Assembly: GCA_012520095.1 (NCBI GenBank)
Contig: JAAYOV010000021.1
Span: forward strand, 1 to 62,986
Source: Tissierellia bacterium
GTDB lineage: Bacteria > Bacillota > Clostridia > Peptostreptococcales > Acidaminobacteraceae
Length of the DNA: 62,986 nt
Direction of reading: 5' to 3'
Shown here: piece after piece, positions 1-62,986 of the stretch
How positions within the stretch are numbered: the stretch's first letter is position 1
Layout of the letters: each line of letters opens with the position of its first letter
Translations under genes and position numbers: made by a program
Notes under the pieces: generated by a model
Told to the model about the DNA's origin: nothing
The model's database searches: none
What the model saw: only the letters and a program-made list of their open reading frames with translations

Positions 1-51
1 TCTCTTTTCACGATGCTCAATTTTGAACCTTCTGTAAAATGATGCATGTAA

Positions 52-319
52 TTACTGTGAGCGGAAGAAAACCCGCAGTAGCTCCACTTCCATGTTGACT
101 CGCTTGTTCTTATACTTGTATCCTGCAATATCTAAACAGGCTTGTGACTTTGCTTTTTCGAGATGCTTTACACAGCATTCCTGCACTCTTGCTTCAGTAG
201 TTCCTTTTTACTTCCTTTTTTCCTATGCCAAGCTACTCGTAAATCTCCCGCTGCGTAATACCTGCTTCCCTCATTTGCTTTACTACCGGCAGCATTCTCG
301 GATCTTTTCGTGTTTTCCG
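52..319 (-). pseudogene. Remnant of an IS3-type transposase orfA
   Basis: Read on the minus strand, this stretch gives a recognisable but broken helix-turn-helix transposase subunit. The first part, from 319 downward, reads as a basic segment followed by PVVKQMREAGITQREIYE and then a stop. After a frame change the rest reads CLDIAGYKYKNKRVNMEVE followed by LLRVFF, the leucine-zipper-like end typical of IS3-family OrfA. A stop codon at 322..320 lies directly ahead of the frame, and there is at least one internal stop and one frameshift, so no product is expected. I saw no orfB in the window. The assignment rests on similarity to the pattern of short clostridial OrfA proteins and is an inference. 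Confidence 0.5.
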
Positions 320-331
320 CTACAATAATAG

Positions 332-366
332 CCCCTATGTAGTACTTCCCTTTTCCTACATAGGGG
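332..366. repeat. Perfect 11-bp inverted repeat next to the transposase remnant
   Basis: CCCCTATGTAG (332-342) is repeated inverted as CTACATAGGGG (356-366) around a 13-base spacer. No run of T follows on either strand, so it is not a clear terminator. Its position beside the transposase remnant fits a leftover of the element, but this is a guess. Confidence 0.45.
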
Positions 367-439
367 GTGTTGTGTCTGTTATCTGTTTTTACTTATCACG
401 GGATGTTTGTACGTCATATATGCGTACACGAACATAAAC

Positions 440-487
440 TAATAGAGAAAGGATGGGGCATCGATATGATTTTTGGACGCCCCATCC
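440..487 (-). terminator. Terminator of the metF operon
   Basis: On the minus strand GGATGGGGC pairs with GCCCCATCC (arms at 479-487 and 451-459, loop of 19) and is followed by TTTCTCTATT. It lies about 20 bases beyond the metF stop codon. Confidence 0.65.
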
Positions 488-508
488 CACTTGTTAGTCT
501 ATATGAGC

Positions 509-1387
509 TTAAATACCTGCCTGGGCGAGAAGATCGGGTACCTTGGACTCCCAACCCAGAGCCATGATGTGCACGCCCTGACAATAGGGGCGACATTCAC
601 GAATGATGCGGGCGGCTATCTCGACGCCGGTAATGCCGGCCTTTGTCTTTTCCTTATCAGCCCTCAGCTCATCGATGAGGGGATCGGGAACATTGATACC
701 GGCGATGTTGTCATTCATAAACTTCACCATCCCCACGGATTTTGGGATAATGACACCCAGCATGACCGGCACGCCGAACTGCTTTGCCTTCTCCATGAAT
801 TGGATAAACTTCTCCGGCTCAAATACTGCCTGCGTCTGGAAATACTCCGCACCGGCCTTGATTTTCAGCTCCATCTTTGCAAGCTGCACATCCACGGAAT
901 CGCTGCAAGCGGAGACAACAGCACCTTTAGCAAAACTGGGGGGCGGTCCGTCTAGGGGATTTCCGGCGAGATCCGATCCCTGCTCCAGAGTTTTAACGGT
1001 GTGAAGGAGGGACACGGAGTCTAGGTCGAAGACGGGCTTTGACTGGGGGTGATCTCCCAGGGTTGTGTGATCGCCTGTGAGAAGCAGCAAATTCTCAATC
1101 CCAAACATGGCGGCGCTCAAAAGATCGGACTGGAGAGCCAAGCGGTTGCGGTCACGGCAGGTGAGTTGGAAAATTGGGGTAAGCCCCTCATCCTTCAACG
1201 CCTTACACGTCGCAAGTGAGCCAAGGCGCATCACGGAGGATTGATTATCCGTTACGTTCACCGCCGTAATATCCTTCAGGTATGTTTTTGCCTCTTCCAG
1301 GAGGTGTTCTATGTGAAAACCCTTTGGAGGCCCGACTTCTGCCGTTACAGGAAACTCGCCGCGTTTAAATAGCTCAGTAATTTTCAT
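509..1387 (-). CDS. metF: Methylenetetrahydrofolate reductase, catalytic subunit
   Basis: MetF reduces 5,10-methylene-tetrahydrofolate to 5-methyl-tetrahydrofolate in the cytoplasm, using a flavin in a TIM barrel. The 292-residue protein has the family pattern: VTAEVGPPKG near the N-terminus, AVNVTDNQSS, FQLTCRDRNR, LLLTGD near residue 100, and a conserved middle with QTQAVFEPEKF. The length fits the short bacterial form without a regulatory domain. It is the last gene of a minus-strand operon behind rnfC and metV, with a 53-base gap from metV. The start ATG has TAGGAG nine bases upstream. That neighbourhood matches the MetF-MetV-RnfC type of reductase known from acetogens, where RnfC brings electrons from NADH. 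The family call is firm; the complex is inferred from gene order. Confidence 0.93.
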   Translation of the reverse strand: MKITELFKRGEFPVTAEVGPPKGFHIEHLLEEAKTYLKDITAVNVTDNQSSVMRLGSLATCKALKDEGLTPIFQLTCRDRNRLALQSDLLSAAMFGIENLLLLTGDHTTLGDHPQSKPVFDLDSVSLLHTVKTLEQGSDLAGNPLDGPPPSFAKGAVVSACSDSVDVQLAKMELKIKAGAEYFQTQAVFEPEKFIQFMEKAKQFGVPVMLGVIIPKSVGMVKFMNDNIAGINVPDPLIDELRADKEKTKAGITGVEIAARIIRECRPYCQGVHIMALGWESKVPDLLAQAGI

Positions 1388-1440
1388 TTTTCATTGCTCC
1401 TAACCATTTATCATCTTATATTCGCCCGGAAAAAATCCGG

Positions 1441-2058
1441 TTACTTAGTCTCATCGCCGGGTACCGCATAGTTGCGGACCTTTGTGGGGTAGCGGAGGAT
1501 ATCCAACCGGCCAAGCATCTCAAGCCGCCTATAAATCCGCTCCCAACCACACTCCATGTCCTTATTCACTTCACACATGCCGTTTTTTGAGCCACCACAC
1601 TGACCGTTGACCAGGCTCTTGGAGCATGCCGTGATGGGGCAGATGCCTCCTGTATAGTTCAGATAACACTCCCCACACTGGGCACAGTCGTACTCCATGG
1701 GGGTGACGCCTTGAAACCCGGGTAGTGGGTACGTATCGCAACCCGCGCCCACCGTTTTTTCCTCAAAAAGCCCGGCAACGGTTTGTACGCCCACGCCACA
1801 GGAGAAGACAAGCACGCTATCAGCCTCTTCAATTCTGTCCATATATTTTTCGAAGCGCGCCTTTAAATTATCAGGATTGCATATGTAGTCGGACTCGATG
1901 AGTGCGGTGACGTCTATGCCGGTTAGTTCCTTCTGAAGGGCCAGCGCTTCCTCTTCCGGGAAGTAGACCTCCTGACAGCCTTTGCAGTTGATGATGACGG
2001 TTTTTCCCTTTGCAAGCGCTTCAATGGCGTCTTTTGACTTGAGTTGGGTAATGAGCAT
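1441..2058 (-). CDS. metV: Zinc-binding MTHFR partner subunit MetV
   Basis: A 205-residue protein of the family that accompanies MetF in acetogens and other anaerobes (methylene-tetrahydrofolate reductase C-terminal, zinc-binding family). The N-terminal half is a small alpha/beta domain with VFSCGVGVQTVAGLF; the C-terminal half is cysteine-rich, with CAQCGECYLNYTGGICPITA followed by NGQCGGSKNGMCEV and CGW, suited to binding zinc or an iron-sulfur cluster. It starts one base after the rnfC stop; GGGAGG about ten bases upstream lies inside the rnfC end. The same domain is repeated at the N-terminus of the upstream RnfC protein, so this locus carries two diverged copies. MetV is thought to link MetF to its electron-donating partner; it is not itself catalytic as far as known. 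Confidence 0.88.
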   Translation of the reverse strand: MLITQLKSKDAIEALAKGKTVIINCKGCQEVYFPEEEALALQKELTGIDVTALIESDYICNPDNLKARFEKYMDRIEEADSVLVFSCGVGVQTVAGLFEEKTVGAGCDTYPLPGFQGVTPMEYDCAQCGECYLNYTGGICPITACSKSLVNGQCGGSKNGMCEVNKDMECGWERIYRRLEMLGRLDILRYPTKVRNYAVPGDETK

Positions 2059-2059
2059 A

Positions 2060-4024
2060 TTATTTACCCTCCCTTATAGCAGTTTTTCCGGTTTTAATTC
2101 TGCTCATGAGCGGAATCTTGGAGGAGCAGACGAATTCACAGCATCGACACTCAATACAATCCATAACATTCTTCTCTTTCATGCCTTCCCAGTTCTCTTC
2201 CTTGCAGTATTTTGTGAAGTAGAGCGGGCTGAGTTCCATGGGGCAGACATCAACGCAGCGTCCACACTTGATGCATTCGGACTCTTCAGAATCCACTGTT
2301 TCAATGGCGATGATGCCGTTGGTGCCCTTAATAATCGGTACATTCAAGTTCTTGATGCCAAAGCCCATCATGGGGCCACCCAACTTGATCTCCGTGTCAT
2401 CTCCAATTGTGCCACCACAGTAATCGACGATGTCCTGCACGTTGGTTCCGATTTTTACGATGAAGTTGCCCGGCTTCTTAATCCTCTCACCCGTCACCGT
2501 AATGACACGCTCAACGAGCGGAATGCCGGTGACAATGGCATCGGAGACAGCCTTTGCGGTGCTGACGTTACTGACGATGACACCCACATCCAAGGGAAGT
2601 CCCCCGCTGGGAACCTGACGGCCCAGGGTGCGCTTAATGAGCATTTTTTCAGCGCCTTGGGGATACTTTGTCTTGGCGACGACAACCTCGATGTTATCAA
2701 GCCCTGCAACCTTGGTCTCTAAAAGTTCAATGGCGTCGGGCTTATTGTCCTCAATAACGATCATGCCTTTTTCTGCGTTCACCGTCTTAAGCAGTACTTT
2801 TAGACCGTAGATTACATCATCAGCATACTCAAGGAGCACCCGGTGATCTGCGGTGAGCATAGGTTCACACTCACAGCCATTGAGAAGAACCGTGTCGATG
2901 GGTTTTGAAACCTTCAGCTTGACGGCAGTAGGAAAACCGGCGCCACCCATACCTACAATGCCCTTTTCCCGCACCAGATCAAGGATTTCATCCGTTGTGA
3001 GGTTTTCCGGGTCAGCACAGGGTTGCACGGACTCATGAAGAGTGTTTTTCCCGTCGGACTCAATGACGACGGACAGAACATCCACTTCTAATGTGGGATG
3101 CAACCGCGGTTCAACCGCCGTCACTGTACCACTGACACTGGAATGGATTGGGCTACTGACAAAGCCGGCTGCCTCGCCAATCTTCTGGCCGACTTTTACT
3201 TTGTCCCCGGGAACAACAATTGCCGTCGCCGGCGCGCCTGTATGCTGCGAGAGAGGAATGACGACGGTTCCCGGATCAGGAAAGCGCACGAGGGCGAGGT
3301 GTTCAGTAAGCTCCTTGTGCTCCGTAGGATGAATGCCGCCAAAATAGCCTTCAAACCGCTTTTCGCGGATCGATTTGACATACTGATTGATCAAGTTGAA
3401 ATTTACCTTGGAATAATCGCGAATCTGAACCGGCTGGCTAATCAGTTCCTCTGTTCGGCCCTGGCCATCCATTCTTTTATAGATGTTCTGCCAGGCGCAT
3501 TCCCGATTCACATCCACCTCGCACTTGCCGTTTTTCGCGCCACCGCACTGCCCGTTGATGAGGCTTTTCGCGCAGTCCACGATGGGGCAAATGCCACCGG
3601 TGAGGTTCAGATAGCACTGTCCGCACGCATCGCAACGGAGGTTCGTAAGAGCCATGCCGTGTTGCCCGTCATAGCTGATGGAATCGCTCGCAGCAAAAAT
3701 GAGACGATCAGAAAGTTCGGCTACCGTCTGGATGCCCAAGCCGCAGGAGATCACAAATACGTTTTCTGCATCCGCCGGGAGCTGCTCATCCAGCTGTCTC
3801 TGCGTCAGGACCTTGTTACACAGGAAGTCAATCCTTGCAGAACCGGAAACCTTTTTCCCTTGCTCTTTTACAAATTGCTCCAACTCAGCGCACTCGGGCT
3901 CGTCCACTGTTTTAAACTCCTTGAAACACTTGTTACAGGCAACAATGAAAATGCTCTCCTTGTCTTCCAGTAGCGGAGCCAGTTCTTCCTTGCTTTTTAG
4001 TCTAAACTTGGTATAATCCTCCAA
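2060..4024 (-). CDS. rnfC2: MetV-like/RnfC fusion, electron-input subunit of MTHFR
   Basis: The 654-residue protein has two parts. Residues 1 to about 205 repeat the MetV fold, with VISCGLGIQTVAELS and a C-terminal cysteine set (CDACGQCYLNLTGGICPIVD, then NGQCGGAKNGKCEV). Residues about 225-654 are a complete RnfC: FGGIHPTEHKE, the glycine-rich VGMGGAGFPTAVKL expected at the NADH/FMN site, NGCECEP, and two ferredoxin motifs at Cys584-587-590-594 and Cys623-626-629-633. Membrane Rnf partners (RnfA, B, D, E, G) are absent, so this is a soluble RnfC working with MetF and MetV. In that role it would take electrons from NADH and hand them to MetF. It is the first gene of the operon. Confidence 0.88.
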   Translation of the reverse strand: MEDYTKFRLKSKEELAPLLEDKESIFIVACNKCFKEFKTVDEPECAELEQFVKEQGKKVSGSARIDFLCNKVLTQRQLDEQLPADAENVFVISCGLGIQTVAELSDRLIFAASDSISYDGQHGMALTNLRCDACGQCYLNLTGGICPIVDCAKSLINGQCGGAKNGKCEVDVNRECAWQNIYKRMDGQGRTEELISQPVQIRDYSKVNFNLINQYVKSIREKRFEGYFGGIHPTEHKELTEHLALVRFPDPGTVVIPLSQHTGAPATAIVVPGDKVKVGQKIGEAAGFVSSPIHSSVSGTVTAVEPRLHPTLEVDVLSVVIESDGKNTLHESVQPCADPENLTTDEILDLVREKGIVGMGGAGFPTAVKLKVSKPIDTVLLNGCECEPMLTADHRVLLEYADDVIYGLKVLLKTVNAEKGMIVIEDNKPDAIELLETKVAGLDNIEVVVAKTKYPQGAEKMLIKRTLGRQVPSGGLPLDVGVIVSNVSTAKAVSDAIVTGIPLVERVITVTGERIKKPGNFIVKIGTNVQDIVDYCGGTIGDDTEIKLGGPMMGFGIKNLNVPIIKGTNGIIAIETVDSEESECIKCGRCVDVCPMELSPLYFTKYCKEENWEGMKEKNVMDCIECRCCEFVCSSKIPLMSRIKTGKTAIREGK

Positions 4025-4303
4025 TTCTTTTGCCCCCTAACTTATTTTACAGATATCATTGTTGTGACTTGAGTGAGTGACGTTTCTGAAACCTGCGTAT
4101 ACAGATTAGTAGTCATACTAAAAACACGAGTTTTCCGACATGCGTTCGTTTTTGTCAACTGCGATAAACGTTAAATCATTGCGAGTCGCTTCGTTTGATA
4201 TTGAGTTTCACAGGAATTTTCACCTTTCCAGTCTGAAATTTGTCGTGTCATAATGTGACGCACTAATTACAGTTCCGAGGTTTTAGCCTTTAATATTTGT
4301 CTA

Positions 4304-4356
4304 ATTATATCAGAAATGTTCCGATGAATCGACACTTTTTGTTAAAATAGTGTCGA
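4304..4356 (-). promoter_or_regulatory. Probable promoter with operator-like inverted repeat for rnfC-metV-metF
   Basis: On the minus strand an extended -10, TGATATAAT, has its TATAAT at 4309..4304. Seventeen bases further up, TCGATT (weak -35) overlaps one arm of a perfect 8-bp inverted repeat, TCGACACT (4329-4336) and AGTGTCGA (4349-4356), spaced by 12 bases. The overlap suggests a regulator site. Inferred from sequence pattern only. Confidence 0.4.
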
Positions 4357-4760
4357 CAATTTAATAATCTTTCTTGAAGAGAGAAAAAACTGCCAACCTG
4401 AATTTCAGCGGGCGCACCGATTTTGCTCCTTTAAACCGCTAATTTCCCTGATGTTTTTTGAAAAATTCACGAGGCTTTCATAAATATAATTTGAAAAGAG
4501 TCTTAAACTTCAGGAGGCTCTTCGTAGGGGCGCATACACTTTTGACACCTCACAACTGCAATGGAGGATATAGACAAAACGACTGATCCAATAATGGGAA
4601 CGCACAATCAACCAACTAGTAATATATTTCACAGAGGCCTATTTACATCGATTTCTTCTGCATCGATCTGTTATAGTAAGCCGTTAAAAATATTACTGTG
4701 AGGCAAATTTCTCAAAAACCTGCGAAAATCTAGAGTTTAAGACAGAATTACAGAATAAAA

Positions 4761-4820
4761 AGAGAAAAGGAGAAGTAGTGTGAAATAAAAAACAATCTGT
4801 CCTACAAACACTGCTTCTCC
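4761..4820 (-). terminator. Terminator of the SBP-VWA/telA operon
   Basis: On the minus strand GGAGAAGCAGTGT (4820..4808) pairs with ACACTACTTCTCC (4781..4769), with one G-T pair, and is followed by TTTTCTCTTTTTATT. It lies 75 bases past the telA stop. Confidence 0.75.
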
Positions 4821-4895
4821 CAACTTAGCTCTCGAACTCTTTCGACGGTTTCATCATCGGGAGCTTGACAGCTGCAACATCATAGTATTTAAAAG

Positions 4896-6053
4896 CTATC
4901 TCTGTCTGGCGGCAAGTAGAGAATCTTTCAATTCTCCTTCAATTAACATAAGTTCTTCTTCGGCCTTTTCGCGTCTCGCTCGACCTTCCTGCTGTATTTT
5001 AATCGTTTCGTTTATAGTATCTATCAAGTCTTTATTAACTTGTTTCAGCGTTTCTATTTCAATTATGCCTCTCTCTAATTCTTTTGCTACTTCTATAGTG
5101 TTTTGTTTCAATTTTTCTGAATTTTTCAGCAGCAGCTGGTTGGTGGTGTCGCTTACTTCTTTTTGAAGCTTGAGGGCGGATTCCTGACGCGCAAGCCCTA
5201 GAGCGATAACGATCTGGCTCTTCCATAAAGGTATGGTATTGAGTATCGCTGTCTGAATCTTATCTACAAGCAATTTGTCATTATTTTGTATAAGCTTTAT
5301 CTGCGGCGCCGTTTGAATGCTCATGGTTTTGGAGAGTTTAAGATCGTGTATCTTTTTCTCAAATCGGTTGACAGTATCTTCAAAATCCGACACGAGTTGA
5401 GCTGACATATGATTGTCAGATTCAGCGGCTTCCTGCCTGATTCTGGGAATCGTTATAGTTCTTGTTTCATCAATAATTTCTTCACCGGCTCTTATATACA
5501 ATTGTAAATCATTGAAGTATTCTAAATTTTTGGCATAAAGCTCATCAAACATCATAATATCCTTAAGCATTTGAATTCTTGCTTTATCAAGCTGCCCCTC
5601 TATCCTGTCTATTTGAACTTCTACATTTTCGTATTTCGTCTTAAATCTTTCAATCTTTTTGCTGATGGAGGAGATAAAAGGTATGTTTGACAGTAAACCC
5701 TTGGACTCTCCCAGTTCATCAATCTCCAAGCCCTTAACATTTACAAGTAAATCTGACAAAAGAACGCCGACTTCTCCTGTATCCTTATTCTTAATCTTAT
5801 TTAGTATGGTGTCGGAAAAGTCGGAAAGTTTTCTCTGTGCACCGACTCCGAACGTTACAGTCTGGTTGGAGTCGAGTAAATCAAGCTCATGTTTAATTTC
5901 GTCCACTCTTTGTCGCTGTTCAGGCTTTAGTTCTTCTTTCTCGATGACCGCAAGCTCATTTTTAACTTCCTCTACTACCGTGTCTGCATCCTGAGTCGGT
6001 TGCAAATTCTTACCTGAGTTTCTATATAGATCATCTAACGTTATACTTGACAT
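4896..6053 (-). CDS. TelA-family (toxic anion resistance) protein
   Basis: A 385-residue soluble, highly helical protein of the TelA/KlaA family, once named for tellurite resistance and now seen mostly in stress and envelope-linked gene clusters. Family marks are the middle SNIPFISSISKKIERFKTKY, followed by a long coiled-coil stretch (about residues 120-380) including LYAKNLEYFNDLQLYIRAGE, and PLWKSQIVIALGLARQESAL near residue 280. There is no signal peptide. It is the last of four closely packed genes; the gap from the preceding binding protein is nine bases and TTAGGAGG precedes the ATG. XpaC-like and TelA-like proteins are known neighbours. The biochemical role of the family is not settled, so none is claimed here. 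Confidence 0.85.
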   Translation of the reverse strand: MSSITLDDLYRNSGKNLQPTQDADTVVEEVKNELAVIEKEELKPEQRQRVDEIKHELDLLDSNQTVTFGVGAQRKLSDFSDTILNKIKNKDTGEVGVLLSDLLVNVKGLEIDELGESKGLLSNIPFISSISKKIERFKTKYENVEVQIDRIEGQLDKARIQMLKDIMMFDELYAKNLEYFNDLQLYIRAGEEIIDETRTITIPRIRQEAAESDNHMSAQLVSDFEDTVNRFEKKIHDLKLSKTMSIQTAPQIKLIQNNDKLLVDKIQTAILNTIPLWKSQIVIALGLARQESALKLQKEVSDTTNQLLLKNSEKLKQNTIEVAKELERGIIEIETLKQVNKDLIDTINETIKIQQEGRARREKAEEELMLIEGELKDSLLAARQR

Positions 6054-6062
6054 CTTTTCCTC

Positions 6063-7121
6063 CTAATTTGAAAGTTCTTTTACAATGATTTCCATCGTTC
6101 TAAAATCAGGCATAGGCATAACGCCTGTTACCTGCGATAAGACACCGTTTACTCCGAAAACACCCGTTTCTTCTTGGGTGGCGGAAATTCCTGTCCTGAA
6201 TCCGTGATCCTTCCATGCTATATCCTGAATCACGGGATCCATAAGCGCATCTATGGCATAATCTCCTTTATCGTCTAAAGCAATCATCACGTGGGACGAG
6301 TATACGGTAGGCGTCGGATAGATTATGCATAGGTTGTCACCCACTTTTTCCCAGATATCGGGATTCGTAACCGCAAACTCCAAAATCTGATTTTCATAGG
6401 CTGCTATCATGGGATACGCGCCGACACCCATTTTTAAAAACTGATCAAATAGATCCGCTGAAGAAGTGTCCATATACCCCATTCTTTTAAAAAACTCTTT
6501 TAAATCAGGCAAAACTTTATAGACAGATGTAGAATCTACCACTCTGCCGCCGTTCATGGCATTGGCTATAAGACCTGCAAACATATTGCCTGAATTCGAC
6601 TTGGTCGGATCCGTAGTCTTAACCGATATCGAGCCGTAAAGTTGGGGTAGGCCTATATCAGCCCACGTTTTCCCTTCTTTGACCGCCTCTGCAAATTTAT
6701 CCATATCCATAAAATAAGAGCCGTTCGATTCAGAAACGATACCGGCTGTTTGTAAGCTGTCTCTGACTAATGCATAGGTATAAATAACCAGCGGCGTATT
6801 TAATACGATTTCGGACCTCATCGGGGAACCTATTTCCGCTTTATATAATTCCAAAGCTGTCTGCGAAGCCGGAAAAAGATAACTCATACCCTCTTTGTCG
6901 GCTTTTACCATATCCAATGAGCCTGCTTTTCTGTAGTTCAGTTCCAGGGAGAACTTTTTTGCCATTTCTCTCTTAAAGTTCTCATCCTCAAAGAGACCGA
7001 TCTTTTCTCCGCCAAGATAGCCGTTAATTTGATCCACAGGTTTTGGCCCCATTGCAAAATACCCTATTACTGCCACCATCACTATAATGAGTATGCCAAA
7101 CCCTATCCACTTTGATTTCAT
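6063..7121 (-). CDS. Membrane-anchored extracellular solute-binding-like protein
   Basis: 352 residues: an N-terminal membrane anchor (about residues 5-24, WIGFGILIIVMVAVIGYFAM) without a lipobox cysteine, then a periplasmic-binding-protein fold of the molybdate/sulfate-like class. The segment TTDPTKSNSGNMFAGLIANA matches the TxxxSNSG element also found in the upstream VWA fusion (TSATQSNSGAGAYLGFLSG), so the two binding domains are probably paralogous. No permease or ATPase gene is nearby, so a sensor or scaffold role is as likely as transport. The ATG follows xpaC with no gap; GGAGGAATAA in the end of xpaC is the ribosome site. I do not know the ligand. Confidence 0.7.
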   Translation of the reverse strand: MKSKWIGFGILIIVMVAVIGYFAMGPKPVDQINGYLGGEKIGLFEDENFKREMAKKFSLELNYRKAGSLDMVKADKEGMSYLFPASQTALELYKAEIGSPMRSEIVLNTPLVIYTYALVRDSLQTAGIVSESNGSYFMDMDKFAEAVKEGKTWADIGLPQLYGSISVKTTDPTKSNSGNMFAGLIANAMNGGRVVDSTSVYKVLPDLKEFFKRMGYMDTSSADLFDQFLKMGVGAYPMIAAYENQILEFAVTNPDIWEKVGDNLCIIYPTPTVYSSHVMIALDDKGDYAIDALMDPVIQDIAWKDHGFRTGISATQEETGVFGVNGVLSQVTGVMPMPDFRTMEIIVKELSN

Positions 7122-7724
7122 TTATTCCTCCGATCTTAAAGTCTGTTCCAAGACTTTAACATCTGTTGTAATATCCATAATTTCTCCCTGCATCAATCTC
7201 TCATATTGCTGATCAAATGCCTTTGTGAGCACCGTGAGACCGTTTAGAATATCGGCTTTCGCCTTTTCAACAGACTCTCCTTTCACTCTTGAAATAATTA
7301 GTTTTTGATATTTGATCAGAAGGCTCGCCGCCGTATCTAAATAATAATTTATAAATCTTCTCGCAAGACCGATTTTATCGGGGTTTTTTTGCAAGTGTTC
7401 AAATATGGATATGCCGGATTGGTATAACTGTAAAGCCAGTTCTCGAACCGAGTTGTCTTGAATTTTTCTGCCGGTCGTTTCCAAAACCTCCAAGTCCTCA
7501 TAGGCATCTTTCATAAGGGATTTCATCTCCTCTCCCTTTACATCGCTCAACTTGAGGGAACCTATCTTTATCACGGGTTTTGAAACCATATAAACTCCCA
7601 CATAGACGGCTATAGGAATCAGGATAATCATCGGAAGCGGCATAGCGAAAAACAAGGTCAAAGCAAAAGCCGCCAACCCCCCTAACAAACTTTTTATTGT
7701 GCGTAATAATTCATTATTTTTCAT
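7122..7724 (-). CDS. XpaC-like membrane protein
   Basis: A 200-residue protein resembling the XpaC family (annotated as 5-bromo-4-chloroindolyl phosphate hydrolysis protein; true function unknown). It has two hydrophobic segments near the N-terminus (about residues 12-45, with FALTLFFAMPLPMIILIPIA), then a helical cytoplasmic part of about 145 residues. In Bacilli and Clostridia xpaC is often next to telA, as here. A GTG six bases upstream (7730) is also open, but AAGGTG just ahead of the ATG at 7724 favours the ATG. It starts ten bases after the stop of the VWA gene and ends directly against the next start codon. Confidence 0.7.
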   Translation of the reverse strand: MKNNELLRTIKSLLGGLAAFALTLFFAMPLPMIILIPIAVYVGVYMVSKPVIKIGSLKLSDVKGEEMKSLMKDAYEDLEVLETTGRKIQDNSVRELALQLYQSGISIFEHLQKNPDKIGLARRFINYYLDTAASLLIKYQKLIISRVKGESVEKAKADILNGLTVLTKAFDQQYERLMQGEIMDITTDVKVLEQTLRSEE

Positions 7725-7734
7725 AGACACCTTG

Positions 7735-9345
7735 TTAGTTATATCCCTTTACACTTCTGAAGGCTCCCGCAAGGTTTTCTCTGCCGTCAAATACTCTTGC
7801 CCCCGTGTATTCTGCTATTTCTTCCAATTGTTTGGGATTTGCATCTCCAAACATAATCGAGAATACCGGTACATCTTGCCCGAGCTCTTCATAGGCAGAT
7901 TTGAATTCTTCAAAGCTGCCTCCACTTTCTCCATCCGTAAGCAATATGATAGCGGGGTTATAATTATTCAAATCATACGTTCCCAAGGTGATTAAGCCCT
8001 CTAACATCGCTTGGTACATATCAGTGCCGCCCCCGGCGGACAGATCTTTTACTTTTTCATTTAATTCATTTAAAGCTTCTTCCGTGCTCGGATCAATAAT
8101 CATACTGTCTATGACATCACTATTAAAAAATATAACTTGATTTACTTCCGCCGGGTTTGCCTGCAACAACAGGTCTTTCGCTTTTTCCTGATCCAGGATT
8201 AAGTCCATTGCCTCTTTTACTTCTCTTTCTCCCCTCCCTATCATAGAACCTGAAAAATCAAGACAATATATGGAGAGGGAAGGCTTCCTGAACTCCCCTT
8301 GATAAAGATTTAAGGCTTCCATAATAACGTCTGCCGTCGGAAGTTTGATCGGAGAGAGAATTTTATCGGTGTCTATCCCCCACTCCTTTTTAAATACGCC
8401 CTTATTTTCATCAAAAACGCCTTCATACCCTGTGCGCCTGCCTATCTTTTGTAATTTGCTCTGAACTTCTTCACTTAAAAGATATTTTTGAAAGTCTAAA
8501 AAAGCTTCCTCTTTAACCTTGTCGCCCCGGTCTATATATCCAAGCGGGGAATCGGAAATGGAAAGGCCGTCATACGGATAAACTAAGTAAAGCGGTTCCT
8601 CACCTCTTGCTATTAATTCTTGATTCGTAGTAATAATCAAGGACTCATAGTTGACCATGGCATCGTAATCACTATTTAAAAACAAGGTCTTCAGCCATTC
8701 GGAGCTGCCTGAGGACCTGTCAACTCCATGTAGTAAACTTGTAATATCTTCCCTAAGTTCCTGCTTTTGCAAGTCTTCTTTGGTAAGCACCTCGGGATTA
8801 CCGGACAGACCGGATAAAAACCCTAAATATGCACCCGCGCCGGAATTCGATTGCGTGGCCGATGTCATGCAAAACTTTAATTCTCCCGATCTTATTTTTG
8901 ACATAATATCGTTAATAGAGACTTCTTTGTCGACAAAGCCCATACTCTCGGCTAAAGATTTTTTTATACCGAAAACGACAGGACTGAGGCTTGTCGATTC
9001 AATATGTTTCACTTTGAAGTCTATATCTCCCATGGAAATCCATATGGAAGAAGCCGGCCAAACGGCATCGTAGTTTGCCGCATCGGCTTGAAGCTGCCTC
9101 ATAATATCGATTGAACCCATGTACGTCATTTCAATCGTTACTTTGTTTTTTTTGCAATATTGTTCTATTAGCGGTTCAAGCTCTTTGTTTTCCGAGCCGG
9201 ATACGATTCGGATGACTGTGCCGCCCGTTCCGAAAATGTTCTGCTTGGAACCGGAATTTTGATTTTCATTTTTCTTTGTTCCGCCACACGCGGAAAGTAG
9301 GAGCGCAATAATAAGCAATACGGATACATAAGCTTTCTTAGACAT
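7735..9345 (-). CDS. Lipoprotein with solute-binding and von Willebrand factor A domains
   Basis: 536 residues. A lipoprotein signal ends at LLLSAC with Cys20 as the lipidated residue. Residues about 42-310 form a solute-binding domain (YDAVWPASSIW, then TSATQSNSGAGAYLGF). Residues about 353-530 form a VWA domain with a full metal-ion-dependent adhesion site: D363-S365-S367 in CLDFSGSM, T441 in GGGTDMY and D471 in LLTDGES. An outer-face protein that binds a small ligand with one half and another protein through a divalent metal with the other is the simplest reading. It is first in the four-gene operon; ATGGAGGAGAG precedes the ATG. The fusion type occurs in other Firmicutes, but its job is unknown to me. 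Confidence 0.8.
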   Translation of the reverse strand: MSKKAYVSVLLIIALLLSACGGTKKNENQNSGSKQNIFGTGGTVIRIVSGSENKELEPLIEQYCKKNKVTIEMTYMGSIDIMRQLQADAANYDAVWPASSIWISMGDIDFKVKHIESTSLSPVVFGIKKSLAESMGFVDKEVSINDIMSKIRSGELKFCMTSATQSNSGAGAYLGFLSGLSGNPEVLTKEDLQKQELREDITSLLHGVDRSSGSSEWLKTLFLNSDYDAMVNYESLIITTNQELIARGEEPLYLVYPYDGLSISDSPLGYIDRGDKVKEEAFLDFQKYLLSEEVQSKLQKIGRRTGYEGVFDENKGVFKKEWGIDTDKILSPIKLPTADVIMEALNLYQGEFRKPSLSIYCLDFSGSMIGRGEREVKEAMDLILDQEKAKDLLLQANPAEVNQVIFFNSDVIDSMIIDPSTEEALNELNEKVKDLSAGGGTDMYQAMLEGLITLGTYDLNNYNPAIILLTDGESGGSFEEFKSAYEELGQDVPVFSIMFGDANPKQLEEIAEYTGARVFDGRENLAGAFRSVKGYN

Positions 9346-9420
9346 AAACTCTCCTCCATTTTAAAGAGTACATTTTATATCTTACGTTATGAATAAGTAA
9401 TGCATGTAAATAGCATGTGT

Positions 9421-9448
9421 ATTCTATGTTAATTTTATGTTGGTTCAA
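9421..9448 (-). promoter_or_regulatory. Probable promoter of the SBP-VWA operon
   Basis: On the minus strand TTGAAC (9448..9443) is followed after 16 bases by TAGAAT (9426..9421), about 75 bases ahead of the start codon. Pattern match only. Confidence 0.4.
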
Positions 9449-9651
9449 ATATAAAAGCCCATGACCGTGAATTAAATGAATGCCAAGGGAGAGTATAAAA
9501 AATCAGAAATATCCATCATGAACGGTTTTTGATAACAAATTTCGGAAAAAAATCACTCCATATCGAGTTGCCCGCAGATCATAATAACTCTTGTAAATGT
9601 TTGATCTCTTTGAAAAAAATATTATTCAGCATAAATTCATAGTCTAAGAGA

Positions 9652-9690
9652 AAGGCCATTCAAGTGTCGCAAAGACCTTTGAATGACCTT
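9652..9690 (-). terminator. Terminator of the TIM-barrel gene
   Basis: AAGGCCATTCAA (9652-9663) and TTGAATGACCTT (9679-9690) form a 12-position stem with one mismatch. On the minus strand it is followed by TCTCTTAG, on the plus strand by TTT. It lies about 60 bases past the stop of the minus-strand gene. Confidence 0.65.
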
Positions 9691-9752
9691 TTTGAGGGCG
9701 GGCGGATTGCGTAAAGCTTCGCTCGCAGTTTATCAATAAATCCAATATATGC

Positions 9753-10469
9753 TCATCTCATACTTTCAAAAAATTTCTCCTTTGCAACCTCTCTATGCTT
9801 GTCCATCTTTATTCGAAACAAATCTCCATTCGAAGGCGGGGTATATGATATGGCATTGGCCCCTGCAGCTATCGTTTCTAAGATCGTTTCACCGGTGGGC
9901 CCTCCGGTTGCAATGATGGGAATGTTCGGATTGCTTTGTCTGATATTTTTTATGATTTTCACCGTGTCAGCTCCACCGCTGACGTTGAGAATCGAGGCTC
10001 CAGCTTCTATCCTTTTTTCAAAGTTGGAATAAATGGAAACGATAGTTGCGACGACCGGACATACGACACTTTCCTTTATAAACTTAAATGTCTCAAGCGG
10101 GGCGGGAGCGTTCAAAACCACAGCAATACAACCATGTGATTCGGCAAGTAGTGCCATGTCACGTGATCGGACCCCCTTTGTGATCGCCCCGCCGACTCCT
10201 GCAAATACCGGCATTTGTGCTACGCTCGTTATAGCTGAAAATATCGCAGGGTGCGGCGTAAAGGGGTAGACCGCAAACACTGCATCTGCATTGTTGTTCA
10301 TTATGATCGCTATGTCCGTTGTAAATATTAACGACTTGATTCTCTTCCCGTTTATGATTATTCCTGAACAGCGTGAAATTTCCTTGGGAACCTCTATAAT
10401 ATCACTATCGATCCCGGCGCTGACAACCGGTATGAATTTCTTCTCTTTTTTTACTCCTTCAGACATCAT
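9753..10469 (-). CDS. TIM-barrel protein of unknown function
   Basis: 238 residues with the look of a HisA/HisF-like beta/alpha barrel: VVSAGIDSDI, VFAGVGGAITKG, GASILNVSGGADTV, IPIIATGGPTGETI and GANAISYTPPS. The last two resemble the phosphate-binding end of such barrels. Similar clostridial proteins are often annotated simply as hydrolase, with no tested activity. It is transcribed alone and divergently from the histidine operon, with AAAGGGGAAG ahead of its ATG. A second ATG directly follows the first, so the exact start is uncertain by one codon. Codon use is A/T-rich like the telA module and unlike the hut genes. I cannot assign a substrate. Confidence 0.7.
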   Translation of the reverse strand: MMSEGVKKEKKFIPVVSAGIDSDIIEVPKEISRCSGIIINGKRIKSLIFTTDIAIIMNNNADAVFAVYPFTPHPAIFSAITSVAQMPVFAGVGGAITKGVRSRDMALLAESHGCIAVVLNAPAPLETFKFIKESVVCPVVATIVSIYSNFEKRIEAGASILNVSGGADTVKIIKNIRQSNPNIPIIATGGPTGETILETIAAGANAISYTPPSNGDLFRIKMDKHREVAKEKFFESMR

Positions 10470-10944
10470 GATTGCTTCCCCTTTATTGTTTCATTGCTTG
10501 AAGACTGTCCATCTCCAGTTGAAATTCATAGTCCCTGAACAGATGAAAATTCGGATATGAAAATGCATGTTCGATCAGAGTTCTCAGCTGTATTTTAGCA
10601 TGTCATCCATACGAAAGTTAAAGACGGGCTCCAAGAACACCTGTTCTAATTTGTTCTCGTTTATTTTCATTTATGCCGAACTTCAGTTGGATAATGAATG
10701 AATTCATTAGTCCCATCCTCATAGTATGCAAGCAAGCATATTTCTATTAGAATATACCCTTTACATCCTTATGAAAAAACACACCAAAGAACGAGATATT
10801 TCATAAATGATTTATTATTCATAAAGCATAAAGCTTGTTTTATCGATTTGTTCGCCCTACAATATTGTGAGAGAATATACCGAAAGGGCGTTCTTGACAT
10901 TTTTTTAGTCAGAGTCAACAAAACGATAATTATTGGTGGGTACA
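10470..10944. other. Divergent intergenic region of 475 bases
   Basis: It separates the TIM-barrel gene from hutH. It contains the probable hut promoter (10835-10863). A short leader follows, in which CGCCCT (10853-10858) and AGGGCG (10885-10890) could pair, and further up there is a 12-base palindrome AATGAATTCATT near 10698. I see no gene. Confidence 0.55.
10835..10863 (+). promoter_or_regulatory. Probable promoter of the hut operon
   Basis: TTGTTT (10835-10840), exactly 17 bases, then TACAAT (10858-10863), about 80 bases ahead of hutH. The -10 is good and the -35 weak, as in an activated or repressed promoter. The -10 lies just after the arm of the CGCCCT/AGGGCG inverted repeat. Confidence 0.45.
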
Positions 10945-12486
10945 ATGAAACATGATTCGACGGTTCTTATCAACGAAGGGCTTTATCTGGAAGAGATCGT
11001 TCGTGTAGCGCGCGATGGAGCAAAATTTCAAATTTCTGACGCAAGATTAGAAGCGGTGCGAAAATGCAGCGCCTATGTAGAAGAAATTATATCCAGCGGC
11101 GCTATTGTCTACGGAGTAACGACCGGCTTCGGTGTTTTCGCCAACACAAAAATCTCGCGGCAAGACACCGATTTTTTGCAACAAAATTTGATACGCAGCC
11201 ACGCCTGCGGCATGGGGCGCGCTCTGCCAACGGAAGTTGTGCGCGCGGCTATGCTCATGCGCTGCAACTCGCTTGCCTTCGGCAAATCCGGGATTCGAGA
11301 GAGGACTCTCTTGACCTTGGTCGAGATGCTCAACAAAGGGGTGCATCCCATCGTACCGGAAAAAGGCTCCCTCGGCGCTAGCGGCGATCTGGCGCCCTTG
11401 GCGCACATCGTTCTGGTCATGATGGGCGAAGGAGAAGCGGAGTTTCAAGGTGAAATCATGAGCGGCGCAGAGGCCATGGCAAGAGCGAACATTCCTGTCG
11501 TCAGATTGAAGCAAAAGGAAGGTCTCGCTCTTATCAACGGGACGCAAATTATGACGGCGATCAGCGCCTTGGCTATTCACGATGCAATCCATTTGATAAA
11601 AATGGCCGACATCGTCGCAGCTCTCAGCGCAGAGGCCCTCTGCGCGATCACCAAAGCTTTCGATCCGCTGGTCTCCTCCGTCCGATCCCATAAAGGCCAA
11701 GCGGCCTGCGCCAGGAATCTTATGCGGCTATTAGAGGGGTCTTCTCTAGTGGAGAGGGAAAAAGAGACCAGAGTGCAAGATGCATATTCTCTGCGCTGCA
11801 TACCTCAAGTGCACGGCGCAAGCAGAGACGCCCTCAACTACGTCCTCGATACACTCCTGGTTGAAATCAATTCCGTGACGGACAATCCGCTTATATTTCC
11901 TGATGAAGAGGAAGTCATCTCAGCGGGCAACTTCCACGGTCAGCCAATTGCCTTGGCGATGGATTTCTACGGCATCGCGGTGGCGGAGCTGGCCAATATC
12001 TCCGAGCGCCGAATTGAGCGCATGATGAACGCCTCGCTCTCCTATGGCTTACCGGGCTTTTTGACAGAAAAAGGCGGCCTTTGCTCCGGCTTTATGATTG
12101 CCCAGTACTCAGCAGCATCTATGGTTTCTGAAAACAAGATATATGCACATCCGGCAAGCGTAGACTCTATTCCCACCTCTGCCAATCAGGAAGACCATGT
12201 CAGCATGGGCACAACCGCCGCACGCAAAGCACTTCAGATTTTAGAAAATGTTCGCAATGTCCTGGCCATTGAGCTGATGAGCGCCGCTCAGGCATTGGAG
12301 TACCGCGATAAGGCGAAGTTGTCGCCCGCCTGTCGAGCTGTCTACGATCTTGTGCGAAAGCGCATTTCACCCCTCAGCCACGGCAACGATATGATTATGT
12401 ACTCAGAAATGGCTAAGGCCGAGCAATTGCTTCGCTCAAGCGAGCTTCTAAAAGCGACAGAGGCCGTCATTGGAGAACTTGAATAA
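10945..12486 (+). CDS. hutH: Histidine ammonia-lyase
   Basis: HutH removes ammonia from L-histidine to give trans-urocanate, the first step of histidine breakdown. The protein of 513 residues carries the Ala-Ser-Gly triad that cyclises to the MIO cofactor in GSLGASGDLAPLAH, plus VYGVTTGFG near the N-terminus and NFHGQPIALAMDFYGIA, all typical of the family. Length is normal. The ATG at 10945 has GGTGGG four bases upstream; a TTG twelve bases earlier is open but has no ribosome site. It opens a five-gene operon for conversion of histidine to glutamate with transfer of the formimino group to tetrahydrofolate. Confidence 0.97.
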   Translation: MKHDSTVLINEGLYLEEIVRVARDGAKFQISDARLEAVRKCSAYVEEIISSGAIVYGVTTGFGVFANTKISRQDTDFLQQNLIRSHACGMGRALPTEVVRAAMLMRCNSLAFGKSGIRERTLLTLVEMLNKGVHPIVPEKGSLGASGDLAPLAHIVLVMMGEGEAEFQGEIMSGAEAMARANIPVVRLKQKEGLALINGTQIMTAISALAIHDAIHLIKMADIVAALSAEALCAITKAFDPLVSSVRSHKGQAACARNLMRLLEGSSLVEREKETRVQDAYSLRCIPQVHGASRDALNYVLDTLLVEINSVTDNPLIFPDEEEVISAGNFHGQPIALAMDFYGIAVAELANISERRIERMMNASLSYGLPGFLTEKGGLCSGFMIAQYSAASMVSENKIYAHPASVDSIPTSANQEDHVSMGTTAARKALQILENVRNVLAIELMSAAQALEYRDKAKLSPACRAVYDLVRKRISPLSHGNDMIMYSEMAKAEQLLRSSELLKATEAVIGELE

Positions 12487-12558
12487 TCATAGGTAGCGAT
12501 GAAGCAAGGACTCTCCGAGCTCATCACAACGCGTCACGTATTGGGAAAGGACAAAAAT

Positions 12559-14592
12559 ATGCAATCAGCCACATGCAACCATACAGAAAAAGAGGTGCAA
12601 CAAATCCGTTTAGGCGAAGAGCTCCCGCCATATCCAGATTTTATTCCCGGCATAAGGCGAGCGCCTGATCGCGGCTACAGTTTAAATAAAAAACAGACGA
12701 GACTGGCGCTGCAAAACGCGTTGCGCTATGTCCCAAAGACCCTGCACAAAGATTTAGCTCCCGAATTTTTGGAAGAGTTACAGACGCATGGACGCATCTA
12801 TGCGTATCGATATCGGCCGGAGGGCCGAATTTATGCCAAGCCCATTGACGAATATAAGGGCAACTGTCTGGAGGGAAGGGCATTTCAACTCATGATCGAC
12901 AACAATCTCGATTTTGAAATTGCTCTCTATCCTTATGAGCTTGTTACATACGGTGAAACAGGCAAACCCTGCCAAAACTGGCTGCAATACAGGCTGATCA
13001 AGAAATATTTGCAAGCTCTGACGGATGAGCAGACATTGGTCCTTGAATCCGGCCATCCTTTGGGGCTTTTTCCCTCGAGACCTGATGCCCCCCGCGTGAT
13101 CCTGACCAATGCCCTCATGGTAGGCATGTTTGACAATTTGGAGGAGTGGAATATCGCCGAGCAGCTCGGCGTGGCCAACTACGGTCAAATGACGGCCGGA
13201 GGGTGGATGTACATCGGCCCGCAGGGCATTGTTCACGGCACCTTCAATACCATCCTCAATGCCGGCAGGAAATTTTTAGGCGTCCCCGAACAAGGCGACC
13301 TCAAAGGCAAAGTATTTGTCTCTTCCGGCCTTGGCGGCATGAGTGGCGCCCAGCCTAAGGCGGCCAAGATCGCCGGCGCTGTCGGCCTCTTTGCCGAAGT
13401 CGATATGAGCCGCATCGACATCAGAATGCGGCAGGGCTGGCTCGATGAAGTGACCGATGATGTGGATCAAGCGTTGGATCTCTGCGAGCGCTACAGAATA
13501 GAAGGAAAAAGCATCGCTTTGGCCTATTGCGGAAACATTGTCGACCTTCTGGAGCGCGCCATCGAGCGCAATTGCAAAATTGATTTGCTTTCCGATCAGA
13601 CTTCCTGCCACAACGCATACGACGGCGGATATTGCCCTGCAGGCATTACCTTTGCTGAGCGAACTGAGCTATTGCATCATGATAGAGAGCGCTTCCGTCA
13701 GCTTGTCGACGGAAGCCTCCGTCGCCATTTTGAAGCGATCAAAAAGCTGGTTGAAAGTGGAAGTTATTTCTTTGACTATGGAAACTCTTTCATGAAGGCG
13801 GTTTTTGATGCGGGCGTCAGCGAGATCGCAAAAAATAAAGCGGATGAAAAAGACGGCTTTATCTTCCCCTCATATGTTGAAGACATTATGGGGCCGATGC
13901 TCTTTGACTATGGCTATGGACCTTTTCGCTGGGTTTGCCTCAGCGGAAAAGAAGAAGATCTGGATAAAACCGATCAAGCGGCCATGAGCCTAATCGACCC
14001 CTCGAGACGTTTTCAAGACAGGGATAACTATATCTGGATTCGCGACGCAAAAGAACATAAGCTCGTCGTCGGCAGCCAGGCGCGCATTCTCTACCAAGAT
14101 GCCGAAGGAAGAAAGCGCATCGCTCTTCGCTTCAACGAGATGGTGCGAAAAGGAGAAATCGGCCCTGTTATGCTGGGGCGCGATCATCACGATGTTTCGG
14201 GTACGGATTCTCCCTTCCGTGAAACAGCCAATATTAAGGACGGCTCCAATGTCATGGCGGATATGGCCGTGCAGTGTTTTGCAGGCAATGCCGCACGTGG
14301 AATGAGCCTTTGCGCCCTTCACAACGGAGGTGGCGTCGGCATCGGTAAAGCCATCAATGGCGGTTTTGGCTTGGTCTTGGACGGCAGCGCCCGTGTAGAT
14401 GAGATTATTCGCTCGGCGATCGTCTGGGACGTCATGGGCGGCGTAGCAAGACGCGCATGGGCGAGAAATCCGGCCGCTATGAAGACCAGCCAAATTTACA
14501 ATGAGACGCAAGCCGGAAAAGCACATATTACCCTGCCCTATCTCGTAGATGATGCTCTCTTAAATGAGCTGCTGGGCGAAGCGAAAGAATAG
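12559..14592 (+). CDS. hutU: Urocanate hydratase
   Basis: Urocanase adds water to urocanate to give imidazolonepropionate, using tightly bound NAD+ as an electrophile. The protein of 677 residues is of the longer type seen in clostridia and fusobacteria. Family marks include YGQMTAGGWMYIGPQGIVHG, SSGLGGMSGAQPKAA (the NAD-binding glycine loop), LLSDQTSCHNAYDGGYCPAG with the conserved active-site cysteine region, and LGRDHHDVSGTDSPFRET. An ATG at 12499 is open, but GGAAAGG eight bases before the ATG at 12559 and the usual family length favour the latter. It lies 72 bases after hutH and overlaps nothing. Confidence 0.96.
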   Translation: MQSATCNHTEKEVQQIRLGEELPPYPDFIPGIRRAPDRGYSLNKKQTRLALQNALRYVPKTLHKDLAPEFLEELQTHGRIYAYRYRPEGRIYAKPIDEYKGNCLEGRAFQLMIDNNLDFEIALYPYELVTYGETGKPCQNWLQYRLIKKYLQALTDEQTLVLESGHPLGLFPSRPDAPRVILTNALMVGMFDNLEEWNIAEQLGVANYGQMTAGGWMYIGPQGIVHGTFNTILNAGRKFLGVPEQGDLKGKVFVSSGLGGMSGAQPKAAKIAGAVGLFAEVDMSRIDIRMRQGWLDEVTDDVDQALDLCERYRIEGKSIALAYCGNIVDLLERAIERNCKIDLLSDQTSCHNAYDGGYCPAGITFAERTELLHHDRERFRQLVDGSLRRHFEAIKKLVESGSYFFDYGNSFMKAVFDAGVSEIAKNKADEKDGFIFPSYVEDIMGPMLFDYGYGPFRWVCLSGKEEDLDKTDQAAMSLIDPSRRFQDRDNYIWIRDAKEHKLVVGSQARILYQDAEGRKRIALRFNEMVRKGEIGPVMLGRDHHDVSGTDSPFRETANIKDGSNVMADMAVQCFAGNAARGMSLCALHNGGGVGIGKAINGGFGLVLDGSARVDEIIRSAIVWDVMGGVARRAWARNPAAMKTSQIYNETQAGKAHITLPYLVDDALLNELLGEAKE

Positions 14593-14608
14593 TAAAAAGG
14601 ATGAAGTT

Positions 14609-15502
14609 GTGGCTAAAATTATAGAATGTGTCCCCAATATCAGCGAAGGACGAAATCAGCAAGTGATTGACGAAATTGTAGGCATTATTAAAGCCTGCCC
14701 CGGTGTGACGTTTTTGGATCTCAGTTCCGACACGAGTCACAACCGTTCCGTATTGACTTTCATAGGCGAACCCGAACCGATGGAAAACGCAGTCCTTGCC
14801 ATGACGGAAGCGGCAATCCGCCTCATTGATCTTCGCAAACACCGGGGACAGCACCCGCGAATGGGCGCGGTGGATGTGATTCCTTTCATCCCCATTAAAG
14901 AAATGGATATGCAAGAATGCGTTGACTTCTCCAAGCGCGTCGGAAATCGTCTTTGGCAGAAATATCAATTGCCGGTTTTTTTATACGAGGCTTCCGCGAC
15001 AAGACCCGGCCGACAAAATCTGGCTGATATTCGACGCGGCGAGTTTGAAGGCATGACCGAAAAAATGACATCCGAGGAATGGAAGCCGGATTATGGCGAC
15101 AGCCTACACCCAAGCGCAGGCGCGGTCGCCGTCGGAGCCAGAGAGGCTCTGATCGCCTTTAACATCAACCTCTCCACCTCGAATGTCGAGGTGGCCAAAG
15201 CGATCGCCAAGACGATACGCACAGGAGGTGGAGGTCTTTCTTGCGTCAAGGCTCTCGGCATTTTCTTGGAAGAGCGCAATCTCGCCCAAGTCTCCATCAA
15301 CATGACCAATTACAAGATCACTCCGCTTTATCGTGTCGTGGAGCTCGTCAAAGCAGAGGCCAAACGCTGGGGAGTGCATGTTTTGGGAACAGAGATCGTC
15401 GGTCTGGCGCCAATGGATGCGCTTGTCGATTCGGCGGAGTACTATCTGCAAATCGAAAACTTCAACAAGGAAACACAGGTCTTGGAAAAACACCTGCTCT
15501 AA
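14609..15502 (+). CDS. ftcD: Glutamate formimidoyltransferase
   Basis: FtcD moves the formimino group from N-formimino-L-glutamate to tetrahydrofolate, releasing glutamate. The 297-residue protein corresponds to the transferase half of the animal bifunctional enzyme: IIECVPNISEGRN at the start, then HRGQHPRMGAVDVIPFIP with the catalytic histidine region, and the C-terminal subdomain with VQVSINMTNYK-like sequence (AQVSINMTNYKITPLYR). The start is a GTG at 14609, preceded by AAAAGGATG. An ATG 45 bases earlier lies within hutU and would add a non-family tail. The cyclodeaminase half is encoded separately by fchA at the end of the operon. Confidence 0.95.
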   Translation: MAKIIECVPNISEGRNQQVIDEIVGIIKACPGVTFLDLSSDTSHNRSVLTFIGEPEPMENAVLAMTEAAIRLIDLRKHRGQHPRMGAVDVIPFIPIKEMDMQECVDFSKRVGNRLWQKYQLPVFLYEASATRPGRQNLADIRRGEFEGMTEKMTSEEWKPDYGDSLHPSAGAVAVGAREALIAFNINLSTSNVEVAKAIAKTIRTGGGGLSCVKALGIFLEERNLAQVSINMTNYKITPLYRVVELVKAEAKRWGVHVLGTEIVGLAPMDALVDSAEYYLQIENFNKETQVLEKHLL

Positions 15503-15511
15503 GGAGATCAT

Positions 15512-16762
15512 ATGAGTGAGGCATTGCTGTTAACAAATATCGGACTTTTGCAAACGCCGGTAGGAAGCTATAAACACGGCGGATCGAAGCAGGGCGAAAA
15601 CCTGAAATTAAAAAACGCCTCCATCCTCATAAAGGATGGAAAAATAGCCGAAATTTATGCAGACGGCAAGGGCGTCGATCAGCCCGAAGCGCGCCGCATC
15701 AATGCAGGAGGGCGTCTTGCAACCCCCGGACTCATTGATTCTCATACTCATCTCGTTTTTGGCGGATGGCGCGAAAACGAAATTCCCCTCAAGCTGTCGG
15801 GCGCCTCCTATCTTGACATCTTGACTGCAGGCGGAGGCATCTATTCGACCGTGCGAAAGACCAGAGAAGCCGGTTTCGATGAACTCTATCATAAAAGCGA
15901 AGCCCTGCTCAAAGAGATGACAGCTCAAGGAGTCACCGCCTGCGAGATAAAAAGCGGCTACGGCCTCGACCTGGAAACAGAGATCAAGCAGCTGCGTGTC
16001 ATCAAAACCCTGAGCAAGAACACTCCGATGGACATCGTCGCTACCTATCTCGGTGCGCATGCCGTGCCGGAATCGTTTAAAAACCGACCTGATGACTATC
16101 TTGATTTTATCGAAGAAGAAGTCCTGCCTCTGATCCAAAGTGAACAATTGGCGCAGTACTGTGATGTGTTCTGCGAGAAAGCCGTCTTTACAGCGGAGCA
16201 AAGTGAAAAAATATTAAGAGCGGCCAGGCGTTTCGGACTCAAATGTAAGATTCACACGGATGAAATCGAATGCATAGGCGGTACGAAGGTGGCCGCAAAA
16301 TTGGCCTGTGAGACAGCTGAACATCTGATCGTGACACAAGCCGACGGCATAGAAGATCTCAAGCGCGGCGGAACCATCGCCGTTCTATTGCCCCAGACTT
16401 CACTCTATCTAAATGCACAGTACGCTCGTGCCAGAGAGATGATTGACCATGGTGTTCCCGTCGCCGTGGCCAGTGACTTTAATCCCGGTTCTTGCCCCTC
16501 TTCCAATCTACATCTGTCGATGAACCTCTCTTACATCGCCTATCGCCTCAAACCGGAGGAAATTCTCAGCGCAGTGACGATCAATGCGGCAGCGGCCATC
16601 GGACGAGAAAAAGAACTTGGAAGCATTGAAGTGGGAAAACAGGCAGACATTGTGCTCTGGGATGCGCACAACTTTGACTATGTCGTCTATCGCCTGGGAG
16701 CCAATCTCTGCCATAGTGTGATCAAAAGCGGAAAAGTTGTCTATGAGAAAGAGGACCTATAA
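15512..16762 (+). CDS. hutI: Imidazolonepropionase
   Basis: HutI opens the ring of 4-imidazolone-5-propionate to N-formimino-L-glutamate. It is a metal-dependent amidohydrolase of 416 residues. The HxH pair is in DSHTHLVFGG, a later histidine in KCKIHTDEIE-like sequence (KCKIHTDEI), another in AEHLIV, and the catalytic aspartate in VAVASDFNPGS. The gene follows ftcD after nine bases with AAGGAG at the right distance. Its place in the order (after ftcD although it acts before it) is common in Firmicutes operons. Confidence 0.96.
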   Translation: MSEALLLTNIGLLQTPVGSYKHGGSKQGENLKLKNASILIKDGKIAEIYADGKGVDQPEARRINAGGRLATPGLIDSHTHLVFGGWRENEIPLKLSGASYLDILTAGGGIYSTVRKTREAGFDELYHKSEALLKEMTAQGVTACEIKSGYGLDLETEIKQLRVIKTLSKNTPMDIVATYLGAHAVPESFKNRPDDYLDFIEEEVLPLIQSEQLAQYCDVFCEKAVFTAEQSEKILRAARRFGLKCKIHTDEIECIGGTKVAAKLACETAEHLIVTQADGIEDLKRGGTIAVLLPQTSLYLNAQYARAREMIDHGVPVAVASDFNPGSCPSSNLHLSMNLSYIAYRLKPEEILSAVTINAAAAIGREKELGSIEVGKQADIVLWDAHNFDYVVYRLGANLCHSVIKSGKVVYEKEDL

Positions 16763-16847
16763 TCCGTTGATGATCGTTTTTAGCAAAACTTTATTTCATT
16801 GTGTTGGAAAATACCACCGGAGATAAACCCTCAAGAAAGGGCATAAA

Positions 16848-17477
16848 ATGACGAAATTAATAGATTTTTCTATCCGAGATTATCAGAGTCTTTTGGCCTC
16901 TCAAGAGGCCGTTCCGGGAGGCGGTTCTGCCGCCGCTCTGAGTGGCGCACAAGGCGCTTCCCTCCTTGCCATGGTCGCTCACCTTACGACAGGATCCGAA
17001 AAGTACACTGATGTTGAATCCTTTTACAAAGATATTATCCGCCGGGCTGAAGATTTCGCGTCTCGCTTTATGAGCAATGTCGATGCCGATTCACAGTCCT
17101 ATCAAGAGGTCATGCGCGCCTTTCAACTCCCCAAATATACGGATGAAGACAAGAACGCGCGCAAGCAGGCGATTGCCGCCGCTTTAAAGCGCGCCACAGA
17201 GGTTCCCTTTGACACCTTGAGCCTGGCTTTAGAGACACTGAGGCTCTGCGAAGAAGCGCAAGTTCATGCCAACCCTAACGCCGCTTCCGATCTCGGAACA
17301 GCGGCTGCCACTTTACAGGCCGCTGCACGAAGCGCTTGGCTAAATGTCAAAATCAACACAAAAGGCAAGACGGACGAAGAGAGCCTCGCCTTCACTGAAC
17401 GCGGTGAGAGGATGCTTGCAGAATCAGACCGCATAGCAGAAAAAATATTCTACTCGATCGACCATTCCCTCCGGTGA
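16848..17477 (+). CDS. fchA: Formiminotetrahydrofolate cyclodeaminase / methenyl-THF cyclohydrolase family
   Basis: The 209-residue helical protein belongs to the FTCD-C/FchA family. In the hut context it most likely removes ammonia from 5-formimino-tetrahydrofolate to give 5,10-methenyl-tetrahydrofolate; some family members act instead as methenyl-THF cyclohydrolase. The N-terminal AVPGGGSAAALSGAQGASLL is the folate-binding signature, and HANPNAASDLGTAAATLQAA is the conserved second half. AGAAAGGGC precedes the ATG. An 85-base gap separates it from hutI. Its product can be reduced to methylene-THF and then by the MetF complex encoded at the left end of the window. Confidence 0.92.
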   Translation: MTKLIDFSIRDYQSLLASQEAVPGGGSAAALSGAQGASLLAMVAHLTTGSEKYTDVESFYKDIIRRAEDFASRFMSNVDADSQSYQEVMRAFQLPKYTDEDKNARKQAIAAALKRATEVPFDTLSLALETLRLCEEAQVHANPNAASDLGTAAATLQAAARSAWLNVKINTKGKTDEESLAFTERGERMLAESDRIAEKIFYSIDHSLR

Positions 17478-17541
17478 CCCAAATAAAATGCAACGTTCTT
17501 AAAACAAATCTGTAAATTCTCTGACAGAGCTTGCTGAGAGA

Positions 17542-17575
17542 AAAGAGCTGCGCGAATCACTCGCTGCAGCTCTTT
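17542..17575. terminator. Shared terminator between fchA and tnaA
   Basis: AAAGAGCTGC (17542-17551) and GCAGCTCTTT (17566-17575) form a perfect 10-bp stem around a 14-base loop. T-rich sequence follows on both strands, so it can end the hut operon and the converging tnaA gene. Confidence 0.8.
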
Positions 17576-17583
17576 AAGATTCT

Positions 17584-18963
17584 TTACTCAACAGGAGCCA
17601 GATGCGCTTGGAAGTGGCGTAAGATCGGAGGCTCCCAGACGATCCGGTAGCCTTTAATCCGATCTGCACGCTTTTTGATCTCAATGAGCGCTTGGGCGAT
17701 CAGATCGAGATGGGACTGCGTGTACACGCGTCTGGGTATGGCCAGGCGCGTAAATTCAAACTCCGCTTCCATCTGCTTGCGCGTGTCGGGGTCATTTCCC
17801 ATCATGTAGCTTCCGACATCACAGCCGCGAATCCCGGCCTCTTTATAAAGTTCGATCGCCAGAGCCTGACCCGGAAACTCATAATAAGGAATGTGAGGCA
17901 AGAGCGCTTTTGCATCGATGAAAAGGCCGTGGCCTCCGGCAGGCGTCTGATGGGCAATGCCGGCTTCCTCCAGAAGTGCCGAGAGGTACTCCACCTGTCC
18001 GATTCGGTAGCGAAGCTGATCTTCCTGCACTCCTTCGAGCAGCCCTATGGCCATGGCCTCCAGATCGCGCCCTGCCAGTCCGCCATAAGAGCTGAAACCC
18101 TCAAAAGAAATCGTGTTTGCTTTGATGCTAAGCGCCATTTCTCCGTCAACTCGAGCCCCTACCAAGCCGCCCATGTTGAGGATGGCGTCTTTTTTTGCAC
18201 TCATCGTAAAATAATCACAGAGTTGGAACATCTCATAGACGATTTCCTCAATCGAGCGGTTCTTATACTCTTCTTCACGCTGCTTGATGAAGTAGGCGTT
18301 TTCCGCAAAACGAGCGGCATCGAGGCTCAGGGGAAGAGCATGTTCTTTACAGAGTTCCGACACCTGCCTCAGATTTTCCAGGGAGACAGGCTGGCCTCCG
18401 GCCGAATTGTTCGTGACAGTCATGACAACGACTCCGATCCGGCCTTTGTATTCTTCAAGCAGGAGCTTAAACCGCTCAATGTCCATGTTTCCCTTAAAAG
18501 GCGCTCGACTTTGTGTGATTCTTGCTTCCGGCACCACACAGTCAATGGCTCTGCCGCCTGCAAGCTCTACGTGAGCTCGGGTCGTGTCGAAGAACATATT
18601 GCTGATCGCCACTTTTCCTTCACTCAGCAGAAGAGGAAAGAGAACTTTCTCAGCCGCTCTTCCCTGATGCACGGGCTGCACATAGTCATAACCGAACAAT
18701 TTTGTAGTCACTTCCATCAGGCGATAATAATTTGACGATCCGGCATACGACTCATCCCCCAGCATCATACCTGCCCACTGTGCGCTGCTCATGGCATTAC
18801 TTCCGCTATCGGAGAGCAGATCGATCGCTACGTCTTCACTCTTTAAATAAAAGAGATTATAGTGAGCTCGGCTGATAGCTTTTTCACGTTCCTGCCTGCT
18901 CAGAAGACGGATCGGTTCCACCATCTTGATTCGAAAAGGCTCCATCACGTACTTTGCTGCCAT
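17584..18963 (-). CDS. tnaA: Tryptophanase
   Basis: This PLP enzyme splits L-tryptophan into indole, pyruvate and ammonia. The 459-residue protein belongs to the tryptophanase/tyrosine phenol-lyase family: [11 protein letters not shown] at the start, [35 protein letters not shown], and the PLP lysine in [13 protein letters not shown]. The segment [19 protein letters not shown] follows the tryptophanase pattern rather than that of tyrosine phenol-lyase, where a specific arginine contacts the phenol. The start is taken at the ATG with AGGAGG five bases upstream; the frame opens 27 bases earlier without a ribosome site. I found no TnaC-like tryptophan leader peptide upstream. Confidence 0.9.
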
Positions 18964-19108
18964 AGCCACCTCCTGTATTTTTCTAATCATAGGATATCAC
19001 AGTTGCGTCCAACGTTTCACCAAATTCCCGCTGCGATCTCTATACAGAAACAATTGATTTTGCGCTCGGTTCAAAGGGAAACGTCTGAATTCATTTGACT
19101 GAAATTTT

Positions 19109-19906
19109 ATGATCCGTTACGATGAACAACAAATACATGTAAAAAAGGATGCCGCTTTGACATTGAAAGATTTTTTTACAAACAATCCCAAAATCGCACT
19201 GGCTTTTTCCGGCGGCGTCGATTCTTCTTATCTCCTCCACGCAGCCATCAAACAAGGTGCGCAAGTCCGTGCCTACTATGTGAAAACACCCTTTCAACCC
19301 GCCTTTGAGCTCGATGACGCCCTGCGCTTGGCCAAATTATTGAAGGCGGACTTGTCCGTTCTGTCTCTCGATCTTTTAAAGGATCAAAACATTGTCACAA
19401 ACTCAAATGATCGGTGCTATTATTGCAAACACAAAATGTTTACCGCCATATTGCAAGCAGCCGAAGCCGACGGCTTCCCCCTTACAATAGACGGCACCAA
19501 TGCATCCGACGATGAAGCTGACAGACCCGGCATGCGCGCGCTCAAGGAATTATCCATCCGCTCTCCACTTCGTGAATGCGGATTGTCGAAAGCGGATGTG
19601 CGAAGGTTTTCCAAAGAGGCGGGATTGTTCACTTGGAACAAACCCGCTTATGCCTGCCTTGCCACTCGCATCTGCACGGGAGAAGAGATTACGAGTGAAA
19701 AACTTCTAAAAACAGAAACAGCGGAAGACTTCCTCTTTTCAATCGGCTTCAGCGATTTTCGCCTACGACAGTCAGGCAACAGCGCAAAACTACAAATCAC
19801 AGAGGAACAGTTTCCGATGCTTTTGGAGCGGCGAAGTAAAATTGTAACCGAACTAAAGAAATATTTTAGTGAAGTATCATTGGATTTAGAGGTGCGCCAT
19901 GAATAA
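19109..19906 (+). CDS. larE: Pyridinium-bisthiocarboxylate cofactor sulfur transferase LarE
   Basis: LarE is an ATP-dependent (PP-loop) enzyme that puts sulfur on the pyridinium dicarboxylate precursor of the nickel-pincer cofactor of lactate racemase and related enzymes. The 265-residue protein has the PP-loop LAFSGGVDSSYLLHAA, the element NDRCYYCKHKMF and later KPAYACLATRICTG. Several cysteines are present, so sulfur could come from a protein cysteine or from an iron-sulfur cluster, both reported in the family. It is the first of three overlapping genes larE-larB-larC (8-base overlap with larB). The ribosome site is weak. Confidence 0.9.
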   Translation: MIRYDEQQIHVKKDAALTLKDFFTNNPKIALAFSGGVDSSYLLHAAIKQGAQVRAYYVKTPFQPAFELDDALRLAKLLKADLSVLSLDLLKDQNIVTNSNDRCYYCKHKMFTAILQAAEADGFPLTIDGTNASDDEADRPGMRALKELSIRSPLRECGLSKADVRRFSKEAGLFTWNKPAYACLATRICTGEEITSEKLLKTETAEDFLFSIGFSDFRLRQSGNSAKLQITEEQFPMLLERRSKIVTELKKYFSEVSLDLEVRHE

Positions 19907-20666
19907 TGACATCCGACAGATATTGGAAGATGTGCAGTCAGGTAATCTGTCTGTGAACGATGCTCTGCTGAAAATGAAAGTCAAGCCCTTTGAAGACATC
20001 GGTTATGCCAAGGTCGATCTTCATCGAAAGATCCGTAAGGGGACGGCAGAAGTCATTTTTGGCGAAGGAAAAACCGCAGAGCAGATAATAGGCATACTCG
20101 AAGTGATGCAAAATAATGACCAGGGAACGATCCTCATCACTCGTTTGTCACAAGAATTAGCGGACATCGTTTCTGAAAAACACCCCCTTGCCTATCACCC
20201 GGAAGCAAGAATTGGCGTTTTGGGAGAGTTTCCCGAGCCGGACGGCATCGGCTATATCGTCGTAACCACCGGCGGAACCGGCGATATCCCGGTTGCAGAG
20301 GAAGCGGCGCTGACCGCCGAGGCTCTTGGCAACGAGGTCATCCGGCTTTATGATGTGGGCGTAGCCGGGCTCCATCGCACACTCTCCTATCTGGATATAT
20401 TGATGAATGCCTGCGTCATTGTCGCCGTTGCCGGAATGGACGGAGCATTGCCCGGCGTGATCGGAGGTTTGGCCGATTGCCCTGTCATCGCCGTTCCTAC
20501 CGGCATTGGCTATGGCGCTTCATTCCACGGTCTTTCCGCCCTACTAACTATGCTCAATTCCTGTGCAAGCGGCGTATCAGTTGTCAATATTGACAACGGT
20601 TTTGGAGCCGGATATCTTGCCAGCATGATCAATCATATACGTGCCAAAGAAAGGTGTGAACCATGA
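19899..20666 (+). CDS. larB: Nickel-pincer cofactor biosynthesis protein LarB
   Basis: LarB carboxylates and hydrolyses nicotinic acid adenine dinucleotide to the dicarboxylated pyridinium mononucleotide, the first step of the pincer cofactor. The 255-residue protein has a short helical N-terminus (LEDVQSGNLSVNDAL) and a PurE-like C-terminal domain: VVTTGGTGDIPVAEEAALTA, VAVAGMDGALPGVIGGL and VAVPTGIGYGASFHG-like sequence (IAVPTGIGYGASFHGLSALL). GAGGTG lies ahead of the ATG, inside the end of larE. It overlaps larC by four bases. Confidence 0.93.
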   Translation: MNNDIRQILEDVQSGNLSVNDALLKMKVKPFEDIGYAKVDLHRKIRKGTAEVIFGEGKTAEQIIGILEVMQNNDQGTILITRLSQELADIVSEKHPLAYHPEARIGVLGEFPEPDGIGYIVVTTGGTGDIPVAEEAALTAEALGNEVIRLYDVGVAGLHRTLSYLDILMNACVIVAVAGMDGALPGVIGGLADCPVIAVPTGIGYGASFHGLSALLTMLNSCASGVSVVNIDNGFGAGYLASMINHIRAKERCEP

Positions 20667-21937
20667 AAATACTCTATCTGGACTGCGCGATGGGCGCCGC
20701 AGGAGATATGCTTGCAGCTGCATTATTGGAGCTGTTGCCGCAACCGGATGCATTCATTGAACAGATGAACGCCCTCGGCATTCCCGGCGTCCATATTCAG
20801 CGTATACCTTCCGTCAAATGCGGGATTAGCGGAACACGCATATCCGTAAAAATAAACGGTGTGGAAGAAGAGAGTCTCGACCTCCATCATCACGATCATC
20901 ACCATGGTCATGGCCATGATCACCACGAGAATCCCTCGCACACTCACCATCACGATCATAAAAGCGAACCGAGTCACACGCATAACAGGCTGCAGGATAT
21001 CGAACACATTGTGCGCGATCATCTGCCTATTTCCGACAAGATCAAAGAGGATGTGATGGCCGTCTATGAACTTATCGCCGAGGCGGAGAGCCATATCCAC
21101 GGCGTGCCCGTATCCAATATCCACTTTCATGAAGTCGGCGCTATGGATGCTGTTGCAGATATTACGGCCGTCTGCATGCTTATGGACATGCTTTCTCCCG
21201 ATGAAGTGGTGGCGTCTGCCATCCACGTGGGCAGCGGCCAAGTTAAATGCGCTCATGGAATCCTTCCGGTGCCCGCCCCCGCTACCGCTCATATTCTCAA
21301 AGACGTGCCGATCTACGGAGGAAACATCCGAGGCGAGCTCTGCACGCCGACCGGAGCCGCTTTGCTTAAATATTTTGTGGATCGCTTCGGTGCCATGCCG
21401 CTTATGAAGATCGACTCCATCGGCTATGGCATGGGTGCGAAGGACTTTCCTGCCGCCAATTGTGTACGCGCATTTTTAGGCCGGTCGGAAGATAAAAACG
21501 ATGCCGTGTTCGAGATTTCCTGCAATGTCGACGACATGACGGCAGAACAAATCGGATTTGCCATGGAAAGGCTCTTTGACAGCGGCGCCCTGGATGTCTT
21601 CACGATCCCCATCGGCATGAAAAAATCTCGTCCGGGCACATTGCTGTGTGCTTTATGTAAAAGAGAGAATAGAGATGACATCATCCGGTCCATCTTCCGT
21701 TTTACGACGACCATCGGAATCAGGCAGGCCGAAATGCATCGATATGTCCTCAATAGGACAGAGACAAACATGGACACTCCCTATGGTGTCGTAAGGCGAA
21801 AAGATTGCGACGGCTACGGCGTGCTTCGCTCAAAATATGAATACGAAGATCTCGCGCGCATTGCAAAAGAAAAAAATATCAGTTTGACAGACGCAATCGC
21901 TTTGATTGAACAAAATAGCGCCACACCCACAAAATGA
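20663..21937 (+). CDS. larC: Nickel insertion protein LarC, single reading frame
   Basis: LarC inserts nickel into the pincer precursor in a CTP-dependent reaction. The protein has 424 residues: LYLDCAMGAAGDMLAAALLE at the start, then a histidine-rich metal loop (about residues 74-110, many HHDHHH units), NIHFHEVGAMDAVADI, GELCTPTGAALLKYF, and the C-terminal SCNVDDMTAEQIGFAMERL domain. In some bacteria larC is split by a programmed frameshift into larC1 and larC2; here it is one open frame. No larA (lactate racemase) is present, so the enzyme using the cofactor must lie elsewhere. A diverged fragment of another larC is found at 25114-25233. Confidence 0.94.
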   Translation: MKILYLDCAMGAAGDMLAAALLELLPQPDAFIEQMNALGIPGVHIQRIPSVKCGISGTRISVKINGVEEESLDLHHHDHHHGHGHDHHENPSHTHHHDHKSEPSHTHNRLQDIEHIVRDHLPISDKIKEDVMAVYELIAEAESHIHGVPVSNIHFHEVGAMDAVADITAVCMLMDMLSPDEVVASAIHVGSGQVKCAHGILPVPAPATAHILKDVPIYGGNIRGELCTPTGAALLKYFVDRFGAMPLMKIDSIGYGMGAKDFPAANCVRAFLGRSEDKNDAVFEISCNVDDMTAEQIGFAMERLFDSGALDVFTIPIGMKKSRPGTLLCALCKRENRDDIIRSIFRFTTTIGIRQAEMHRYVLNRTETNMDTPYGVVRRKDCDGYGVLRSKYEYEDLARIAKEKNISLTDAIALIEQNSATPTK

Positions 21938-21960
21938 CGACAGCCTTATCAAGTACATGA

Positions 21961-22003
21961 TGTCTGCCGGCAATGAAAAGTGCGGGCAGACACTTTATTT
22001 TTG
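21961..22003 (+). terminator. Terminator of larEBC
   Basis: TGTCTGCC (21961-21968) pairs with GGCAGACA (21985-21992), extended by an inner GC/GC after a bulge, and is followed by CTTTATTTTTG. Confidence 0.75.
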
Positions 22004-22135
22004 CCTGTCGTTCAAATATTGAAGGCATTTTTGAAGCGCCAAGAATTGATAAGTAGGAAGTATTAATTAGATAAATCCATTAGTGAAATATACGTCTTTA
22101 ATATAATATAATAAAATCAACAGAGGAGGTCATAC

Positions 22136-22900
22136 GTGGAGCATTTTTTTACCGCGCAAAAGTCCCAGCCATCGGCTTTTGCCTTGGAGTTTCATATCAT
22201 CTCCAATATTCTTCTTTATATGAGCGTCCTTTTACCTGTTTGCCGATATAAAAGACACCCGGACGAAAGATATCTTCACAAGGTATTGGCGATTTTACAG
22301 CTAATTGAATATCTCAGCATTTTTATCTGGTACTATGTATCAGGCTATCTCGACTTTCCTCTTCCCCTTTATCACTGCCGCCTTGCCAAGCTCATCTTGA
22401 TTCTTACGGCCTTTGCCGGATTCGGCGGCCGCCTTCGCTCTCTGTATGTGTATGCGGCGCCATTGTCGATCGTGGGAGCGGTGTCATCTTTTCTCATTCC
22501 GAATGTCGATCCCTTTCCCTGGCCCCATCTGACCTATATTGGCTATTTTTTCGGCCATTATATACTCATGCTGCAAGCGATGGCAGCTCTGATGCGTGAT
22601 ACAGCGGGACTGAGCAAATCTGACTTTTGGCAGGGGCAAGGCATCTTGTTCCTCGCAAATATCTTGATTATGGCGGTAGCCCGATATACGGGAACAAATT
22701 ATTCCTACATGCTCGAGTCCCCCATCTTCACAGATACATTCGCAAAGCTTTCCCCGCCGATTTATACCTTGGCGATTTTTCTGGTATATGCGCTTCTGTA
22801 TTGCGCAAGCTTCGCTGCAGCACGCTTGTTGCAACGCACGGCGGATAAAATCCGTTTCTTTTCCACAGCAAATTCACAAAGAGCCCATCCGGACAAATGA
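22136..22900 (+). CDS. YwaF/TMEM164-like integral membrane protein
   Basis: A 254-residue protein with about six hydrophobic segments, of the YwaF family (TIGR02206-like). Family-type elements are LPLYHCRLAKLILILTAFAG, FGHYILMLQAMAAL and ARYTGTNYSYMLESP. The human homologue TMEM164 is an acyltransferase, but bacterial members are untested as far as I know. The start is a GTG with AGAGGAGGT five bases upstream. It stands alone between larC and sodA, with an A/T-rich stretch ahead of it containing TATAAT (22102-22107). Confidence 0.75.
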   Translation: MEHFFTAQKSQPSAFALEFHIISNILLYMSVLLPVCRYKRHPDERYLHKVLAILQLIEYLSIFIWYYVSGYLDFPLPLYHCRLAKLILILTAFAGFGGRLRSLYVYAAPLSIVGAVSSFLIPNVDPFPWPHLTYIGYFFGHYILMLQAMAALMRDTAGLSKSDFWQGQGILFLANILIMAVARYTGTNYSYMLESPIFTDTFAKLSPPIYTLAIFLVYALLYCASFAAARLLQRTADKIRFFSTANSQRAHPDK

Positions 22901-22982
22901 GCAGACACCTCTCCTCATTCAGATGTCTAATGTTTCCTACATAGAGTCCTCGGGTACTACAGATAATGGAATGGACAGCGAT

Positions 22983-23011
22983 TTGTTCAAACCCGACTAG
23001 CGTGATAGAAT
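22983..23011 (+). promoter_or_regulatory. Probable promoter of the superoxide dismutase gene
   Basis: TTGTTC (22983-22988), 17 bases, TAGAAT (23006-23011), 36 bases before the start codon. Confidence 0.5.
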
Positions 23012-23046
23012 CAAAAGTGAGTTGAAAACGAAATGGAGGTATCAAA

Positions 23047-23622
23047 ATGGAGCATAAACTGCCTAAGTTGCCTTTTAACGAAGACGCATTGGAACCGGTC
23101 ATCTCCAAGGAAACGATCGAGTTTCATTACGGAAAACACCATCAGGCCTATGTTGACAATCTAAACAAACTCATAGCAGGAACCGAGTTCGAAGATATGG
23201 AGCTCGAGGAAATAATCATGAAGTCCGGTGGCGGCATCTTCAACAACGCAGCCCAGGTCTTTAACCACACATTCTACTGGAATTGTCTAACCCCCAACGG
23301 CGGCGGCAAGCCCGAAGGCAAGCTGGCAGAGGCAATTGATGAAGCCTTTGGCTCATTTGAAAAGTTCAAAGAGCTGTTCTCTGCCAAAGCTGTCGGTACT
23401 TTCGGATCCGGATGGGCCTGGTTAGTCAAAAACCAAGACGGCGCGCTGGAGATCGTCAGCACCGGCAATGCCGATAATCCGCTTACAAAGGGACAGACGC
23501 CTCTTCTGACCTGTGATGTCTGGGAGCACGCCTATTATATTGATTATAGAAACGCCCGCGCAAAATATGTGGAGGCATTCTGGAATCTGCTCAATTGGGA
23601 TTTTGTCGCCGGCAACTTCTAA
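23047..23622 (+). CDS. sodA: Superoxide dismutase (Fe/Mn family)
   Basis: It converts superoxide to oxygen and hydrogen peroxide in the cytoplasm; in an anaerobe it serves oxygen tolerance. The 191 residues hold all four metal ligands: His in [14 protein letters not shown], His in [16 protein letters not shown], and Asp and His in [14 protein letters not shown]. The [11 protein letters not shown] segment and the short length look more like the iron type, but metal preference cannot be fixed by eye. ATGGAGGTATCAAA precedes the ATG. It has its own promoter and a strong terminator, so it is a single-gene unit. Confidence 0.95.
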
Positions 23623-23641
23623 TCGACTCGTTAAACAGGAC

Positions 23642-23682
23642 AAATCTAAGGGCGGTTGGATATCCGCCCTTAGATTTTTTTA
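23642..23682 (+). terminator. Terminator of the superoxide dismutase gene
   Basis: AAATCTAAGGGCGG (23642-23655) and CCGCCCTTAGATTT (23664-23677) form a perfect 14-bp stem with an 8-base loop, followed by TTTTT. Confidence 0.92.
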
Positions 23683-23763
23683 ACCCCCTATTAAAAGAAT
23701 CAGGTGATATACTGTTCTTTAAGAAGATTTGGATGTTGAGCTAGTTTCAAGTGTGAGGTGAAC

Positions 23764-24924
23764 ATGAAATACAAACCATTGTTGTTGGCCCTGTTGTCGC
23801 TTGTCATCATTGCAACCATGTTCTCGTGTGGTGGAGAAAACGCTCCGGTCGCTCCCGTTGCGGAAGAGACCGTTTCAGAGCCTGCTGTTGAAACGATTCC
23901 GGAGCCTCCGTCAGAAGAGGAAGAAATCGATTATCTCTCGCTATATGCAAACATATTGGATCGCTACTACTATCTGATTGCAGTCAATCCCGATGATTTT
24001 AATGACGCAGAGATGGGCGTGTTTGAAGCGACACTCGGAAAAGAAAAAGAGGCAGCACTGCAGACAATCGGGTACTCTATCGAAGACATAAGCGGAGACG
24101 GTATTCCGGAGCTGATCATAGGCGCTATTTCAGAAGAGAAGGATTCTCTGTTCTTCGGAAACGAGATGTATGCATTGTTTACTCTAGTAAATGACCGGCC
24201 TCAATTTGTCTTTGAGGGATGGAGCAGAAATAGCTTCCAATATGCCGGAGAGGGTTCTTTCTTTCATTGGGGCTCCTCAGGGGCAATGTATACACTGTTC
24301 GGTATGTACAGCCTCACCGCTGACGCAACAGAGCTCATCGGCAACGATTTTTACTTCACTTTCGAAAAAGATGAAAGTTTTCAGGAAATCGGCTTCTATC
24401 ACAACACCACAGGTGAAATGAATAAAGATGTTTCTGAAGAGCTCTCTATAACGGATGAAGAGTTTTGGCAGATCGCAGCCGATTTTGAAAAAGAGATCCA
24501 AAACATGGAACTCATCCCCTTTTCCATGTATGAATACACAGTGGAAGACCTCATTTCAGCAAACATCACGCTGTACCGTGCAGAAGATAAATTAGATGCC
24601 TTCACTTCTTATGATGAATTTACCGCGGATGCAACCCAACCGCAGACCGGAGTCCTATTTGTGACGGATGTTCCAATCGATAACTTTCAAGTCCTTGCAC
24701 TTACCTTAGAGAGCATCGATGACAGCGGAGTCGCTACATTCAGTACCGAGACGCTTTATACTCTCGAGAGGTTGACGCCGAAGCGTCCGTTTGTCGTCAA
24801 CTTGACTTTTTACGGTCCCATCCCTTCTTACGGGATTTCCTATCTTGACCGAGACGGCATCGAAAGAGTTTATTCAATTGACATGAGCGGCGAAGACGGC
24901 TCTCTGTATTTGACCGAACTCTAA
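23764..24924 (+). CDS. Lipoprotein of unknown function
   Basis: 386 residues, exported and lipid-anchored: the signal ends at TMFSC with the cysteine near residue 22, followed by a proline/glutamate-rich linker (VAPVAEETVSEPAVETIPEP). The mature part is acidic, with IGYSIEDISGDGIPELIIGA, an element seen in secreted proteins with calcium-type loops, and repeated aromatic beta strands. I do not recognise a named family. GAGGTG ends three bases before the ATG at 23764; a GTG six bases earlier overlaps that site. A decayed copy of its last third lies at 31465-31787, next to metQ. Ahead of it, TGATATACT at 23705-23713 could be an extended -10. Confidence 0.7.
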   Translation: MKYKPLLLALLSLVIIATMFSCGGENAPVAPVAEETVSEPAVETIPEPPSEEEEIDYLSLYANILDRYYYLIAVNPDDFNDAEMGVFEATLGKEKEAALQTIGYSIEDISGDGIPELIIGAISEEKDSLFFGNEMYALFTLVNDRPQFVFEGWSRNSFQYAGEGSFFHWGSSGAMYTLFGMYSLTADATELIGNDFYFTFEKDESFQEIGFYHNTTGEMNKDVSEELSITDEEFWQIAADFEKEIQNMELIPFSMYEYTVEDLISANITLYRAEDKLDAFTSYDEFTADATQPQTGVLFVTDVPIDNFQVLALTLESIDDSGVATFSTETLYTLERLTPKRPFVVNLTFYGPIPSYGISYLDRDGIERVYSIDMSGEDGSLYLTEL

Positions 24925-24945
24925 ATAAGATCCCATGCAACGGAC

Positions 24946-24988
24946 AAAAGAAGACCTTCCGCTCCAATAAGTGAAGGGTCTTCTTTTT
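24946..24988 (+). terminator. Terminator of the lipoprotein gene
   Basis: AAAAGAAGACCTTC pairs with GAAGGGTCTTCTTTTT around CGCTCCAATAAGT; one base of the right arm is unpaired. A near copy lies at 31811-31848. Confidence 0.7.
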
Positions 24989-25021
24989 GTTTACCTGCTT
25001 ATGTGCACGAGATCCCATTAT

Positions 25022-25108
25022 CTATTTGACTGGGAGAACGGCTCCTCCATAATTGTCAGTAATCCACCGGGCTATCTCGTCGGACCGGAGTACCTCTACA
25101 AGCATTTC
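25022..25108 (-). pseudogene. 3' fragment of a second metQ
   Basis: Read on the minus strand this gives MLVEVLRSDEIARWITDNYG and then GAVLPVK followed by a stop, nearly identical to the last 27 residues of the intact MetQ at 31885-32721. Nothing upstream of that methionine belongs to metQ; at about 25110 the similarity changes to larC on the other strand. It is debris of a former gene, not a functional unit. Confidence 0.85.
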
Positions 25109-25113
25109 GAAAT

Positions 25114-25233
25114 GTCCCCATTTTCGGAGGTCGTATCAGAGGAGAGCTTTGCACGCCTACCGGAACCGCTCTGCTTAAGTATTTTGCCGATCGTTTTGGT
25201 CCCGTTGCGATGAGTAAGGCCAAAGCCATAGGC
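25114..25233 (+). pseudogene. Internal fragment of a second larC
   Basis: The plus strand reads VPIFGGRIRGELCTPTGTAL followed by LKYFADRFGPVAM, which corresponds to VPIYGGNIRGELCTPTGAAL and what follows in the intact LarC (20663-21937). About 40 codons are kept, without start or stop. The protein sequence is well preserved but differs from the local larC, so it derives from an older duplicate or another strain's gene. It directly abuts the metQ fragment. Confidence 0.85.
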
Positions 25234-25396
25234 TTCTGCATCTCAAGATTCCGGTTTTTGCCACCTTCAACTCTTTTTGTTGCCCTCTAAAATCCAACGG
25301 AGTTGTTTGCTTTGCTACTGATCTTTAAAGGTTCCCATAGTCCTTTGTTAGGATACTTTACAAATAAAGAACAACTTGCTTGTATGTGTCATTTTC

Positions 25397-25425
25397 TTGA
25401 CATTTACACATTCTTGTTATAGAGT
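25397..25425 (+). promoter_or_regulatory. Probable promoter of the cobalamin-controlled operon
   Basis: TTGACA (25397-25402) followed after 17 bases by TAGAGT (25420-25425), about 40 bases ahead of the riboswitch. Confidence 0.5.
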
Positions 25426-25462
25426 GACAGCAAGCTCACTTACTGAGCATGTAATTGAATAA

Positions 25463-25623
25463 CGACCAGGATCTTAACGGAGGTATTCCTCCGAGGAAAC
25501 GGGTGTAATTCCCGTACAATGTCGTTGCTGTGTAGGAAGAGTTTTTCTCATGATGCCACTGGAGCCGATGCTCCGGGAAGGCGAGGAAAGCGTTGAGGCC
25601 AAGTCAGAATACGGATCCTGTCG
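25463..25623 (+). ncRNA. Cobalamin riboswitch aptamer
   Basis: The segment has the marks of the cobalamin aptamer in order. A closing stem forms between CGACCAGGATC (25463-25473) and GATCCTGTCG (25614-25623), with one bulged base. The core reads GAAACGGGTGTAATTCCCGT, then GCCACTGGAG, then GGGAAGGCG and GAGGCCAAGTCAGAATACGG, which matches the B12-box pattern. The CGGGTGTAATTCCCG element replaces the usual CGGTGAAAATCCG. A terminator follows at 25675-25712, so binding of a cobamide should reduce expression of the downstream CGGC protein and ABC transporter. The exact aptamer subclass (adenosyl- or methyl/aquo-cobalamin) is not resolved. Confidence 0.88.
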
Positions 25624-25674
25624 TATCCACCGGTTGCGGTTCACAGCCAAGGGGGTGCCTTCGATTATGTCAGT

Positions 25675-25712
25675 TGCCGGTGTTTTTGTATATACGACAC
25701 CGGCATTTTTAT
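25675..25712 (+). terminator. Riboswitch expression-platform terminator
   Basis: TGCCGGTGT (25675-25683) pairs with ACACCGGCA (25697-25705) and is followed by TTTTATTTG. CCACCGGT upstream (near 25627-25634) could pair with the left arm as an antiterminator. Confidence 0.8.
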
Positions 25713-25750
25713 TTGTTTAACGGAAAAACTTGAACACATTAGGAGGACAA

Positions 25751-26125
25751 ATGAAGAAAATAGGAACACTTACCTGTCTGAAATCCAATCGCGTCTGTGC
25801 CAGGGTTTCCTGTCTAAACGCCTTCAACAATCGAACCGGTTATTTCCAAGATTATCCGGAAGATACACAACTGGTAGCTATGATGACCTGCAACGGCTGT
25901 AAAGTCTCCTCCGAGACAGACCCTTCGGAAGATAAGGGAATATTGGAAAAGATCCGGCGATTAAAATATGAAGGAGTGGAAAAAGTTCACGTAGGGGTCT
26001 GCGTAATGACTCGCGAAGGAACGGAATGTCGCCATATCACAACTATACGAAGAATGCTGCAAGAGGAAGGCATTCCCACTGTTGATGGTACACATTTTAC
26101 TTCTAAACGCCAACAATCACAGTAA
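25751..26125 (+). CDS. CGGC-domain (putative metal-binding) protein
   Basis: A 124-residue soluble protein resembling the CGGC family, named after a cysteine-glycine motif and thought to bind metal. It begins KIGTLTCLKSNRVCARVSC, continues with AMMTCNGC in the middle and VGVCVMTREGTECRHI near the end, giving seven cysteines and one late histidine. AGGAGG stands seven bases before the ATG at 25751; the frame opens 21 bases earlier without a site. It is the first gene under the cobalamin riboswitch, before a five-gene importer. A metal-handling or chaperone role in cobalt or corrinoid uptake is inference from this position only. Confidence 0.75.
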   Translation: MKKIGTLTCLKSNRVCARVSCLNAFNNRTGYFQDYPEDTQLVAMMTCNGCKVSSETDPSEDKGILEKIRRLKYEGVEKVHVGVCVMTREGTECRHITTIRRMLQEEGIPTVDGTHFTSKRQQSQ

Positions 26126-26165
26126 AAAACATCGAGGCACACATTATTATCAGGAGGTTAAACAT

Positions 26166-27875
26166 ATGAAAAAGACGTATCTCAATGTCTTGGCACTGCT
26201 TCTGGCAGCTCTGATGATCCTTTCCGGCTGTAGTGCAAAACCGGCACCTGCACCAAGTGAGCCCGCTACTACTCCCGCTGAAGCGAGTACACCGGCAGAA
26301 AGTACACCTGCACCTGAGCCTGCAGAAAGTACAGAACCGAAGCATGTCGAAGTTCTTCGCATCGGAACTACGAGCACCAACGACACTTTCAACCTAACTA
26401 CACAAGGTGGATCCTTCGGTGTCATGAACTACAACTCCTTTGTAGCGGGTTTGTTCTGGGAGCGCGATGAGTTTGGAAAACCTCAGCCCGGCGCTATTAA
26501 GGACTACTCCATCAGCGACGACAACCTGAGCATCACGATCTATCTGCCGGAAAATCTGTACTGGCACGACGGGAAACAGGTCACCAGCGATGATATCATC
26601 TTTACCTTCGAATATGCCCGAGATGTCCTGCTCAGCTCCAGACTCAAAGACATCGTCCTGACTCGTGACGGAGACTATCAGGCGACTATCACCTTTCCTG
26701 AAGGTGATTCCGCCTTTGCCTATGTCAACGGACAGACTTCCTGGTTGAAGATCTATCCGAAACACATCTGGGAAAATGTCGCCGACAACAAAGAGTACAT
26801 GGGTGAGGATCGAGTCATCGGCTGCGGACCGTACCGATTTGTATCCGTAGACGAGGACGCTCAACTGGCAACCTATGAGGCGGTAGAGAATTACTGGAAA
26901 GGTGAAATCCTGGTAGATAAAGTCACGGTCAAATCTTATGCGAGCCAAGAGGCGCAGATCATGGCGCTTCGCAATAACGAGATTGATGCCATTTATAACT
27001 ATAGTGGCCCTATCTCCGCCACTCTGTTCCCAACGCTTGAAGGCGATCCTAACTGTGACCTCGGCATCAGTCCCGATCCGGGGAACTACATGATCATGTT
27101 CGGTTACAATGAAGCCCCCACAAACGATTATCCTTTCCGTAAAGCGGTAACCCTCGCTTTGGATTACGATCTTTTCGGTCAGACGATTTACGGAAAATAC
27201 TACAACATCCCCACAAAGGGCGTCATCCCTACCCCCAACATGGGTTATAACAGTTCTCTGCCCGAGATGACATATGATCCGGAAGCGGCTAAAGCCGTAC
27301 TGGAAGAAGCCGGATATGTGGATGTGGACGGAGACGGCTACAGAGAAGATCCGCAGGGACAACCTCTGAATGTTCTCATAACCCCTCAAAACAACAAGTC
27401 GAGAGCTGAGCTTCTGACCAGAATCGCTGCTGTCATCGCTGACAACCTCGACAAAATCGGCGTCAAGACGACTCTCGATGAAGAATCTCTGACATCTCGC
27501 GAAGCTTGGTCGGCACGAAGCGAAAACGGCGGCACCTATCAGATTTATATCGGATACTGTACTTCCGGAATCGCTTCATATATCGGCGCGCCGATGTACA
27601 TTGTCAACTACACGGAGACCGGCTGGTGGGGAACTTGGCAGGATCCCGCATATATGGACGCCTATAACAAGGTGAGAGCCTCCAGTTCTTTCGAGGAATA
27701 TGAAGCTTCTATGCTTGAGCTGCAGGAAGTCATCGCAGAGCAGCTTCCCGCCGTTTCTTTTGCTTTCGGCACCTCCTCCTTCCCATACCGCACGGATAAA
27801 CTCGATGGATGGATCAATTTCCCGGGCTGGGGAGTGATCAATCCCAAGACTTGGTATACGACCTATTCTAAATAA
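26166..27875 (+). CDS. Nickel/peptide-type ABC transporter, substrate-binding lipoprotein
   Basis: 569 residues, family 5 extracellular binding protein (OppA/NikA/DppA class). The signal ends at LMILSGC, giving a lipid-anchored cysteine, then a linker rich in Pro, Ala, Thr and Glu. Typical elements follow: ENLYWHDGKQVTSDDIIFTFEYA, GCGPYRF, FRKAVTLALDYD, and AEQLPAVSFAFG near the end. TCAGGAGGTTAAACAT precedes the ATG at 26166; the frame runs further upstream into the CGGC gene, but without a better start. As it is under a cobalamin riboswitch, the cargo may be cobalt, a metal complex or a corrinoid rather than peptides; the sequence does not settle this. Confidence 0.88.
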   Translation: MKKTYLNVLALLLAALMILSGCSAKPAPAPSEPATTPAEASTPAESTPAPEPAESTEPKHVEVLRIGTTSTNDTFNLTTQGGSFGVMNYNSFVAGLFWERDEFGKPQPGAIKDYSISDDNLSITIYLPENLYWHDGKQVTSDDIIFTFEYARDVLLSSRLKDIVLTRDGDYQATITFPEGDSAFAYVNGQTSWLKIYPKHIWENVADNKEYMGEDRVIGCGPYRFVSVDEDAQLATYEAVENYWKGEILVDKVTVKSYASQEAQIMALRNNEIDAIYNYSGPISATLFPTLEGDPNCDLGISPDPGNYMIMFGYNEAPTNDYPFRKAVTLALDYDLFGQTIYGKYYNIPTKGVIPTPNMGYNSSLPEMTYDPEAAKAVLEEAGYVDVDGDGYREDPQGQPLNVLITPQNNKSRAELLTRIAAVIADNLDKIGVKTTLDEESLTSREAWSARSENGGTYQIYIGYCTSGIASYIGAPMYIVNYTETGWWGTWQDPAYMDAYNKVRASSSFEEYEASMLELQEVIAEQLPAVSFAFGTSSFPYRTDKLDGWINFPGWGVINPKTWYTTYSK

Positions 27876-27888
27876 AACGATTAACTGT

Positions 27889-27920
27889 GAGGGCTCTTCT
27901 CAGATGATGAGAAGACCCTC
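27889..27920 (+). promoter_or_regulatory. Hairpin between binding-protein and permease genes
   Basis: GAGGGCTCTTCTC (27889-27901) pairs with GAGAAGACCCTC (27909-27920), with one bulged C. No T run follows, so full termination is unlikely. Such stems behind binding-protein genes commonly stabilise the upstream mRNA so that more binding protein than permease is made. Confidence 0.6.
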
Positions 27921-27959
27921 ATGCTGTTTCCTTTTCGGGGATTCGAAAGGGATTTGAGT

Positions 27960-28940
27960 ATGAAAAGAAAAATCATATTAAATCGACTGTTGATCTCTCT
28001 GGGGACGATTTTTCTGATCGTTACCATCAGCTTTATTTTGGTGAATCTGATGCCCGGTGATCCTCTTGTCAATATCATGGGAGACGATCAATACTACAGG
28101 GTCAAATATTCAGACCCGGAACTGCTCGAAGAGATTGCTAAAAAGTATGGACTGGACGGTTCACTTGGAGAGCGGTACGTGAAATATCTGGGGAATATTC
28201 TGCGTTTGGACTTCGGTTTCTCTTTCACGAGAAATCGTTCCGTGTTGGATATAGTCTTGTATCGCTTGCGCTGGACACTGGTGCTTGCCGTTCCCGCCAC
28301 TATCCTCTCTGCGCTTTTCGGCGCGCTTTTAGGGATTCGGGCAGGCTGGTACCAAAACGGACTCCTCGACCGAATCATGACTCCTTTGACCTTGGTCTTG
28401 AATACCATCCCGACAAACTGCACAGCGATATTATTTCTGACGCTATTTTCCTATAAACTCAGATTGTTTCCCATTTCGGGGATGGCTTCCGGGGGATTGA
28501 CGGGCGGTGCCTACATCCGAGACGTCATGTGGCATATGTGTCTGCCGCTTTCAGTCATGGTCCTTTCCAGAACCTGCAGCAATTTCATCCATATGAAAAG
28601 CTACGTCATCCAGGTAAAAGGAGAAGAGTATATTCTCACTGCCGTTGCCAAGGGCGTCCCGAAAACGAAAGTCCTTTTTCGTCATGTCCTGAAAAATGCC
28701 TTGCTGCCTTATGTGACCATTTTATGTATGCAATTCGGTCATATTGTATCCGGCTCTGTCATGATTGAAGTGGTTTTTTCTTGGGTGGGAATGGGCAATG
28801 TCATGAACACGGCCATTTCAGCGAGTGATTTTCCCATCATGCAGATGTGTTTTCTGTTAACAGCTGTTTGTATGGTGGTGTCGAGTATCTTGGCTGACGT
28901 GTTATATGTGCTGCTTGACCCGAGAATCAAAGAGGTGTAA
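27960..28940 (+). CDS. Nickel/peptide-type ABC transporter, permease (OppB/NikB-like)
   Basis: 326 residues with six hydrophobic segments. The first is LISLGTIFLIVTISFILVNL, followed by MPGDP, the usual start of OppB/NikB proteins. The inner-membrane signature that contacts the ATPase is near residue 225 (VAKGVPKTKVLFRHVLKNAL). The ATG at 27960 has AAAGGGAT upstream; an ATG 39 bases earlier is inside the preceding hairpin region and adds a non-family tail. It pairs with the next permease to form the channel. Confidence 0.9.
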   Translation: MKRKIILNRLLISLGTIFLIVTISFILVNLMPGDPLVNIMGDDQYYRVKYSDPELLEEIAKKYGLDGSLGERYVKYLGNILRLDFGFSFTRNRSVLDIVLYRLRWTLVLAVPATILSALFGALLGIRAGWYQNGLLDRIMTPLTLVLNTIPTNCTAILFLTLFSYKLRLFPISGMASGGLTGGAYIRDVMWHMCLPLSVMVLSRTCSNFIHMKSYVIQVKGEEYILTAVAKGVPKTKVLFRHVLKNALLPYVTILCMQFGHIVSGSVMIEVVFSWVGMGNVMNTAISASDFPIMQMCFLLTAVCMVVSSILADVLYVLLDPRIKEV

Positions 28941-28943
28941 GCC

Positions 28944-29777
28944 ATGATAAAGAATATATGGAAAGAATTCCGAAAAAACAGAGCTTTCCGGCTGGGAGTA
29001 ATCCTTTTACTCTTCTTTATCTCTATGGCCGTGCTGGCTCCAGTCATCGCACCGTACGATCCGGAGGCGCTTCTCGGTATGCCCAATCAGAGACCTTCTG
29101 CCGCACATTGGCTGGGCACCAACGATATCGGTCAAGATATCTTTTCTGAACTGGTCTACGGCTCCCGCATTTCGCTGAAAGTTGGAATCGTAGCCGCCCT
29201 GGCTGTTACGACGTTAGGCTCAACCATCGGGATGGTCGCAGGATATTATAAAGGTGTAGTAGACAAGGTGTTTACCGTACTCACCAATGTCGCCATGACG
29301 ATTCCTTCCCTTCCGCTGACAATCCTTTTGGTGGGTTTTCTCAAAACCGGCATGCTGGGCATGGTCGTTGCAATCTGCATCACCGCCTGGGCGGGAACGG
29401 CCAGAGTGGTGCGAGCAAAGGTTTTGCAAATCCGCGAGCTCCCTTATATTCAAATTGAAAAACTGATGGGAGTCTCCGATTTCAAAGTCCTCTTCAAGCA
29501 CATCGTCCCGAATATTGCGGATATTGTCATGACCCGCTGCGCCCTTTCCGTGGGCGGAGCCATGATGACAGAAACCTCTTTGAGTTTTCTTGGCCTGGGA
29601 TCCTTTACACAGAAAAGCTGGGGTAATATTCTACATTTCGCTTTTTACCGCAACGGGGTCATCAACAATATGTGGTGGTGGTATCTGCCGCCTATATTAT
29701 GTATTTCCGGATGTATGCTCGGCTTTGTCCTGGTAACACATTACGGAAGAAGCCGAAGTCAGCTGATCAAAGGGTAG
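28944..29777 (+). CDS. Nickel/peptide-type ABC transporter, permease (OppC/NikC-like)
   Basis: 277 residues, six hydrophobic segments. The N-terminal LAPVIAPYDPE and HWLGTNDIGQDIFSELVYG are the hallmark of OppC/NikC/DppC permeases. The ATPase-contact loop is KLMGVSDFKVLFKHIVPNI. GAGGTG precedes the ATG, which follows the first permease after three bases. Confidence 0.92.
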   Translation: MIKNIWKEFRKNRAFRLGVILLLFFISMAVLAPVIAPYDPEALLGMPNQRPSAAHWLGTNDIGQDIFSELVYGSRISLKVGIVAALAVTTLGSTIGMVAGYYKGVVDKVFTVLTNVAMTIPSLPLTILLVGFLKTGMLGMVVAICITAWAGTARVVRAKVLQIRELPYIQIEKLMGVSDFKVLFKHIVPNIADIVMTRCALSVGGAMMTETSLSFLGLGSFTQKSWGNILHFAFYRNGVINNMWWWYLPPILCISGCMLGFVLVTHYGRSRSQLIKG

Positions 29778-29786
29778 GTGTAAATT

Positions 29787-30713
29787 ATGCTTGATATTCA
29801 AAACGTAAGCGTAAAGTTTTCAAGTGCCTCTGAAGTCGGTGCCGTGGAGGATGTCTCCCTTACCCTTCAAAAAGGGACAAAAACAGCTTTGATCGGTGAG
29901 ACCGGAAGCGGAAAAAGTGTACTTCTGTTAGCTGTCATGAAACTCCTTCCGGCCACGGCAGAGATCTCCGGAAGTGTCCTACTCGAAGGCACGGATCTAT
30001 TGAGCCTGAGCGAAGAAGAACTTGAGACAATCCGGGGAGACAGGATATCCTATATTCCCCAAGGAGGAGGAAACGGGCTCAATCCCCTGATGCGCATCGG
30101 AATGCAGATCGGTGAACCGCTGATCGATCATCGAGGCTACAGCAAGAAAAAGGCGATTGCTCAAAGTGTAGAACTGCTGCGCCGATTTCGCCTGGGAAAA
30201 GAAGAAACTTGGGTGCGTGCTTACCCGCATATGCTCAGCGGCGGCATGCGCCAGCGCGCTATGATTGCCATGGGCATCGCGGCAGGCAGCCGAGTGATAC
30301 TGGCAGACGAGCCTACAAAAGGATTGGATCAAGACCGCATTCAAGGTGTGGCTGAATGCTTCCAATATCTTCAAGGCGAAACACTGCTATGTGTTACCCA
30401 CGATGTAAACTTTGCCGCCTCCGTCGGGGAGTATATCAGCGTGATGTATGCGGCTCAGCAGCTGGAATATGCAAAAAAAGAGGCATTCTTTGAACACCCG
30501 CTGCATCCGTATTCCCGAGCAATACTTGATGCCATGCCGGAGAGAGGGCTGAAAAGCAATATTGGTTTTGCTCCGCCCCACGACGCTTATTCCGTAAAGG
30601 GGTGCCGTTTTTCCGATCGCTGTCCCTACAAGAACAAATTATGCGACGAAAAAAAACCCCCGTTCATTGATGTTAAAGGGCATAAAGTGAGGTGTTGGCA
30701 GTATGCTGATTGA
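29787..30713 (+). CDS. Nickel/peptide-type ABC transporter, ATPase (OppD/NikD-like)
   Basis: 308 residues. Walker A is GETGSGKS (near residue 38), the ABC signature LSGGMRQRAMIAM, and Walker B VILADEPTKGLD, with the switch histidine in LCVTHDV. The C-terminal extension of OppD-type ATPases is present and holds the cysteines CRFSDRCPYKNKLC and a last CWQYAD, which in relatives bind an iron-sulfur cluster. It overlaps the second ATPase gene by 11 bases. Confidence 0.92.
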   Translation: MLDIQNVSVKFSSASEVGAVEDVSLTLQKGTKTALIGETGSGKSVLLLAVMKLLPATAEISGSVLLEGTDLLSLSEEELETIRGDRISYIPQGGGNGLNPLMRIGMQIGEPLIDHRGYSKKKAIAQSVELLRRFRLGKEETWVRAYPHMLSGGMRQRAMIAMGIAAGSRVILADEPTKGLDQDRIQGVAECFQYLQGETLLCVTHDVNFAASVGEYISVMYAAQQLEYAKKEAFFEHPLHPYSRAILDAMPERGLKSNIGFAPPHDAYSVKGCRFSDRCPYKNKLCDEKKPPFIDVKGHKVRCWQYAD

Positions 30714-31380
30714 GGCGAAGGGCTTAAAAAAGACCTATAAAAATAACAAGGGCGTGCGCATTGAAGCTTTAAGAAATGCCAATGTTGCTGTAAGGGAAAA
30801 TGAATGTGTCGGACTCTTCGGCAGCAGCGGCAGCGGAAAAAGCACCATCGGGCAGATCATGGTCGGTCTGTTGCCTCCGGACGAAGGCAGTATCTCCTAC
30901 CGGGGCAAGTCCGTCAAAATTCCTTATGGCAAAGGAATCCGCCGAGAAATCCAAATGCTCTATCAACATCCGGAAGTGTCGTTCAATCCGAAACTCACAT
31001 TGCTACGGAGCTTGATCGAGCCTTATCAGCTCATGGGTATTGATCCGTCCAGGGAACGGATTCTGGAAGATAATTATCGCTTCGGTATTTATGCTGAGCA
31101 TCTGGAGCGATATCCGGGTGAGCTCAGTGGCGGCGAACTGCAAAGAGCCGCCTTAGCTCGCATACTGGTACTGAAACCTCGCTTTATTGTCCTTGATGAG
31201 CCTACAAGTATGCTTGACGCCATTTCACAGGCACAAGTCGTTCAGATCCTCCGGGAAATCCAGAAGGAAACGGGCGTTGGATATCTGTTCATCACCCATA
31301 ACAAAGCTCTATGTCAGGCCTTTTCCTCACGATTCTACCGAATCCGGGAAGGAATAACTGAAGAGGTCTCTTCTCTTTGA
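30703..31380 (+). CDS. Nickel/peptide-type ABC transporter, ATPase (OppF/NikE-like)
   Basis: 225 residues. Walker A is GSSGSGKSTIGQIM, the signature LSGGELQRAALARI, Walker B FIVLDEPTSMLD and switch LFITHN. It lacks the C-terminal oligopeptide extension that OppF usually carries, so it is about 100 residues shorter than OppF and closer in size to NikE. This fits a metal rather than peptide importer but is only a hint. It ends the operon; I saw no clear terminator directly after it. Confidence 0.9.
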   Translation: MLIEAKGLKKTYKNNKGVRIEALRNANVAVRENECVGLFGSSGSGKSTIGQIMVGLLPPDEGSISYRGKSVKIPYGKGIRREIQMLYQHPEVSFNPKLTLLRSLIEPYQLMGIDPSRERILEDNYRFGIYAEHLERYPGELSGGELQRAALARILVLKPRFIVLDEPTSMLDAISQAQVVQILREIQKETGVGYLFITHNKALCQAFSSRFYRIREGITEEVSSL

Positions 31381-31464
31381 GATGCTGATGATATCCGTGA
31401 AATGTTGCTTTCTACACCGTATGGTGAACCTTGATAAGACAATTCTTTTATTCCTTCCATTTAT

Positions 31465-31787
31465 ATAAAATGGATTCAAACATAGAACTCATCCCCATAT
31501 CATTATACGAATACACGGGGAAGATATCCGGACTGCTCCGACAAATATAACTTTACTCCCTGCAGAGGCTCTTGCGGATCCTCGAGCGCACTTTGGAGGG
31601 CATGGACGACAACGAAGCCTCCACATTCAGCACTGAGGTTCTGTACACACTCGACACTCTGACGCCGGAGCTCCCGTTTGTGCATCCCGTACTATGGAAT
31701 CTCCTATCGCAACTGTGATGGAGTCGAAAGATTTTTTCAGTAGACATGAACGACGAAGAGGGCTCTCTGTATTTGACCGAACTCTAA
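31465..31787 (+). pseudogene. Decayed 3' copy of the lipoprotein gene
   Basis: The region is an alignable but broken relative of the end of the lipoprotein gene at 23764-24924. Shared stretches are AACTCATCCCC with AATACAC near 31485-31516, GCCTCCACATTCAGCACTGA near 31618-31637 and GGCTCTCTGTATTTGACCGA near 31761-31780, ending at the same stop (31785-31787). Frameshifts and missing blocks exclude function. It lies tail to tail with metQ, as the intact copy once lay with the metQ fragment. Confidence 0.8.
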
Positions 31788-31810
31788 AAAGTTCCCATAC
31801 AAGTGGACAA

Positions 31811-31848
31811 AAGAAGACCTTCCGCTTCAATAAGTGGAAGGTCTTCTT
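31811..31848. terminator. Bidirectional terminator of metQ
   Basis: AAGAAGACCTTCC (31811-31823) and GGAAGGTCTTCTT (31836-31848) form a perfect 13-bp stem. On the minus strand it is followed by TTGTCC and lies 37 bases past the metQ stop. It is a near copy of the stem at 24946-24988. Confidence 0.8.
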
Positions 31849-31884
31849 CTTGTATACCTGCTTATGTGCACGAGACCCCATTAT

Positions 31885-32721
31885 TTATTTGACAGGGAGA
31901 ACAGCTCCTCCATAATTGTCTGTAATCCACTGGGCTATCTCGTCGGATTGGAGCACCTCTACGAGCATTTTAATGGCTTCATCGCCTGCTCGATCTTCTT
32001 TGATGGCAACGATATTGGCATAGACTTCGGCGGCTTCTCCTTCAGCCGACTCGATGACAAGTGCGTCTTTTGCAACATTGAGCCCTGCGGCAATGGCATA
32101 GTTTCCGTTGATGACGGCAAAATCGACGTCTTGCAGCGCTCTTGGAATCTGCTCCGCAGCAAGCTCCACAATTTCCAGATTCTTCGGATTTTCTTCGATG
32201 TCATGGATCGTGGCGAGGATACCGGCGCCTTCTTTAAGTTTGATCAGGCCCGCCTGCTCAAGAAGAAGCAGTGCACGCGCTTCGTTCGTTGCATCATTGG
32301 GAACGGCAACACTGGATCCTTCTTTCAGCTCATCGAGTGATTTGAGTTTTCCTCCGTAGAGTCCATAGGGCTCATAGTGAATCTTTCCTGCTGAAATCAG
32401 TTTCGTACCGTTTTTCTCATTGAAGTCGTTCAGATAAGAAATATGCTGGAAGTAGTTGGCATCGAGCTCGCCGCTGTCGACGGCCGGATTGATGAGAGTG
32501 TATTCGTTGAATTCAACGATTTCAATTTCAATCCCTTTCTCCTTTAACGCCTCTTTTGCATATTCTAGAACTTCGCCGTGCGGGGTGACGGTTGCACCGA
32601 TTTTCAGTGTCTGAGGTCCGGCCGTCGGTGCGGGTTCTTTCTCCTGGGCGCACGCTGTCAGCGAGACAACGAGTAATAGAGCAAGCAGTACACCCAACGT
32701 TTTCGTTATTGTCTGTTTCAT
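31885..32721 (-). CDS. metQ: Methionine ABC transporter, substrate-binding lipoprotein
   Basis: 278 residues of the NlpA/MetQ family. The lipoprotein signal ends in VSLTAC. The mature domain begins TLKIGATVTPHGEVLEYAKE and holds NYFQHISYLNDFN, SVAVPNDATNEARALLLLEQ and the late VINGNYAIAAGL, all typical of MetQ. The ATG at 32721 has GGAGGAACAA upstream; the ATG twelve bases earlier contains that ribosome site and is less likely. It is the last gene of metN-metI-metQ. A fragment of a second copy lies at 25022-25108. Confidence 0.93.
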   Translation of the reverse strand: MKQTITKTLGVLLALLLVVSLTACAQEKEPAPTAGPQTLKIGATVTPHGEVLEYAKEALKEKGIEIEIVEFNEYTLINPAVDSGELDANYFQHISYLNDFNEKNGTKLISAGKIHYEPYGLYGGKLKSLDELKEGSSVAVPNDATNEARALLLLEQAGLIKLKEGAGILATIHDIEENPKNLEIVELAAEQIPRALQDVDFAVINGNYAIAAGLNVAKDALVIESAEGEAAEVYANIVAIKEDRAGDEAIKMLVEVLQSDEIAQWITDNYGGAVLPVK

Positions 32722-32747
32722 TTGTTCCTCCATTTTTATAATATTTA

Positions 32748-33422
32748 TTATGATTTACTGCGCAGCCTGGCATCCATTCGCCGGGAGAGACGCATGCCGA
32801 CCTCCTGAATGATCTGAACGATCACGATCAGAAGAAATACCGTCCAAAGCATGACATCGGTCTGATAGCGATGATAGCCGTAGTTGACGGCAATCGCTCC
32901 CAGACCCCCACCTCCTGTAAAGCCCGCAAGCGCGGAATAGCCTAAAATAGTCGTCGTCGCAATGACAGCACCTGTTGCAAGAGATGATCTCGCCTCTGTC
33001 AGGAGCACCTTCGTAATGATCTGATACGGACTTGCGCCCATCGATTCCGCCGCTTCGATGAGCCCGGCATCCACTTCCAAAAGAGATGATTCCACGACCC
33101 TGGCTATAAACGGAGCCGCCGCAATGACCAGAGGCGGAATGGTGGCTGTAGAGCCGATCGTCGTGCCGACGAGTTTTCTTGTCAGAGGAAGAACAGCCAC
33201 TAGCAGAATCAGAAAGGGCACAGAGCGCAAACTGTTAATGATGACGCCGAGTACCCGATTTAAACGAGGCATCGGCTGGATGCCGGAGGGACTCGTCACG
33301 GTAAGCAGCACGCCGAGCGGCAGGCCGAACAGATAGGCAAAAAACGTAGACACCAATGTCATATATAAAGTCTCAGACAAGCCTTCTCCTATCAGAGACA
33401 TCCATCGGGAAAACTCCATCAT
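32748..33422 (-). CDS. metI: Methionine ABC transporter, permease
   Basis: 224 residues, about five to six hydrophobic segments, with SLRSVPFLILLVAVLPLTR, the family element AAPFIARVVESSLLEVD and the ATPase-contact loop EAAESMGASPYQIITKVLL. The start overlaps metN by four bases; GAAGGTG is upstream. It forms the membrane channel of the D/L-methionine importer. Confidence 0.94.
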   Translation of the reverse strand: MMEFSRWMSLIGEGLSETLYMTLVSTFFAYLFGLPLGVLLTVTSPSGIQPMPRLNRVLGVIINSLRSVPFLILLVAVLPLTRKLVGTTIGSTATIPPLVIAAAPFIARVVESSLLEVDAGLIEAAESMGASPYQIITKVLLTEARSSLATGAVIATTTILGYSALAGFTGGGGLGAIAVNYGYHRYQTDVMLWTVFLLIVIVQIIQEVGMRLSRRMDARLRSKS

Positions 33423-34495
33423 TTTACACCTTCTTTACTGAGTCCGTTTTGGGCTGTGTCTTCCGTTACTTCCTCTACCGTCACTCCCCGACTGATCAGA
33501 TAGCTGATGATTTTTTCTTTATCCTGTTCATCTTCCGGAATCTGAATAATCATCTGCCCGTAGGCAATCCCGTCGATATTTCGGCTGTCTGCGGAGAGAA
33601 TACTCACCGGCGTCTGACAGGCAAGGGTCATATTGGCAATGATCGGCTCATTGGCTGCCGTGCCGTCAAAGACGACGCGCAAGTAGTTGTTGCCCTGAAG
33701 TCTCTCCAAAAGTTCTCCTTTTGGAAAAATCAACTCCCTTGCGATGCGAGAAGTCGGTCGCCGGAAAACCTTTTCCACCTCCCCCACCTCCGCAATACTC
33801 GTATCGATGACCGCTACTCGATGACATATCGCCTGCACCACCGACATCTCATGGGTGATAATGACGATCGTCACGCCGAGGGTTTCATTGATGCTCTTGA
33901 GAAGATCGAGAATCGACTTCGTGGTTGCCGGGTCAAGCGCCGAGGTTGCCTCATCGCACAAAAGCACATCCGGATCACTCGCCAGCGCTCTGGCAATGGC
34001 GACGCGCTGCTGCTGTCCTCCCGAGAGCTCGGAAGGATACGCCTTTTCCTTTTCCGGAAGTCCGACAAGTTCAAGCATTTCTCTGGCGCGTGCCGTCGCT
34101 TTGCTCTTTTCCATTCCGGAGATCTCAAGGGGAAAACGGATGTTTTCGAGCGACGTGCGTTGCTGCAAAAGGTTAAAACTTTGGAAAATCATGCCGATCT
34201 TCTGACGTTCCTTGAGAAGCTCCTTCTTCGAAAGAGTCTGAAGATCGACTCCTCGGAAAATGACCTTTCCATCACTTGGGCGCTCCAATAAATTCAGACA
34301 GCGAATCAATGTGCTCTTTCCCGCTCCTGACAATCCGATGATTCCAAAAATTTCTCCTGCTCGGATCGTCAGATTGACATCTTGGAGTGCCGTCACCTTC
34401 TCCTCACCTTTTCCGAAGACTTTTGTCAGTCCTTCGAGTTGAAAAAGCGGTTCTTCTCGTAGACCGTCGTGCACCGGAGTGACATATGAACTCAT
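33419..34495 (-). CDS. metN: Methionine ABC transporter, ATPase
   Basis: 358 residues. The ATPase part has Walker A GLSGAGKSTLIRCL, signature LSGGQQQRVAIARAL and Walker B LLCDEATSALD. The C-terminal NIL domain (about residues 265-340, LRVVFDGTAANEPIIANM) is the methionine-sensing regulatory domain that slows transport when internal methionine is high. AAGGAG precedes the ATG. The 317 bases upstream hold a methionine-rich leader peptide and terminator. Confidence 0.95.
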   Translation of the reverse strand: MSSYVTPVHDGLREEPLFQLEGLTKVFGKGEEKVTALQDVNLTIRAGEIFGIIGLSGAGKSTLIRCLNLLERPSDGKVIFRGVDLQTLSKKELLKERQKIGMIFQSFNLLQQRTSLENIRFPLEISGMEKSKATARAREMLELVGLPEKEKAYPSELSGGQQQRVAIARALASDPDVLLCDEATSALDPATTKSILDLLKSINETLGVTIVIITHEMSVVQAICHRVAVIDTSIAEVGEVEKVFRRPTSRIARELIFPKGELLERLQGNNYLRVVFDGTAANEPIIANMTLACQTPVSILSADSRNIDGIAYGQMIIQIPEDEQDKEKIISYLISRGVTVEEVTEDTAQNGLSKEGVK

Positions 34496-34554
34496 GAAAT
34501 CTCCTTCTTTTCAGCCATCTGAGTTTGCACTCATAAGGCGGTTATTATCTGCAA

Positions 34555-34583
34555 TAAAAAACTGCCCCGAATCAGAGGGCAGT
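34555..34583 (-). terminator. Attenuator terminator ahead of metNIQ
   Basis: On the minus strand ACTGCCC (34583..34577) pairs with GGGCAGT (34567..34561) and is followed by TTTTTT (34560..34555). It lies between the methionine leader peptide and metN, 60 bases before the metN start. It would end transcription in the leader unless prevented. Confidence 0.82.
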
Positions 34584-34623
34584 CATATGTGTCTTTACCG
34601 AAGTATTTCAGCGGCAAAAATAC

Positions 34624-34695
34624 CTATGATTCCCTCATCACAGGACGCATGAACATGTACATAGACATCGTATTCGAAATAAAGTTTGCTCTCAT
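34624..34695 (-). CDS. Methionine-rich leader peptide of metNIQ
   Basis: A 23-codon frame with AGAAGGA seven bases ahead of the ATG. It starts MRANFISNT and continues MSMYMFMRPVM, then three residues and TAG, so six of 23 residues are methionine, five of them in the second half. It lies between the promoter (34742-34771) and a terminator (34555-34583). The end of the frame, GAATCATAG (34632..34624), can pair with CTCTGATTC (34577..34569) in the terminator loop at eight of nine positions. A ribosome stalled at the methionine codons would leave GAATCATAG free to pair and disturb the terminator; one reaching the stop would cover it. This is the arrangement of classical attenuation, with charged Met-tRNA as the signal. 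Inferred from sequence. Confidence 0.65.
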   Translation of the reverse strand: MRANFISNTMSMYMFMRPVMRES

Positions 34696-34741
34696 TTCAT
34701 TCCTTCTTGTTCAGCCGTTGACGCTAAAATATATTAAATGA

Positions 34742-34771
34742 AAAGTACCACAGATATGTAACCATTGTCAA
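34742..34771 (-). promoter_or_regulatory. Promoter of the metNIQ leader
   Basis: On the minus strand a perfect TTGACA (34771..34766), 18 bases, then an extended -10 TGGTACTTT with its hexamer at 34747..34742. Start of transcription is expected near 34735, about 40 bases ahead of the leader peptide. Confidence 0.6.
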
Positions 34772-34812
34772 GGCAAAAAAGACAAATAGGATATAAACGC
34801 CATCATTTCCGC

Positions 34813-35517
34813 TTATTTATGCTGCATATAATATGAATACATGAGAATGGCCGCCGCCACACTGGCGTTGAGGGACTCAAACCGCTCCGTCGGAATCCGC
34901 ACAAAAAAGTCACATTGTTTTTGCACTTCTTTTGAAAGTCCCCTGTCTTCAGAGCCTATGATGAGAAGAGCTTTTTTATCATAGGCCGTGTCCTCTCCCG
35001 AGGATTCATGCGCATGCGCTCCGTAGATCCAATACCCCTCATCTTTGAGAGTTCGTATCGCCGCGGAAAGATTGGGGACTCTGGCCACCGGAAGATGCGC
35101 CGCCGCTCCGGCACTTGCTCGAAATACGACTGCATCCACCCCTGCGCTTCTTCTTTTGGGGATGATGATTCCCCCCGCTCCAAAGCTGTATGCACTGCGG
35201 ATGATCGCCCCTAAATTGTGGGGATCGGTGATCCCGTCACACATGATGAGAAATCGATTTTGCTCAATAAGATCTGTCAAATCAGCATAGGGAAACGCGC
35301 TGAGATAGGCAATGACCCCTTGATGTTTGGGGGAAACGGCATTCAACCTTTGCTTGTCGGCCCAATCAAAGGGGATTCCCCTCTCTTCAAGAAGGTCGAT
35401 CAATTCCGAAATTCTTTTCCGCTCCATATCGCGTTGAAATATAACGCGCTCTATGCCGAGCTGCGCCTCCAACGCCTCTTTCAGCGAATTTTTCCCTGTT
35501 AAAAACTCTCTGCTCAT
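34813..35517 (-). CDS. rlmB: 23S rRNA 2'-O-ribose methyltransferase RlmB-like (SpoU/TrmH family)
   Basis: 234 residues. The N-terminal substrate-binding part reads FLTGKNSLKEAL and the SPOUT knot follows with CDGITDPHNLGAIIRSAYSFGA, ALLIIGSEDRGLSKEV and ESLNASVAAAILMYSY, the three motifs of SpoU methyltransferases that bind S-adenosylmethionine in a trefoil knot. It sits after mrnC and cysS, a common order in Firmicutes, which supports RlmB (methylation of a 23S rRNA guanosine). Its start overlaps the small membrane gene by four bases. Confidence 0.9.
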   Translation of the reverse strand: MSREFLTGKNSLKEALEAQLGIERVIFQRDMERKRISELIDLLEERGIPFDWADKQRLNAVSPKHQGVIAYLSAFPYADLTDLIEQNRFLIMCDGITDPHNLGAIIRSAYSFGAGGIIIPKRRSAGVDAVVFRASAGAAAHLPVARVPNLSAAIRTLKDEGYWIYGAHAHESSGEDTAYDKKALLIIGSEDRGLSKEVQKQCDFFVRIPTERFESLNASVAAAILMYSYYMQHK

Positions 35518-35813
35518 CGATACACACTCCCATGACCGAACGGAAAAATATATAACAGATATCGCCTGAGTCTTATCACTTTCTGATACTCCAACCCCTC
35601 TATAGGATCAGGAACATCCCTGATATCAACGACTCTCCATCTCACAACGCCGTCCGTTCTGAGCCCTTCCAATGCCTCCGCGGCCAGCATTTGCTCAAGC
35701 TCGCTGCTGGGCGTAAACGGATCCAACAATAAGCTCTTCACACAGAGGAGAGCGAGGAGGACGATCGTCGCACTCAAGAAGACTTTCTCACCACGGCTCC
35801 ATTTATTCTTCAA
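35514..35813 (-). CDS. Small membrane protein of unknown function
   Basis: 99 residues with one hydrophobic segment (VFLSATIVLLALLCVKSLLL), then a soluble part of about 65 residues with paired arginines. No family recognised. The start is probably the TTG at 35813, with GGAAG six bases upstream; a TTG 36 bases earlier is also open but would overlap mrnC by 47 bases. It overlaps mrnC by 11 bases and rlmB by four, so it is cotranslated in an RNA-processing operon. Confidence 0.6.
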   Translation of the reverse strand: MKNKWSRGEKVFLSATIVLLALLCVKSLLLDPFTPSSELEQMLAAEALEGLRTDGVVRWRVVDIRDVPDPIEGLEYQKVIRLRRYLLYIFPFGHGSVYR

Positions 35814-36216
35814 ATCCGGCTTCCAGAAATTCAAAGACAGCCTGCACAATTTCCTGTGCTCTCAGCGTATTTCCCTGTACAAACAGGACACCCATCAGAC
35901 ATTCAAATCCGGTCGCGTAGCGATAGTCTCTTAGGGAGGCATGTCGGGCGACGGACTTACTCTTGGCGTTTCGTCCCCATTTGACATAGCCCCACTCTTC
36001 TTCGCTGAACATCTCTTTGAGGTGGAGAACAGCGCTTGCCTGCGAAGAGGCACGCACCGCTTGCACAGCCAGGCGATTGAGCTCATGCATCGACGCGCGA
36101 CTTCTTTTTAAAAGAGCGCTTCGCACCAAGAGTTCATAATAAGCATCTCCCAGATACGCCAGTTGCAGGGGAGAATAGCTGTTCAGTTCTCCGAATCTGC
36201 TTACAGAGGTTTCCAT
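35803..36216 (-). CDS. mrnC: Mini-ribonuclease 3
   Basis: 137 residues, a catalytic RNase III domain without the double-stranded-RNA-binding domain. It matures 23S rRNA ends in Firmicutes. The motif LAYLGDAYYELLVR contains the metal-binding acidic residues, and GFECLMGVLFVQG the second site. It overlaps cysS by 16 bases, as is common in this operon. Confidence 0.92.
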   Translation of the reverse strand: METSVSRFGELNSYSPLQLAYLGDAYYELLVRSALLKRSRASMHELNRLAVQAVRASSQASAVLHLKEMFSEEEWGYVKWGRNAKSKSVARHASLRDYRYATGFECLMGVLFVQGNTLRAQEIVQAVFEFLEAGFEE

Positions 36217-37850
36217 GTGGTGCCGTCTTTACCGTCCATAATAGCGATTCCCTTTTCGCGGAGTTCTTCCCGAATGGCGTCAGCTGTTGCCCAGTCTTTC
36301 TTTTCTTTTGCCGCACTTCGCTCTTCGATTTTTTCTAAAACCCACTCCTCCGATACCTTCAATTTCTTTTTCTCGAAAAGTCCGAGCTGCAGGACGGAAT
36401 CCATCTGCTTGATCGATCCGGCTTTTTGCGCAGGAGTGAGTGTGTCATCCTTTAGGACATTGTAGATAACGGTAAGAGCCGATGCGGTGTTCAAGTCATC
36501 GGTGAGCGCGCTGATAAAATCTTCCACATGCGCACGGCAGTTTTCGGGTTCTCCGAGATCAAGTACTCGATCCCGGAGCTTCTCATATGCGTCTCGGGCT
36601 CCCTCTAAGTATTCAAATTTAAAAGGCAACTGTTTTCTGTAATGAGATCCTAGGAGATAGTATTTATAGTGCATGGGCGAAAAGCCCCTTGACTCAAGGA
36701 GCGCTAGCGTCAAAAAATCTCCTTTCGATTTACTCATCTTTCCTTCTTCATCAAGCAGAAACTCCGCATGCCACCAGTGGCGCACCCAAGGCTGTTTTCC
36801 TGTATAACTCTCCGTCTGCGCAATCTCATTTGTGTGATGCGTCATGATGTGATCGACTCCACCGCAGTGAATATCCATCTCTTCGCCGAGAGTTTCAAGG
36901 GCAATCACAGAGCATTCCAGATGCCAACCCGGATACCCTTCACCGTAGGGGGAAGGCCAGCGCATCTCCTGGGAGTCGAAGCGGCTCTTGGTAAACCATA
37001 GAACAAAGTCATAGGGGTTTTTCTTGTTCTCATCGACCACTACATCTTCTCGTGCCGCCGTCTGAAGCTGATCCAGGGGCACCTTGGAGAGCTTGGTATA
37101 ATCAGGAACTTTGCTGACATCGAAATAGACATTTCCGCCTGCCTGATAGGTATATCCTTTTTCTTCCAGGACGCGGATAAAATCAATATAATTATCTATA
37201 TGATCCGTGGCTCGCTCGACAATACTGGGTCTTTTGAGGCGTAGCTTATCCATGTCTTCAAAAAAAGCTTCCTCATAGTAGCGCGCGATCTCCCAGACCG
37301 TCTTTTTCTCTCTTCTTGCACCGACGACCATTTTGTCTTCTCCGTCGTCTCCGTCATCGCTCAGATGACCTACATCGGTGACATTCATCACGCGCGTCAC
37401 ATCATAGCCCAAAAACTCGAAAGTACGAACAAGGATGTCTTCACTGACATAGGTCCGCAGATTTCCGATATGAGCATAGTCGTATACGGTCGGTCCGCAA
37501 GTATACATGCTGACCTTTCCCGGAAGAATAGGCACAAACTCTTCCACCGTGCCGCTCATTGTATTATATAATTTCAACTTATACCTCCCTGAAAAGATTT
37601 TCTCTTTCATTTTCTCAAAGACAAGAGGCATCCGGCTCATGACAAACTCATAGCCACCTCTTTCATGAGGTTTTATACATTCACTGCAGTTCTTGACGCC
37701 TTTTGTCAGACGGAAATCTCCTCCGCAATCAAGCCCCAGAAGATACAGAGGACAGTAACAGAACAGACAGTTGAATTCATCGGGATCAATTCCCTTGTGG
37801 CATGGAAAATACTCGCAGTTGCGATTCGGATTAAACTTAAAATGCTCCAT
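36201..37850 (-). CDS. cysS: Cysteinyl-tRNA synthetase with an N-terminal cysteine-rich small domain
   Basis: 549 residues. Residues 92-549 are a full CysRS: the zinc-binding and HIGH region is MYTCGPTVYDYAHIGNLRTY, then HLECSVIALETLG with further zinc ligands, and KMSKSKGDFLTL. Residues 1 to about 75 are a cysteine-rich small domain with Cys12, 17, 28, 31, 33, 42, 55 and 58 (FNCLFCYCPLYLLG is its centre), which usually exists as a free protein of about 90 residues. A TTG at 37577 with GGGAGG six bases upstream gives a start for a 458-residue CysRS of normal length and family-like N-terminus. So two products are possible: the fusion and CysRS alone. The ATG at 37850 overlaps the ispF stop (TGATG). 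Confidence 0.9.
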   Translation of the reverse strand: MEHFKFNPNRNCEYFPCHKGIDPDEFNCLFCYCPLYLLGLDCGGDFRLTKGVKNCSECIKPHERGGYEFVMSRMPLVFEKMKEKIFSGRYKLKLYNTMSGTVEEFVPILPGKVSMYTCGPTVYDYAHIGNLRTYVSEDILVRTFEFLGYDVTRVMNVTDVGHLSDDGDDGEDKMVVGARREKKTVWEIARYYEEAFFEDMDKLRLKRPSIVERATDHIDNYIDFIRVLEEKGYTYQAGGNVYFDVSKVPDYTKLSKVPLDQLQTAAREDVVVDENKKNPYDFVLWFTKSRFDSQEMRWPSPYGEGYPGWHLECSVIALETLGEEMDIHCGGVDHIMTHHTNEIAQTESYTGKQPWVRHWWHAEFLLDEEGKMSKSKGDFLTLALLESRGFSPMHYKYYLLGSHYRKQLPFKFEYLEGARDAYEKLRDRVLDLGEPENCRAHVEDFISALTDDLNTASALTVIYNVLKDDTLTPAQKAGSIKQMDSVLQLGLFEKKKLKVSEEWVLEKIEERSAAKEKKDWATADAIREELREKGIAIMDGKDGTTWKPL

Positions 37851-38332
37851 CACTCCTCCCGTCCGATGAGTACACTTGTCATAGCGGCAATGCCCTCACT
37901 TCTTCCGACAAAGCCAAGTCCCTCGCACGTCGTCGCTTTGAGATTAATCTTGTTTATATTCACTTTTAAAACATCAGAAAGTGCTTTCTTTATCTCCTCT
38001 TTATAAGGGGAAATTTTCGGCGTCTCAGCGATTAATGTGAGATCGCAATTGATGATCTCATAATGTCGCTGCTTCATTTTCTCTGCGACATCGGCAAGCA
38101 GTGCAAGGCTTGAAACCCCTTTAAATCGAGGATCCGAATCGGGATAATGCTCTCCGATATCACCGAGACCGAGAGCCCCCAGGATTGCATCGCATAGGCT
38201 GTGGGTCAGCACGTCTGCATCGGAGTGACCGAGAAGACCTAAGGGAGAGTCAATTTTCACCCCTCCCAGAATAAGCTCTCTTCCTTCGACAAGCCTGTGA
38301 ACATCAAATCCGCTTCCTATTCTCACAGCCAT
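37850..38332 (-). CDS. ispF: 2-C-methyl-D-erythritol 2,4-cyclodiphosphate synthase
   Basis: IspF closes the cyclodiphosphate in the MEP isoprenoid pathway. 160 residues: RIGSGFDVHRLVEGREL with the zinc-binding Asp and His, LLGHSDADVLTHSLCDAILG, and KATTCEGLGFVGRSEGIAA near the end. It overlaps ispD by ten bases and cysS by one. Confidence 0.96.
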   Translation of the reverse strand: MAVRIGSGFDVHRLVEGRELILGGVKIDSPLGLLGHSDADVLTHSLCDAILGALGLGDIGEHYPDSDPRFKGVSSLALLADVAEKMKQRHYEIINCDLTLIAETPKISPYKEEIKKALSDVLKVNINKINLKATTCEGLGFVGRSEGIAAMTSVLIGREE

Positions 38333-38955
38333 CTTCGATCCTCCGGATACGTAATTTTGAGATTGCCCTCGTCTCCGGGCACTATGACCACTTCTACCCC
38401 CATATACTCAAGATAACTGCAGTCATCCGTTCCGAAAAAGCCTTCTTCAGACGCCCTCTTATACGCCCTAAAAAGCAGATCTCTCGGTGCTCCTTGGGGA
38501 GTCTGCGCCAGGGCAAACGATTCTCTATCAGGAGTTGAGACAACGACGGAGCCGTTCATCCGCTTGATCGTATCACGCAGAGGAACACCTAAGAAAAAAC
38601 ATTTCTCCTCTTCCGCCGCTTGGATACAGCGTTCAAGTGCGTCCTCTGAGAGAAAGGGTCTTGCTCCGTCGTGGACGAGCACATAGCTTCCCTCGGGAAT
38701 CTCCTGAAGTCCCGCCATGACAGAATCCGCTCGCTCCTCTCCTCCTTCAACGACGGATATGACAGAAGGGCACTCTCTTCCGATTCGCGCCACTTCTTCA
38801 TCTCTGCACACCAAGACGATCCCACGAATCTTTTCATGCGAAAAGACAGAGAGAACTTCCTCTATCACGGTAGTATCACCAAAAGGCAGGAGAAGCTTGT
38901 TTTCTCCCATGCGTCTTGCCGTGCCGGAAGCGGCGATCAATGCGTAAATATCCAT
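38323..38955 (-). CDS. ispD: 2-C-methyl-D-erythritol 4-phosphate cytidylyltransferase
   Basis: IspD joins CTP to methylerythritol phosphate, the step two before IspF. 210 residues: IAASGTARRMGENKLLLPFG is the nucleotide-binding loop (the usual G-x-G-x-R-M with K), VLVHDGARPFLSEDAL the second motif, and TDDCSYLEYMGVEV the third. The start is taken at the ATG directly preceded by GGAGGAATG; two further ATGs lie 3 and 30 bases upstream. Confidence 0.93.
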   Translation of the reverse strand: MDIYALIAASGTARRMGENKLLLPFGDTTVIEEVLSVFSHEKIRGIVLVCRDEEVARIGRECPSVISVVEGGEERADSVMAGLQEIPEGSYVLVHDGARPFLSEDALERCIQAAEEEKCFFLGVPLRDTIKRMNGSVVVSTPDRESFALAQTPQGAPRDLLFRAYKRASEEGFFGTDDCSYLEYMGVEVVIVPGDEGNLKITYPEDRRWL

Positions 38956-39081
38956 CATTCCTCCGCGTTTCATTATATAAGACAATTACGCACACTTACA
39001 AGGGAAACCCTCAAGGTACTCAGCTATCTGTATTGTGCAGAATGTATATCGATCATCGGATGAACCACAAAGTAATGCATT

Positions 39082-39116
39082 AAAAAAGCGAGACAGTGCA
39101 TCCGGCACCGCCTCGC
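39082..39116 (-). terminator. Terminator of argS
   Basis: On the minus strand GCGAG (39116..39112) pairs with CTCGC (39092..39088), with an inner GGTGC/GCACT stem, followed by TTTTTTA. It lies 13 bases past the argS stop. Confidence 0.7.
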
Positions 39117-39128
39117 CAACTCTTTTAA

Positions 39129-40826
39129 CTACATCTTCTTAGGCGCTTCCATGTTGATGAGCTTCATTCCGTTTTCCAGCACCTGGGAAACTGCCTTCAC
39201 AAGAGCCAGTTTTGCTCGGGTGGCTTCCTCATCTTCTGTGATGACGCTGACCTGCTGATAGAACCTGTTGAACAGCTTGGCCACTCCCATCAGATAGCGC
39301 GACAGGATCGCCGGTTCATGTTTTTCTAATGCCGTTTCAAGTACTTCATCAAAGGAGCTGAGCTCTCTGATGAGAAGGGAACTTGCCTCTTCTGTCAAAT
39401 GCGAATAGTCGATATCTTTCAGATCCGCCTCTCCCCTCTCTAAGAGAGAGTGGGCGCGCACATTGGCGTACTGGAGATAAGGACCTGTCTCCCCTTCAAA
39501 ACTGAGCGCTTCATCCCAATCGAAGATATAGTCTTTAATGCGGCTCGTGGATAGCTCTTTATAGGCGATGGCGCCGAGCCCAACTTGCCTTGCGACTTCC
39601 TCTTTATCTTCGAGACCGGGGTTCTTCTGATCGATCAACTCCAATGTCTTTTGCACCGCCATTTGGATGACGTCTTCTAAAAAGATGACGCCGCCTTCAC
39701 GGCTCGACAATTTGCCGTCTTTGAGCATGATCAAGCCGTGATCGACGTGAACACAGTCATCCCACCACTGACGGCCCATCTTGTGGAGAATGGCTCTGAG
39801 CTGCTGGAAATGAAGTCTCTGCTCGCTTCCGACGACATAGAGGTTTTTATAAAAGTCATAGTGATTCTTTCGATAAATTGCGCAGGCGATATCTCGTGTA
39901 ATATAAAGGCTCGTTCCGGCACTCGTGGTGACGATGACATTGGTGAGATTGTAGTCACTCATGTCGATCAGTTCCATCCCGTCTTCATAAAACAGAAGAT
40001 CCTTTTCTACAAGCTCTTTGTGGACCGCCGGCATCTTGTCGGAGTAGAACGCCTCTCCGTCATAGGAGTCAAATGTAGCTCCGAGCATGTCGTACACTCG
40101 ATTGTACTCGGCCAGCGAAATCTCCTTAAACCAACTCCACAGATCATAGGCTTCCTGATCTTTTTCGACTTCTAATTTGTGGAACCACTGGCGGGCTTCT
40201 TCCATAAATTTTTCATCTCTCTTGGAGAACTTCTCAAATTTCACATAGAGATCTAAAAGAGCGCGAACGCCTCTTTCCTCAATGTCTTTGTCATCTCCCC
40301 AATGCTTGTATGCGGTGATGATCTTTCCGAAATTGATGCCGTAATCGCCCAAATGATTGACAGCGACCGCATTGTATCCGAGAAACTTCGCCAATTTGTA
40401 AAGAGATGATCCGATCATGATGCCTCGGATATGTCCGAAATGCAGTTCTTTTGAAATATTGGCGGAAGAGTATTCAACGATCATCGTCTTATTCTCTCCG
40501 ACATTCGTGGCTCCGTATGCCTCTCCTTCCTCAAGGATGGATCCGACGACGATTTCTGCTAAGCGCTCTTTCTTTACAAAGAAATTCAAATAGGCATTTT
40601 CAGCCACAATATCAAAGCGGTCGTCTGTAATCGTCTCAGAGAGCTCTTTGGCGATCATCGCCGGATTCTTCCTCATGCTCTTTGCCAATTTAAAGCACGG
40701 AAAAGCGACGTCGCCTTTTTCTGCATATTTCGGCACTTCCACCGACTCTCGTATCTCCTGCAAATCCATCATCTCGCCGACATGCTTCTCCAGCAGAAGA
40801 GATACTTCTTCCTTAAATTGCTTCAT
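39129..40826 (-). CDS. argS: Arginyl-tRNA synthetase
   Basis: 565 residues, class I synthetase. The N-terminal Add-1 domain runs to about residue 110; the HIGH-like motif is in EYSSANISKELHFGHIRGIM; SREGGVIFLEDVI follows the catalytic fold; the C-terminal helical anticodon-binding domain ends with LEKHEPAILSRYLMGVAKLF. Length is normal. Expression is controlled by an upstream T-box. It stands alone, separated from ispD by a terminator. Confidence 0.96.
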   Translation of the reverse strand: MKQFKEEVSLLLEKHVGEMMDLQEIRESVEVPKYAEKGDVAFPCFKLAKSMRKNPAMIAKELSETITDDRFDIVAENAYLNFFVKKERLAEIVVGSILEEGEAYGATNVGENKTMIVEYSSANISKELHFGHIRGIMIGSSLYKLAKFLGYNAVAVNHLGDYGINFGKIITAYKHWGDDKDIEERGVRALLDLYVKFEKFSKRDEKFMEEARQWFHKLEVEKDQEAYDLWSWFKEISLAEYNRVYDMLGATFDSYDGEAFYSDKMPAVHKELVEKDLLFYEDGMELIDMSDYNLTNVIVTTSAGTSLYITRDIACAIYRKNHYDFYKNLYVVGSEQRLHFQQLRAILHKMGRQWWDDCVHVDHGLIMLKDGKLSSREGGVIFLEDVIQMAVQKTLELIDQKNPGLEDKEEVARQVGLGAIAYKELSTSRIKDYIFDWDEALSFEGETGPYLQYANVRAHSLLERGEADLKDIDYSHLTEEASSLLIRELSSFDEVLETALEKHEPAILSRYLMGVAKLFNRFYQQVSVITEDEEATRAKLALVKAVSQVLENGMKLINMEAPKKM

Positions 40827-40846
40827 CTATACCTCCAATAAAAAAG

Positions 40847-41021
40847 AGCGACTTAGAGACGATCGGTTGACCGCGGTGCCACTCTACTTAGTAAACTCAC
40901 TCATTAAACCGGAAAATATGGAAAGCGCGCCTCCCCGCTATCCCTCGCCGCTCTCATCAACCCGGCTTCTCTGTAGAGTCTTCAGGGGGAATCTTCTTCC
41001 TTCCGAAAATATGCTATTATA
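40847..41021 (-). ncRNA. T-box leader of argS
   Basis: On the minus strand the T-box sequence AGAGTGGCACCGCGG is at 40885..40871, followed by CTCTAAGTCGCTC and TTTTTT (terminator arm). Upstream the distal stem-I pattern CAGAGAAGCCGGGTTGATGA is seen, then GGGGAGGCGCGCTTTCC. A CGC triplet in that last segment sits where the specifier is expected and codes for arginine, as needed for argS. Uncharged tRNA-Arg should prevent termination. The limits given are approximate. Confidence 0.8.
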
Positions 41022-41026
41022 GATGA

Positions 41027-41056
41027 ATACTATCACAGCTTTCATTCTGAGGTCAA
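41027..41056 (-). promoter_or_regulatory. Probable promoter of the argS T-box leader
   Basis: On the minus strand TTGACC (41056..41051), 18 bases, TAGTAT (41032..41027). The -35 coincides with the ribosome site (GAGGTC) of the divergent rhomboid gene. A second -10-like TATAAT lies a little downstream. Confidence 0.5.
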
Positions 41057-41057
41057 C

Positions 41058-41819
41058 ATGAATAAACGCATCACGCCCGGCGCCATGGGCTACATCATCA
41101 TCAATGTCGTCGTTTTTGTGGCGATGTTTCTGCGTGATCCTTCTTTAAGCTCACAGACAATGATCGACTTTGGAGCCAAGACAAATTTTCAGATCGCAGA
41201 CGGAAAGCTCTGGTATCTGATGACTCCCATGTTCCTCCACGGCTCGATTTTACATCTGTTCTTCAACTCGATGGCAATCTACTTCTTCGGCCCTTACGTG
41301 GAGCTTTTTTTCGGCACGAAGAAATTTATCCTGATCAGCCTCCTGACAGGCATATTTTCTTCCCTGGGAAGCTTTATCTTTTCAGACGCCATCTCCTTAG
41401 GGGCATCCGGCGTCATCTACGGATATCTGGCTTTCCACATCTATCTTCTTCTGCTAAATAGAGAGATCTATCTTCGGACATTCGGAAAAGAAGTGTTTGT
41501 CCTCATCGCATTCAACATCCTCTACTCGTTTCTTGCCGCAAATATCGATCTTGCCGGCCATCTATTCGGCTTCATCGGGGGACTTGCCGTCTACTTTCTT
41601 GTGGGAAGAAAACTCCCGCAGCGTTTCCCTCAGAGGCTCCTTGCCGTTGTCTTCATCATCATTCTGGTGGCAGGCGGGGCGACTCGAGCGCTCGCCTACC
41701 GCAACAGCGTCGATTACTATATCCGAAAGCTGAACTATTATTATCTAAAAGAAGATCTCGAGCGCTACCTCCCTCTTGCAGAGGAGTTTTTAACACGCTT
41801 TCCCGAGTACATCCCTTGA
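41058..41819 (+). CDS. Rhomboid-family intramembrane serine protease
   Basis: 253 residues, six or seven membrane segments. The catalytic serine is in ISLGASGVIYGYLAF and the histidine in IDLAGHLFGFIGG; the oxyanion-side residues are in HGSILHLFFNSMAIYFFGPY with the usual N. About 45 residues at the C-terminus are cytoplasmic or extracellular and helical. GAGGT precedes the ATG. Substrate unknown. It ends four bases before the converging yedF-like gene. Confidence 0.88.
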   Translation: MNKRITPGAMGYIIINVVVFVAMFLRDPSLSSQTMIDFGAKTNFQIADGKLWYLMTPMFLHGSILHLFFNSMAIYFFGPYVELFFGTKKFILISLLTGIFSSLGSFIFSDAISLGASGVIYGYLAFHIYLLLLNREIYLRTFGKEVFVLIAFNILYSFLAANIDLAGHLFGFIGGLAVYFLVGRKLPQRFPQRLLAVVFIIILVAGGATRALAYRNSVDYYIRKLNYYYLKEDLERYLPLAEEFLTRFPEYIP

Positions 41820-41822
41820 GGT

Positions 41823-42176
41823 TCAGGGACGGATAAGATGAGTCGCTTCGAGCATCGTCTCGGCAATAGTGTACATATTGCTGACTTCTCCCACGGCGAG
41901 TTTTTCTTTTAACCCGAAAAAGTTCAGACAGGTGCCGCAGGTGAGAATCTTCGTGCCTTTCGACTCCAGTTTTTGAAAATCTTCTAGGAGCTGAGAACCT
42001 TCACAGGTAAGGGCCGCTGCTTCATTGTAGACGAGGATCTTATCGATGCGCCTATCGCTCTCTGCAAGGGTATAGACAAAGCTCTTCATGAGGATGTCTC
42101 CCAACTCAGCAGAGTTTCCGCCCATCTGTGCGGAGCTCAACACCACCACCGTTTCATTCGTCTTGCCTTGTGCCAT
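41823..42176 (-). CDS. YedF-like DsrE-fold protein linked to selenium metabolism
   Basis: 117 residues matching the C-terminal DsrE-like domain of YedF: VVVLSSAQMGGNSAELGDIL, then YNEAAALTCEGS, GTKILTCGTCLNFFGLKEKL and GEVSNMYTIAETM. YedF is regarded as a marker of selenium use in many anaerobes but has no proven reaction. The usual N-terminal TusA-like domain (with a catalytic Cys) is missing; the frame starts directly in the DsrE fold, with AAAGGAC ahead of the ATG. It is divergent from a LysR regulator, and selenocysteine genes lie 9 kb away. Confidence 0.75.
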   Translation of the reverse strand: MAQGKTNETVVVLSSAQMGGNSAELGDILMKSFVYTLAESDRRIDKILVYNEAAALTCEGSQLLEDFQKLESKGTKILTCGTCLNFFGLKEKLAVGEVSNMYTIAETMLEATHLIRP

Positions 42177-42264
42177 TTCATGTCCTTTCTAATCTTTGAA
42201 TGAGTTCCTTGATAAAAATTGATCATTCTTATACACTTAAACCATCACTATTTCAGGAGAAACC

Positions 42265-43164
42265 ATGGATTTTCGTCAACTTGAGGCATTTGTCATTACC
42301 GTCGAACAAAAGAGTTTTACCGTCGCTGCACAAAAACTCTTCCTCAGCCAACCTACGATCAGCTCCCATGTGCGCTCGCTGGAAAAAGAATTGGGCACAC
42401 AGCTGATTCGTCGTACCAGCAGGGAATTTGTCGTCACGCCGGAAGGAGAACAGCTGTATATGTATGCCTTGGGCATGCTTCGGATGCGGGATCAGGCGCT
42501 TAGAGAGCTGAGCGACCAAGAGTCTTCTCTTCTTCTGATCGGAGTCTCGACAATTCCGGCGCAGAGCCTTCTGCCAAAAATACTGCATACTTCTCTTCGC
42601 AAGCATCCGGCGCTTCGCTTTACAATTGAACAATCGGAAAGTCTCGATATTTTGGAAAAAGTGCGCAGGAGAAATCTCGAAGTTGGATTTGTCGGGATGA
42701 AACAACCCGACAACCTCTGTACGTATGTGCCCCTTCTCATCGATGAGATGGTCATCGCCGCTCCCAATAATGAACATTTCCAAAAGCTGAAACAAAATAA
42801 AGTGTGTCTTTCTGAATTGATGAAAGAGCCGATCATCCTGCGATCCCCTTTTTCAGCTCTTGAAAAAGAGGCTGAGGACTTCATCTCTCAGCTGGGTCTG
42901 TCGTTTGACGATCTGCACATAGTGGCGCGCATGAATGATGCTCAACTCGTCGCAAGATGCGTGGCTTGCGGACTCGGCATATCCTTCATTTCAAAAAGTG
43001 CCGTGGCAGACGATGTTGTCAAAGGCGACACCATCACCTTTGCCCTCTCGGATCCGCCTCTGGTGCGAACTCTGTATATGGTCTATAGAGACGATGAGTT
43101 CCTCTCCTCAAGCGCTCAAAACTTGATTGACACCGTCAAAGAATTCTTTGCGCTAAGGGAATGA
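42265..43164 (+). CDS. LysR-family transcriptional regulator, probably selenium-linked
   Basis: 299 residues. The N-terminal winged helix reads MDFRQLEAFVITVEQKSF, then AAQKLFLSQPTISSHVRSLE, characteristic of LysR. The rest is the two-lobed effector-binding domain (LLIGVSTIPAQSLLPKIL, and GLGISFISKSAVADD). Its divergent neighbour is the yedF-like gene, a pairing known for selenium-metabolism LysR regulators; the effector is unknown. CAGGAGAAACC precedes the ATG. The 88-base gap should contain its own operator and that of yedF. Confidence 0.85.
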   Translation: MDFRQLEAFVITVEQKSFTVAAQKLFLSQPTISSHVRSLEKELGTQLIRRTSREFVVTPEGEQLYMYALGMLRMRDQALRELSDQESSLLLIGVSTIPAQSLLPKILHTSLRKHPALRFTIEQSESLDILEKVRRRNLEVGFVGMKQPDNLCTYVPLLIDEMVIAAPNNEHFQKLKQNKVCLSELMKEPIILRSPFSALEKEAEDFISQLGLSFDDLHIVARMNDAQLVARCVACGLGISFISKSAVADDVVKGDTITFALSDPPLVRTLYMVYRDDEFLSSSAQNLIDTVKEFFALRE

Positions 43165-43174
43165 CTTATTGAGA

Positions 43175-45520
43175 TTATTTCAACTTCACAATCGTGACTC
43201 CGTCGCCTCCTTCGTAATACCCTCCGAGGCGATATTCGTCGACGTATTCATTCTTCTTTAAATATTCCAACACAAAGCTTCTGAGAACACCGGTCCCCTT
43301 TCCATGGATAATTTCCAGTTTCGGAGGGTGAGAGGTGATCGCCTGCGCCAAAAAACGATCCAATTCCATTCTGGCTGTCTCCACATCTTTCCCTCGCAAG
43401 TCTAAGCTCGTTTGAACGACGGCCACTTCCATATCGCCTCGCTTCGAAGACTTGGTGTACGAGGGCTCTTCCTCCGTCTTTTGCACATCCTGAAGATTGA
43501 GGCTCATCTTAATGATTCCCACCATCGCTCGAAAATTCCCGTTTTCATCGACGGGGCTGATGACGCGACCACTCGCCTGAAGATGGGGAATATAAATTGC
43601 CTCTCCCTCGATAAGCGAAATCGGAGGTTTATGCGTAATTTGGCGCTTTTTCTTTTTTTTGCGAAGCCTTTCTCCTGCCTTGCTGAGCCTCTGCTGCAGT
43701 TTTTCCATCGCCTGAAAGTCGACTCCGCTTCGAAGAGCGCGAAGCTCTTTCATAATGGAGCGAGCTTCTTCCTGCGTGGTAAAAAGAAGCTCTCTGGCTT
43801 CATCTTTCGCCTGTTCGATCATCTTTTCGCGCTGCTGATCGAGTCGGTCCAGTTTTCTCTGAAGCTCTTCTCTCATCTCCTGTGCTTGCGCTTTTTCTCT
43901 TTTTGTCTCCTCAAGTGCCCTTTCCCCTTCTGTTCTCTGCTTCTCCAAGAGCGAGAGAAGCTCGTCAAGCTGGGCGCTCTGACCTTCCAAGAAATGATCG
44001 GCCCGTTGCAGAATCGATTCGGGCATGCCCAGTTTTCTCGAAATGGAGAAGGCGTTGGAGCTCCCGGGAACTCCCATGAGAAGGCGGAATGTCGGGGACA
44101 AAGTTTCAACATCAAATTCTACGGAGGCGTTTTCATAGCCCGCTTCTGTCAATGCAAACTCTTTGATCTCGCTGTAATGGCTGGTGGCAAAGACCATGCT
44201 TCCCCTCTGCTTTAGCTCGATCAAGATGCTCCTGGCAAGGGCCGCTCCTTCCTGAGGATCCGTGCCGGCTCCAAGCTCATCGAGAAGCACCAGGCTATTT
44301 TCACCTGCCCTCTTCAAGATTTGCACGATATTTGTCATATGCGATGAAAAGGTGGAAAGAGATTGTTCAATGCTCTGCTCGTCGCCAATGTCGGCGAAAA
44401 TATCTTCAAAGTACGGAAGGACAGAGCCGCTCTGCGCTGCAATCGGGAGCCCGTACTGATGCATCAGACACGCAAGCCCTAAATTTTTGAGCGCCACGGT
44501 CTTGCCGCCGGTATTGGGGCCCGTGATGACTAAGATCTTTGCCTCTCCGCCAAAGTCCATATCCATCGGCACGACGGTCTGTGGATCCAAAAGCGGATGC
44601 CGCGCTTTTTTCAGTATGATGCGGCCGCTGGCCGTCTGCGGCAAATTTCCGTTAATGGCAAGAGCGAATTTCCCCAAGCCGAAGAGCATAAAGAGATGCG
44701 TCGCCAATTCCTGATTGTTCAGTATGGCCTCTTTTTCCTCTCCGATTTTTCCACTCAGTTCTAGCAGAATGCGATAGATCTCCTGCTGCTCCTCGCTTCG
44801 AAGTTCACGAAGCTCATTGTTCATCTCCACCAGCGCCATGGGTTCAATGTATAGCGTGTTCCCGCTCGCCGAGCGATCATGAACCATGCCGGGAACGCGT
44901 CTTTTATGTTCCGCCTTGACAGGAATGACGAAGCGGTCGCTTCGCATCGTGACGAGTGATTCCTGCAAGACATCTGCGAGCAGGCGGTCATTGAGATAAG
45001 AATCGATCTTTCTTCGAATGGCCGCTTCACTCGACTGAATGGATCTGCGAATGGAGGCGAGTTTTACAGAAGCGCTGTTTCGGATCTCCCCATCGTCGGC
45101 CACAACTTCTTCAATTCGCTCTTCGAGGTGTCTCTGAGGGAGGATGCGGCGAGCATACTGAAACATCTTCGGATACTGCTCTTCTTCCGAGATGAGGCCC
45201 TCAAAAAACAAGAATATGCGCCGATGCGTGCGAAGTGTATCCATCAGCGACAGCAGCACAGTGGGTTCGAGAACTCCGCCGATGGAGGCGAGATTGACAT
45301 CTTCGCGCAAATCCCTAAGAGGACCGTCAGGCAGAGGAGAAAAGCCCAGCTGGAGGCGAATCGCCTCATCACACTGAGCTTTCCATTCTTCTAATTCAGC
45401 CGGGTGCCGCGCAAAACCTCGGCTTCGGAGTTTTTGTCTGGCTCCGTCCGAGGAAATATGATCGAATACGCGCTCGAGTACTTTTTCAAACTCAAGGCGC
45501 CGTAGTGTGTCGGGAAGCAT
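43175..45520 (-). CDS. mutS2: Endonuclease MutS2
   Basis: 781 residues. Clamp and lever helices come first, then the ABC-type ATPase with Walker A VITGPNTGGKTVALKNLG and Walker B LVLLDELGAGTDPQEGAAL, a coiled-coil (about residues 510-640) and a C-terminal Smr nuclease domain (about 705-781) with LDLRGKDVETARMELDRF and IIHGKGTGVLRSFV. MutS2 acts on branched DNA and, in some Firmicutes, on collided ribosomes. The ATG directly follows the zapA stop. It ends the pheS-pheT-zapA-mutS2 order typical of clostridia. Confidence 0.95.
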   Translation of the reverse strand: MLPDTLRRLEFEKVLERVFDHISSDGARQKLRSRGFARHPAELEEWKAQCDEAIRLQLGFSPLPDGPLRDLREDVNLASIGGVLEPTVLLSLMDTLRTHRRIFLFFEGLISEEEQYPKMFQYARRILPQRHLEERIEEVVADDGEIRNSASVKLASIRRSIQSSEAAIRRKIDSYLNDRLLADVLQESLVTMRSDRFVIPVKAEHKRRVPGMVHDRSASGNTLYIEPMALVEMNNELRELRSEEQQEIYRILLELSGKIGEEKEAILNNQELATHLFMLFGLGKFALAINGNLPQTASGRIILKKARHPLLDPQTVVPMDMDFGGEAKILVITGPNTGGKTVALKNLGLACLMHQYGLPIAAQSGSVLPYFEDIFADIGDEQSIEQSLSTFSSHMTNIVQILKRAGENSLVLLDELGAGTDPQEGAALARSILIELKQRGSMVFATSHYSEIKEFALTEAGYENASVEFDVETLSPTFRLLMGVPGSSNAFSISRKLGMPESILQRADHFLEGQSAQLDELLSLLEKQRTEGERALEETKREKAQAQEMREELQRKLDRLDQQREKMIEQAKDEARELLFTTQEEARSIMKELRALRSGVDFQAMEKLQQRLSKAGERLRKKKKKRQITHKPPISLIEGEAIYIPHLQASGRVISPVDENGNFRAMVGIIKMSLNLQDVQKTEEEPSYTKSSKRGDMEVAVVQTSLDLRGKDVETARMELDRFLAQAITSHPPKLEIIHGKGTGVLRSFVLEYLKKNEYVDEYRLGGYYEGGDGVTIVKLK

Positions 45521-45898
45521 CTATTTTGCCGCCTTTAACTCCTGTATCTGTGTGTTTTTCTCCAAGAGAAGTTCTTGCAACTGTCCCACGCGACCTTCCC
45601 ACTGAAGAAGCTGCTGGCGAAGAGATTGGATTTCTTTTCGAAGATTCATGCTGTCTTTATCTGTCGGACTTCCACCCTCGACAGCATCGATCATCTCCTG
45701 AAGCTCGACAATCTGGTCACTCATGTAGATCATGACATAGCGGTAGACCATGTTCGCAGAAAGCGACAGATCTTTTCTGCGCACGAGGTTGATCAGATCA
45801 TCTACCTGCTTGACTACCCTGTCGATCCTCTCCTGCGACGCCTCGGTGAGCATGACGACGGTCGCTCCGTCGACATTGAGGGAAACACGTTTACTCAT
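45521..45898 (-). CDS. zapA: Cell division protein ZapA-like
   Basis: 125 residues: RVSLNVDGATVVMLTEASQE as the small N-terminal fold, then a helical C-terminal part from about residue 65 (coiled coil with QLLQWEGRVGQLQELLLEK). ZapA bundles FtsZ filaments at the division site. It ends directly before mutS2 and lies nine bases after pheT. Confidence 0.82.
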   Translation of the reverse strand: MSKRVSLNVDGATVVMLTEASQERIDRVVKQVDDLINLVRRKDLSLSANMVYRYVMIYMSDQIVELQEMIDAVEGGSPTDKDSMNLRKEIQSLRQQLLQWEGRVGQLQELLLEKNTQIQELKAAK

Positions 45899-45906
45899 CT
45901 TTCCTC

Positions 45907-48255
45907 CTACCTTCTTTGAGCGTGTAACTGATTTTTCAGTCTTGTATATATTCTATCATAAATCTCTTCTACTTCTTCCGTATTGAGCGTTCGTTCATCA
46001 GAACCGAAAACCATATGATACGCCATACTCTTCTTTCCTTCCCATGACGGGTGGCTAAAGGTGTCAAAGAGCTCCACTTTTTGTAGCAGCGGCACTCCCT
46101 CCGCTTCTATTACATCGACAATCTGCTCATGCGTCACTTTCTCGTCGACGAGAAGGGCAATATCTCGTGCAGAGGTGGGAAAACGGCTCGGCGCAGTAAA
46201 CACCGTCTCCGGGATATCATAGGAAAAAAGGCGTTCCAAGTTGATCTCAGCGAGAACAACCTCTCCTTCAAGTTCCCATACCGCCGCTGTTTTCGGGTGG
46301 AGTACCCCGATGTTTCCGAGGATATTTCCTTCGACGATGATGTCGGCGGATCGATGCGGATGAAAGAAAGAAGACGTCCCGGGTTCGTATCGCGCTTCAA
46401 CCCCAAAATCATCCAAAATCATCTCGATCATCCCTTTGAGGACATAGAAATCACCGGCATCGAGGATGGAGATGGAGAGCTTCTTTTCTTGCATCATCTC
46501 GCCGTTTTCTCGATAGAATACATTTCCGATCTCATAGATGGCCTGTGATTGTGCGCCTCTTTTTTGATTGTTGACGAGGCATTCCAAGGCCGTCACAAGA
46601 AGAGAGGGGCGCATCTGCGAGAATTCTTCTCCCAAGGGATTTCGAAGCATCAGAGGTTCCTGGTCGTCCAAGCCCAATCGCTGAATATGTCCCGGAGAGA
46701 CAAAAGAGTAGCCGACCGTCTCGTCGATTCCCAATGCCCATAAAAGTTCTCTGAGTTTCCACTCCTTCAACGTGGCACTGTATTGATTAGCGGGTTTATT
46801 GAGCGCAGGCAGACTCGAAGGAATATTGTCAAATCCGTAAAGCCTGGCAATTTCCTCCAAAAGATCGGCTTCAATCTCTATATCGCTTCGATAGAAAGGA
46901 GCGCGTACCAGAAGTCCCCTTTCTCCGTTTCTTTCGATCTCCTCATATGAGAACTCAATGCGTTCAAATAGGCGCATGATCTCGTCCGGCTTCAGTGTGA
47001 TTCCAAGAAGAAGCGCAACTCTCGAATAGCGCATGAAGACGGCTTCTCTCTCTTTCTCGAAGAGAATTCCGCTCAGCTTCACACTCGAATAGCGCCCTTT
47101 CATCAGTTCCAGAAATATCGACACCGCCAGTTGAATGCGCTGACTTTCGACGCCCTTTTCAAAGCGCGCGGAAGCTTCTGTTCGAAGCCCTAATCGCTTG
47201 GACGTAAGACGTATCTGTTTTTTATCAAATGTCGCAAACTCGACGAGCACTCGCTTCGTCTTTTCTGTGATCTGCGTGTCCTCACCGCCCATAATGCCGC
47301 CGATGGCGATGATGCGCTCTCCGTTGGTAATGAGAATATCTCCGTCACAGAGTTTTCTCTTCACTCCGTCGAGCGTCTCCGTCACTTCTCCATTTCTTGC
47401 CGCTCTCACACGGATGCCTTCCGGACCGAGCGTATCTTGGTCAAATGCGTGCGTCGGAGAGCCACTGTAGAGCATCGTCAGATTTGTGGCATCCACTAAG
47501 AGATTGATCGGTCTGACCCCCATCTCCATCAGGCGAAGCTGCCAGGAAAACGGACTGGAAACGGCCTCTACCCCTTCAAATTCGAGGGCAATATACGCCG
47601 GGCAAATCGACTCGTCGATCTCCACCTTTACTTCACCCGGAGGAAGAGTTGAAAAATCCTTGCGCGGCAGGAGATCGGCTTCTCTTTCAAAAGTAGCGCT
47701 GAATTCCCTTGCCAGGCCGTACATGCTCAGACAGTCCGGACGATTGAAAGTAATTTCGGCTTCCATCACGCCTTCACAGAGACCGTAGGCCTGAGCAAAC
47801 TCCTCTCCAAGAGGCGCATCTTCCGGAAGGATGACAATGCCGTCACTATATTCTTTGGCAATGACGCTCTTTGAGTATCCAAGTTCTTCAAAAGAACAGA
47901 GCATGCCCTCGCTGTGCACGCCTCTGAGCTCTGTCGCTTGAATGTCGACTCCGCCGAACAGGCGGGCTCCCGGCAGTGCCAGGAGAACACGGGCCCCCTC
48001 TTTTACATTCGGGGCTCCGGTCACAACCTGTACCACTTTTGTTCCTGTATCTATGTCGCAAACAAGAAGTTTTTTCGCATCCGGATGCGCTCTGACGGAT
48101 TTAATTTGAGCGATGATGACGCCTCGGTTCTCGTCACAAACGCTCTCGACACCTTCTATATTTGTCCCGCTCATTGTCATGCGACTTATCATCTGTTCAA
48201 CCGAAATGCCTTCCAGATCGACGAGCTCTCGCAGCCATGCAATTTGTGCTTTCAT
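45907..48255 (-). CDS. pheT: Phenylalanyl-tRNA synthetase beta subunit
   Basis: 782 residues. The N-terminal tRNA-binding OB domain contains AHPDAKKLLVCDIDTG; the B3/4 editing domain follows, with PINLLVDATNLTMLYSGSP; the B5 domain has LRTEASARFEKGVE; the C-terminal ferredoxin-like anticodon domain has FPTSARDIALLVDEKVTHEQ. Length is normal. It lies two bases after pheS. Confidence 0.96.
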   Translation of the reverse strand: MKAQIAWLRELVDLEGISVEQMISRMTMSGTNIEGVESVCDENRGVIIAQIKSVRAHPDAKKLLVCDIDTGTKVVQVVTGAPNVKEGARVLLALPGARLFGGVDIQATELRGVHSEGMLCSFEELGYSKSVIAKEYSDGIVILPEDAPLGEEFAQAYGLCEGVMEAEITFNRPDCLSMYGLAREFSATFEREADLLPRKDFSTLPPGEVKVEIDESICPAYIALEFEGVEAVSSPFSWQLRLMEMGVRPINLLVDATNLTMLYSGSPTHAFDQDTLGPEGIRVRAARNGEVTETLDGVKRKLCDGDILITNGERIIAIGGIMGGEDTQITEKTKRVLVEFATFDKKQIRLTSKRLGLRTEASARFEKGVESQRIQLAVSIFLELMKGRYSSVKLSGILFEKEREAVFMRYSRVALLLGITLKPDEIMRLFERIEFSYEEIERNGERGLLVRAPFYRSDIEIEADLLEEIARLYGFDNIPSSLPALNKPANQYSATLKEWKLRELLWALGIDETVGYSFVSPGHIQRLGLDDQEPLMLRNPLGEEFSQMRPSLLVTALECLVNNQKRGAQSQAIYEIGNVFYRENGEMMQEKKLSISILDAGDFYVLKGMIEMILDDFGVEARYEPGTSSFFHPHRSADIIVEGNILGNIGVLHPKTAAVWELEGEVVLAEINLERLFSYDIPETVFTAPSRFPTSARDIALLVDEKVTHEQIVDVIEAEGVPLLQKVELFDTFSHPSWEGKKSMAYHMVFGSDERTLNTEEVEEIYDRIYTRLKNQLHAQRR

Positions 48256-48257
48256 CT

Positions 48258-49283
48258 CTACCTCCTGAATTGACGTGTGAATCGCTGATCATTTTCAAAG
48301 AGATAGCGAATGTCGTCGATTTCATAGCGCAGCATCGCCACGCGCTCAATGCCCATGCCAAAAGCAAATCCGGTATATTTCTCGCTGTCGATCCCACAGT
48401 GCTCCAACACCGCAGGATGAACCATCCCGCAGCCTAAGATCTCGATAGCGCCGCTTCCCGAACAGAATCGGCAACCCGCCCCCTTGCACTTGAAGCACGT
48501 GATATCCACTTCAGCGCTCGGTTCGGTAAAAGGAAAATTATGTGGGCGGAAGACACTCTCCGTGTCGGCCCCAAAGAGAAGCCTCACAAACTGCTCGAGC
48601 GTTCCCTTCAGATCTCCCATCGTGATCCCCTCATCGATCACCAATCCCTCGCACTGGGTGAACATGGGTGAATGCGTCGCATCAAGAGCGTCGTTTCGAA
48701 AACATCTTCCTATGCTGATCATGCGAATCGGCGGTTTTTGCTTCATCATCGTTCGCACCTGTACAGGAGATGTATGCGTCCTAAGCAGATGTTTTTCATC
48801 AAAATAAAACGTATCGCTCATATCCCGACTTGGATGATCAGGCGGAGAATTAAGAGCATCGAAATTGTTCAGTACCGTCTCGATCTCCGGACCGTCTTCG
48901 AGCACAAATCCCATCGAGTGAAAGACATCGATAATCTCCCGGATTGTCAAGGTGCTCGGATGGGGATGACCGATGGATGCCTTCTTTCCGGGCAGAGTAA
49001 TATCAATCCACTCGCTTTTGATTTTTTCCTCGAGTAGACTCTCTTTGATCTCCTCTTTTCTCCTTTCGATTTTCGCCTCGAGCTCATCGCGCACTTCATT
49101 GGCAAGAGCGCCCATGATCGGGCGATCTTCTTTAGGGAGCTTTCCCATGCCTCGAAGTATTTCGGTAAGCGCTCCGTTTTTGCCCAAAAACTCTATGCGC
49201 AAATTCTCCAACTCCTGAAGCTCTTGCACTTCATCAATCTCCTGTGAAAACTTTATCCGGATTGCGTTTAGCTGCTCTTTCAT
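48258..49283 (-). CDS. pheS: Phenylalanyl-tRNA synthetase alpha subunit
   Basis: 341 residues. The N-terminal coiled coil is followed by the class II catalytic domain with HPSTLTIREIIDVFHSMGF, SPVQVRTMMKQKPPIRMISI, FTQCEGLVIDEGITM and FGMGIERVAMLRYEIDDIRY. The ATG at 49283 is chosen for family length; AAGGA lies about twelve bases upstream, and a TTG 24 bases earlier is also open. A T-box leader controls the operon. Confidence 0.95.
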   Translation of the reverse strand: MKEQLNAIRIKFSQEIDEVQELQELENLRIEFLGKNGALTEILRGMGKLPKEDRPIMGALANEVRDELEAKIERRKEEIKESLLEEKIKSEWIDITLPGKKASIGHPHPSTLTIREIIDVFHSMGFVLEDGPEIETVLNNFDALNSPPDHPSRDMSDTFYFDEKHLLRTHTSPVQVRTMMKQKPPIRMISIGRCFRNDALDATHSPMFTQCEGLVIDEGITMGDLKGTLEQFVRLLFGADTESVFRPHNFPFTEPSAEVDITCFKCKGAGCRFCSGSGAIEILGCGMVHPAVLEHCGIDSEKYTGFAFGMGIERVAMLRYEIDDIRYLFENDQRFTRQFRR

Positions 49284-49359
49284 CTGTTCGCATATTCCTT
49301 TCTGCAAAAATCACATTCTCCATGAATGTGGGTGCGTATGCTCGTTTTCTCTCGAAAAT

Positions 49360-49543
49360 AAAAAACTCCGCCCTTTTGGGGCGAAGTGTTCCGCGTTACC
49401 ACCCAATTGATATTTCTACCACTCGTTCCTTTTAACGGCATCGCCGGCCTCGCAAGGCAACTCCGGAGTGAATCCAATCAGATATGCAGTCTTTCACCTT
49501 CACTGCTCGCTACCAAGTTCTGATCCACGGCTCCTTCAACGTT
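49360..49543 (-). ncRNA. T-box leader of pheST
   Basis: On the minus strand the T-box sequence GGGTGGTAACGCGG is at 49404..49391. The terminator ACTTCGCCC/GGGCGGAGT follows with a T run (49365-49360). In the 5' half, GAGCAGTGAAGGTGAAAGAC matches the distal stem-I loops. TTC in GGATTCACTCCGG lies at the expected specifier place and codes for phenylalanine. Limits approximate. Confidence 0.82.
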
Positions 49544-49549
49544 TTGTGT

Positions 49550-49579
49550 ATCGTATCACTGAATTCTCTTTGATGTCAA
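49550..49579 (-). promoter_or_regulatory. Promoter of the pheST T-box leader
   Basis: On the minus strand TTGACA (49579..49574), 18 bases, TACGAT (49555..49550), directly after the stop of the zinc-ribbon gene. Confidence 0.55.
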
Positions 49580-49585
49580 CACCGG

Positions 49586-49990
49586 CTACATCGTCATGCG
49601 GAAAAGATCTGCCGCAAACAGAAAGATCGACACCCCCAAAAGGATGAACAGAAGCAAAAGGGCGATTACAGAAGCAATAAAGCCGTTCCTGGCAGCCTCC
49701 GCGCTTCGAGGACGCTGCGTAGACCAGATGATCCACAGGATAAGCCCTACTATCGGAAACAGAAAACTTACGACCGCAATCCAACAGCCCCCCTTGTCCT
49801 CGACCGTTTCTTCAGATATCGACATCTCCTCAACCTTCGGCTGAAAAGGAGGAGCATGCATTTTTTCCTTGTCATAATAATGTGGTGATTCTCCCTGAGT
49901 GATGGGTTCTTTTTTCCGAAGCGGAGTGCCACAGTGAATGCAGTATTTTGCGCTTCTTTCGTTTGGCCCGCCGCATTTTGAACAGTTCAT
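49586..49990 (-). CDS. Zinc-ribbon membrane protein of unknown function
   Basis: 134 residues. It starts with a zinc ribbon (MNCSKCGGPNERSAKYCIHC), followed by a polar linker of about 45 residues and two hydrophobic segments (CWIAVVSFLFPIVGLILWII and ASVIALLLLFILLGVSIFLF). Proteins of this plan are common in Firmicutes and untested. It follows the methyltransferase after nine bases. Confidence 0.7.
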   Translation of the reverse strand: MNCSKCGGPNERSAKYCIHCGTPLRKKEPITQGESPHYYDKEKMHAPPFQPKVEEMSISEETVEDKGGCWIAVVSFLFPIVGLILWIIWSTQRPRSAEAARNGFIASVIALLLLFILLGVSIFLFAADLFRMTM

Positions 49991-49999
49991 GATCGCTCC

Positions 50000-50719
50000 T
50001 TATTTCATCGCCAGTGAAAACATCAGAATCGACGCCGCTACCGCCGCATTGAGAGACTCCATGCCTTCTTTCATCGGAATACGGATGCAATGATCGAGAT
50101 TTGCCCTCACCTGAGAGGAAAGGCCGCTTCCCTCATTGCCTATCACTAATGCCCATTTCTCCGGGGCTCTAAAAGAGCGAATATCTTCTCCACTCATGTC
50201 GGCTCCGAGAAGACGATAGCCTTTTGCTTTTAACTCTTTTAGATCCTCTTCTCCTGCGTCTTCACAGATCTTTAGAGCGAGAATGCTGCCCAGGGAAGAG
50301 CGCAGCACCTTTTCATTTGTCCAGCTGACACTGCCCTTAAGGGAGAGGATATTGCTGATGCCGAAGCTCTCAGCCGTACGCAGAATGGTTCCCAGGTTTC
50401 CGGGATCCTGAATGCGGTCGAGCACCAATACACAGCCTCCGTCAAAGGCTTTCTCCTCCACAATATCGACTTCAATAAGAAAAGACTGGGGGGTCACCGT
50501 AGTCGCCAAGCGCTCAAAAAGACCTTTCTGTAAAAACACCTCCGCATCGACATCCTCCCCCTCTTTTCCATAGAGAGTGTATGCTATATTGTATTTTTCG
50601 AGTTGACGGCGCATGGCCTCTCCCTCAAGGAGAAGCTTTCCCTCCGCTTTCGGACGTTTTCGTATTGCCATCAATCGACGAAATGTCTTGCTTCTTTCTG
50701 ATGTGATCAGCTGCGTCAT
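50000..50719 (-). CDS. SpoU-type RNA 2'-O-methyltransferase (YsgA-like)
   Basis: 239 residues. The SPOUT motifs are LVLDRIQDPGNLGTILRTAE, ALVIGNEGSGLSSQV and ESLNAAVAASILMFSLAM. The N-terminal part is the small substrate-binding domain (TFRRLMAIRKRPKAEGKLLL). The gene next to pheST is usually this type in Firmicutes; target nucleotide unknown. It is diverged from rlmB in the same window. Confidence 0.86.
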   Translation of the reverse strand: MTQLITSERSKTFRRLMAIRKRPKAEGKLLLEGEAMRRQLEKYNIAYTLYGKEGEDVDAEVFLQKGLFERLATTVTPQSFLIEVDIVEEKAFDGGCVLVLDRIQDPGNLGTILRTAESFGISNILSLKGSVSWTNEKVLRSSLGSILALKICEDAGEEDLKELKAKGYRLLGADMSGEDIRSFRAPEKWALVIGNEGSGLSSQVRANLDHCIRIPMKEGMESLNAAVAASILMFSLAMK

Positions 50720-50728
50720 ACTTGTACT

Positions 50729-50757
50729 TTGATTATCTCCTTTATGAATGTTATACT
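50729..50757 (+). promoter_or_regulatory. Probable promoter of plsY
   Basis: TTGATT (50729-50734), exactly 17 bases, TATACT (50752-50757). The ATG of plsY starts 11 bases after the -10, so the transcript would have almost no leader. Confidence 0.5.
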
Positions 50758-50767
50758 GTTTCTTACT

Positions 50768-51349
50768 ATGGAGAAATGGATCATCAGCCTGATTATAGGC
50801 TACGCACTTGGGAGCATCCCTTTCAGTTACATCCTCGTTCGCCTCGTCGAAGGATTTGATCTGCGGACAAAAGGAAGCGGCAATCTCGGCACGACCAACG
50901 TTTTGAGAACGCTCGGCTTTGGCTATGCCGTGCTCAATTATGTGCTCGACATGCTAAAGGGCGCCGTGAGCTTTTTGATCATTCGCGCCATATTCGGCAC
51001 TCCCATGGATCTTGTCGCTGGACTCGGAGCGATTTTCGGCCACTGCTTTTCTCCTTTTGTCGACTTCAAGGGAGGCAAGGGTGTCGCTGTGGCCAGCGGC
51101 CTTCTTCTTGCGTCCGACGCGCGTATGTTCCTGGTGCTTGTCGTCGTACAGTTTGTAATGCTTTTTATTACTCGCCGCATGAGCGCCGGATCGATCACAA
51201 GTGCTGCTTGCGCACCGATCATTGCTTGGTTTTTTAACGGAAAAACCCCTATCTTTTATGCTATACTCCTTGCAGGCGCATTCGTGATTTTTCAGCATCG
51301 AGCCAATATCTCCCGCCTTTTACGCGGAGAAGAAAAACCTCTGTTTTAG
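50768..51349 (+). CDS. plsY: Acyl-phosphate:glycerol-3-phosphate acyltransferase
   Basis: PlsY makes lysophosphatidate from acyl phosphate in the membrane. 193 residues, five hydrophobic segments; IGYALGSIPFSYILVRL at the start, then RTKGSGNLGTTNVLRTLG (glycerol-phosphate site) and IFGHCFSPFVDFKGGKGVAV (acyl-phosphate loop). The ATG at 50768 gives the family N-terminus; frames open up to 39 bases earlier overlap the promoter. No ribosome site is seen, consistent with a nearly leaderless mRNA. Its stop codon directly touches selC. Confidence 0.92.
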   Translation: MEKWIISLIIGYALGSIPFSYILVRLVEGFDLRTKGSGNLGTTNVLRTLGFGYAVLNYVLDMLKGAVSFLIIRAIFGTPMDLVAGLGAIFGHCFSPFVDFKGGKGVAVASGLLLASDARMFLVLVVVQFVMLFITRRMSAGSITSAACAPIIAWFFNGKTPIFYAILLAGAFVIFQHRANISRLLRGEEKPLF

Positions 51350-51446
51350 GGAGGTGGACAGGGGCTGGTGTCCCTTCCGGTCTTCAAAACCGGCAGGAGG
51401 TGTTCGGAGCATCTCCGGTGGGTTCGATTCCCATCCACCACCGCCA
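51350..51446 (+). tRNA. selC: tRNA-Sec (anticodon UCA)
   Basis: 97 bases ending in CCA. The anticodon loop is CTTCAAA between CCGGT and ACCGG, giving anticodon TCA. The acceptor is eight positions long (GGAGGTGG with CCACCACC), as in tRNA-Sec, with one A-A mismatch at position 3. A seven-bp variable arm is present (GGAGGTG with CATCTCC), and the T-loop is GGTTCGATTCC. It inserts selenocysteine at UGA together with SelB. It starts on the base after the plsY stop codon. Confidence 0.93.
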
Positions 51447-51453
51447 CATAGAT

Positions 51454-51480
51454 AAGGAGACGATCAGTCTCCTTTTTTTT
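51454..51480 (+). terminator. Terminator of plsY-selC
   Basis: AAGGAGAC (51454-51461) pairs with GTCTCCTT (51467-51474), followed by TTTTTT. The 3' end of the converging gene (stop at 51464) lies within this stem. Confidence 0.85.
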
Positions 51481-52351
51481 CTGCAAATTGTTCAAACGCT
51501 TCGGATCGCATGAGAATGTAGATGCTCTCCCCCACTCCCTGAAGCTCCCATACCTCGACAGGAGAAGCCGAAGAATCCGGATAATAGATCGTCACACAAT
51601 ATCCTTCCTCCGTCCGACTCATCCTATAGTCAACAGGCATCTCATTGAGATGGAGATTATTATACGCCTTTGCATAGGGATAAAAATCAGAATAATTATA
51701 ATATCTTCTATCTTCGGGCAGTATTTTCTGATAGGCGATATTTGTGTTTTGTCGGTCCAAGGCGCGCAAAAACAATTCAAGTTCTTCATAAACCTCTGCC
51801 GAACTGTGAAGGACGACGCTTTCATCACGCGAAAACAGTCGATTCATATCAATGCTGTATAGGACGGGGTTTTCTACGGTGTCCTCAAAAAGGAAGGTCA
51901 CTCGCTTTCCGGGAGCGACTTCCGTTATGGTGTTGACCAAGCTCATGATGTAGAGATAGTAATTCTCCGTCGTATAATGATTTTCCTTAAACCCGTCCGG
52001 CTTCACTTTCAGGAAGATTGTCTCTTCTCCTTCCACCACATCGATCACGTCGATGATCATGAGCTTTCCATACCGGTCATACATCGTCTCTTGGGCAACC
52101 ATATTGTAGGCGGAAATGGCGTTGAGAACCGGACTCACTCTCATCGTCTGAATCAACCTTTTGACACTGTGGAGCTCCTCACCCTCTACGTAGTAGATGC
52201 GAAAAGAGGGGAAGAAGTTTCCGGGTCTCGGCCCCATATCATACGGAGCGGGAGGCGGATCCGAGGCTTGATAAAACAAAAAGAACATATTGATGACGAT
52301 GACAGCACACAAGAAGATAACCAACAGAGGATACCCGTGTTTATGAATCAT
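51464..52351 (-). CDS. Membrane-anchored extracytoplasmic protein next to the two-component system
   Basis: 295 residues: one N-terminal membrane segment (YPLLVIFLCAVIVINMFFLF) and an outer domain of about 260 residues with GEELHSVKRLIQTM and several beta-rich stretches. Position and plan recall YycH/YycI, the accessory proteins that adjust the WalK kinase, but I cannot show homology by eye. It overlaps the kinase gene by four bases. Its last codons run through the selC terminator on the other strand. Confidence 0.6.
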   Translation of the reverse strand: MIHKHGYPLLVIFLCAVIVINMFFLFYQASDPPPAPYDMGPRPGNFFPSFRIYYVEGEELHSVKRLIQTMRVSPVLNAISAYNMVAQETMYDRYGKLMIIDVIDVVEGEETIFLKVKPDGFKENHYTTENYYLYIMSLVNTITEVAPGKRVTFLFEDTVENPVLYSIDMNRLFSRDESVVLHSSAEVYEELELFLRALDRQNTNIAYQKILPEDRRYYNYSDFYPYAKAYNNLHLNEMPVDYRMSRTEEGYCVTIYYPDSSASPVEVWELQGVGESIYILMRSEAFEQFAEKKGD

Positions 52352-53727
52352 AACGGTACCTCCACCCTCTTCGGAAGAGAGATGAGAAACTGAGTTCCCT
52401 CCCCAAACTCCGAGTTGACCGTAATCTCCCCAAAGTGCAGCGACACGATCTCTTTTGCGATCGAAAGACCGAGGCCGGTGCCGCCTGTCAGGCGCGCCCG
52501 TCCTTTATCGACACGATAAAACCGATTAAAGATGTAGGGGAGATCTTCTTCCGGAATGCCCCAGCCGTCATCTTCAATCTCAATATGCACCCGTTGTCTC
52601 TCTTCATACAACCTGATCGTGACACGACCGCCGGGGCTGTTGTATTTGATGCCGTTTGCAATGAGATTGATAAAAACCTGCTTAAAGCGATTATAGTCAA
52701 ACTCTGCAAAAATCTTATGCGTAAAGTTGCTGTGAAGGGTGATTTGATTTTGATTTGCCATCGGAAGGAGTAGCTGAATCGAGTCTTCCAGACAGCGATT
52801 CATCGGGCGCACATCGACATCAAGGCTCATCTGTTTCTTTTCAAGTTTTACCAGATACAGCAGGTCTTCTACGATCTCATGCAGACGCTCGCTCTCCGTC
52901 TCTACGTCTTTGAGAAAATCAAAGACCGTCTCTCTGTCGACCGTTTCTTTGGCTTCAAGAAGAGATTCTGTAATAATCTTGAGTGCGGCAATGGGCGTTT
53001 TGATCTCGTGCGATACACTGGCGACAAACTCACTTTGTTGTTCCTCCACTTCACCCAACCTGGTGCCGAGGACATTAAAGCTGTTGGTCAGAGGTGAAAA
53101 ATCGGAGCCTGTCTCTTTTGAAATGCGATAGTCAAAATTACCGCGTATCAAAGCACCTACTCCCATTTCAAGTTGATTGAGAGGCTCTAGATATTTCGAC
53201 AAAAGAAAGTGACCTAAAAAAGAAGCGAGGCCGATCATCGGAAGCCCATGAAGGGCCATATCTTGAACAATTTTGCCCAAAGAAAGACTGAAGGCAGGAT
53301 CCGACTCCTCGATTCGAAGCACCGCTCCCTGATACTGCCCGTCTCGCAATATGGGATATATCGTATAGAGCGTTTTCGTTCCGTCGCTGACTTGATAGAG
53401 AGCATAGCGAGGCTCTTTTCTGCCCCTGCATTCATTGAGAAGTTGAAATTCCAATGTCGAGCCGCGAAGCTTCGCTCCCGTATCGACAAGCACTCTGTCC
53501 AAATCATTGAAAATGATAACCCGTACTTGCTCGTCTTTAATAAAGGGCGCCAAAAGCGCATCCGCTTTCAGGCCCCAGTCCTCGGTAAACTCATCTGTAT
53601 TTGCTAACAGGTCTCTGGCGATGACATTGGCGCGAAACACGGAGCGACGTGCATTTAACTCCAGCTCCCTCTTTGATACGCTGATATATGTGATGTTGAT
53701 CATCACTAGAAGAGCTGTTGTCATCAA
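52348..53727 (-). CDS. Sensor histidine kinase, WalK/PhoR-like
   Basis: 459 residues as drawn. An N-terminal membrane segment, an outer sensor part (about 30-160), a second membrane segment (GLPMIGLASFLGHFLL), a HAMP linker (ALIRGNFDYRI), the dimerisation helix with the phosphorylated histidine in FVASVSHEIKTPIAALKI, and the ATPase motifs FINLIANGIKYNSPG, DDGWGIPEEDL and GGTGLGLSIAKEI. There is no PAS domain. The start is a problem: the frame begins at TTG 53727 or ATG 53724, in the middle of the first membrane segment, without a ribosome site. The same frame stays open upstream (SARLGWKLVSTYFLL), so a non-standard start such as ATT at 53790 or 53772 is possible. Confidence 0.85.
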   Translation of the reverse strand: MMTTALLVMINITYISVSKRELELNARRSVFRANVIARDLLANTDEFTEDWGLKADALLAPFIKDEQVRVIIFNDLDRVLVDTGAKLRGSTLEFQLLNECRGRKEPRYALYQVSDGTKTLYTIYPILRDGQYQGAVLRIEESDPAFSLSLGKIVQDMALHGLPMIGLASFLGHFLLSKYLEPLNQLEMGVGALIRGNFDYRISKETGSDFSPLTNSFNVLGTRLGEVEEQQSEFVASVSHEIKTPIAALKIITESLLEAKETVDRETVFDFLKDVETESERLHEIVEDLLYLVKLEKKQMSLDVDVRPMNRCLEDSIQLLLPMANQNQITLHSNFTHKIFAEFDYNRFKQVFINLIANGIKYNSPGGRVTIRLYEERQRVHIEIEDDGWGIPEEDLPYIFNRFYRVDKGRARLTGGTGLGLSIAKEIVSLHFGEITVNSEFGEGTQFLISLPKRVEVPL

Positions 53728-53776
53728 CAGAAAATAGGTGGAAACAAGTTTCCACCCGAGCCTTGCAGAAATCGAA

Positions 53777-54457
53777 TTACTGCTTAAAATAGTACCCTGT
53801 CCCCCATTTCGTCATAATAAATTCAGGATGCGAGCTGTCTACCTCCACCTTTTCTCTCAGGCGTCGAATATGGACATCGACGGTGCGCACATCTCCGAAG
53901 TATTCATAGCCCCAGATTTTCTCAAGAAGCTCTTCTCGGCTGAAAACGGTTCCCTCATTGAGCACAAGGAGAAGTAGAAGGTCAAATTCCTTTGCAGTCA
54001 GTGTCACTTCTCTATCCTCAAACACGACTTTCCTGCCAAAGAAATTGATGCTGAATTTGTCGTATTCGATGATGGAAGTATTGTTGAGTTTCTTTGGTTT
54101 TACCCGACGCAAAACAGCTTTGATTCGAGCTTTTAATTCCAGGATATTAAAGGGTTTCGACATATAATCATCCGCTCCGGCTTCGAGACCGAGTATCTTT
54201 GATTCGTCATCCCCTCTTGCTGTCAGCATGATAATGGGCATATTTGACGTTTCACGTATTTTTTTGCAAAACTCAATCCCGCTCATCCCCGGCAGCATCA
54301 CATCCAATACCATTAGATCAAACTTATCATCCTCAAGATGCTCCATTGCTTCTTCTGCATCCAGAGCTGTCTCCACTTTGTAGCCCTCTTGGCTTAAGCT
54401 GAATTTGAGACCTTTCAGAAGGATAGGTTCATCATCGACAATCAGTATCCGATCCAT
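53777..54457 (-). CDS. Response regulator, OmpR/WalR-like
   Basis: 226 residues. Receiver domain with the acidic pair in ILIVDDEPIL, phosphorylated Asp in LMVLDVMLPG, Thr in IMLTARG and Lys in MSKPFN; then a winged-helix DNA-binding domain with VTLTAKEFDLLLLLVLNEG and DVRTVDVHIRRLREKV. It resembles WalR (YycF). Its start overlaps the end of selB by 26 bases, with AAAGGAGA inside selB as ribosome site, so the two are translationally linked. Confidence 0.93.
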   Translation of the reverse strand: MDRILIVDDEPILLKGLKFSLSQEGYKVETALDAEEAMEHLEDDKFDLMVLDVMLPGMSGIEFCKKIRETSNMPIIMLTARGDDESKILGLEAGADDYMSKPFNILELKARIKAVLRRVKPKKLNNTSIIEYDKFSINFFGRKVVFEDREVTLTAKEFDLLLLLVLNEGTVFSREELLEKIWGYEYFGDVRTVDVHIRRLREKVEVDSSHPEFIMTKWGTGYYFKQ

Positions 54458-56279
54458 TTAACGTCTCCTTTGATAATATTCGTTTATTATCTAGTCGCTG
54501 AGTTATCTGCCTGGCATCTGTATATTCCAATATGGGCAACAGATACTTTCGGCTCAACTGGAGGCGATCGCGAAAGTCCGCAATTTCCAGAGCGCCGTCT
54601 TGCTTTATTGCATCAATTATATCATTTACTACATAATTAAGCCAACTATTTTTCATTATGAACTCTTCATTAATGAATATAATCTCCCCTTTATCTGACA
54701 AATATCTCATAATCTCTGATAATTTTGGGTTTTCCTTGAGGAGTTCACTTTTCTGCACAGGTTGAATCCCCGCTTCCTGCAATCTCTGAAGCAGCATCTG
54801 CTCCCACTCTTGCTCCTCTTTGCTGAGAACCGGAACGTGATCGATAAGAATCAAGCGACCTTCCTCGATCCGCACAACTCCCTCTTCCTGCATGACAAGA
54901 AGCAATGCATCGACTGCGTCTTTGGGCCAGCTTTTAAAATATCGACTGCGAAACTCCTCTTTTTCAATAAAGAAACGAAGAGGGTTCTTCTCAAAAAACG
55001 ATGCCAACCTCTCCTCCATTTCCCGCAATGTCCTCGCCTTGCTTCTTTCACTAAAAACTCTCCCGCCAATTCGGACAAAGGCAAAGGATGCCTCCATCAG
55101 CGAAAATCTTCTGGTCCTTTCTTTTTCCAGCTCCGCTTCTGTAGCGCCCCATGGATATTTTTCAAGAATCAATTCAAGTTGTTCAGCAAGCGTATGCGCC
55201 TCAAGAAGCCGGGCTGTCCTCTCCCTTTGGCGCCTTCTGCCTTTGGGCGGAAGCGGATCGAGGACTTCCACGCTGCCCAAGGTCCATGCCGGAGATTCGC
55301 TGCGCACGACCGCCCGCTGTGAATAAAAACACAGAATCGGCTCTTCCAGTTGAAGAAGGGCACCTTCCTCGCCGAAAAATCTCAGCTTTCCCTTGAGTTC
55401 GCGACTACCGAAATAAAAGCTCATTCGGATGTCCCCTTCCATCTGCAACAATTTTCTCACGCGTACAAGCATCTCATCGCTGATGGCATACACATCTTTT
55501 TGTGCAAGGACATCGCCCCTTTCAAGGACGACATGATCTCTCCCGCTGAGGTGAAGAGCCACTCGATTGTCGGGAAGCACTTCTTCGCGCTCCTGAGAAT
55601 GAACTTGCAGGCCGCGAATCCTAAAAAGCTCACCTCCCGGATAAAGGCTAAGAATGTCTCCTTTTCTAAGAGGCGCCCCCTCGAGCGTCCCCGTAACAAT
55701 GTCTCCCGTGCCGCGTTGTTTAAAATGCCTGTCAGCGGCAAGTCTCGGATAAAAGGAGGGTCTTGCCGCATGGATCTCCAGCTCACCAAAAAGCGCCTCT
55801 TTCAAAGGCTCAATTCCCCGAAGTGAAACGGAATCCACCTCAAAAACAGGTGCGTCTTCATACATGCTTGCGCTCACCAGCTCGGCCACTTCTTCGCGCA
55901 CCAACTCCAGCATGGTCTCGTCTGCGCGATCGATCTTTGTAAGGGCAATCAGAAGACGTGAAATTCCCAGAAGATCAATGATGTCAAGATGCTCTCTCGT
56001 CTGCGGCATGACGCCTTCTTCTGCGGAGATGACAAGGAGAGCCAAATCCACGCTGTCAAGTCCACAGAGCATATTTTTAATAAAGCGTTCATGCCCGGGA
56101 ACGTCAAGAACATGAATCCAATCATCGCCTCTGCGAAGATAGGCGTATCCGTTGACGATGGTAAGCCCTCTTTTTTTCTCTTCCTCCAGGCGATCTGTCG
56201 ATATTCCTGTGAGCGCAGCGATCAGACTCGTCTTACCGTGATCGACGTGTCCGGCCGTGGCGATGACCATACTTCTCAC
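54432..56279 (-). CDS. selB: Selenocysteine-specific elongation factor
   Basis: SelB brings Sec-tRNA to the ribosome at UGA codons followed by a SECIS stem. 615 residues: GTPase domain with ATAGHVDHGKTSLIAAL, VLDVPGHERFIKNML and ALTKID; two beta-barrel domains (about 180-340); and C-terminal winged helices that bind the SECIS RNA (from about 400). It overlaps selA by four bases. Confidence 0.96.
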   Translation of the reverse strand: MRSMVIATAGHVDHGKTSLIAALTGISTDRLEEEKKRGLTIVNGYAYLRRGDDWIHVLDVPGHERFIKNMLCGLDSVDLALLVISAEEGVMPQTREHLDIIDLLGISRLLIALTKIDRADETMLELVREEVAELVSASMYEDAPVFEVDSVSLRGIEPLKEALFGELEIHAARPSFYPRLAADRHFKQRGTGDIVTGTLEGAPLRKGDILSLYPGGELFRIRGLQVHSQEREEVLPDNRVALHLSGRDHVVLERGDVLAQKDVYAISDEMLVRVRKLLQMEGDIRMSFYFGSRELKGKLRFFGEEGALLQLEEPILCFYSQRAVVRSESPAWTLGSVEVLDPLPPKGRRRQRERTARLLEAHTLAEQLELILEKYPWGATEAELEKERTRRFSLMEASFAFVRIGGRVFSERSKARTLREMEERLASFFEKNPLRFFIEKEEFRSRYFKSWPKDAVDALLLVMQEEGVVRIEEGRLILIDHVPVLSKEEQEWEQMLLQRLQEAGIQPVQKSELLKENPKLSEIMRYLSDKGEIIFINEEFIMKNSWLNYVVNDIIDAIKQDGALEIADFRDRLQLSRKYLLPILEYTDARQITQRLDNKRILSKETLNGSDTDCR

Positions 56280-57610
56280 AGCATGGCCTCCTCAAGAGCA
56301 TGCAGCAACATCTCCTCTTCCTTTTCAAATACTGTCCGTAGATCAATGAAAAGACGATCGTCCTCTGCCTGCACGATGACAGGCGGCTCATGTTTTCTCA
56401 GTCTGCCGAGTGCGGAGCTGAGATGATCAGGCTTTAGCGCCAGTTTCACAGAGGGCAGTCGAACGCGAGGATGCGCTCCCCCTCCCAAGGGCGAATCTCC
56501 TGTAAGTATTTCTCCCTGCCCCAATTTTCTCTGAAATCGCTCAGTCCTCTCTAAGAGTTGCTCCTGAGTAGTCGAAATCATCTTCTCAAGAGCGCTCGGA
56601 GCGTCTTTTCGCAGATATGTCATCAGCGTCGCCTCCAGCGCGGCTATCGTCATTTTATCCGCGCGGAGCACGCGACTTAAGGGGTTTTTCTTCAGAGGCT
56701 CGACGAATTCTCTTTTACCGAGGATGATCCCGCATTGAGGCCCGCCGAGGAGCTTATCTCCGCTGAACGTAAGAATATCTACATGAGAAAGATGTTCTTG
56801 CAGAACTTTCCTCCCTTCCTCGAAGGAATACTCAGCCAGTCCCATACTTCCCGCATCTTCATACAGCGCAATCCCGTAAGATTTGGAAAGGGCGCAGAGA
56901 TCGGCGAGTTCGACTTCCTTCGTAAACCCTTCCATAAAAAAATTGCTGGGATGAACTTTCATTAAAAGAGCCGTGTTCTCGCCGATTGCATTCTCATAAT
57001 CTCTCAGATGCGTTCGATTGGTCGTGCCGACTTCTTTGAGTTTGGCACCAAAAAAAGTGATGATGTCGGGGATTCGAAAGCTGGCTCCGATCTCGACGAG
57101 TTCACCTCTTGAGAGAACAACCTCTCGCTCTCTTGCGTGATGGGCAAGAACCAGCAAAACAGCTCCGGCGTTATTGTTGACCAGATGGATGCTCTGCGCT
57201 CCGAAGAGAAACTTCAGGTACCCTTCGAGATGATCTCCCCTCTTTCCTCTTTTTCCGGTAGAAAGATCGAGTTCCAGATTGCAGTAGCCGGTGAGAGTTC
57301 TTCTCAAATGCTCCATCAACTCCTCCCCAAACGGGGCTCTTCCGACATTTGTATGGATGGGAACGCCTGTGGCGTTTATAAGGGGAACTAAGGAAGGAAA
57401 ATTTTCCAGTTTCCTGTGAAGTTCTTTAAGAATCTGCTGCGGGTTCGGATCAAATCCATCCTTATTGCATCGGATCTTTTCGCGTTCTTCTTCGAGAACG
57501 GCTCGAAGATGATAGACGACCCAAGGGCGCTTCCACTTTTCTAAAAGCGTTTGTGCCTCCGGATGCGCAAGAAGGGCATCAACCGAGGGAAGATGTTGAA
57601 ATGGATTCAT
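56276..57610 (-). CDS. selA: Selenocysteine synthase
   Basis: SelA converts Ser-tRNA-Sec to Sec-tRNA-Sec with selenophosphate, using PLP. 444 residues: LINATGVPIHTNVGRAPFGE near residue 80 (the family has NATGVVLHTNLGRA), LVNNNAGAVLLVL, LYEDAGSMGLAEY-like sequence and the PLP lysine in TFSGDKLLGGPQCGII. The ATG at 57610 has GGAGGTAAAC upstream; an ATG 15 bases earlier contains that site. It begins two bases after the selD stop. Confidence 0.96.
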   Translation of the reverse strand: MNPFQHLPSVDALLAHPEAQTLLEKWKRPWVVYHLRAVLEEEREKIRCNKDGFDPNPQQILKELHRKLENFPSLVPLINATGVPIHTNVGRAPFGEELMEHLRRTLTGYCNLELDLSTGKRGKRGDHLEGYLKFLFGAQSIHLVNNNAGAVLLVLAHHAREREVVLSRGELVEIGASFRIPDIITFFGAKLKEVGTTNRTHLRDYENAIGENTALLMKVHPSNFFMEGFTKEVELADLCALSKSYGIALYEDAGSMGLAEYSFEEGRKVLQEHLSHVDILTFSGDKLLGGPQCGIILGKREFVEPLKKNPLSRVLRADKMTIAALEATLMTYLRKDAPSALEKMISTTQEQLLERTERFQRKLGQGEILTGDSPLGGGAHPRVRLPSVKLALKPDHLSSALGRLRKHEPPVIVQAEDDRLFIDLRTVFEKEEEMLLHALEEAML

Positions 57611-57612
57611 GT

Positions 57613-58656
57613 TTACCTCCTGCATCTGATAAGAACATCCTCACGCGTTGCGACCGTTCCGATCAGAGAAACCTTTGTCTTCAGCGCTTTTTGCAGACGC
57701 CGCAGAGCTTCCTGAGCATCTTCTTCAGCTATGCTTAAAAGCAAGCCGCCGGATGTCTGCGGGTCGCAGACAATGGCCCGCTCCCAGCCCTTTAGATCTC
57801 CCCAATCGACATGAACGCCGAAGTGTTGTTCGTTCTTTCTGCTCCCTCCGGGATTACACCCCTCAAAAGAAAGCTCGGCAACCTGCTTAAACAGAGGAAG
57901 CGAGGAGAAATCGACGTATGCGCTTGTTCCGCTTGCTTCCATCATCTCGCTAAGATGGCCGACAAGCCCGAAGCCTGTGATATCCGAAGCGGCATGGGGA
58001 ACGATGTCGCCGAGCGCCTCTGTGATGCCGGCGTTGAGAGTCATCATGCTCTGTGTCACTTCTTTGAGTTCTTCTTGGGTGATCCTGCCGACTTTCCCTG
58101 CACTTGTCAGGATGCCGCTGCCGAGCGCTTTTGTGAGAATGAGACGGTCTCCCGGTTTGGCACCGGCATTCATAAGAACTCTGTCGACATCGACAAATCC
58201 GATGACGGAAAGTCCATATTTCGGCTCATTGTCTCGGACGGAATGGCCTCCGACAAGAAGAGCACCCGCCTCCTTTATCTTATCGGCTCCCCCGAGGAGG
58301 ATGGCCTTTAGGTCTTCATCGTCCATGTCGTCGGGTGCGCAGAGAATATTCATGGCAAGCCGCGGTTTTCCCCCCATCGCATAGACATCGCTAAGAGAAT
58401 TGCTCGCCGCAATAGCACCGAATGTATAGGGATCATCGACAATCGGCGTGAAAAAATCCAGTGTAGCAATGATCGCTTCCTCTTCACTGATCTGATATAC
58501 TCCCGCATCTTCATTATTGGAAAAGCCCGTCAAAAGGGACGGATCGCTAAAATCCGGTAGGGAGCACATGATACCCGACAACCTGCCGGGGCTAATTTTT
58601 GCCGCTCAGCCCGCTGTGGCGCTTCGCTGTGTCAGGCGTTTTTTCTTTTCTGTCAT
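57613..58656 (-). CDS. selD: Selenophosphate synthetase, itself a selenoprotein (UGA codon 17)
   Basis: SelD makes selenophosphate from selenide and ATP. 347 residues when the in-frame TGA at 58608..58606 is read as selenocysteine. Starting at the ATG at 58656 (GGAG six bases upstream) the N-terminus reads MTEKKKRLTQRSATAG, Sec, AAKISPGRLSGIM, which matches the family's catalytic Cys/Sec-x-x-Lys loop. Further on: DAGVYQISEEEAIIATLDFF, DDPYTFGAIAASNSLSDVYA and GGHSVRDNEPKYGLSVIG. Gene callers that stop at TGA would start at the later GTG or ATG near 58581 and lose the active site. A SECIS-like stem follows the UGA at 58590..58574. Confidence 0.95.
58574..58590 (-). promoter_or_regulatory. SECIS-like hairpin in selD
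   Basis: On the minus strand CCCGGC (58590..58585) pairs with GTCGGG (58579..58574), with one G-T pair, around a 5-base loop AGGTT. It begins 15 bases after the UGA, and the GG in a small apical loop is the element SelB recognises in known bacterial SECIS stems. Confidence 0.7.
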
Positions 58657-58665
58657 GACATGCTC

Positions 58666-59157
58666 CTATTGTTCAAAATACTCCTTGATGAGAGCCAGTT
58701 TGGCAGGACCGATTCCTGAAACTTCAATGAGGTCATCCAAAAGCGCCGAGGGATGAAGGCGGATATATTCGACGATCTTTTTCGCCGTCACCGGCCCAAT
58801 TCCCGGCACCTCAAGCCAGCTTTCTTCATCCGCCGGCAGGCGAGGGGATGCCCCCTCACTTTCCTGCCCCTCTTCAGCTTTTGGATAAATATAGATTTTT
58901 TCTCCGTCCAATAGACGTTTGGCGAGATTCAAGCTCGACGCACAGGCGTCTTCACTGAGCCCACCTGCTTCTTCCACAAGATCTGCAAGACGGGCCGATT
59001 GAGAAAGTGTATACACTCCCGGATGAATGACGCATCCTTCTATATGAACGCAGATCGTTCTCTCTTCTTCCGGCCAGCTCTCCAGCTGATAGAAGTGCAG
59101 CCAAAAGCCCCAGAAAAAGAGAATCAAAAGGATTGCCGCCGATATTCCTTTTTTCAT
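58666..59157 (-). CDS. comEA: ComEA-like DNA-binding membrane protein
   Basis: 163 residues. One N-terminal membrane segment (AAILLILFFWGFWLHFY), an SLBB-like domain (ICVHIEGCVIHPGVYTLSQS) and a C-terminal helix-hairpin-helix domain (WLEVPGIGPVTAKKIVEYI and EVSGIGPAKLALIKEY). In competent Firmicutes ComEA binds incoming DNA outside the membrane. No comEC is in the window. It precedes selD by nine bases. Confidence 0.9.
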   Translation of the reverse strand: MKKGISAAILLILFFWGFWLHFYQLESWPEEERTICVHIEGCVIHPGVYTLSQSARLADLVEEAGGLSEDACASSLNLAKRLLDGEKIYIYPKAEEGQESEGASPRLPADEESWLEVPGIGPVTAKKIVEYIRLHPSALLDDLIEVSGIGPAKLALIKEYFEQ

Positions 59158-59231
59158 CGTCTCCTCCTGCAGGCAGTGTACCTTGACGAGGAGGAATTTT
59201 CAGCGGCGCACGAGAGTTGTTCCGGAGTGTA

Positions 59232-59609
59232 TTATCCTTTAAAGGCGATTGTCTCGATTTCCACAAGTGCCTTCATCGGAAGCTCCTTTACCGCAAAGGC
59301 GCTTCTGGCCGGTTTGTGAGGATCATAAAACTCCGCATAAACTTTGTTGACTTCGGCAAAATTGGCCATGTCCGTCATGAAAACAGTCGACTTGACAACA
59401 TTGTTTTTGGAGTAACCCGCCTCCGCTAAAACGGCTTCGATATTGGCGAAAACCTGTTCAGCCTGTCCGACGATGTCTTCTGCATCGATCTTTCCGGAAT
59501 CGGGATTGACCGGGAGCTGCCCGGAAAGATACAGAAAATTTCCCGCTTCTACGGCGTGAGCGTACGGCCCTATCGCGGCCGGCGCCTTGTCAGAAAAGAT
59601 GATTTTCAT
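59232..59609 (-). CDS. ridA: RidA family reactive imine/enamine deaminase
   Basis: 125 residues, full-length RidA/YjgF fold: SDKAPAAIGPYAHAVEAGNF, LYLSGQLPVNPDSGKI, VKSTVFMTDMANFAEVNKVY and PARSAFAVKELPMKALVEIE with the conserved arginine. It hydrolyses 2-aminoacrylate released by PLP enzymes, which fits an organism that degrades amino acids (here also SelA and TnaA). Confidence 0.93.
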   Translation of the reverse strand: MKIIFSDKAPAAIGPYAHAVEAGNFLYLSGQLPVNPDSGKIDAEDIVGQAEQVFANIEAVLAEAGYSKNNVVKSTVFMTDMANFAEVNKVYAEFYDPHKPARSAFAVKELPMKALVEIETIAFKG

Positions 59610-59620
59610 CGAAATACCTC

Positions 59621-60991
59621 CTATTGCAAAAATGCTTTATACGCCATATAGGCACTGTAGAGATCCGCTTTGCTGATCAACTCAAACGGAGCGTGCATGC
59701 TTAAAACCGGCACTCCCATATCGACGACTTCCGCGCCTGAGTTGGCAAGGATATACGCAATCGTCCCCCCGCCTCCCTGATCGACTTTTCCGAGCTCTCC
59801 ACTCTGCCAGACGACTTTGTTCTTGGCAAACAGCCTGCGCAGCTCGCTGATGAACTCGGCATTTGCGTCATTGCTTCCGCTCTTTCCCCTCACGCCGGTG
59901 TATTTGCTCATGACAATGCCGCATCCGGCGTGGGCAACGTTGAACTTTTCGGTAACCTCCGGAAATGACGGATCAAAACAAGCGGTGACATCAGCGCTGA
60001 TGACGCGCGAGCGAGCCAGGCTTCTGCGCACGGCAAGCTCTCCTTTTGCGTTGAGCGCCAGGATTTCTGCGACCATATTTTCAAAATATTTGGACTCCAT
60101 GCCTGTATTCCCCACCGATCCTACTTCTTCCTTGTCAGCGAAAATACACACGGCCGTCCGCTTCGGTTTTTTGATTTCCAAAAGCGCGCATAGAGATGCA
60201 TATGCACTGACTCGATCATCGTGGCCGTGGCCACAGATCATCGCTCTGTCCACTCCGACATCTCTTGCAGGACCTGCAGGAACGATTTCGAGCTCCGCAC
60301 TTAGAAAGTCCTCTTCTTCCATCCCATACATCTCTTTTAAGAGTTTCAACACGGCCGCTTTGACGGGCTGATCCTTCTGTTTTTTCTCGGGAATATGGCC
60401 AAAAACGACGTTGAGCTGTTCTGCGCTGATGCCTTCACTGAGCGCCTTTTTCATCTGATCGGCCGACAGGTGGATGAGCAGGTCATTGATATAAAACACC
60501 GGATCCTCCGGCTTTTCACCGATAGAAACATTGACTCTACCGCCATCTTTTGTAAATATGACACCGTGCAAGGCCAAGGGAATGGCTGTCCATTGATACT
60601 TCTTCACACCGCCGTAATAATGTGTTTTCAAGAGGGCCATATTGCCTTCTTCATACAGCGGCATCGGCTTGAGATCAAGTCTGGGGACATCGATATGGCT
60701 TCCTACAATGTCCATGCCCTCTTCAAGGTCTTCTCCCAAAACCATCAGGACGCTCGCCTTCCCCTTCTGGTCTAAATAGATTTTGTCTCCTCTTCTCACT
60801 CGTCTCTTGCGGACAGCTTCCTCGAGAGAAATATAGCCTGCTTTTTTTGCCATCTGTAGGATTTGATCATTGGCAAGCCGTTCCGTCTTGGCGGCATTTA
60901 GAAAGTTCTTATAGTCTTCCGCCAATTGCCACAGGCGCTTACTCTGCGCCTGAGTAAGAGCTTCCCATTGATTCGTCTTTTCGTAAAACAT
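59621..60991 (-). CDS. Aminopeptidase, M18 family
   Basis: 456 residues, zinc-dependent. The metal ligands are in MDIVGSHIDVPRLDLKP (His), CGHGHDDRVSAYASLCALL (Asp pair region), CIFADKEEVGSVGNTGMESK (Glu pair) and VLSMHAPFELISKADLY (His). Family members release N-terminal residues, often acidic or hydrophobic, from peptides in the cytoplasm. TAGGAGAATA precedes the ATG; it lies seven bases after leuS. Confidence 0.92.
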   Translation of the reverse strand: MFYEKTNQWEALTQAQSKRLWQLAEDYKNFLNAAKTERLANDQILQMAKKAGYISLEEAVRKRRVRRGDKIYLDQKGKASVLMVLGEDLEEGMDIVGSHIDVPRLDLKPMPLYEEGNMALLKTHYYGGVKKYQWTAIPLALHGVIFTKDGGRVNVSIGEKPEDPVFYINDLLIHLSADQMKKALSEGISAEQLNVVFGHIPEKKQKDQPVKAAVLKLLKEMYGMEEEDFLSAELEIVPAGPARDVGVDRAMICGHGHDDRVSAYASLCALLEIKKPKRTAVCIFADKEEVGSVGNTGMESKYFENMVAEILALNAKGELAVRRSLARSRVISADVTACFDPSFPEVTEKFNVAHAGCGIVMSKYTGVRGKSGSNDANAEFISELRRLFAKNKVVWQSGELGKVDQGGGGTIAYILANSGAEVVDMGVPVLSMHAPFELISKADLYSAYMAYKAFLQ

Positions 60992-60998
60992 TATTCTC

Positions 60999-62986
60999 CT
61001 ATTTCACCACCAAGCTGATTAATTTATCCTGAATATAAATGCGCTTGATCAGCCGCTTCCCTTCAAGTTGCCGATGATATGCATCTTCTTCCTCGAGAAG
61101 CGCATCGATTTGGCTCTCCTGTGCCCCCCTTGGAACATCCATGCGGAAGCGAACTTTTCCATTGACCTGCACCGGAACTTCGATGACGTCTTCCACCGTC
61201 TTATCCGGATCATAGGCAGGCCATTTTCCTTCTGTAATAGGAGGATTGCCAAGGAGTTCATTCAATTCTTCCGTTATGTGAGGCGCCACGGGGTTGAGAA
61301 GTCTCAATAGCACTTCATACTCGTCTCTACCGATCGAATCCTGAAGATAGTATTCATTGAGAAGCGCCATCATGGCGGCGATTGCGGTATTGGCTTTGAG
61401 GGCTTCATAGTCTTCCCCCACCTTTTTGATCGTCCGGTGGATCTGCACCTCCAGTTCGGGGCTGTAGCCGCGCTTATTCATGTCCACTCTCTCAAACGCA
61501 AACCACAGGCGATCAAGAAAGCGCTTTGTTCCGGCCAGGCCTTCATTTGACCAGCTGACGGCTTTTTCAAAGTCTCCGATGAACATCTCATAGCTGCGGA
61601 GCGCATCGGCTCCGACCTCTTCAATGACTTCGTCGGGATTGATAACATTCCCGCGGCTCTTGCTCATCTTGATATTGCCTTTTCCAAGAATGAATCCGTG
61701 GGAACTTCTCTTCTGATACGGTTCCGGAGTATTGACGACGCCTATATCATAGAGGAACTTGTGCCAAAAGCGCGAATAGAGAAGGTGAAGTGTCGTATGC
61801 TCCATCCCTCCGTTATACCAGTCGACCGGCATCCAAGTTTCAATGGCCTCTCTTGAAGCAAGTTCCTCGTCATTGTGCGGATCCAGATAGCGCAGGAAAT
61901 ACCAGCTGCTTCCTGCCCACTGAGGCATGGTATCCGTCTCGCGCTCGGCCGCTGCGCCGCAGGAGGGGCATGTCGTATGCACCCAGTCCTCCATAGCAGC
62001 CAGCGGGCTCGATCCGTCATCAGTCGGCTCATAGCTGTCCACTTCCGGAAGGCAAAGCGGCAGCTCGGACTCATCGAGCGGCACATGTCCACATGTCGGG
62101 CAGTTGACGATAGGAATCGGTTCTCCCCAGTATCTCTGGCGGGAGAAGACCCAATCACGCAGCTTGTACTGCACTTTTTTCTCACCCAGGCCCCGTTCTT
62201 CCAAGATGCCCGTCATTTTTTCAATGGCTTCGGGAACACTCAGTCCGTCAATCAGAGGGCTTCCCACAATCGCGCCGTCTCCTGTCCAGGCTTCTGTCGA
62301 GATGTCTCCGCCGCTGACCACCTCATAAATTGGTAGATCAAAATTTTTAGCGAACTCATAGTCGCGCTGATCATGAGCAGGAACGGCCATGATCGCGCCG
62401 CTTCCGTACTCCATCATGACGTAGTCGCTGATAAAAATCGGCAATTCTTTTTCACTGATCGGATTCCATGCGTTGATCCCTTCAATGCGCACTCCCGTCT
62501 TGTCCTTGACAAGCTCCGTGCGCTCAAAGTCGCTCTTATTCTTTGCCTCTGTGCGATACGCCATCAAAGCATCCATGTTGCGGATGCGAGAAGCATACGT
62601 TTCAATCAGAGGATGCTCGGGCGCAATGACCATATAGGTCGCTCCGTAGATCGTATCGGGTCTCGTCGTATAGACGTCGAGCGTCTCTTCTGTATCAAGG
62701 ATCGGAAAACGGATCGTTGCTCCCTCGCTTCGCCCGATCCAATTGCGTTGCTGCGCCTTGATGCGGGGGGCAAAGTCGACTTCATCCAGGTCATCGAGCA
62801 GGCGCTGAGCATATTTTGTTATTTCCAGCATCCACTGCTCTTTTGCGCGCCTCACCACGGGAGTATGGCAGCGCTCACACTCTCCCCCGACGACCTCTTC
62901 ATTGGCAAGTCCTACTTTACATGATGGACAGAAATTGATGTCCATCTTCGCCTTATAAGCAAGTCCGTGTTTAAAAAGTTGCAGAA
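60999..62986 (-). CDS. leuS: Leucyl-tRNA synthetase, 5' end outside the window
   Basis: The C-terminal 662 codons are present; the frame runs off the right edge (…LFKHGLAYKAKMDINFCPSC is still LeuS), so the N-terminal HIGH region is missing. Seen here are the zinc-finger start (CPSCKVGLANEEVVGG), the editing domain with TTRPDTIYGATYMVIAPEHP, the second zinc site (IVNCPTCGHVP), KMSKSRGNVINPDEVIEE and the C-terminal anticodon-binding and tail domains. An ATG at 62945 is internal and not the true start. Confidence 0.95.
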   Translation of the reverse strand, partial: LQLFKHGLAYKAKMDINFCPSCKVGLANEEVVGGECERCHTPVVRRAKEQWMLEITKYAQRLLDDLDEVDFAPRIKAQQRNWIGRSEGATIRFPILDTEETLDVYTTRPDTIYGATYMVIAPEHPLIETYASRIRNMDALMAYRTEAKNKSDFERTELVKDKTGVRIEGINAWNPISEKELPIFISDYVMMEYGSGAIMAVPAHDQRDYEFAKNFDLPIYEVVSGGDISTEAWTGDGAIVGSPLIDGLSVPEAIEKMTGILEERGLGEKKVQYKLRDWVFSRQRYWGEPIPIVNCPTCGHVPLDESELPLCLPEVDSYEPTDDGSSPLAAMEDWVHTTCPSCGAAAERETDTMPQWAGSSWYFLRYLDPHNDEELASREAIETWMPVDWYNGGMEHTTLHLLYSRFWHKFLYDIGVVNTPEPYQKRSSHGFILGKGNIKMSKSRGNVINPDEVIEEVGADALRSYEMFIGDFEKAVSWSNEGLAGTKRFLDRLWFAFERVDMNKRGYSPELEVQIHRTIKKVGEDYEALKANTAIAAMMALLNEYYLQDSIGRDEYEVLLRLLNPVAPHITEELNELLGNPPITEGKWPAYDPDKTVEDVIEVPVQVNGKVRFRMDVPRGAQESQIDALLEEEDAYHRQLEGKRLIKRIYIQDKLISLVVK

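Follow-up and report, generated by a model that had tools for sequence, protein, structure and literature searches.

Accounts of methionine control in Firmicutes usually centre on S-box riboswitches and Met T-boxes. In Streptomyces lividans TK24 a leader peptide, metL (MSTTSDRTPATEATTTPGARCMCRRMCAF), has been reported to precede metNIQ and was proposed to act as an attenuator, the termination step being unclear (PMC8079986), and a 2005 survey of Actinobacteria reported no methionine leader attenuators (PMC1262725). Among Firmicutes, leader attenuators are recorded for histidine (PMC2965389, PMC9413887), and a Leu-rich ilv attenuator peptide is reported in Staphylococcus aureus (PMC5794164). 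In some Firmicute lineages such leader-peptide attenuators replace T-boxes (PMC2965389, PMC9413887, PMC5794164). A search of open-access papers turned up no methionine leader attenuator on record for Clostridia, and the large class of Met/Cys leaders described below seems unrecorded.

The window, a stretch of 62,986 nucleotides from the genome of a Tissierellia bacterium, carries on its minus strand, in this order, rlmB (34813-35517), a promoter, a Met-rich frame, a terminator, a ribosome binding site and metN. The elements of the leader and of the operon are as follows:

34742-34771, minus strand: promoter, TTGACA (34771-34766), 18 nt and TACTTT (34747-34742), with TGG as extended -10, read directly
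34701-34707, minus strand: ribosome binding site of the leader frame, AGAAGGA, read from the sequence, with GAAGG kept in the congener (L023)
34624-34695, minus strand: leader peptide frame of 23 codons, MRANFISNTMSMYMFMRPVMRES and a stop codon, by reading of open frames
34623-34644, minus strand: anti-antiterminator (1:2) hairpin CCUGUGAU-GAGGGA-AUCAUAGG, -9.5 kcal/mol, by folding, the same in the congener
34575-34636, minus strand: antiterminator, GAGGG(AA)UCAUA (34636-34625) paired with UAUGA(CUG)CCCUC (34587-34575), by folding and in the congener
34556-34583, minus strand: intrinsic terminator ACTGCCCT-CTGATTC-GGGGCAGT (in RNA, ACUGCCCU-CUGAUUC-GGGGCAGU) with a T run, by folding and terminator scan
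33419-34495, minus strand: metN, ATPase of the methionine ABC importer, with NIL domain (Pfam ABC_tran and NIL)
32748-33422, minus strand: metI, permease (NCBIfam MetI NF008049, above cut-off)
31885-32733, minus strand: metQ, substrate-binding lipoprotein (Pfam Lipoprotein_9, 5.5e-89; MetQ/NlpA family by NCBIfam)

The first-pass annotation had listed a promoter, a 23-codon frame with six methionines, its ribosome binding site and a terminator ahead of metN, and all of them are present on the minus strand. The frame is short, predicted to be translated from its own ribosome binding site and rich in codons for the cognate amino acid (Met at codons 1, 10, 12, 14, 16 and 20, six of 23); of 5000 dinucleotide shuffles of the 317-nt rlmB-metN spacer, only 2 produced a short frame with five or more internal Met making up no less than 20% of it. 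An intrinsic terminator lies between this frame and the first gene, and the operon 3' of the leader is the cognate one, metNIQ, according to Pfam and NCBIfam, the best NCBIfam match of metN being MetN TIGR02314 with 361 bits, below the equivalog cut-off. A generic promoter scan did not list the leader promoter. On the plus strand of the window, a cobalamin riboswitch (25495-25612) and a selenocysteine tRNA gene (51350-51442) were also observed.

The second species of the genus, 'Tissierellia bacterium isolate AS08sgBPME_4' (L003/L023; MetN 83-85% identical), carries at the matching position the leader MNNTSVLYRKHMFMLYMRPVMRES, likewise ended by a stop codon, with a promoter (TTGACA-N18-TATTTT with TGT), a ribosome binding site and a terminator. 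The two frames have one 3-nt in-frame indel between them, and MRPVMRES with its stop codon is the same in both species, wobble bases included. An identical run of 43 nt (34651-34609) is the longest of the region, the next being 21 nt, and the leader core is 87% identical against 48% for third codon positions of metN. The antiterminator pairing residues are all kept, with one change of U-G to U-A, and every difference in the core either falls in a loop or turns U-G into U-A, which keeps the closing pair of the terminator. An alignment with relatives, proposed in the first-pass annotation as a check, found the Met codons, the frame and the switch kept in the congener and paired changes in another genus, g370. 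Covariation is weak for the window leader itself, since only one ortholog of the exact leader is known; a third congener (G011) gave no metN match at the thresholds used. Searched for as a mobile or widespread RNA, the core motif turned up, with up to three mismatches, in two genomes among the 394 of the order and was not found in viral contigs, in phages or, meaningfully, in plasmids.

Folding of both sequences gave a single fold common to the window and the congener, the long antiterminator, which encloses the pairing UUUUUGCCG/CGGUAAAGA (34620-34612 / 34600-34592) for a total of about -22 kcal/mol and captures most of the terminator 5' arm. The CCUGUGAU/AUCAUAGG anti-antiterminator sits within the leader frame. 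Folding and conservation together indicate that the antiterminator excludes the terminator and would be accessible only with a ribosome stalled at the cognate codons. The first-pass annotation had placed the antiterminator in a pairing of GAATCATAG with CTCTGATTC in the terminator loop, for which the window has 8 matches out of 9 and the congener, whose loop is CTCCGAATC, has 6 of 9; not being kept there, it was dropped as the switch. In its place, the predicted conserved switch is GAGGG..UCAUA with UAUGA..CCCUC. The exact pairing of the earlier proposal was thus given up, but its ribosome-based attenuator logic stands on the frame, Met codons and switch of the congener and on analogous leaders elsewhere. 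In a simple duplex test the window pairing showed a modest gain over shuffled sequences (z -1.36).

A coupling model, in which a ribosome with a reach of 13 nt was put on each codon in turn and the remaining RNA submitted to simple folding, leaves the antiterminator available for every ribosome position as far as Met16 in the window or Met17 in L023. The antiterminator is lost about two codons past the last clustered Met, from about codon 18, and the modelled probability of the terminator is about 0.96 with the ribosome at the stop codon. With no ribosome on the frame, neither outcome clearly prevails in the window (P 0.47). A ribosome stalled at Met20, a codon that is itself part of the antiterminator, would favour termination. 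With the ribosome at Met14 or Met16 the terminator is still favoured at equilibrium (P about 0.9), so that antitermination would have to be kinetic; the antiterminator would presumably be complete before the terminator 3' arm is transcribed.

These elements are best read as a ribosome-dependent (classical) transcription attenuator that would sense charged tRNA-Met before metNIQ, a reading to which we give a probability of about 0.86. The sequence itself shows the parts and how they are conserved, pairings that exclude each other, and the geometry; ribosome stalling, termination and induction by methionine shortage are what we infer for its operation. RNA polymerase would make the leader RNA and a ribosome would translate the Met-rich frame. 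With ample methionine, the ribosome at the stop codon would cover GAGGGAAUCAUA, leaving UAUGACUGCCCU free, and the terminator would form, keeping metNIQ off. With methionine short, the ribosome would stall at the clustered Met codons 10-16 and leave GAGGGAAUCAUA free, whereupon the antiterminator would take the terminator 5' arm and transcription would proceed into metNIQ. If the frame were not translated, the antiterminator would face competition from the CCUGUGAU/AUCAUAGG hairpin. The attenuator reading is preferred because the frame, Met codons, ribosome binding site, promoter, hairpins and terminator are kept while metN third positions are 48% identical, and because no riboswitch or T-box is found here and the same layout recurs in many relatives.

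An Rfam search of the leader at gathering and relaxed thresholds returned no S-box (RF00162), T-box (RF00230) or other family, which bears out the absence of both elements noted in the first-pass annotation; weak matches to Phe_leader (17.6 bits, the cut-off being 55) and to snoRNAs were discarded as chance. The rest of the genome holds one S-box, before metK, and 17 T-boxes. Within the family, most metN examined have an S-box (12 loci, four with a tandem pair) and three have a T-box; neither stands ahead of metN in the genus of the window. Genus g8 of this family (L010, L011, L013, L017) has two tandem S-box riboswitches before metN. Two T-box-like leaders under the Rfam cut-off were seen on the minus strand of the window, at 40852-41010 (46.7 bits), directly upstream of an arginyl-tRNA synthetase-like gene (39129-40826; identity from reading its sequence), and at 49374-49548 (66.8 bits). 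Genome G396 (about 1.3 Mb) has no S-box match anywhere and carries a Met/Cys leader ahead of metN (L096).

Regions upstream of metN were collected from 80 genome-contig loci, 391 genomes of the class and 394 genomes of the order. A frame was taken as a leader if it followed a ribosome binding site, was no longer than 45 codons and had five or more Met+Cys making up no less than 20% of it; S-/T-box-like regions were excluded by pattern. Such leaders were found in 13 of 165 regions of the family, genome-contig and class sets (0 on the opposite strand; 0.05 expected from shuffles) and in 42 of the 73 S-/T-box-free regions of the order set (again 0 on the opposite strand, and about 0 in shuffles). 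A methionine attenuator had been expected to be unusual: the attenuator reading is well supported, but locally the rarity did not hold, since in the order most metN genes lacking an S-box have such a leader. All 42 leaders have at least eight Met+Cys, a number reached by no shuffle; they do not represent independent events, since 26 belong to one genus (MTRNMMMEMGMMGMCMCRADE and kin, 26 genomes). Across the class, Met/Cys leaders before metN extend to at least 20 genera, as tallied from group codes and record titles. Further examples are MYKDLSGAMMMMGMCMAMMSMCKSSRALLPNL, MRTNVSAYLNMNASDMCLSDMYMCMCMSMPCCSHIAFCSYL, MVVRCSMAMMTMCMCMCENMYNFCRAVR and the leader of Anaerocolumna aminovalerica, MRYKVSQSNNMNMMMCCGHMCGSMYMAYCCACYDT, from a genus (L100) in which metN was above threshold in one genome only. 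Genome G645 has two metN copies (L181, L234), and the Met/Cys-rich leaders that precede them differ from each other. Short Met frames near metN in L024 and L027 were not counted because no terminator intervenes, and AUG-rich antisense frames in some metN regions were dropped because the loci were unoriented.

Between congeners, 155 of 197 comparisons at Met/Cys positions show identity, against 184 of 341 at other positions. An intrinsic terminator lies between the stop codon and metN in all 18 leaders examined, and pairing of the frame end and next 30 nt with the terminator 5' arm beats shuffled sequences in most of the leaders (z -4.0 to +0.45; combined z about -6.8 with one leader per genus, summed from duplex tests). 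In genus g370 the antiterminator goes from CUUCUGCUG paired with CAGCAGAAG to CGCCUGCUG paired with CAGCAGGUG, two positions being changed on both sides. Genus g85 (L278-L315, 26 genomes) has a very Met-rich conserved leader, MMMEMGMMGMCMC, and a conserved post-stop RNA switch, in which GGUC.UAACGA.GCC after the stop pairs with GGC..UCGUUA.GACC of the terminator (24 leaders aligned). This pairing has a mean of -17.3 kcal/mol against -7.1 (sd 2.5) for shuffled sequences. L313 carries a compensated change, and partners can be exchanged across species at little cost (-16.95), since most of them are nearly identical. The g85 leader and switch could well merit an Rfam entry of their own. Rfam searches of 20 Met/Cys leader loci gave no cis-regulatory family, and, Rfam being blind to these leaders, many stand unannotated.

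A MetN tree of 158 rows, one of which (L007) is badly placed, requires the leader trait to change nine times, with seven or more of these changes forced by starred branches, which implies that the trait was gained or lost many times; as reconstructed, the tree shows repeated changes rather than a single origin. The window MetN sits on its own branch, with poorly separated neighbours, and is not placed near other leader bearers.

The identity of MRPVMRES and its stop codon across both species, down to the wobble bases, could also reflect nascent-peptide arrest, in which this C-terminus would itself stall the ribosome in response to a small molecule such as methionine, SAM or a drug, the Met codons being incidental. 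We consider this quite improbable, because the identity of the nucleotides is accounted for by the part that these same bases play in the antiterminator and in the 1:2 hairpin, and because the peptides of other genera are unrelated and have only Met/Cys richness in common. Strong nucleotide conservation, along with the stable closed fold, could likewise be claimed for an undescribed riboswitch binding a ligand through the 43-nt stretch and inner hairpin, with the frame as a by-product. Such an element is very improbable: the frame is kept with its start, ribosome binding site and an in-frame indel, Met codons are kept amid changes, the motif was found in two of the order's 394 genomes, and the analogous leaders share the peptide trait and not the RNA sequence.

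The terminator might, moreover, simply be the 3' end of the upstream rlmB operon next to a chance Met-rich frame, given that the same strand carries the end of rlmB at 34813 and that the next strong terminator downstream is that of the leader. A conserved promoter stands between rlmB and the frame, no promoter-like site was found from the terminator to metN, the frame is rare in shuffles and the antiterminator is conserved, all of which makes this the extremely improbable case. Judged by its anatomy, the window leader is a real and conserved ribosome-dependent methionine attenuator.

A third solution to methionine control thus recurs before metNIQ in at least 20 genera. Widespread, unrecorded Met/Cys leader attenuators are probably a main RNA control of metNIQ in Clostridia, repeatedly exchanged with S-boxes and T-boxes, which would imply transcription-translation coupling in these Firmicutes. 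Classical attenuation needs a ribosome close behind RNA polymerase, a condition questioned for Bacillus subtilis on account of runaway transcription, and with Met/Cys leaders such coupling can be put to the test in Clostridia. As something for a ribosome to sense, methionine is a curious choice, since translation initiation itself requires Met-tRNA; how a leader separates elongation starvation from failed initiation can be tested with this class. That the peptides mix Met with Cys suggests a signal, or a substrate range of the importer, that spans both sulfur amino acids.

Like the class of the window, metL of S. lividans is a Met-containing leader before metNIQ, also with Cys; unlike it, metL is actinobacterial, has a leaderless start and no typical terminator reported, and shows no evident homology (PMC8079986). 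With the his, trp and leu attenuators of Proteobacteria the window leader shares an amino-acid-rich frame, exclusive antiterminator and terminator and a cognate operon downstream, whereas it would sense methionine, control an importer and stand where relatives have an S-box or T-box. The his and ilv leaders of Firmicutes are also leader-peptide attenuators, for other amino acids and other operons. The S-box (SAM-I) and T-box elements before metN in relatives of the family hold the same operon position and do the same physiological job, but they bind SAM or tRNA directly, and neither is present in the window leader. The kind of mechanism is old; what is new is the amino acid that would be sensed, the operon and the spread in Clostridia.
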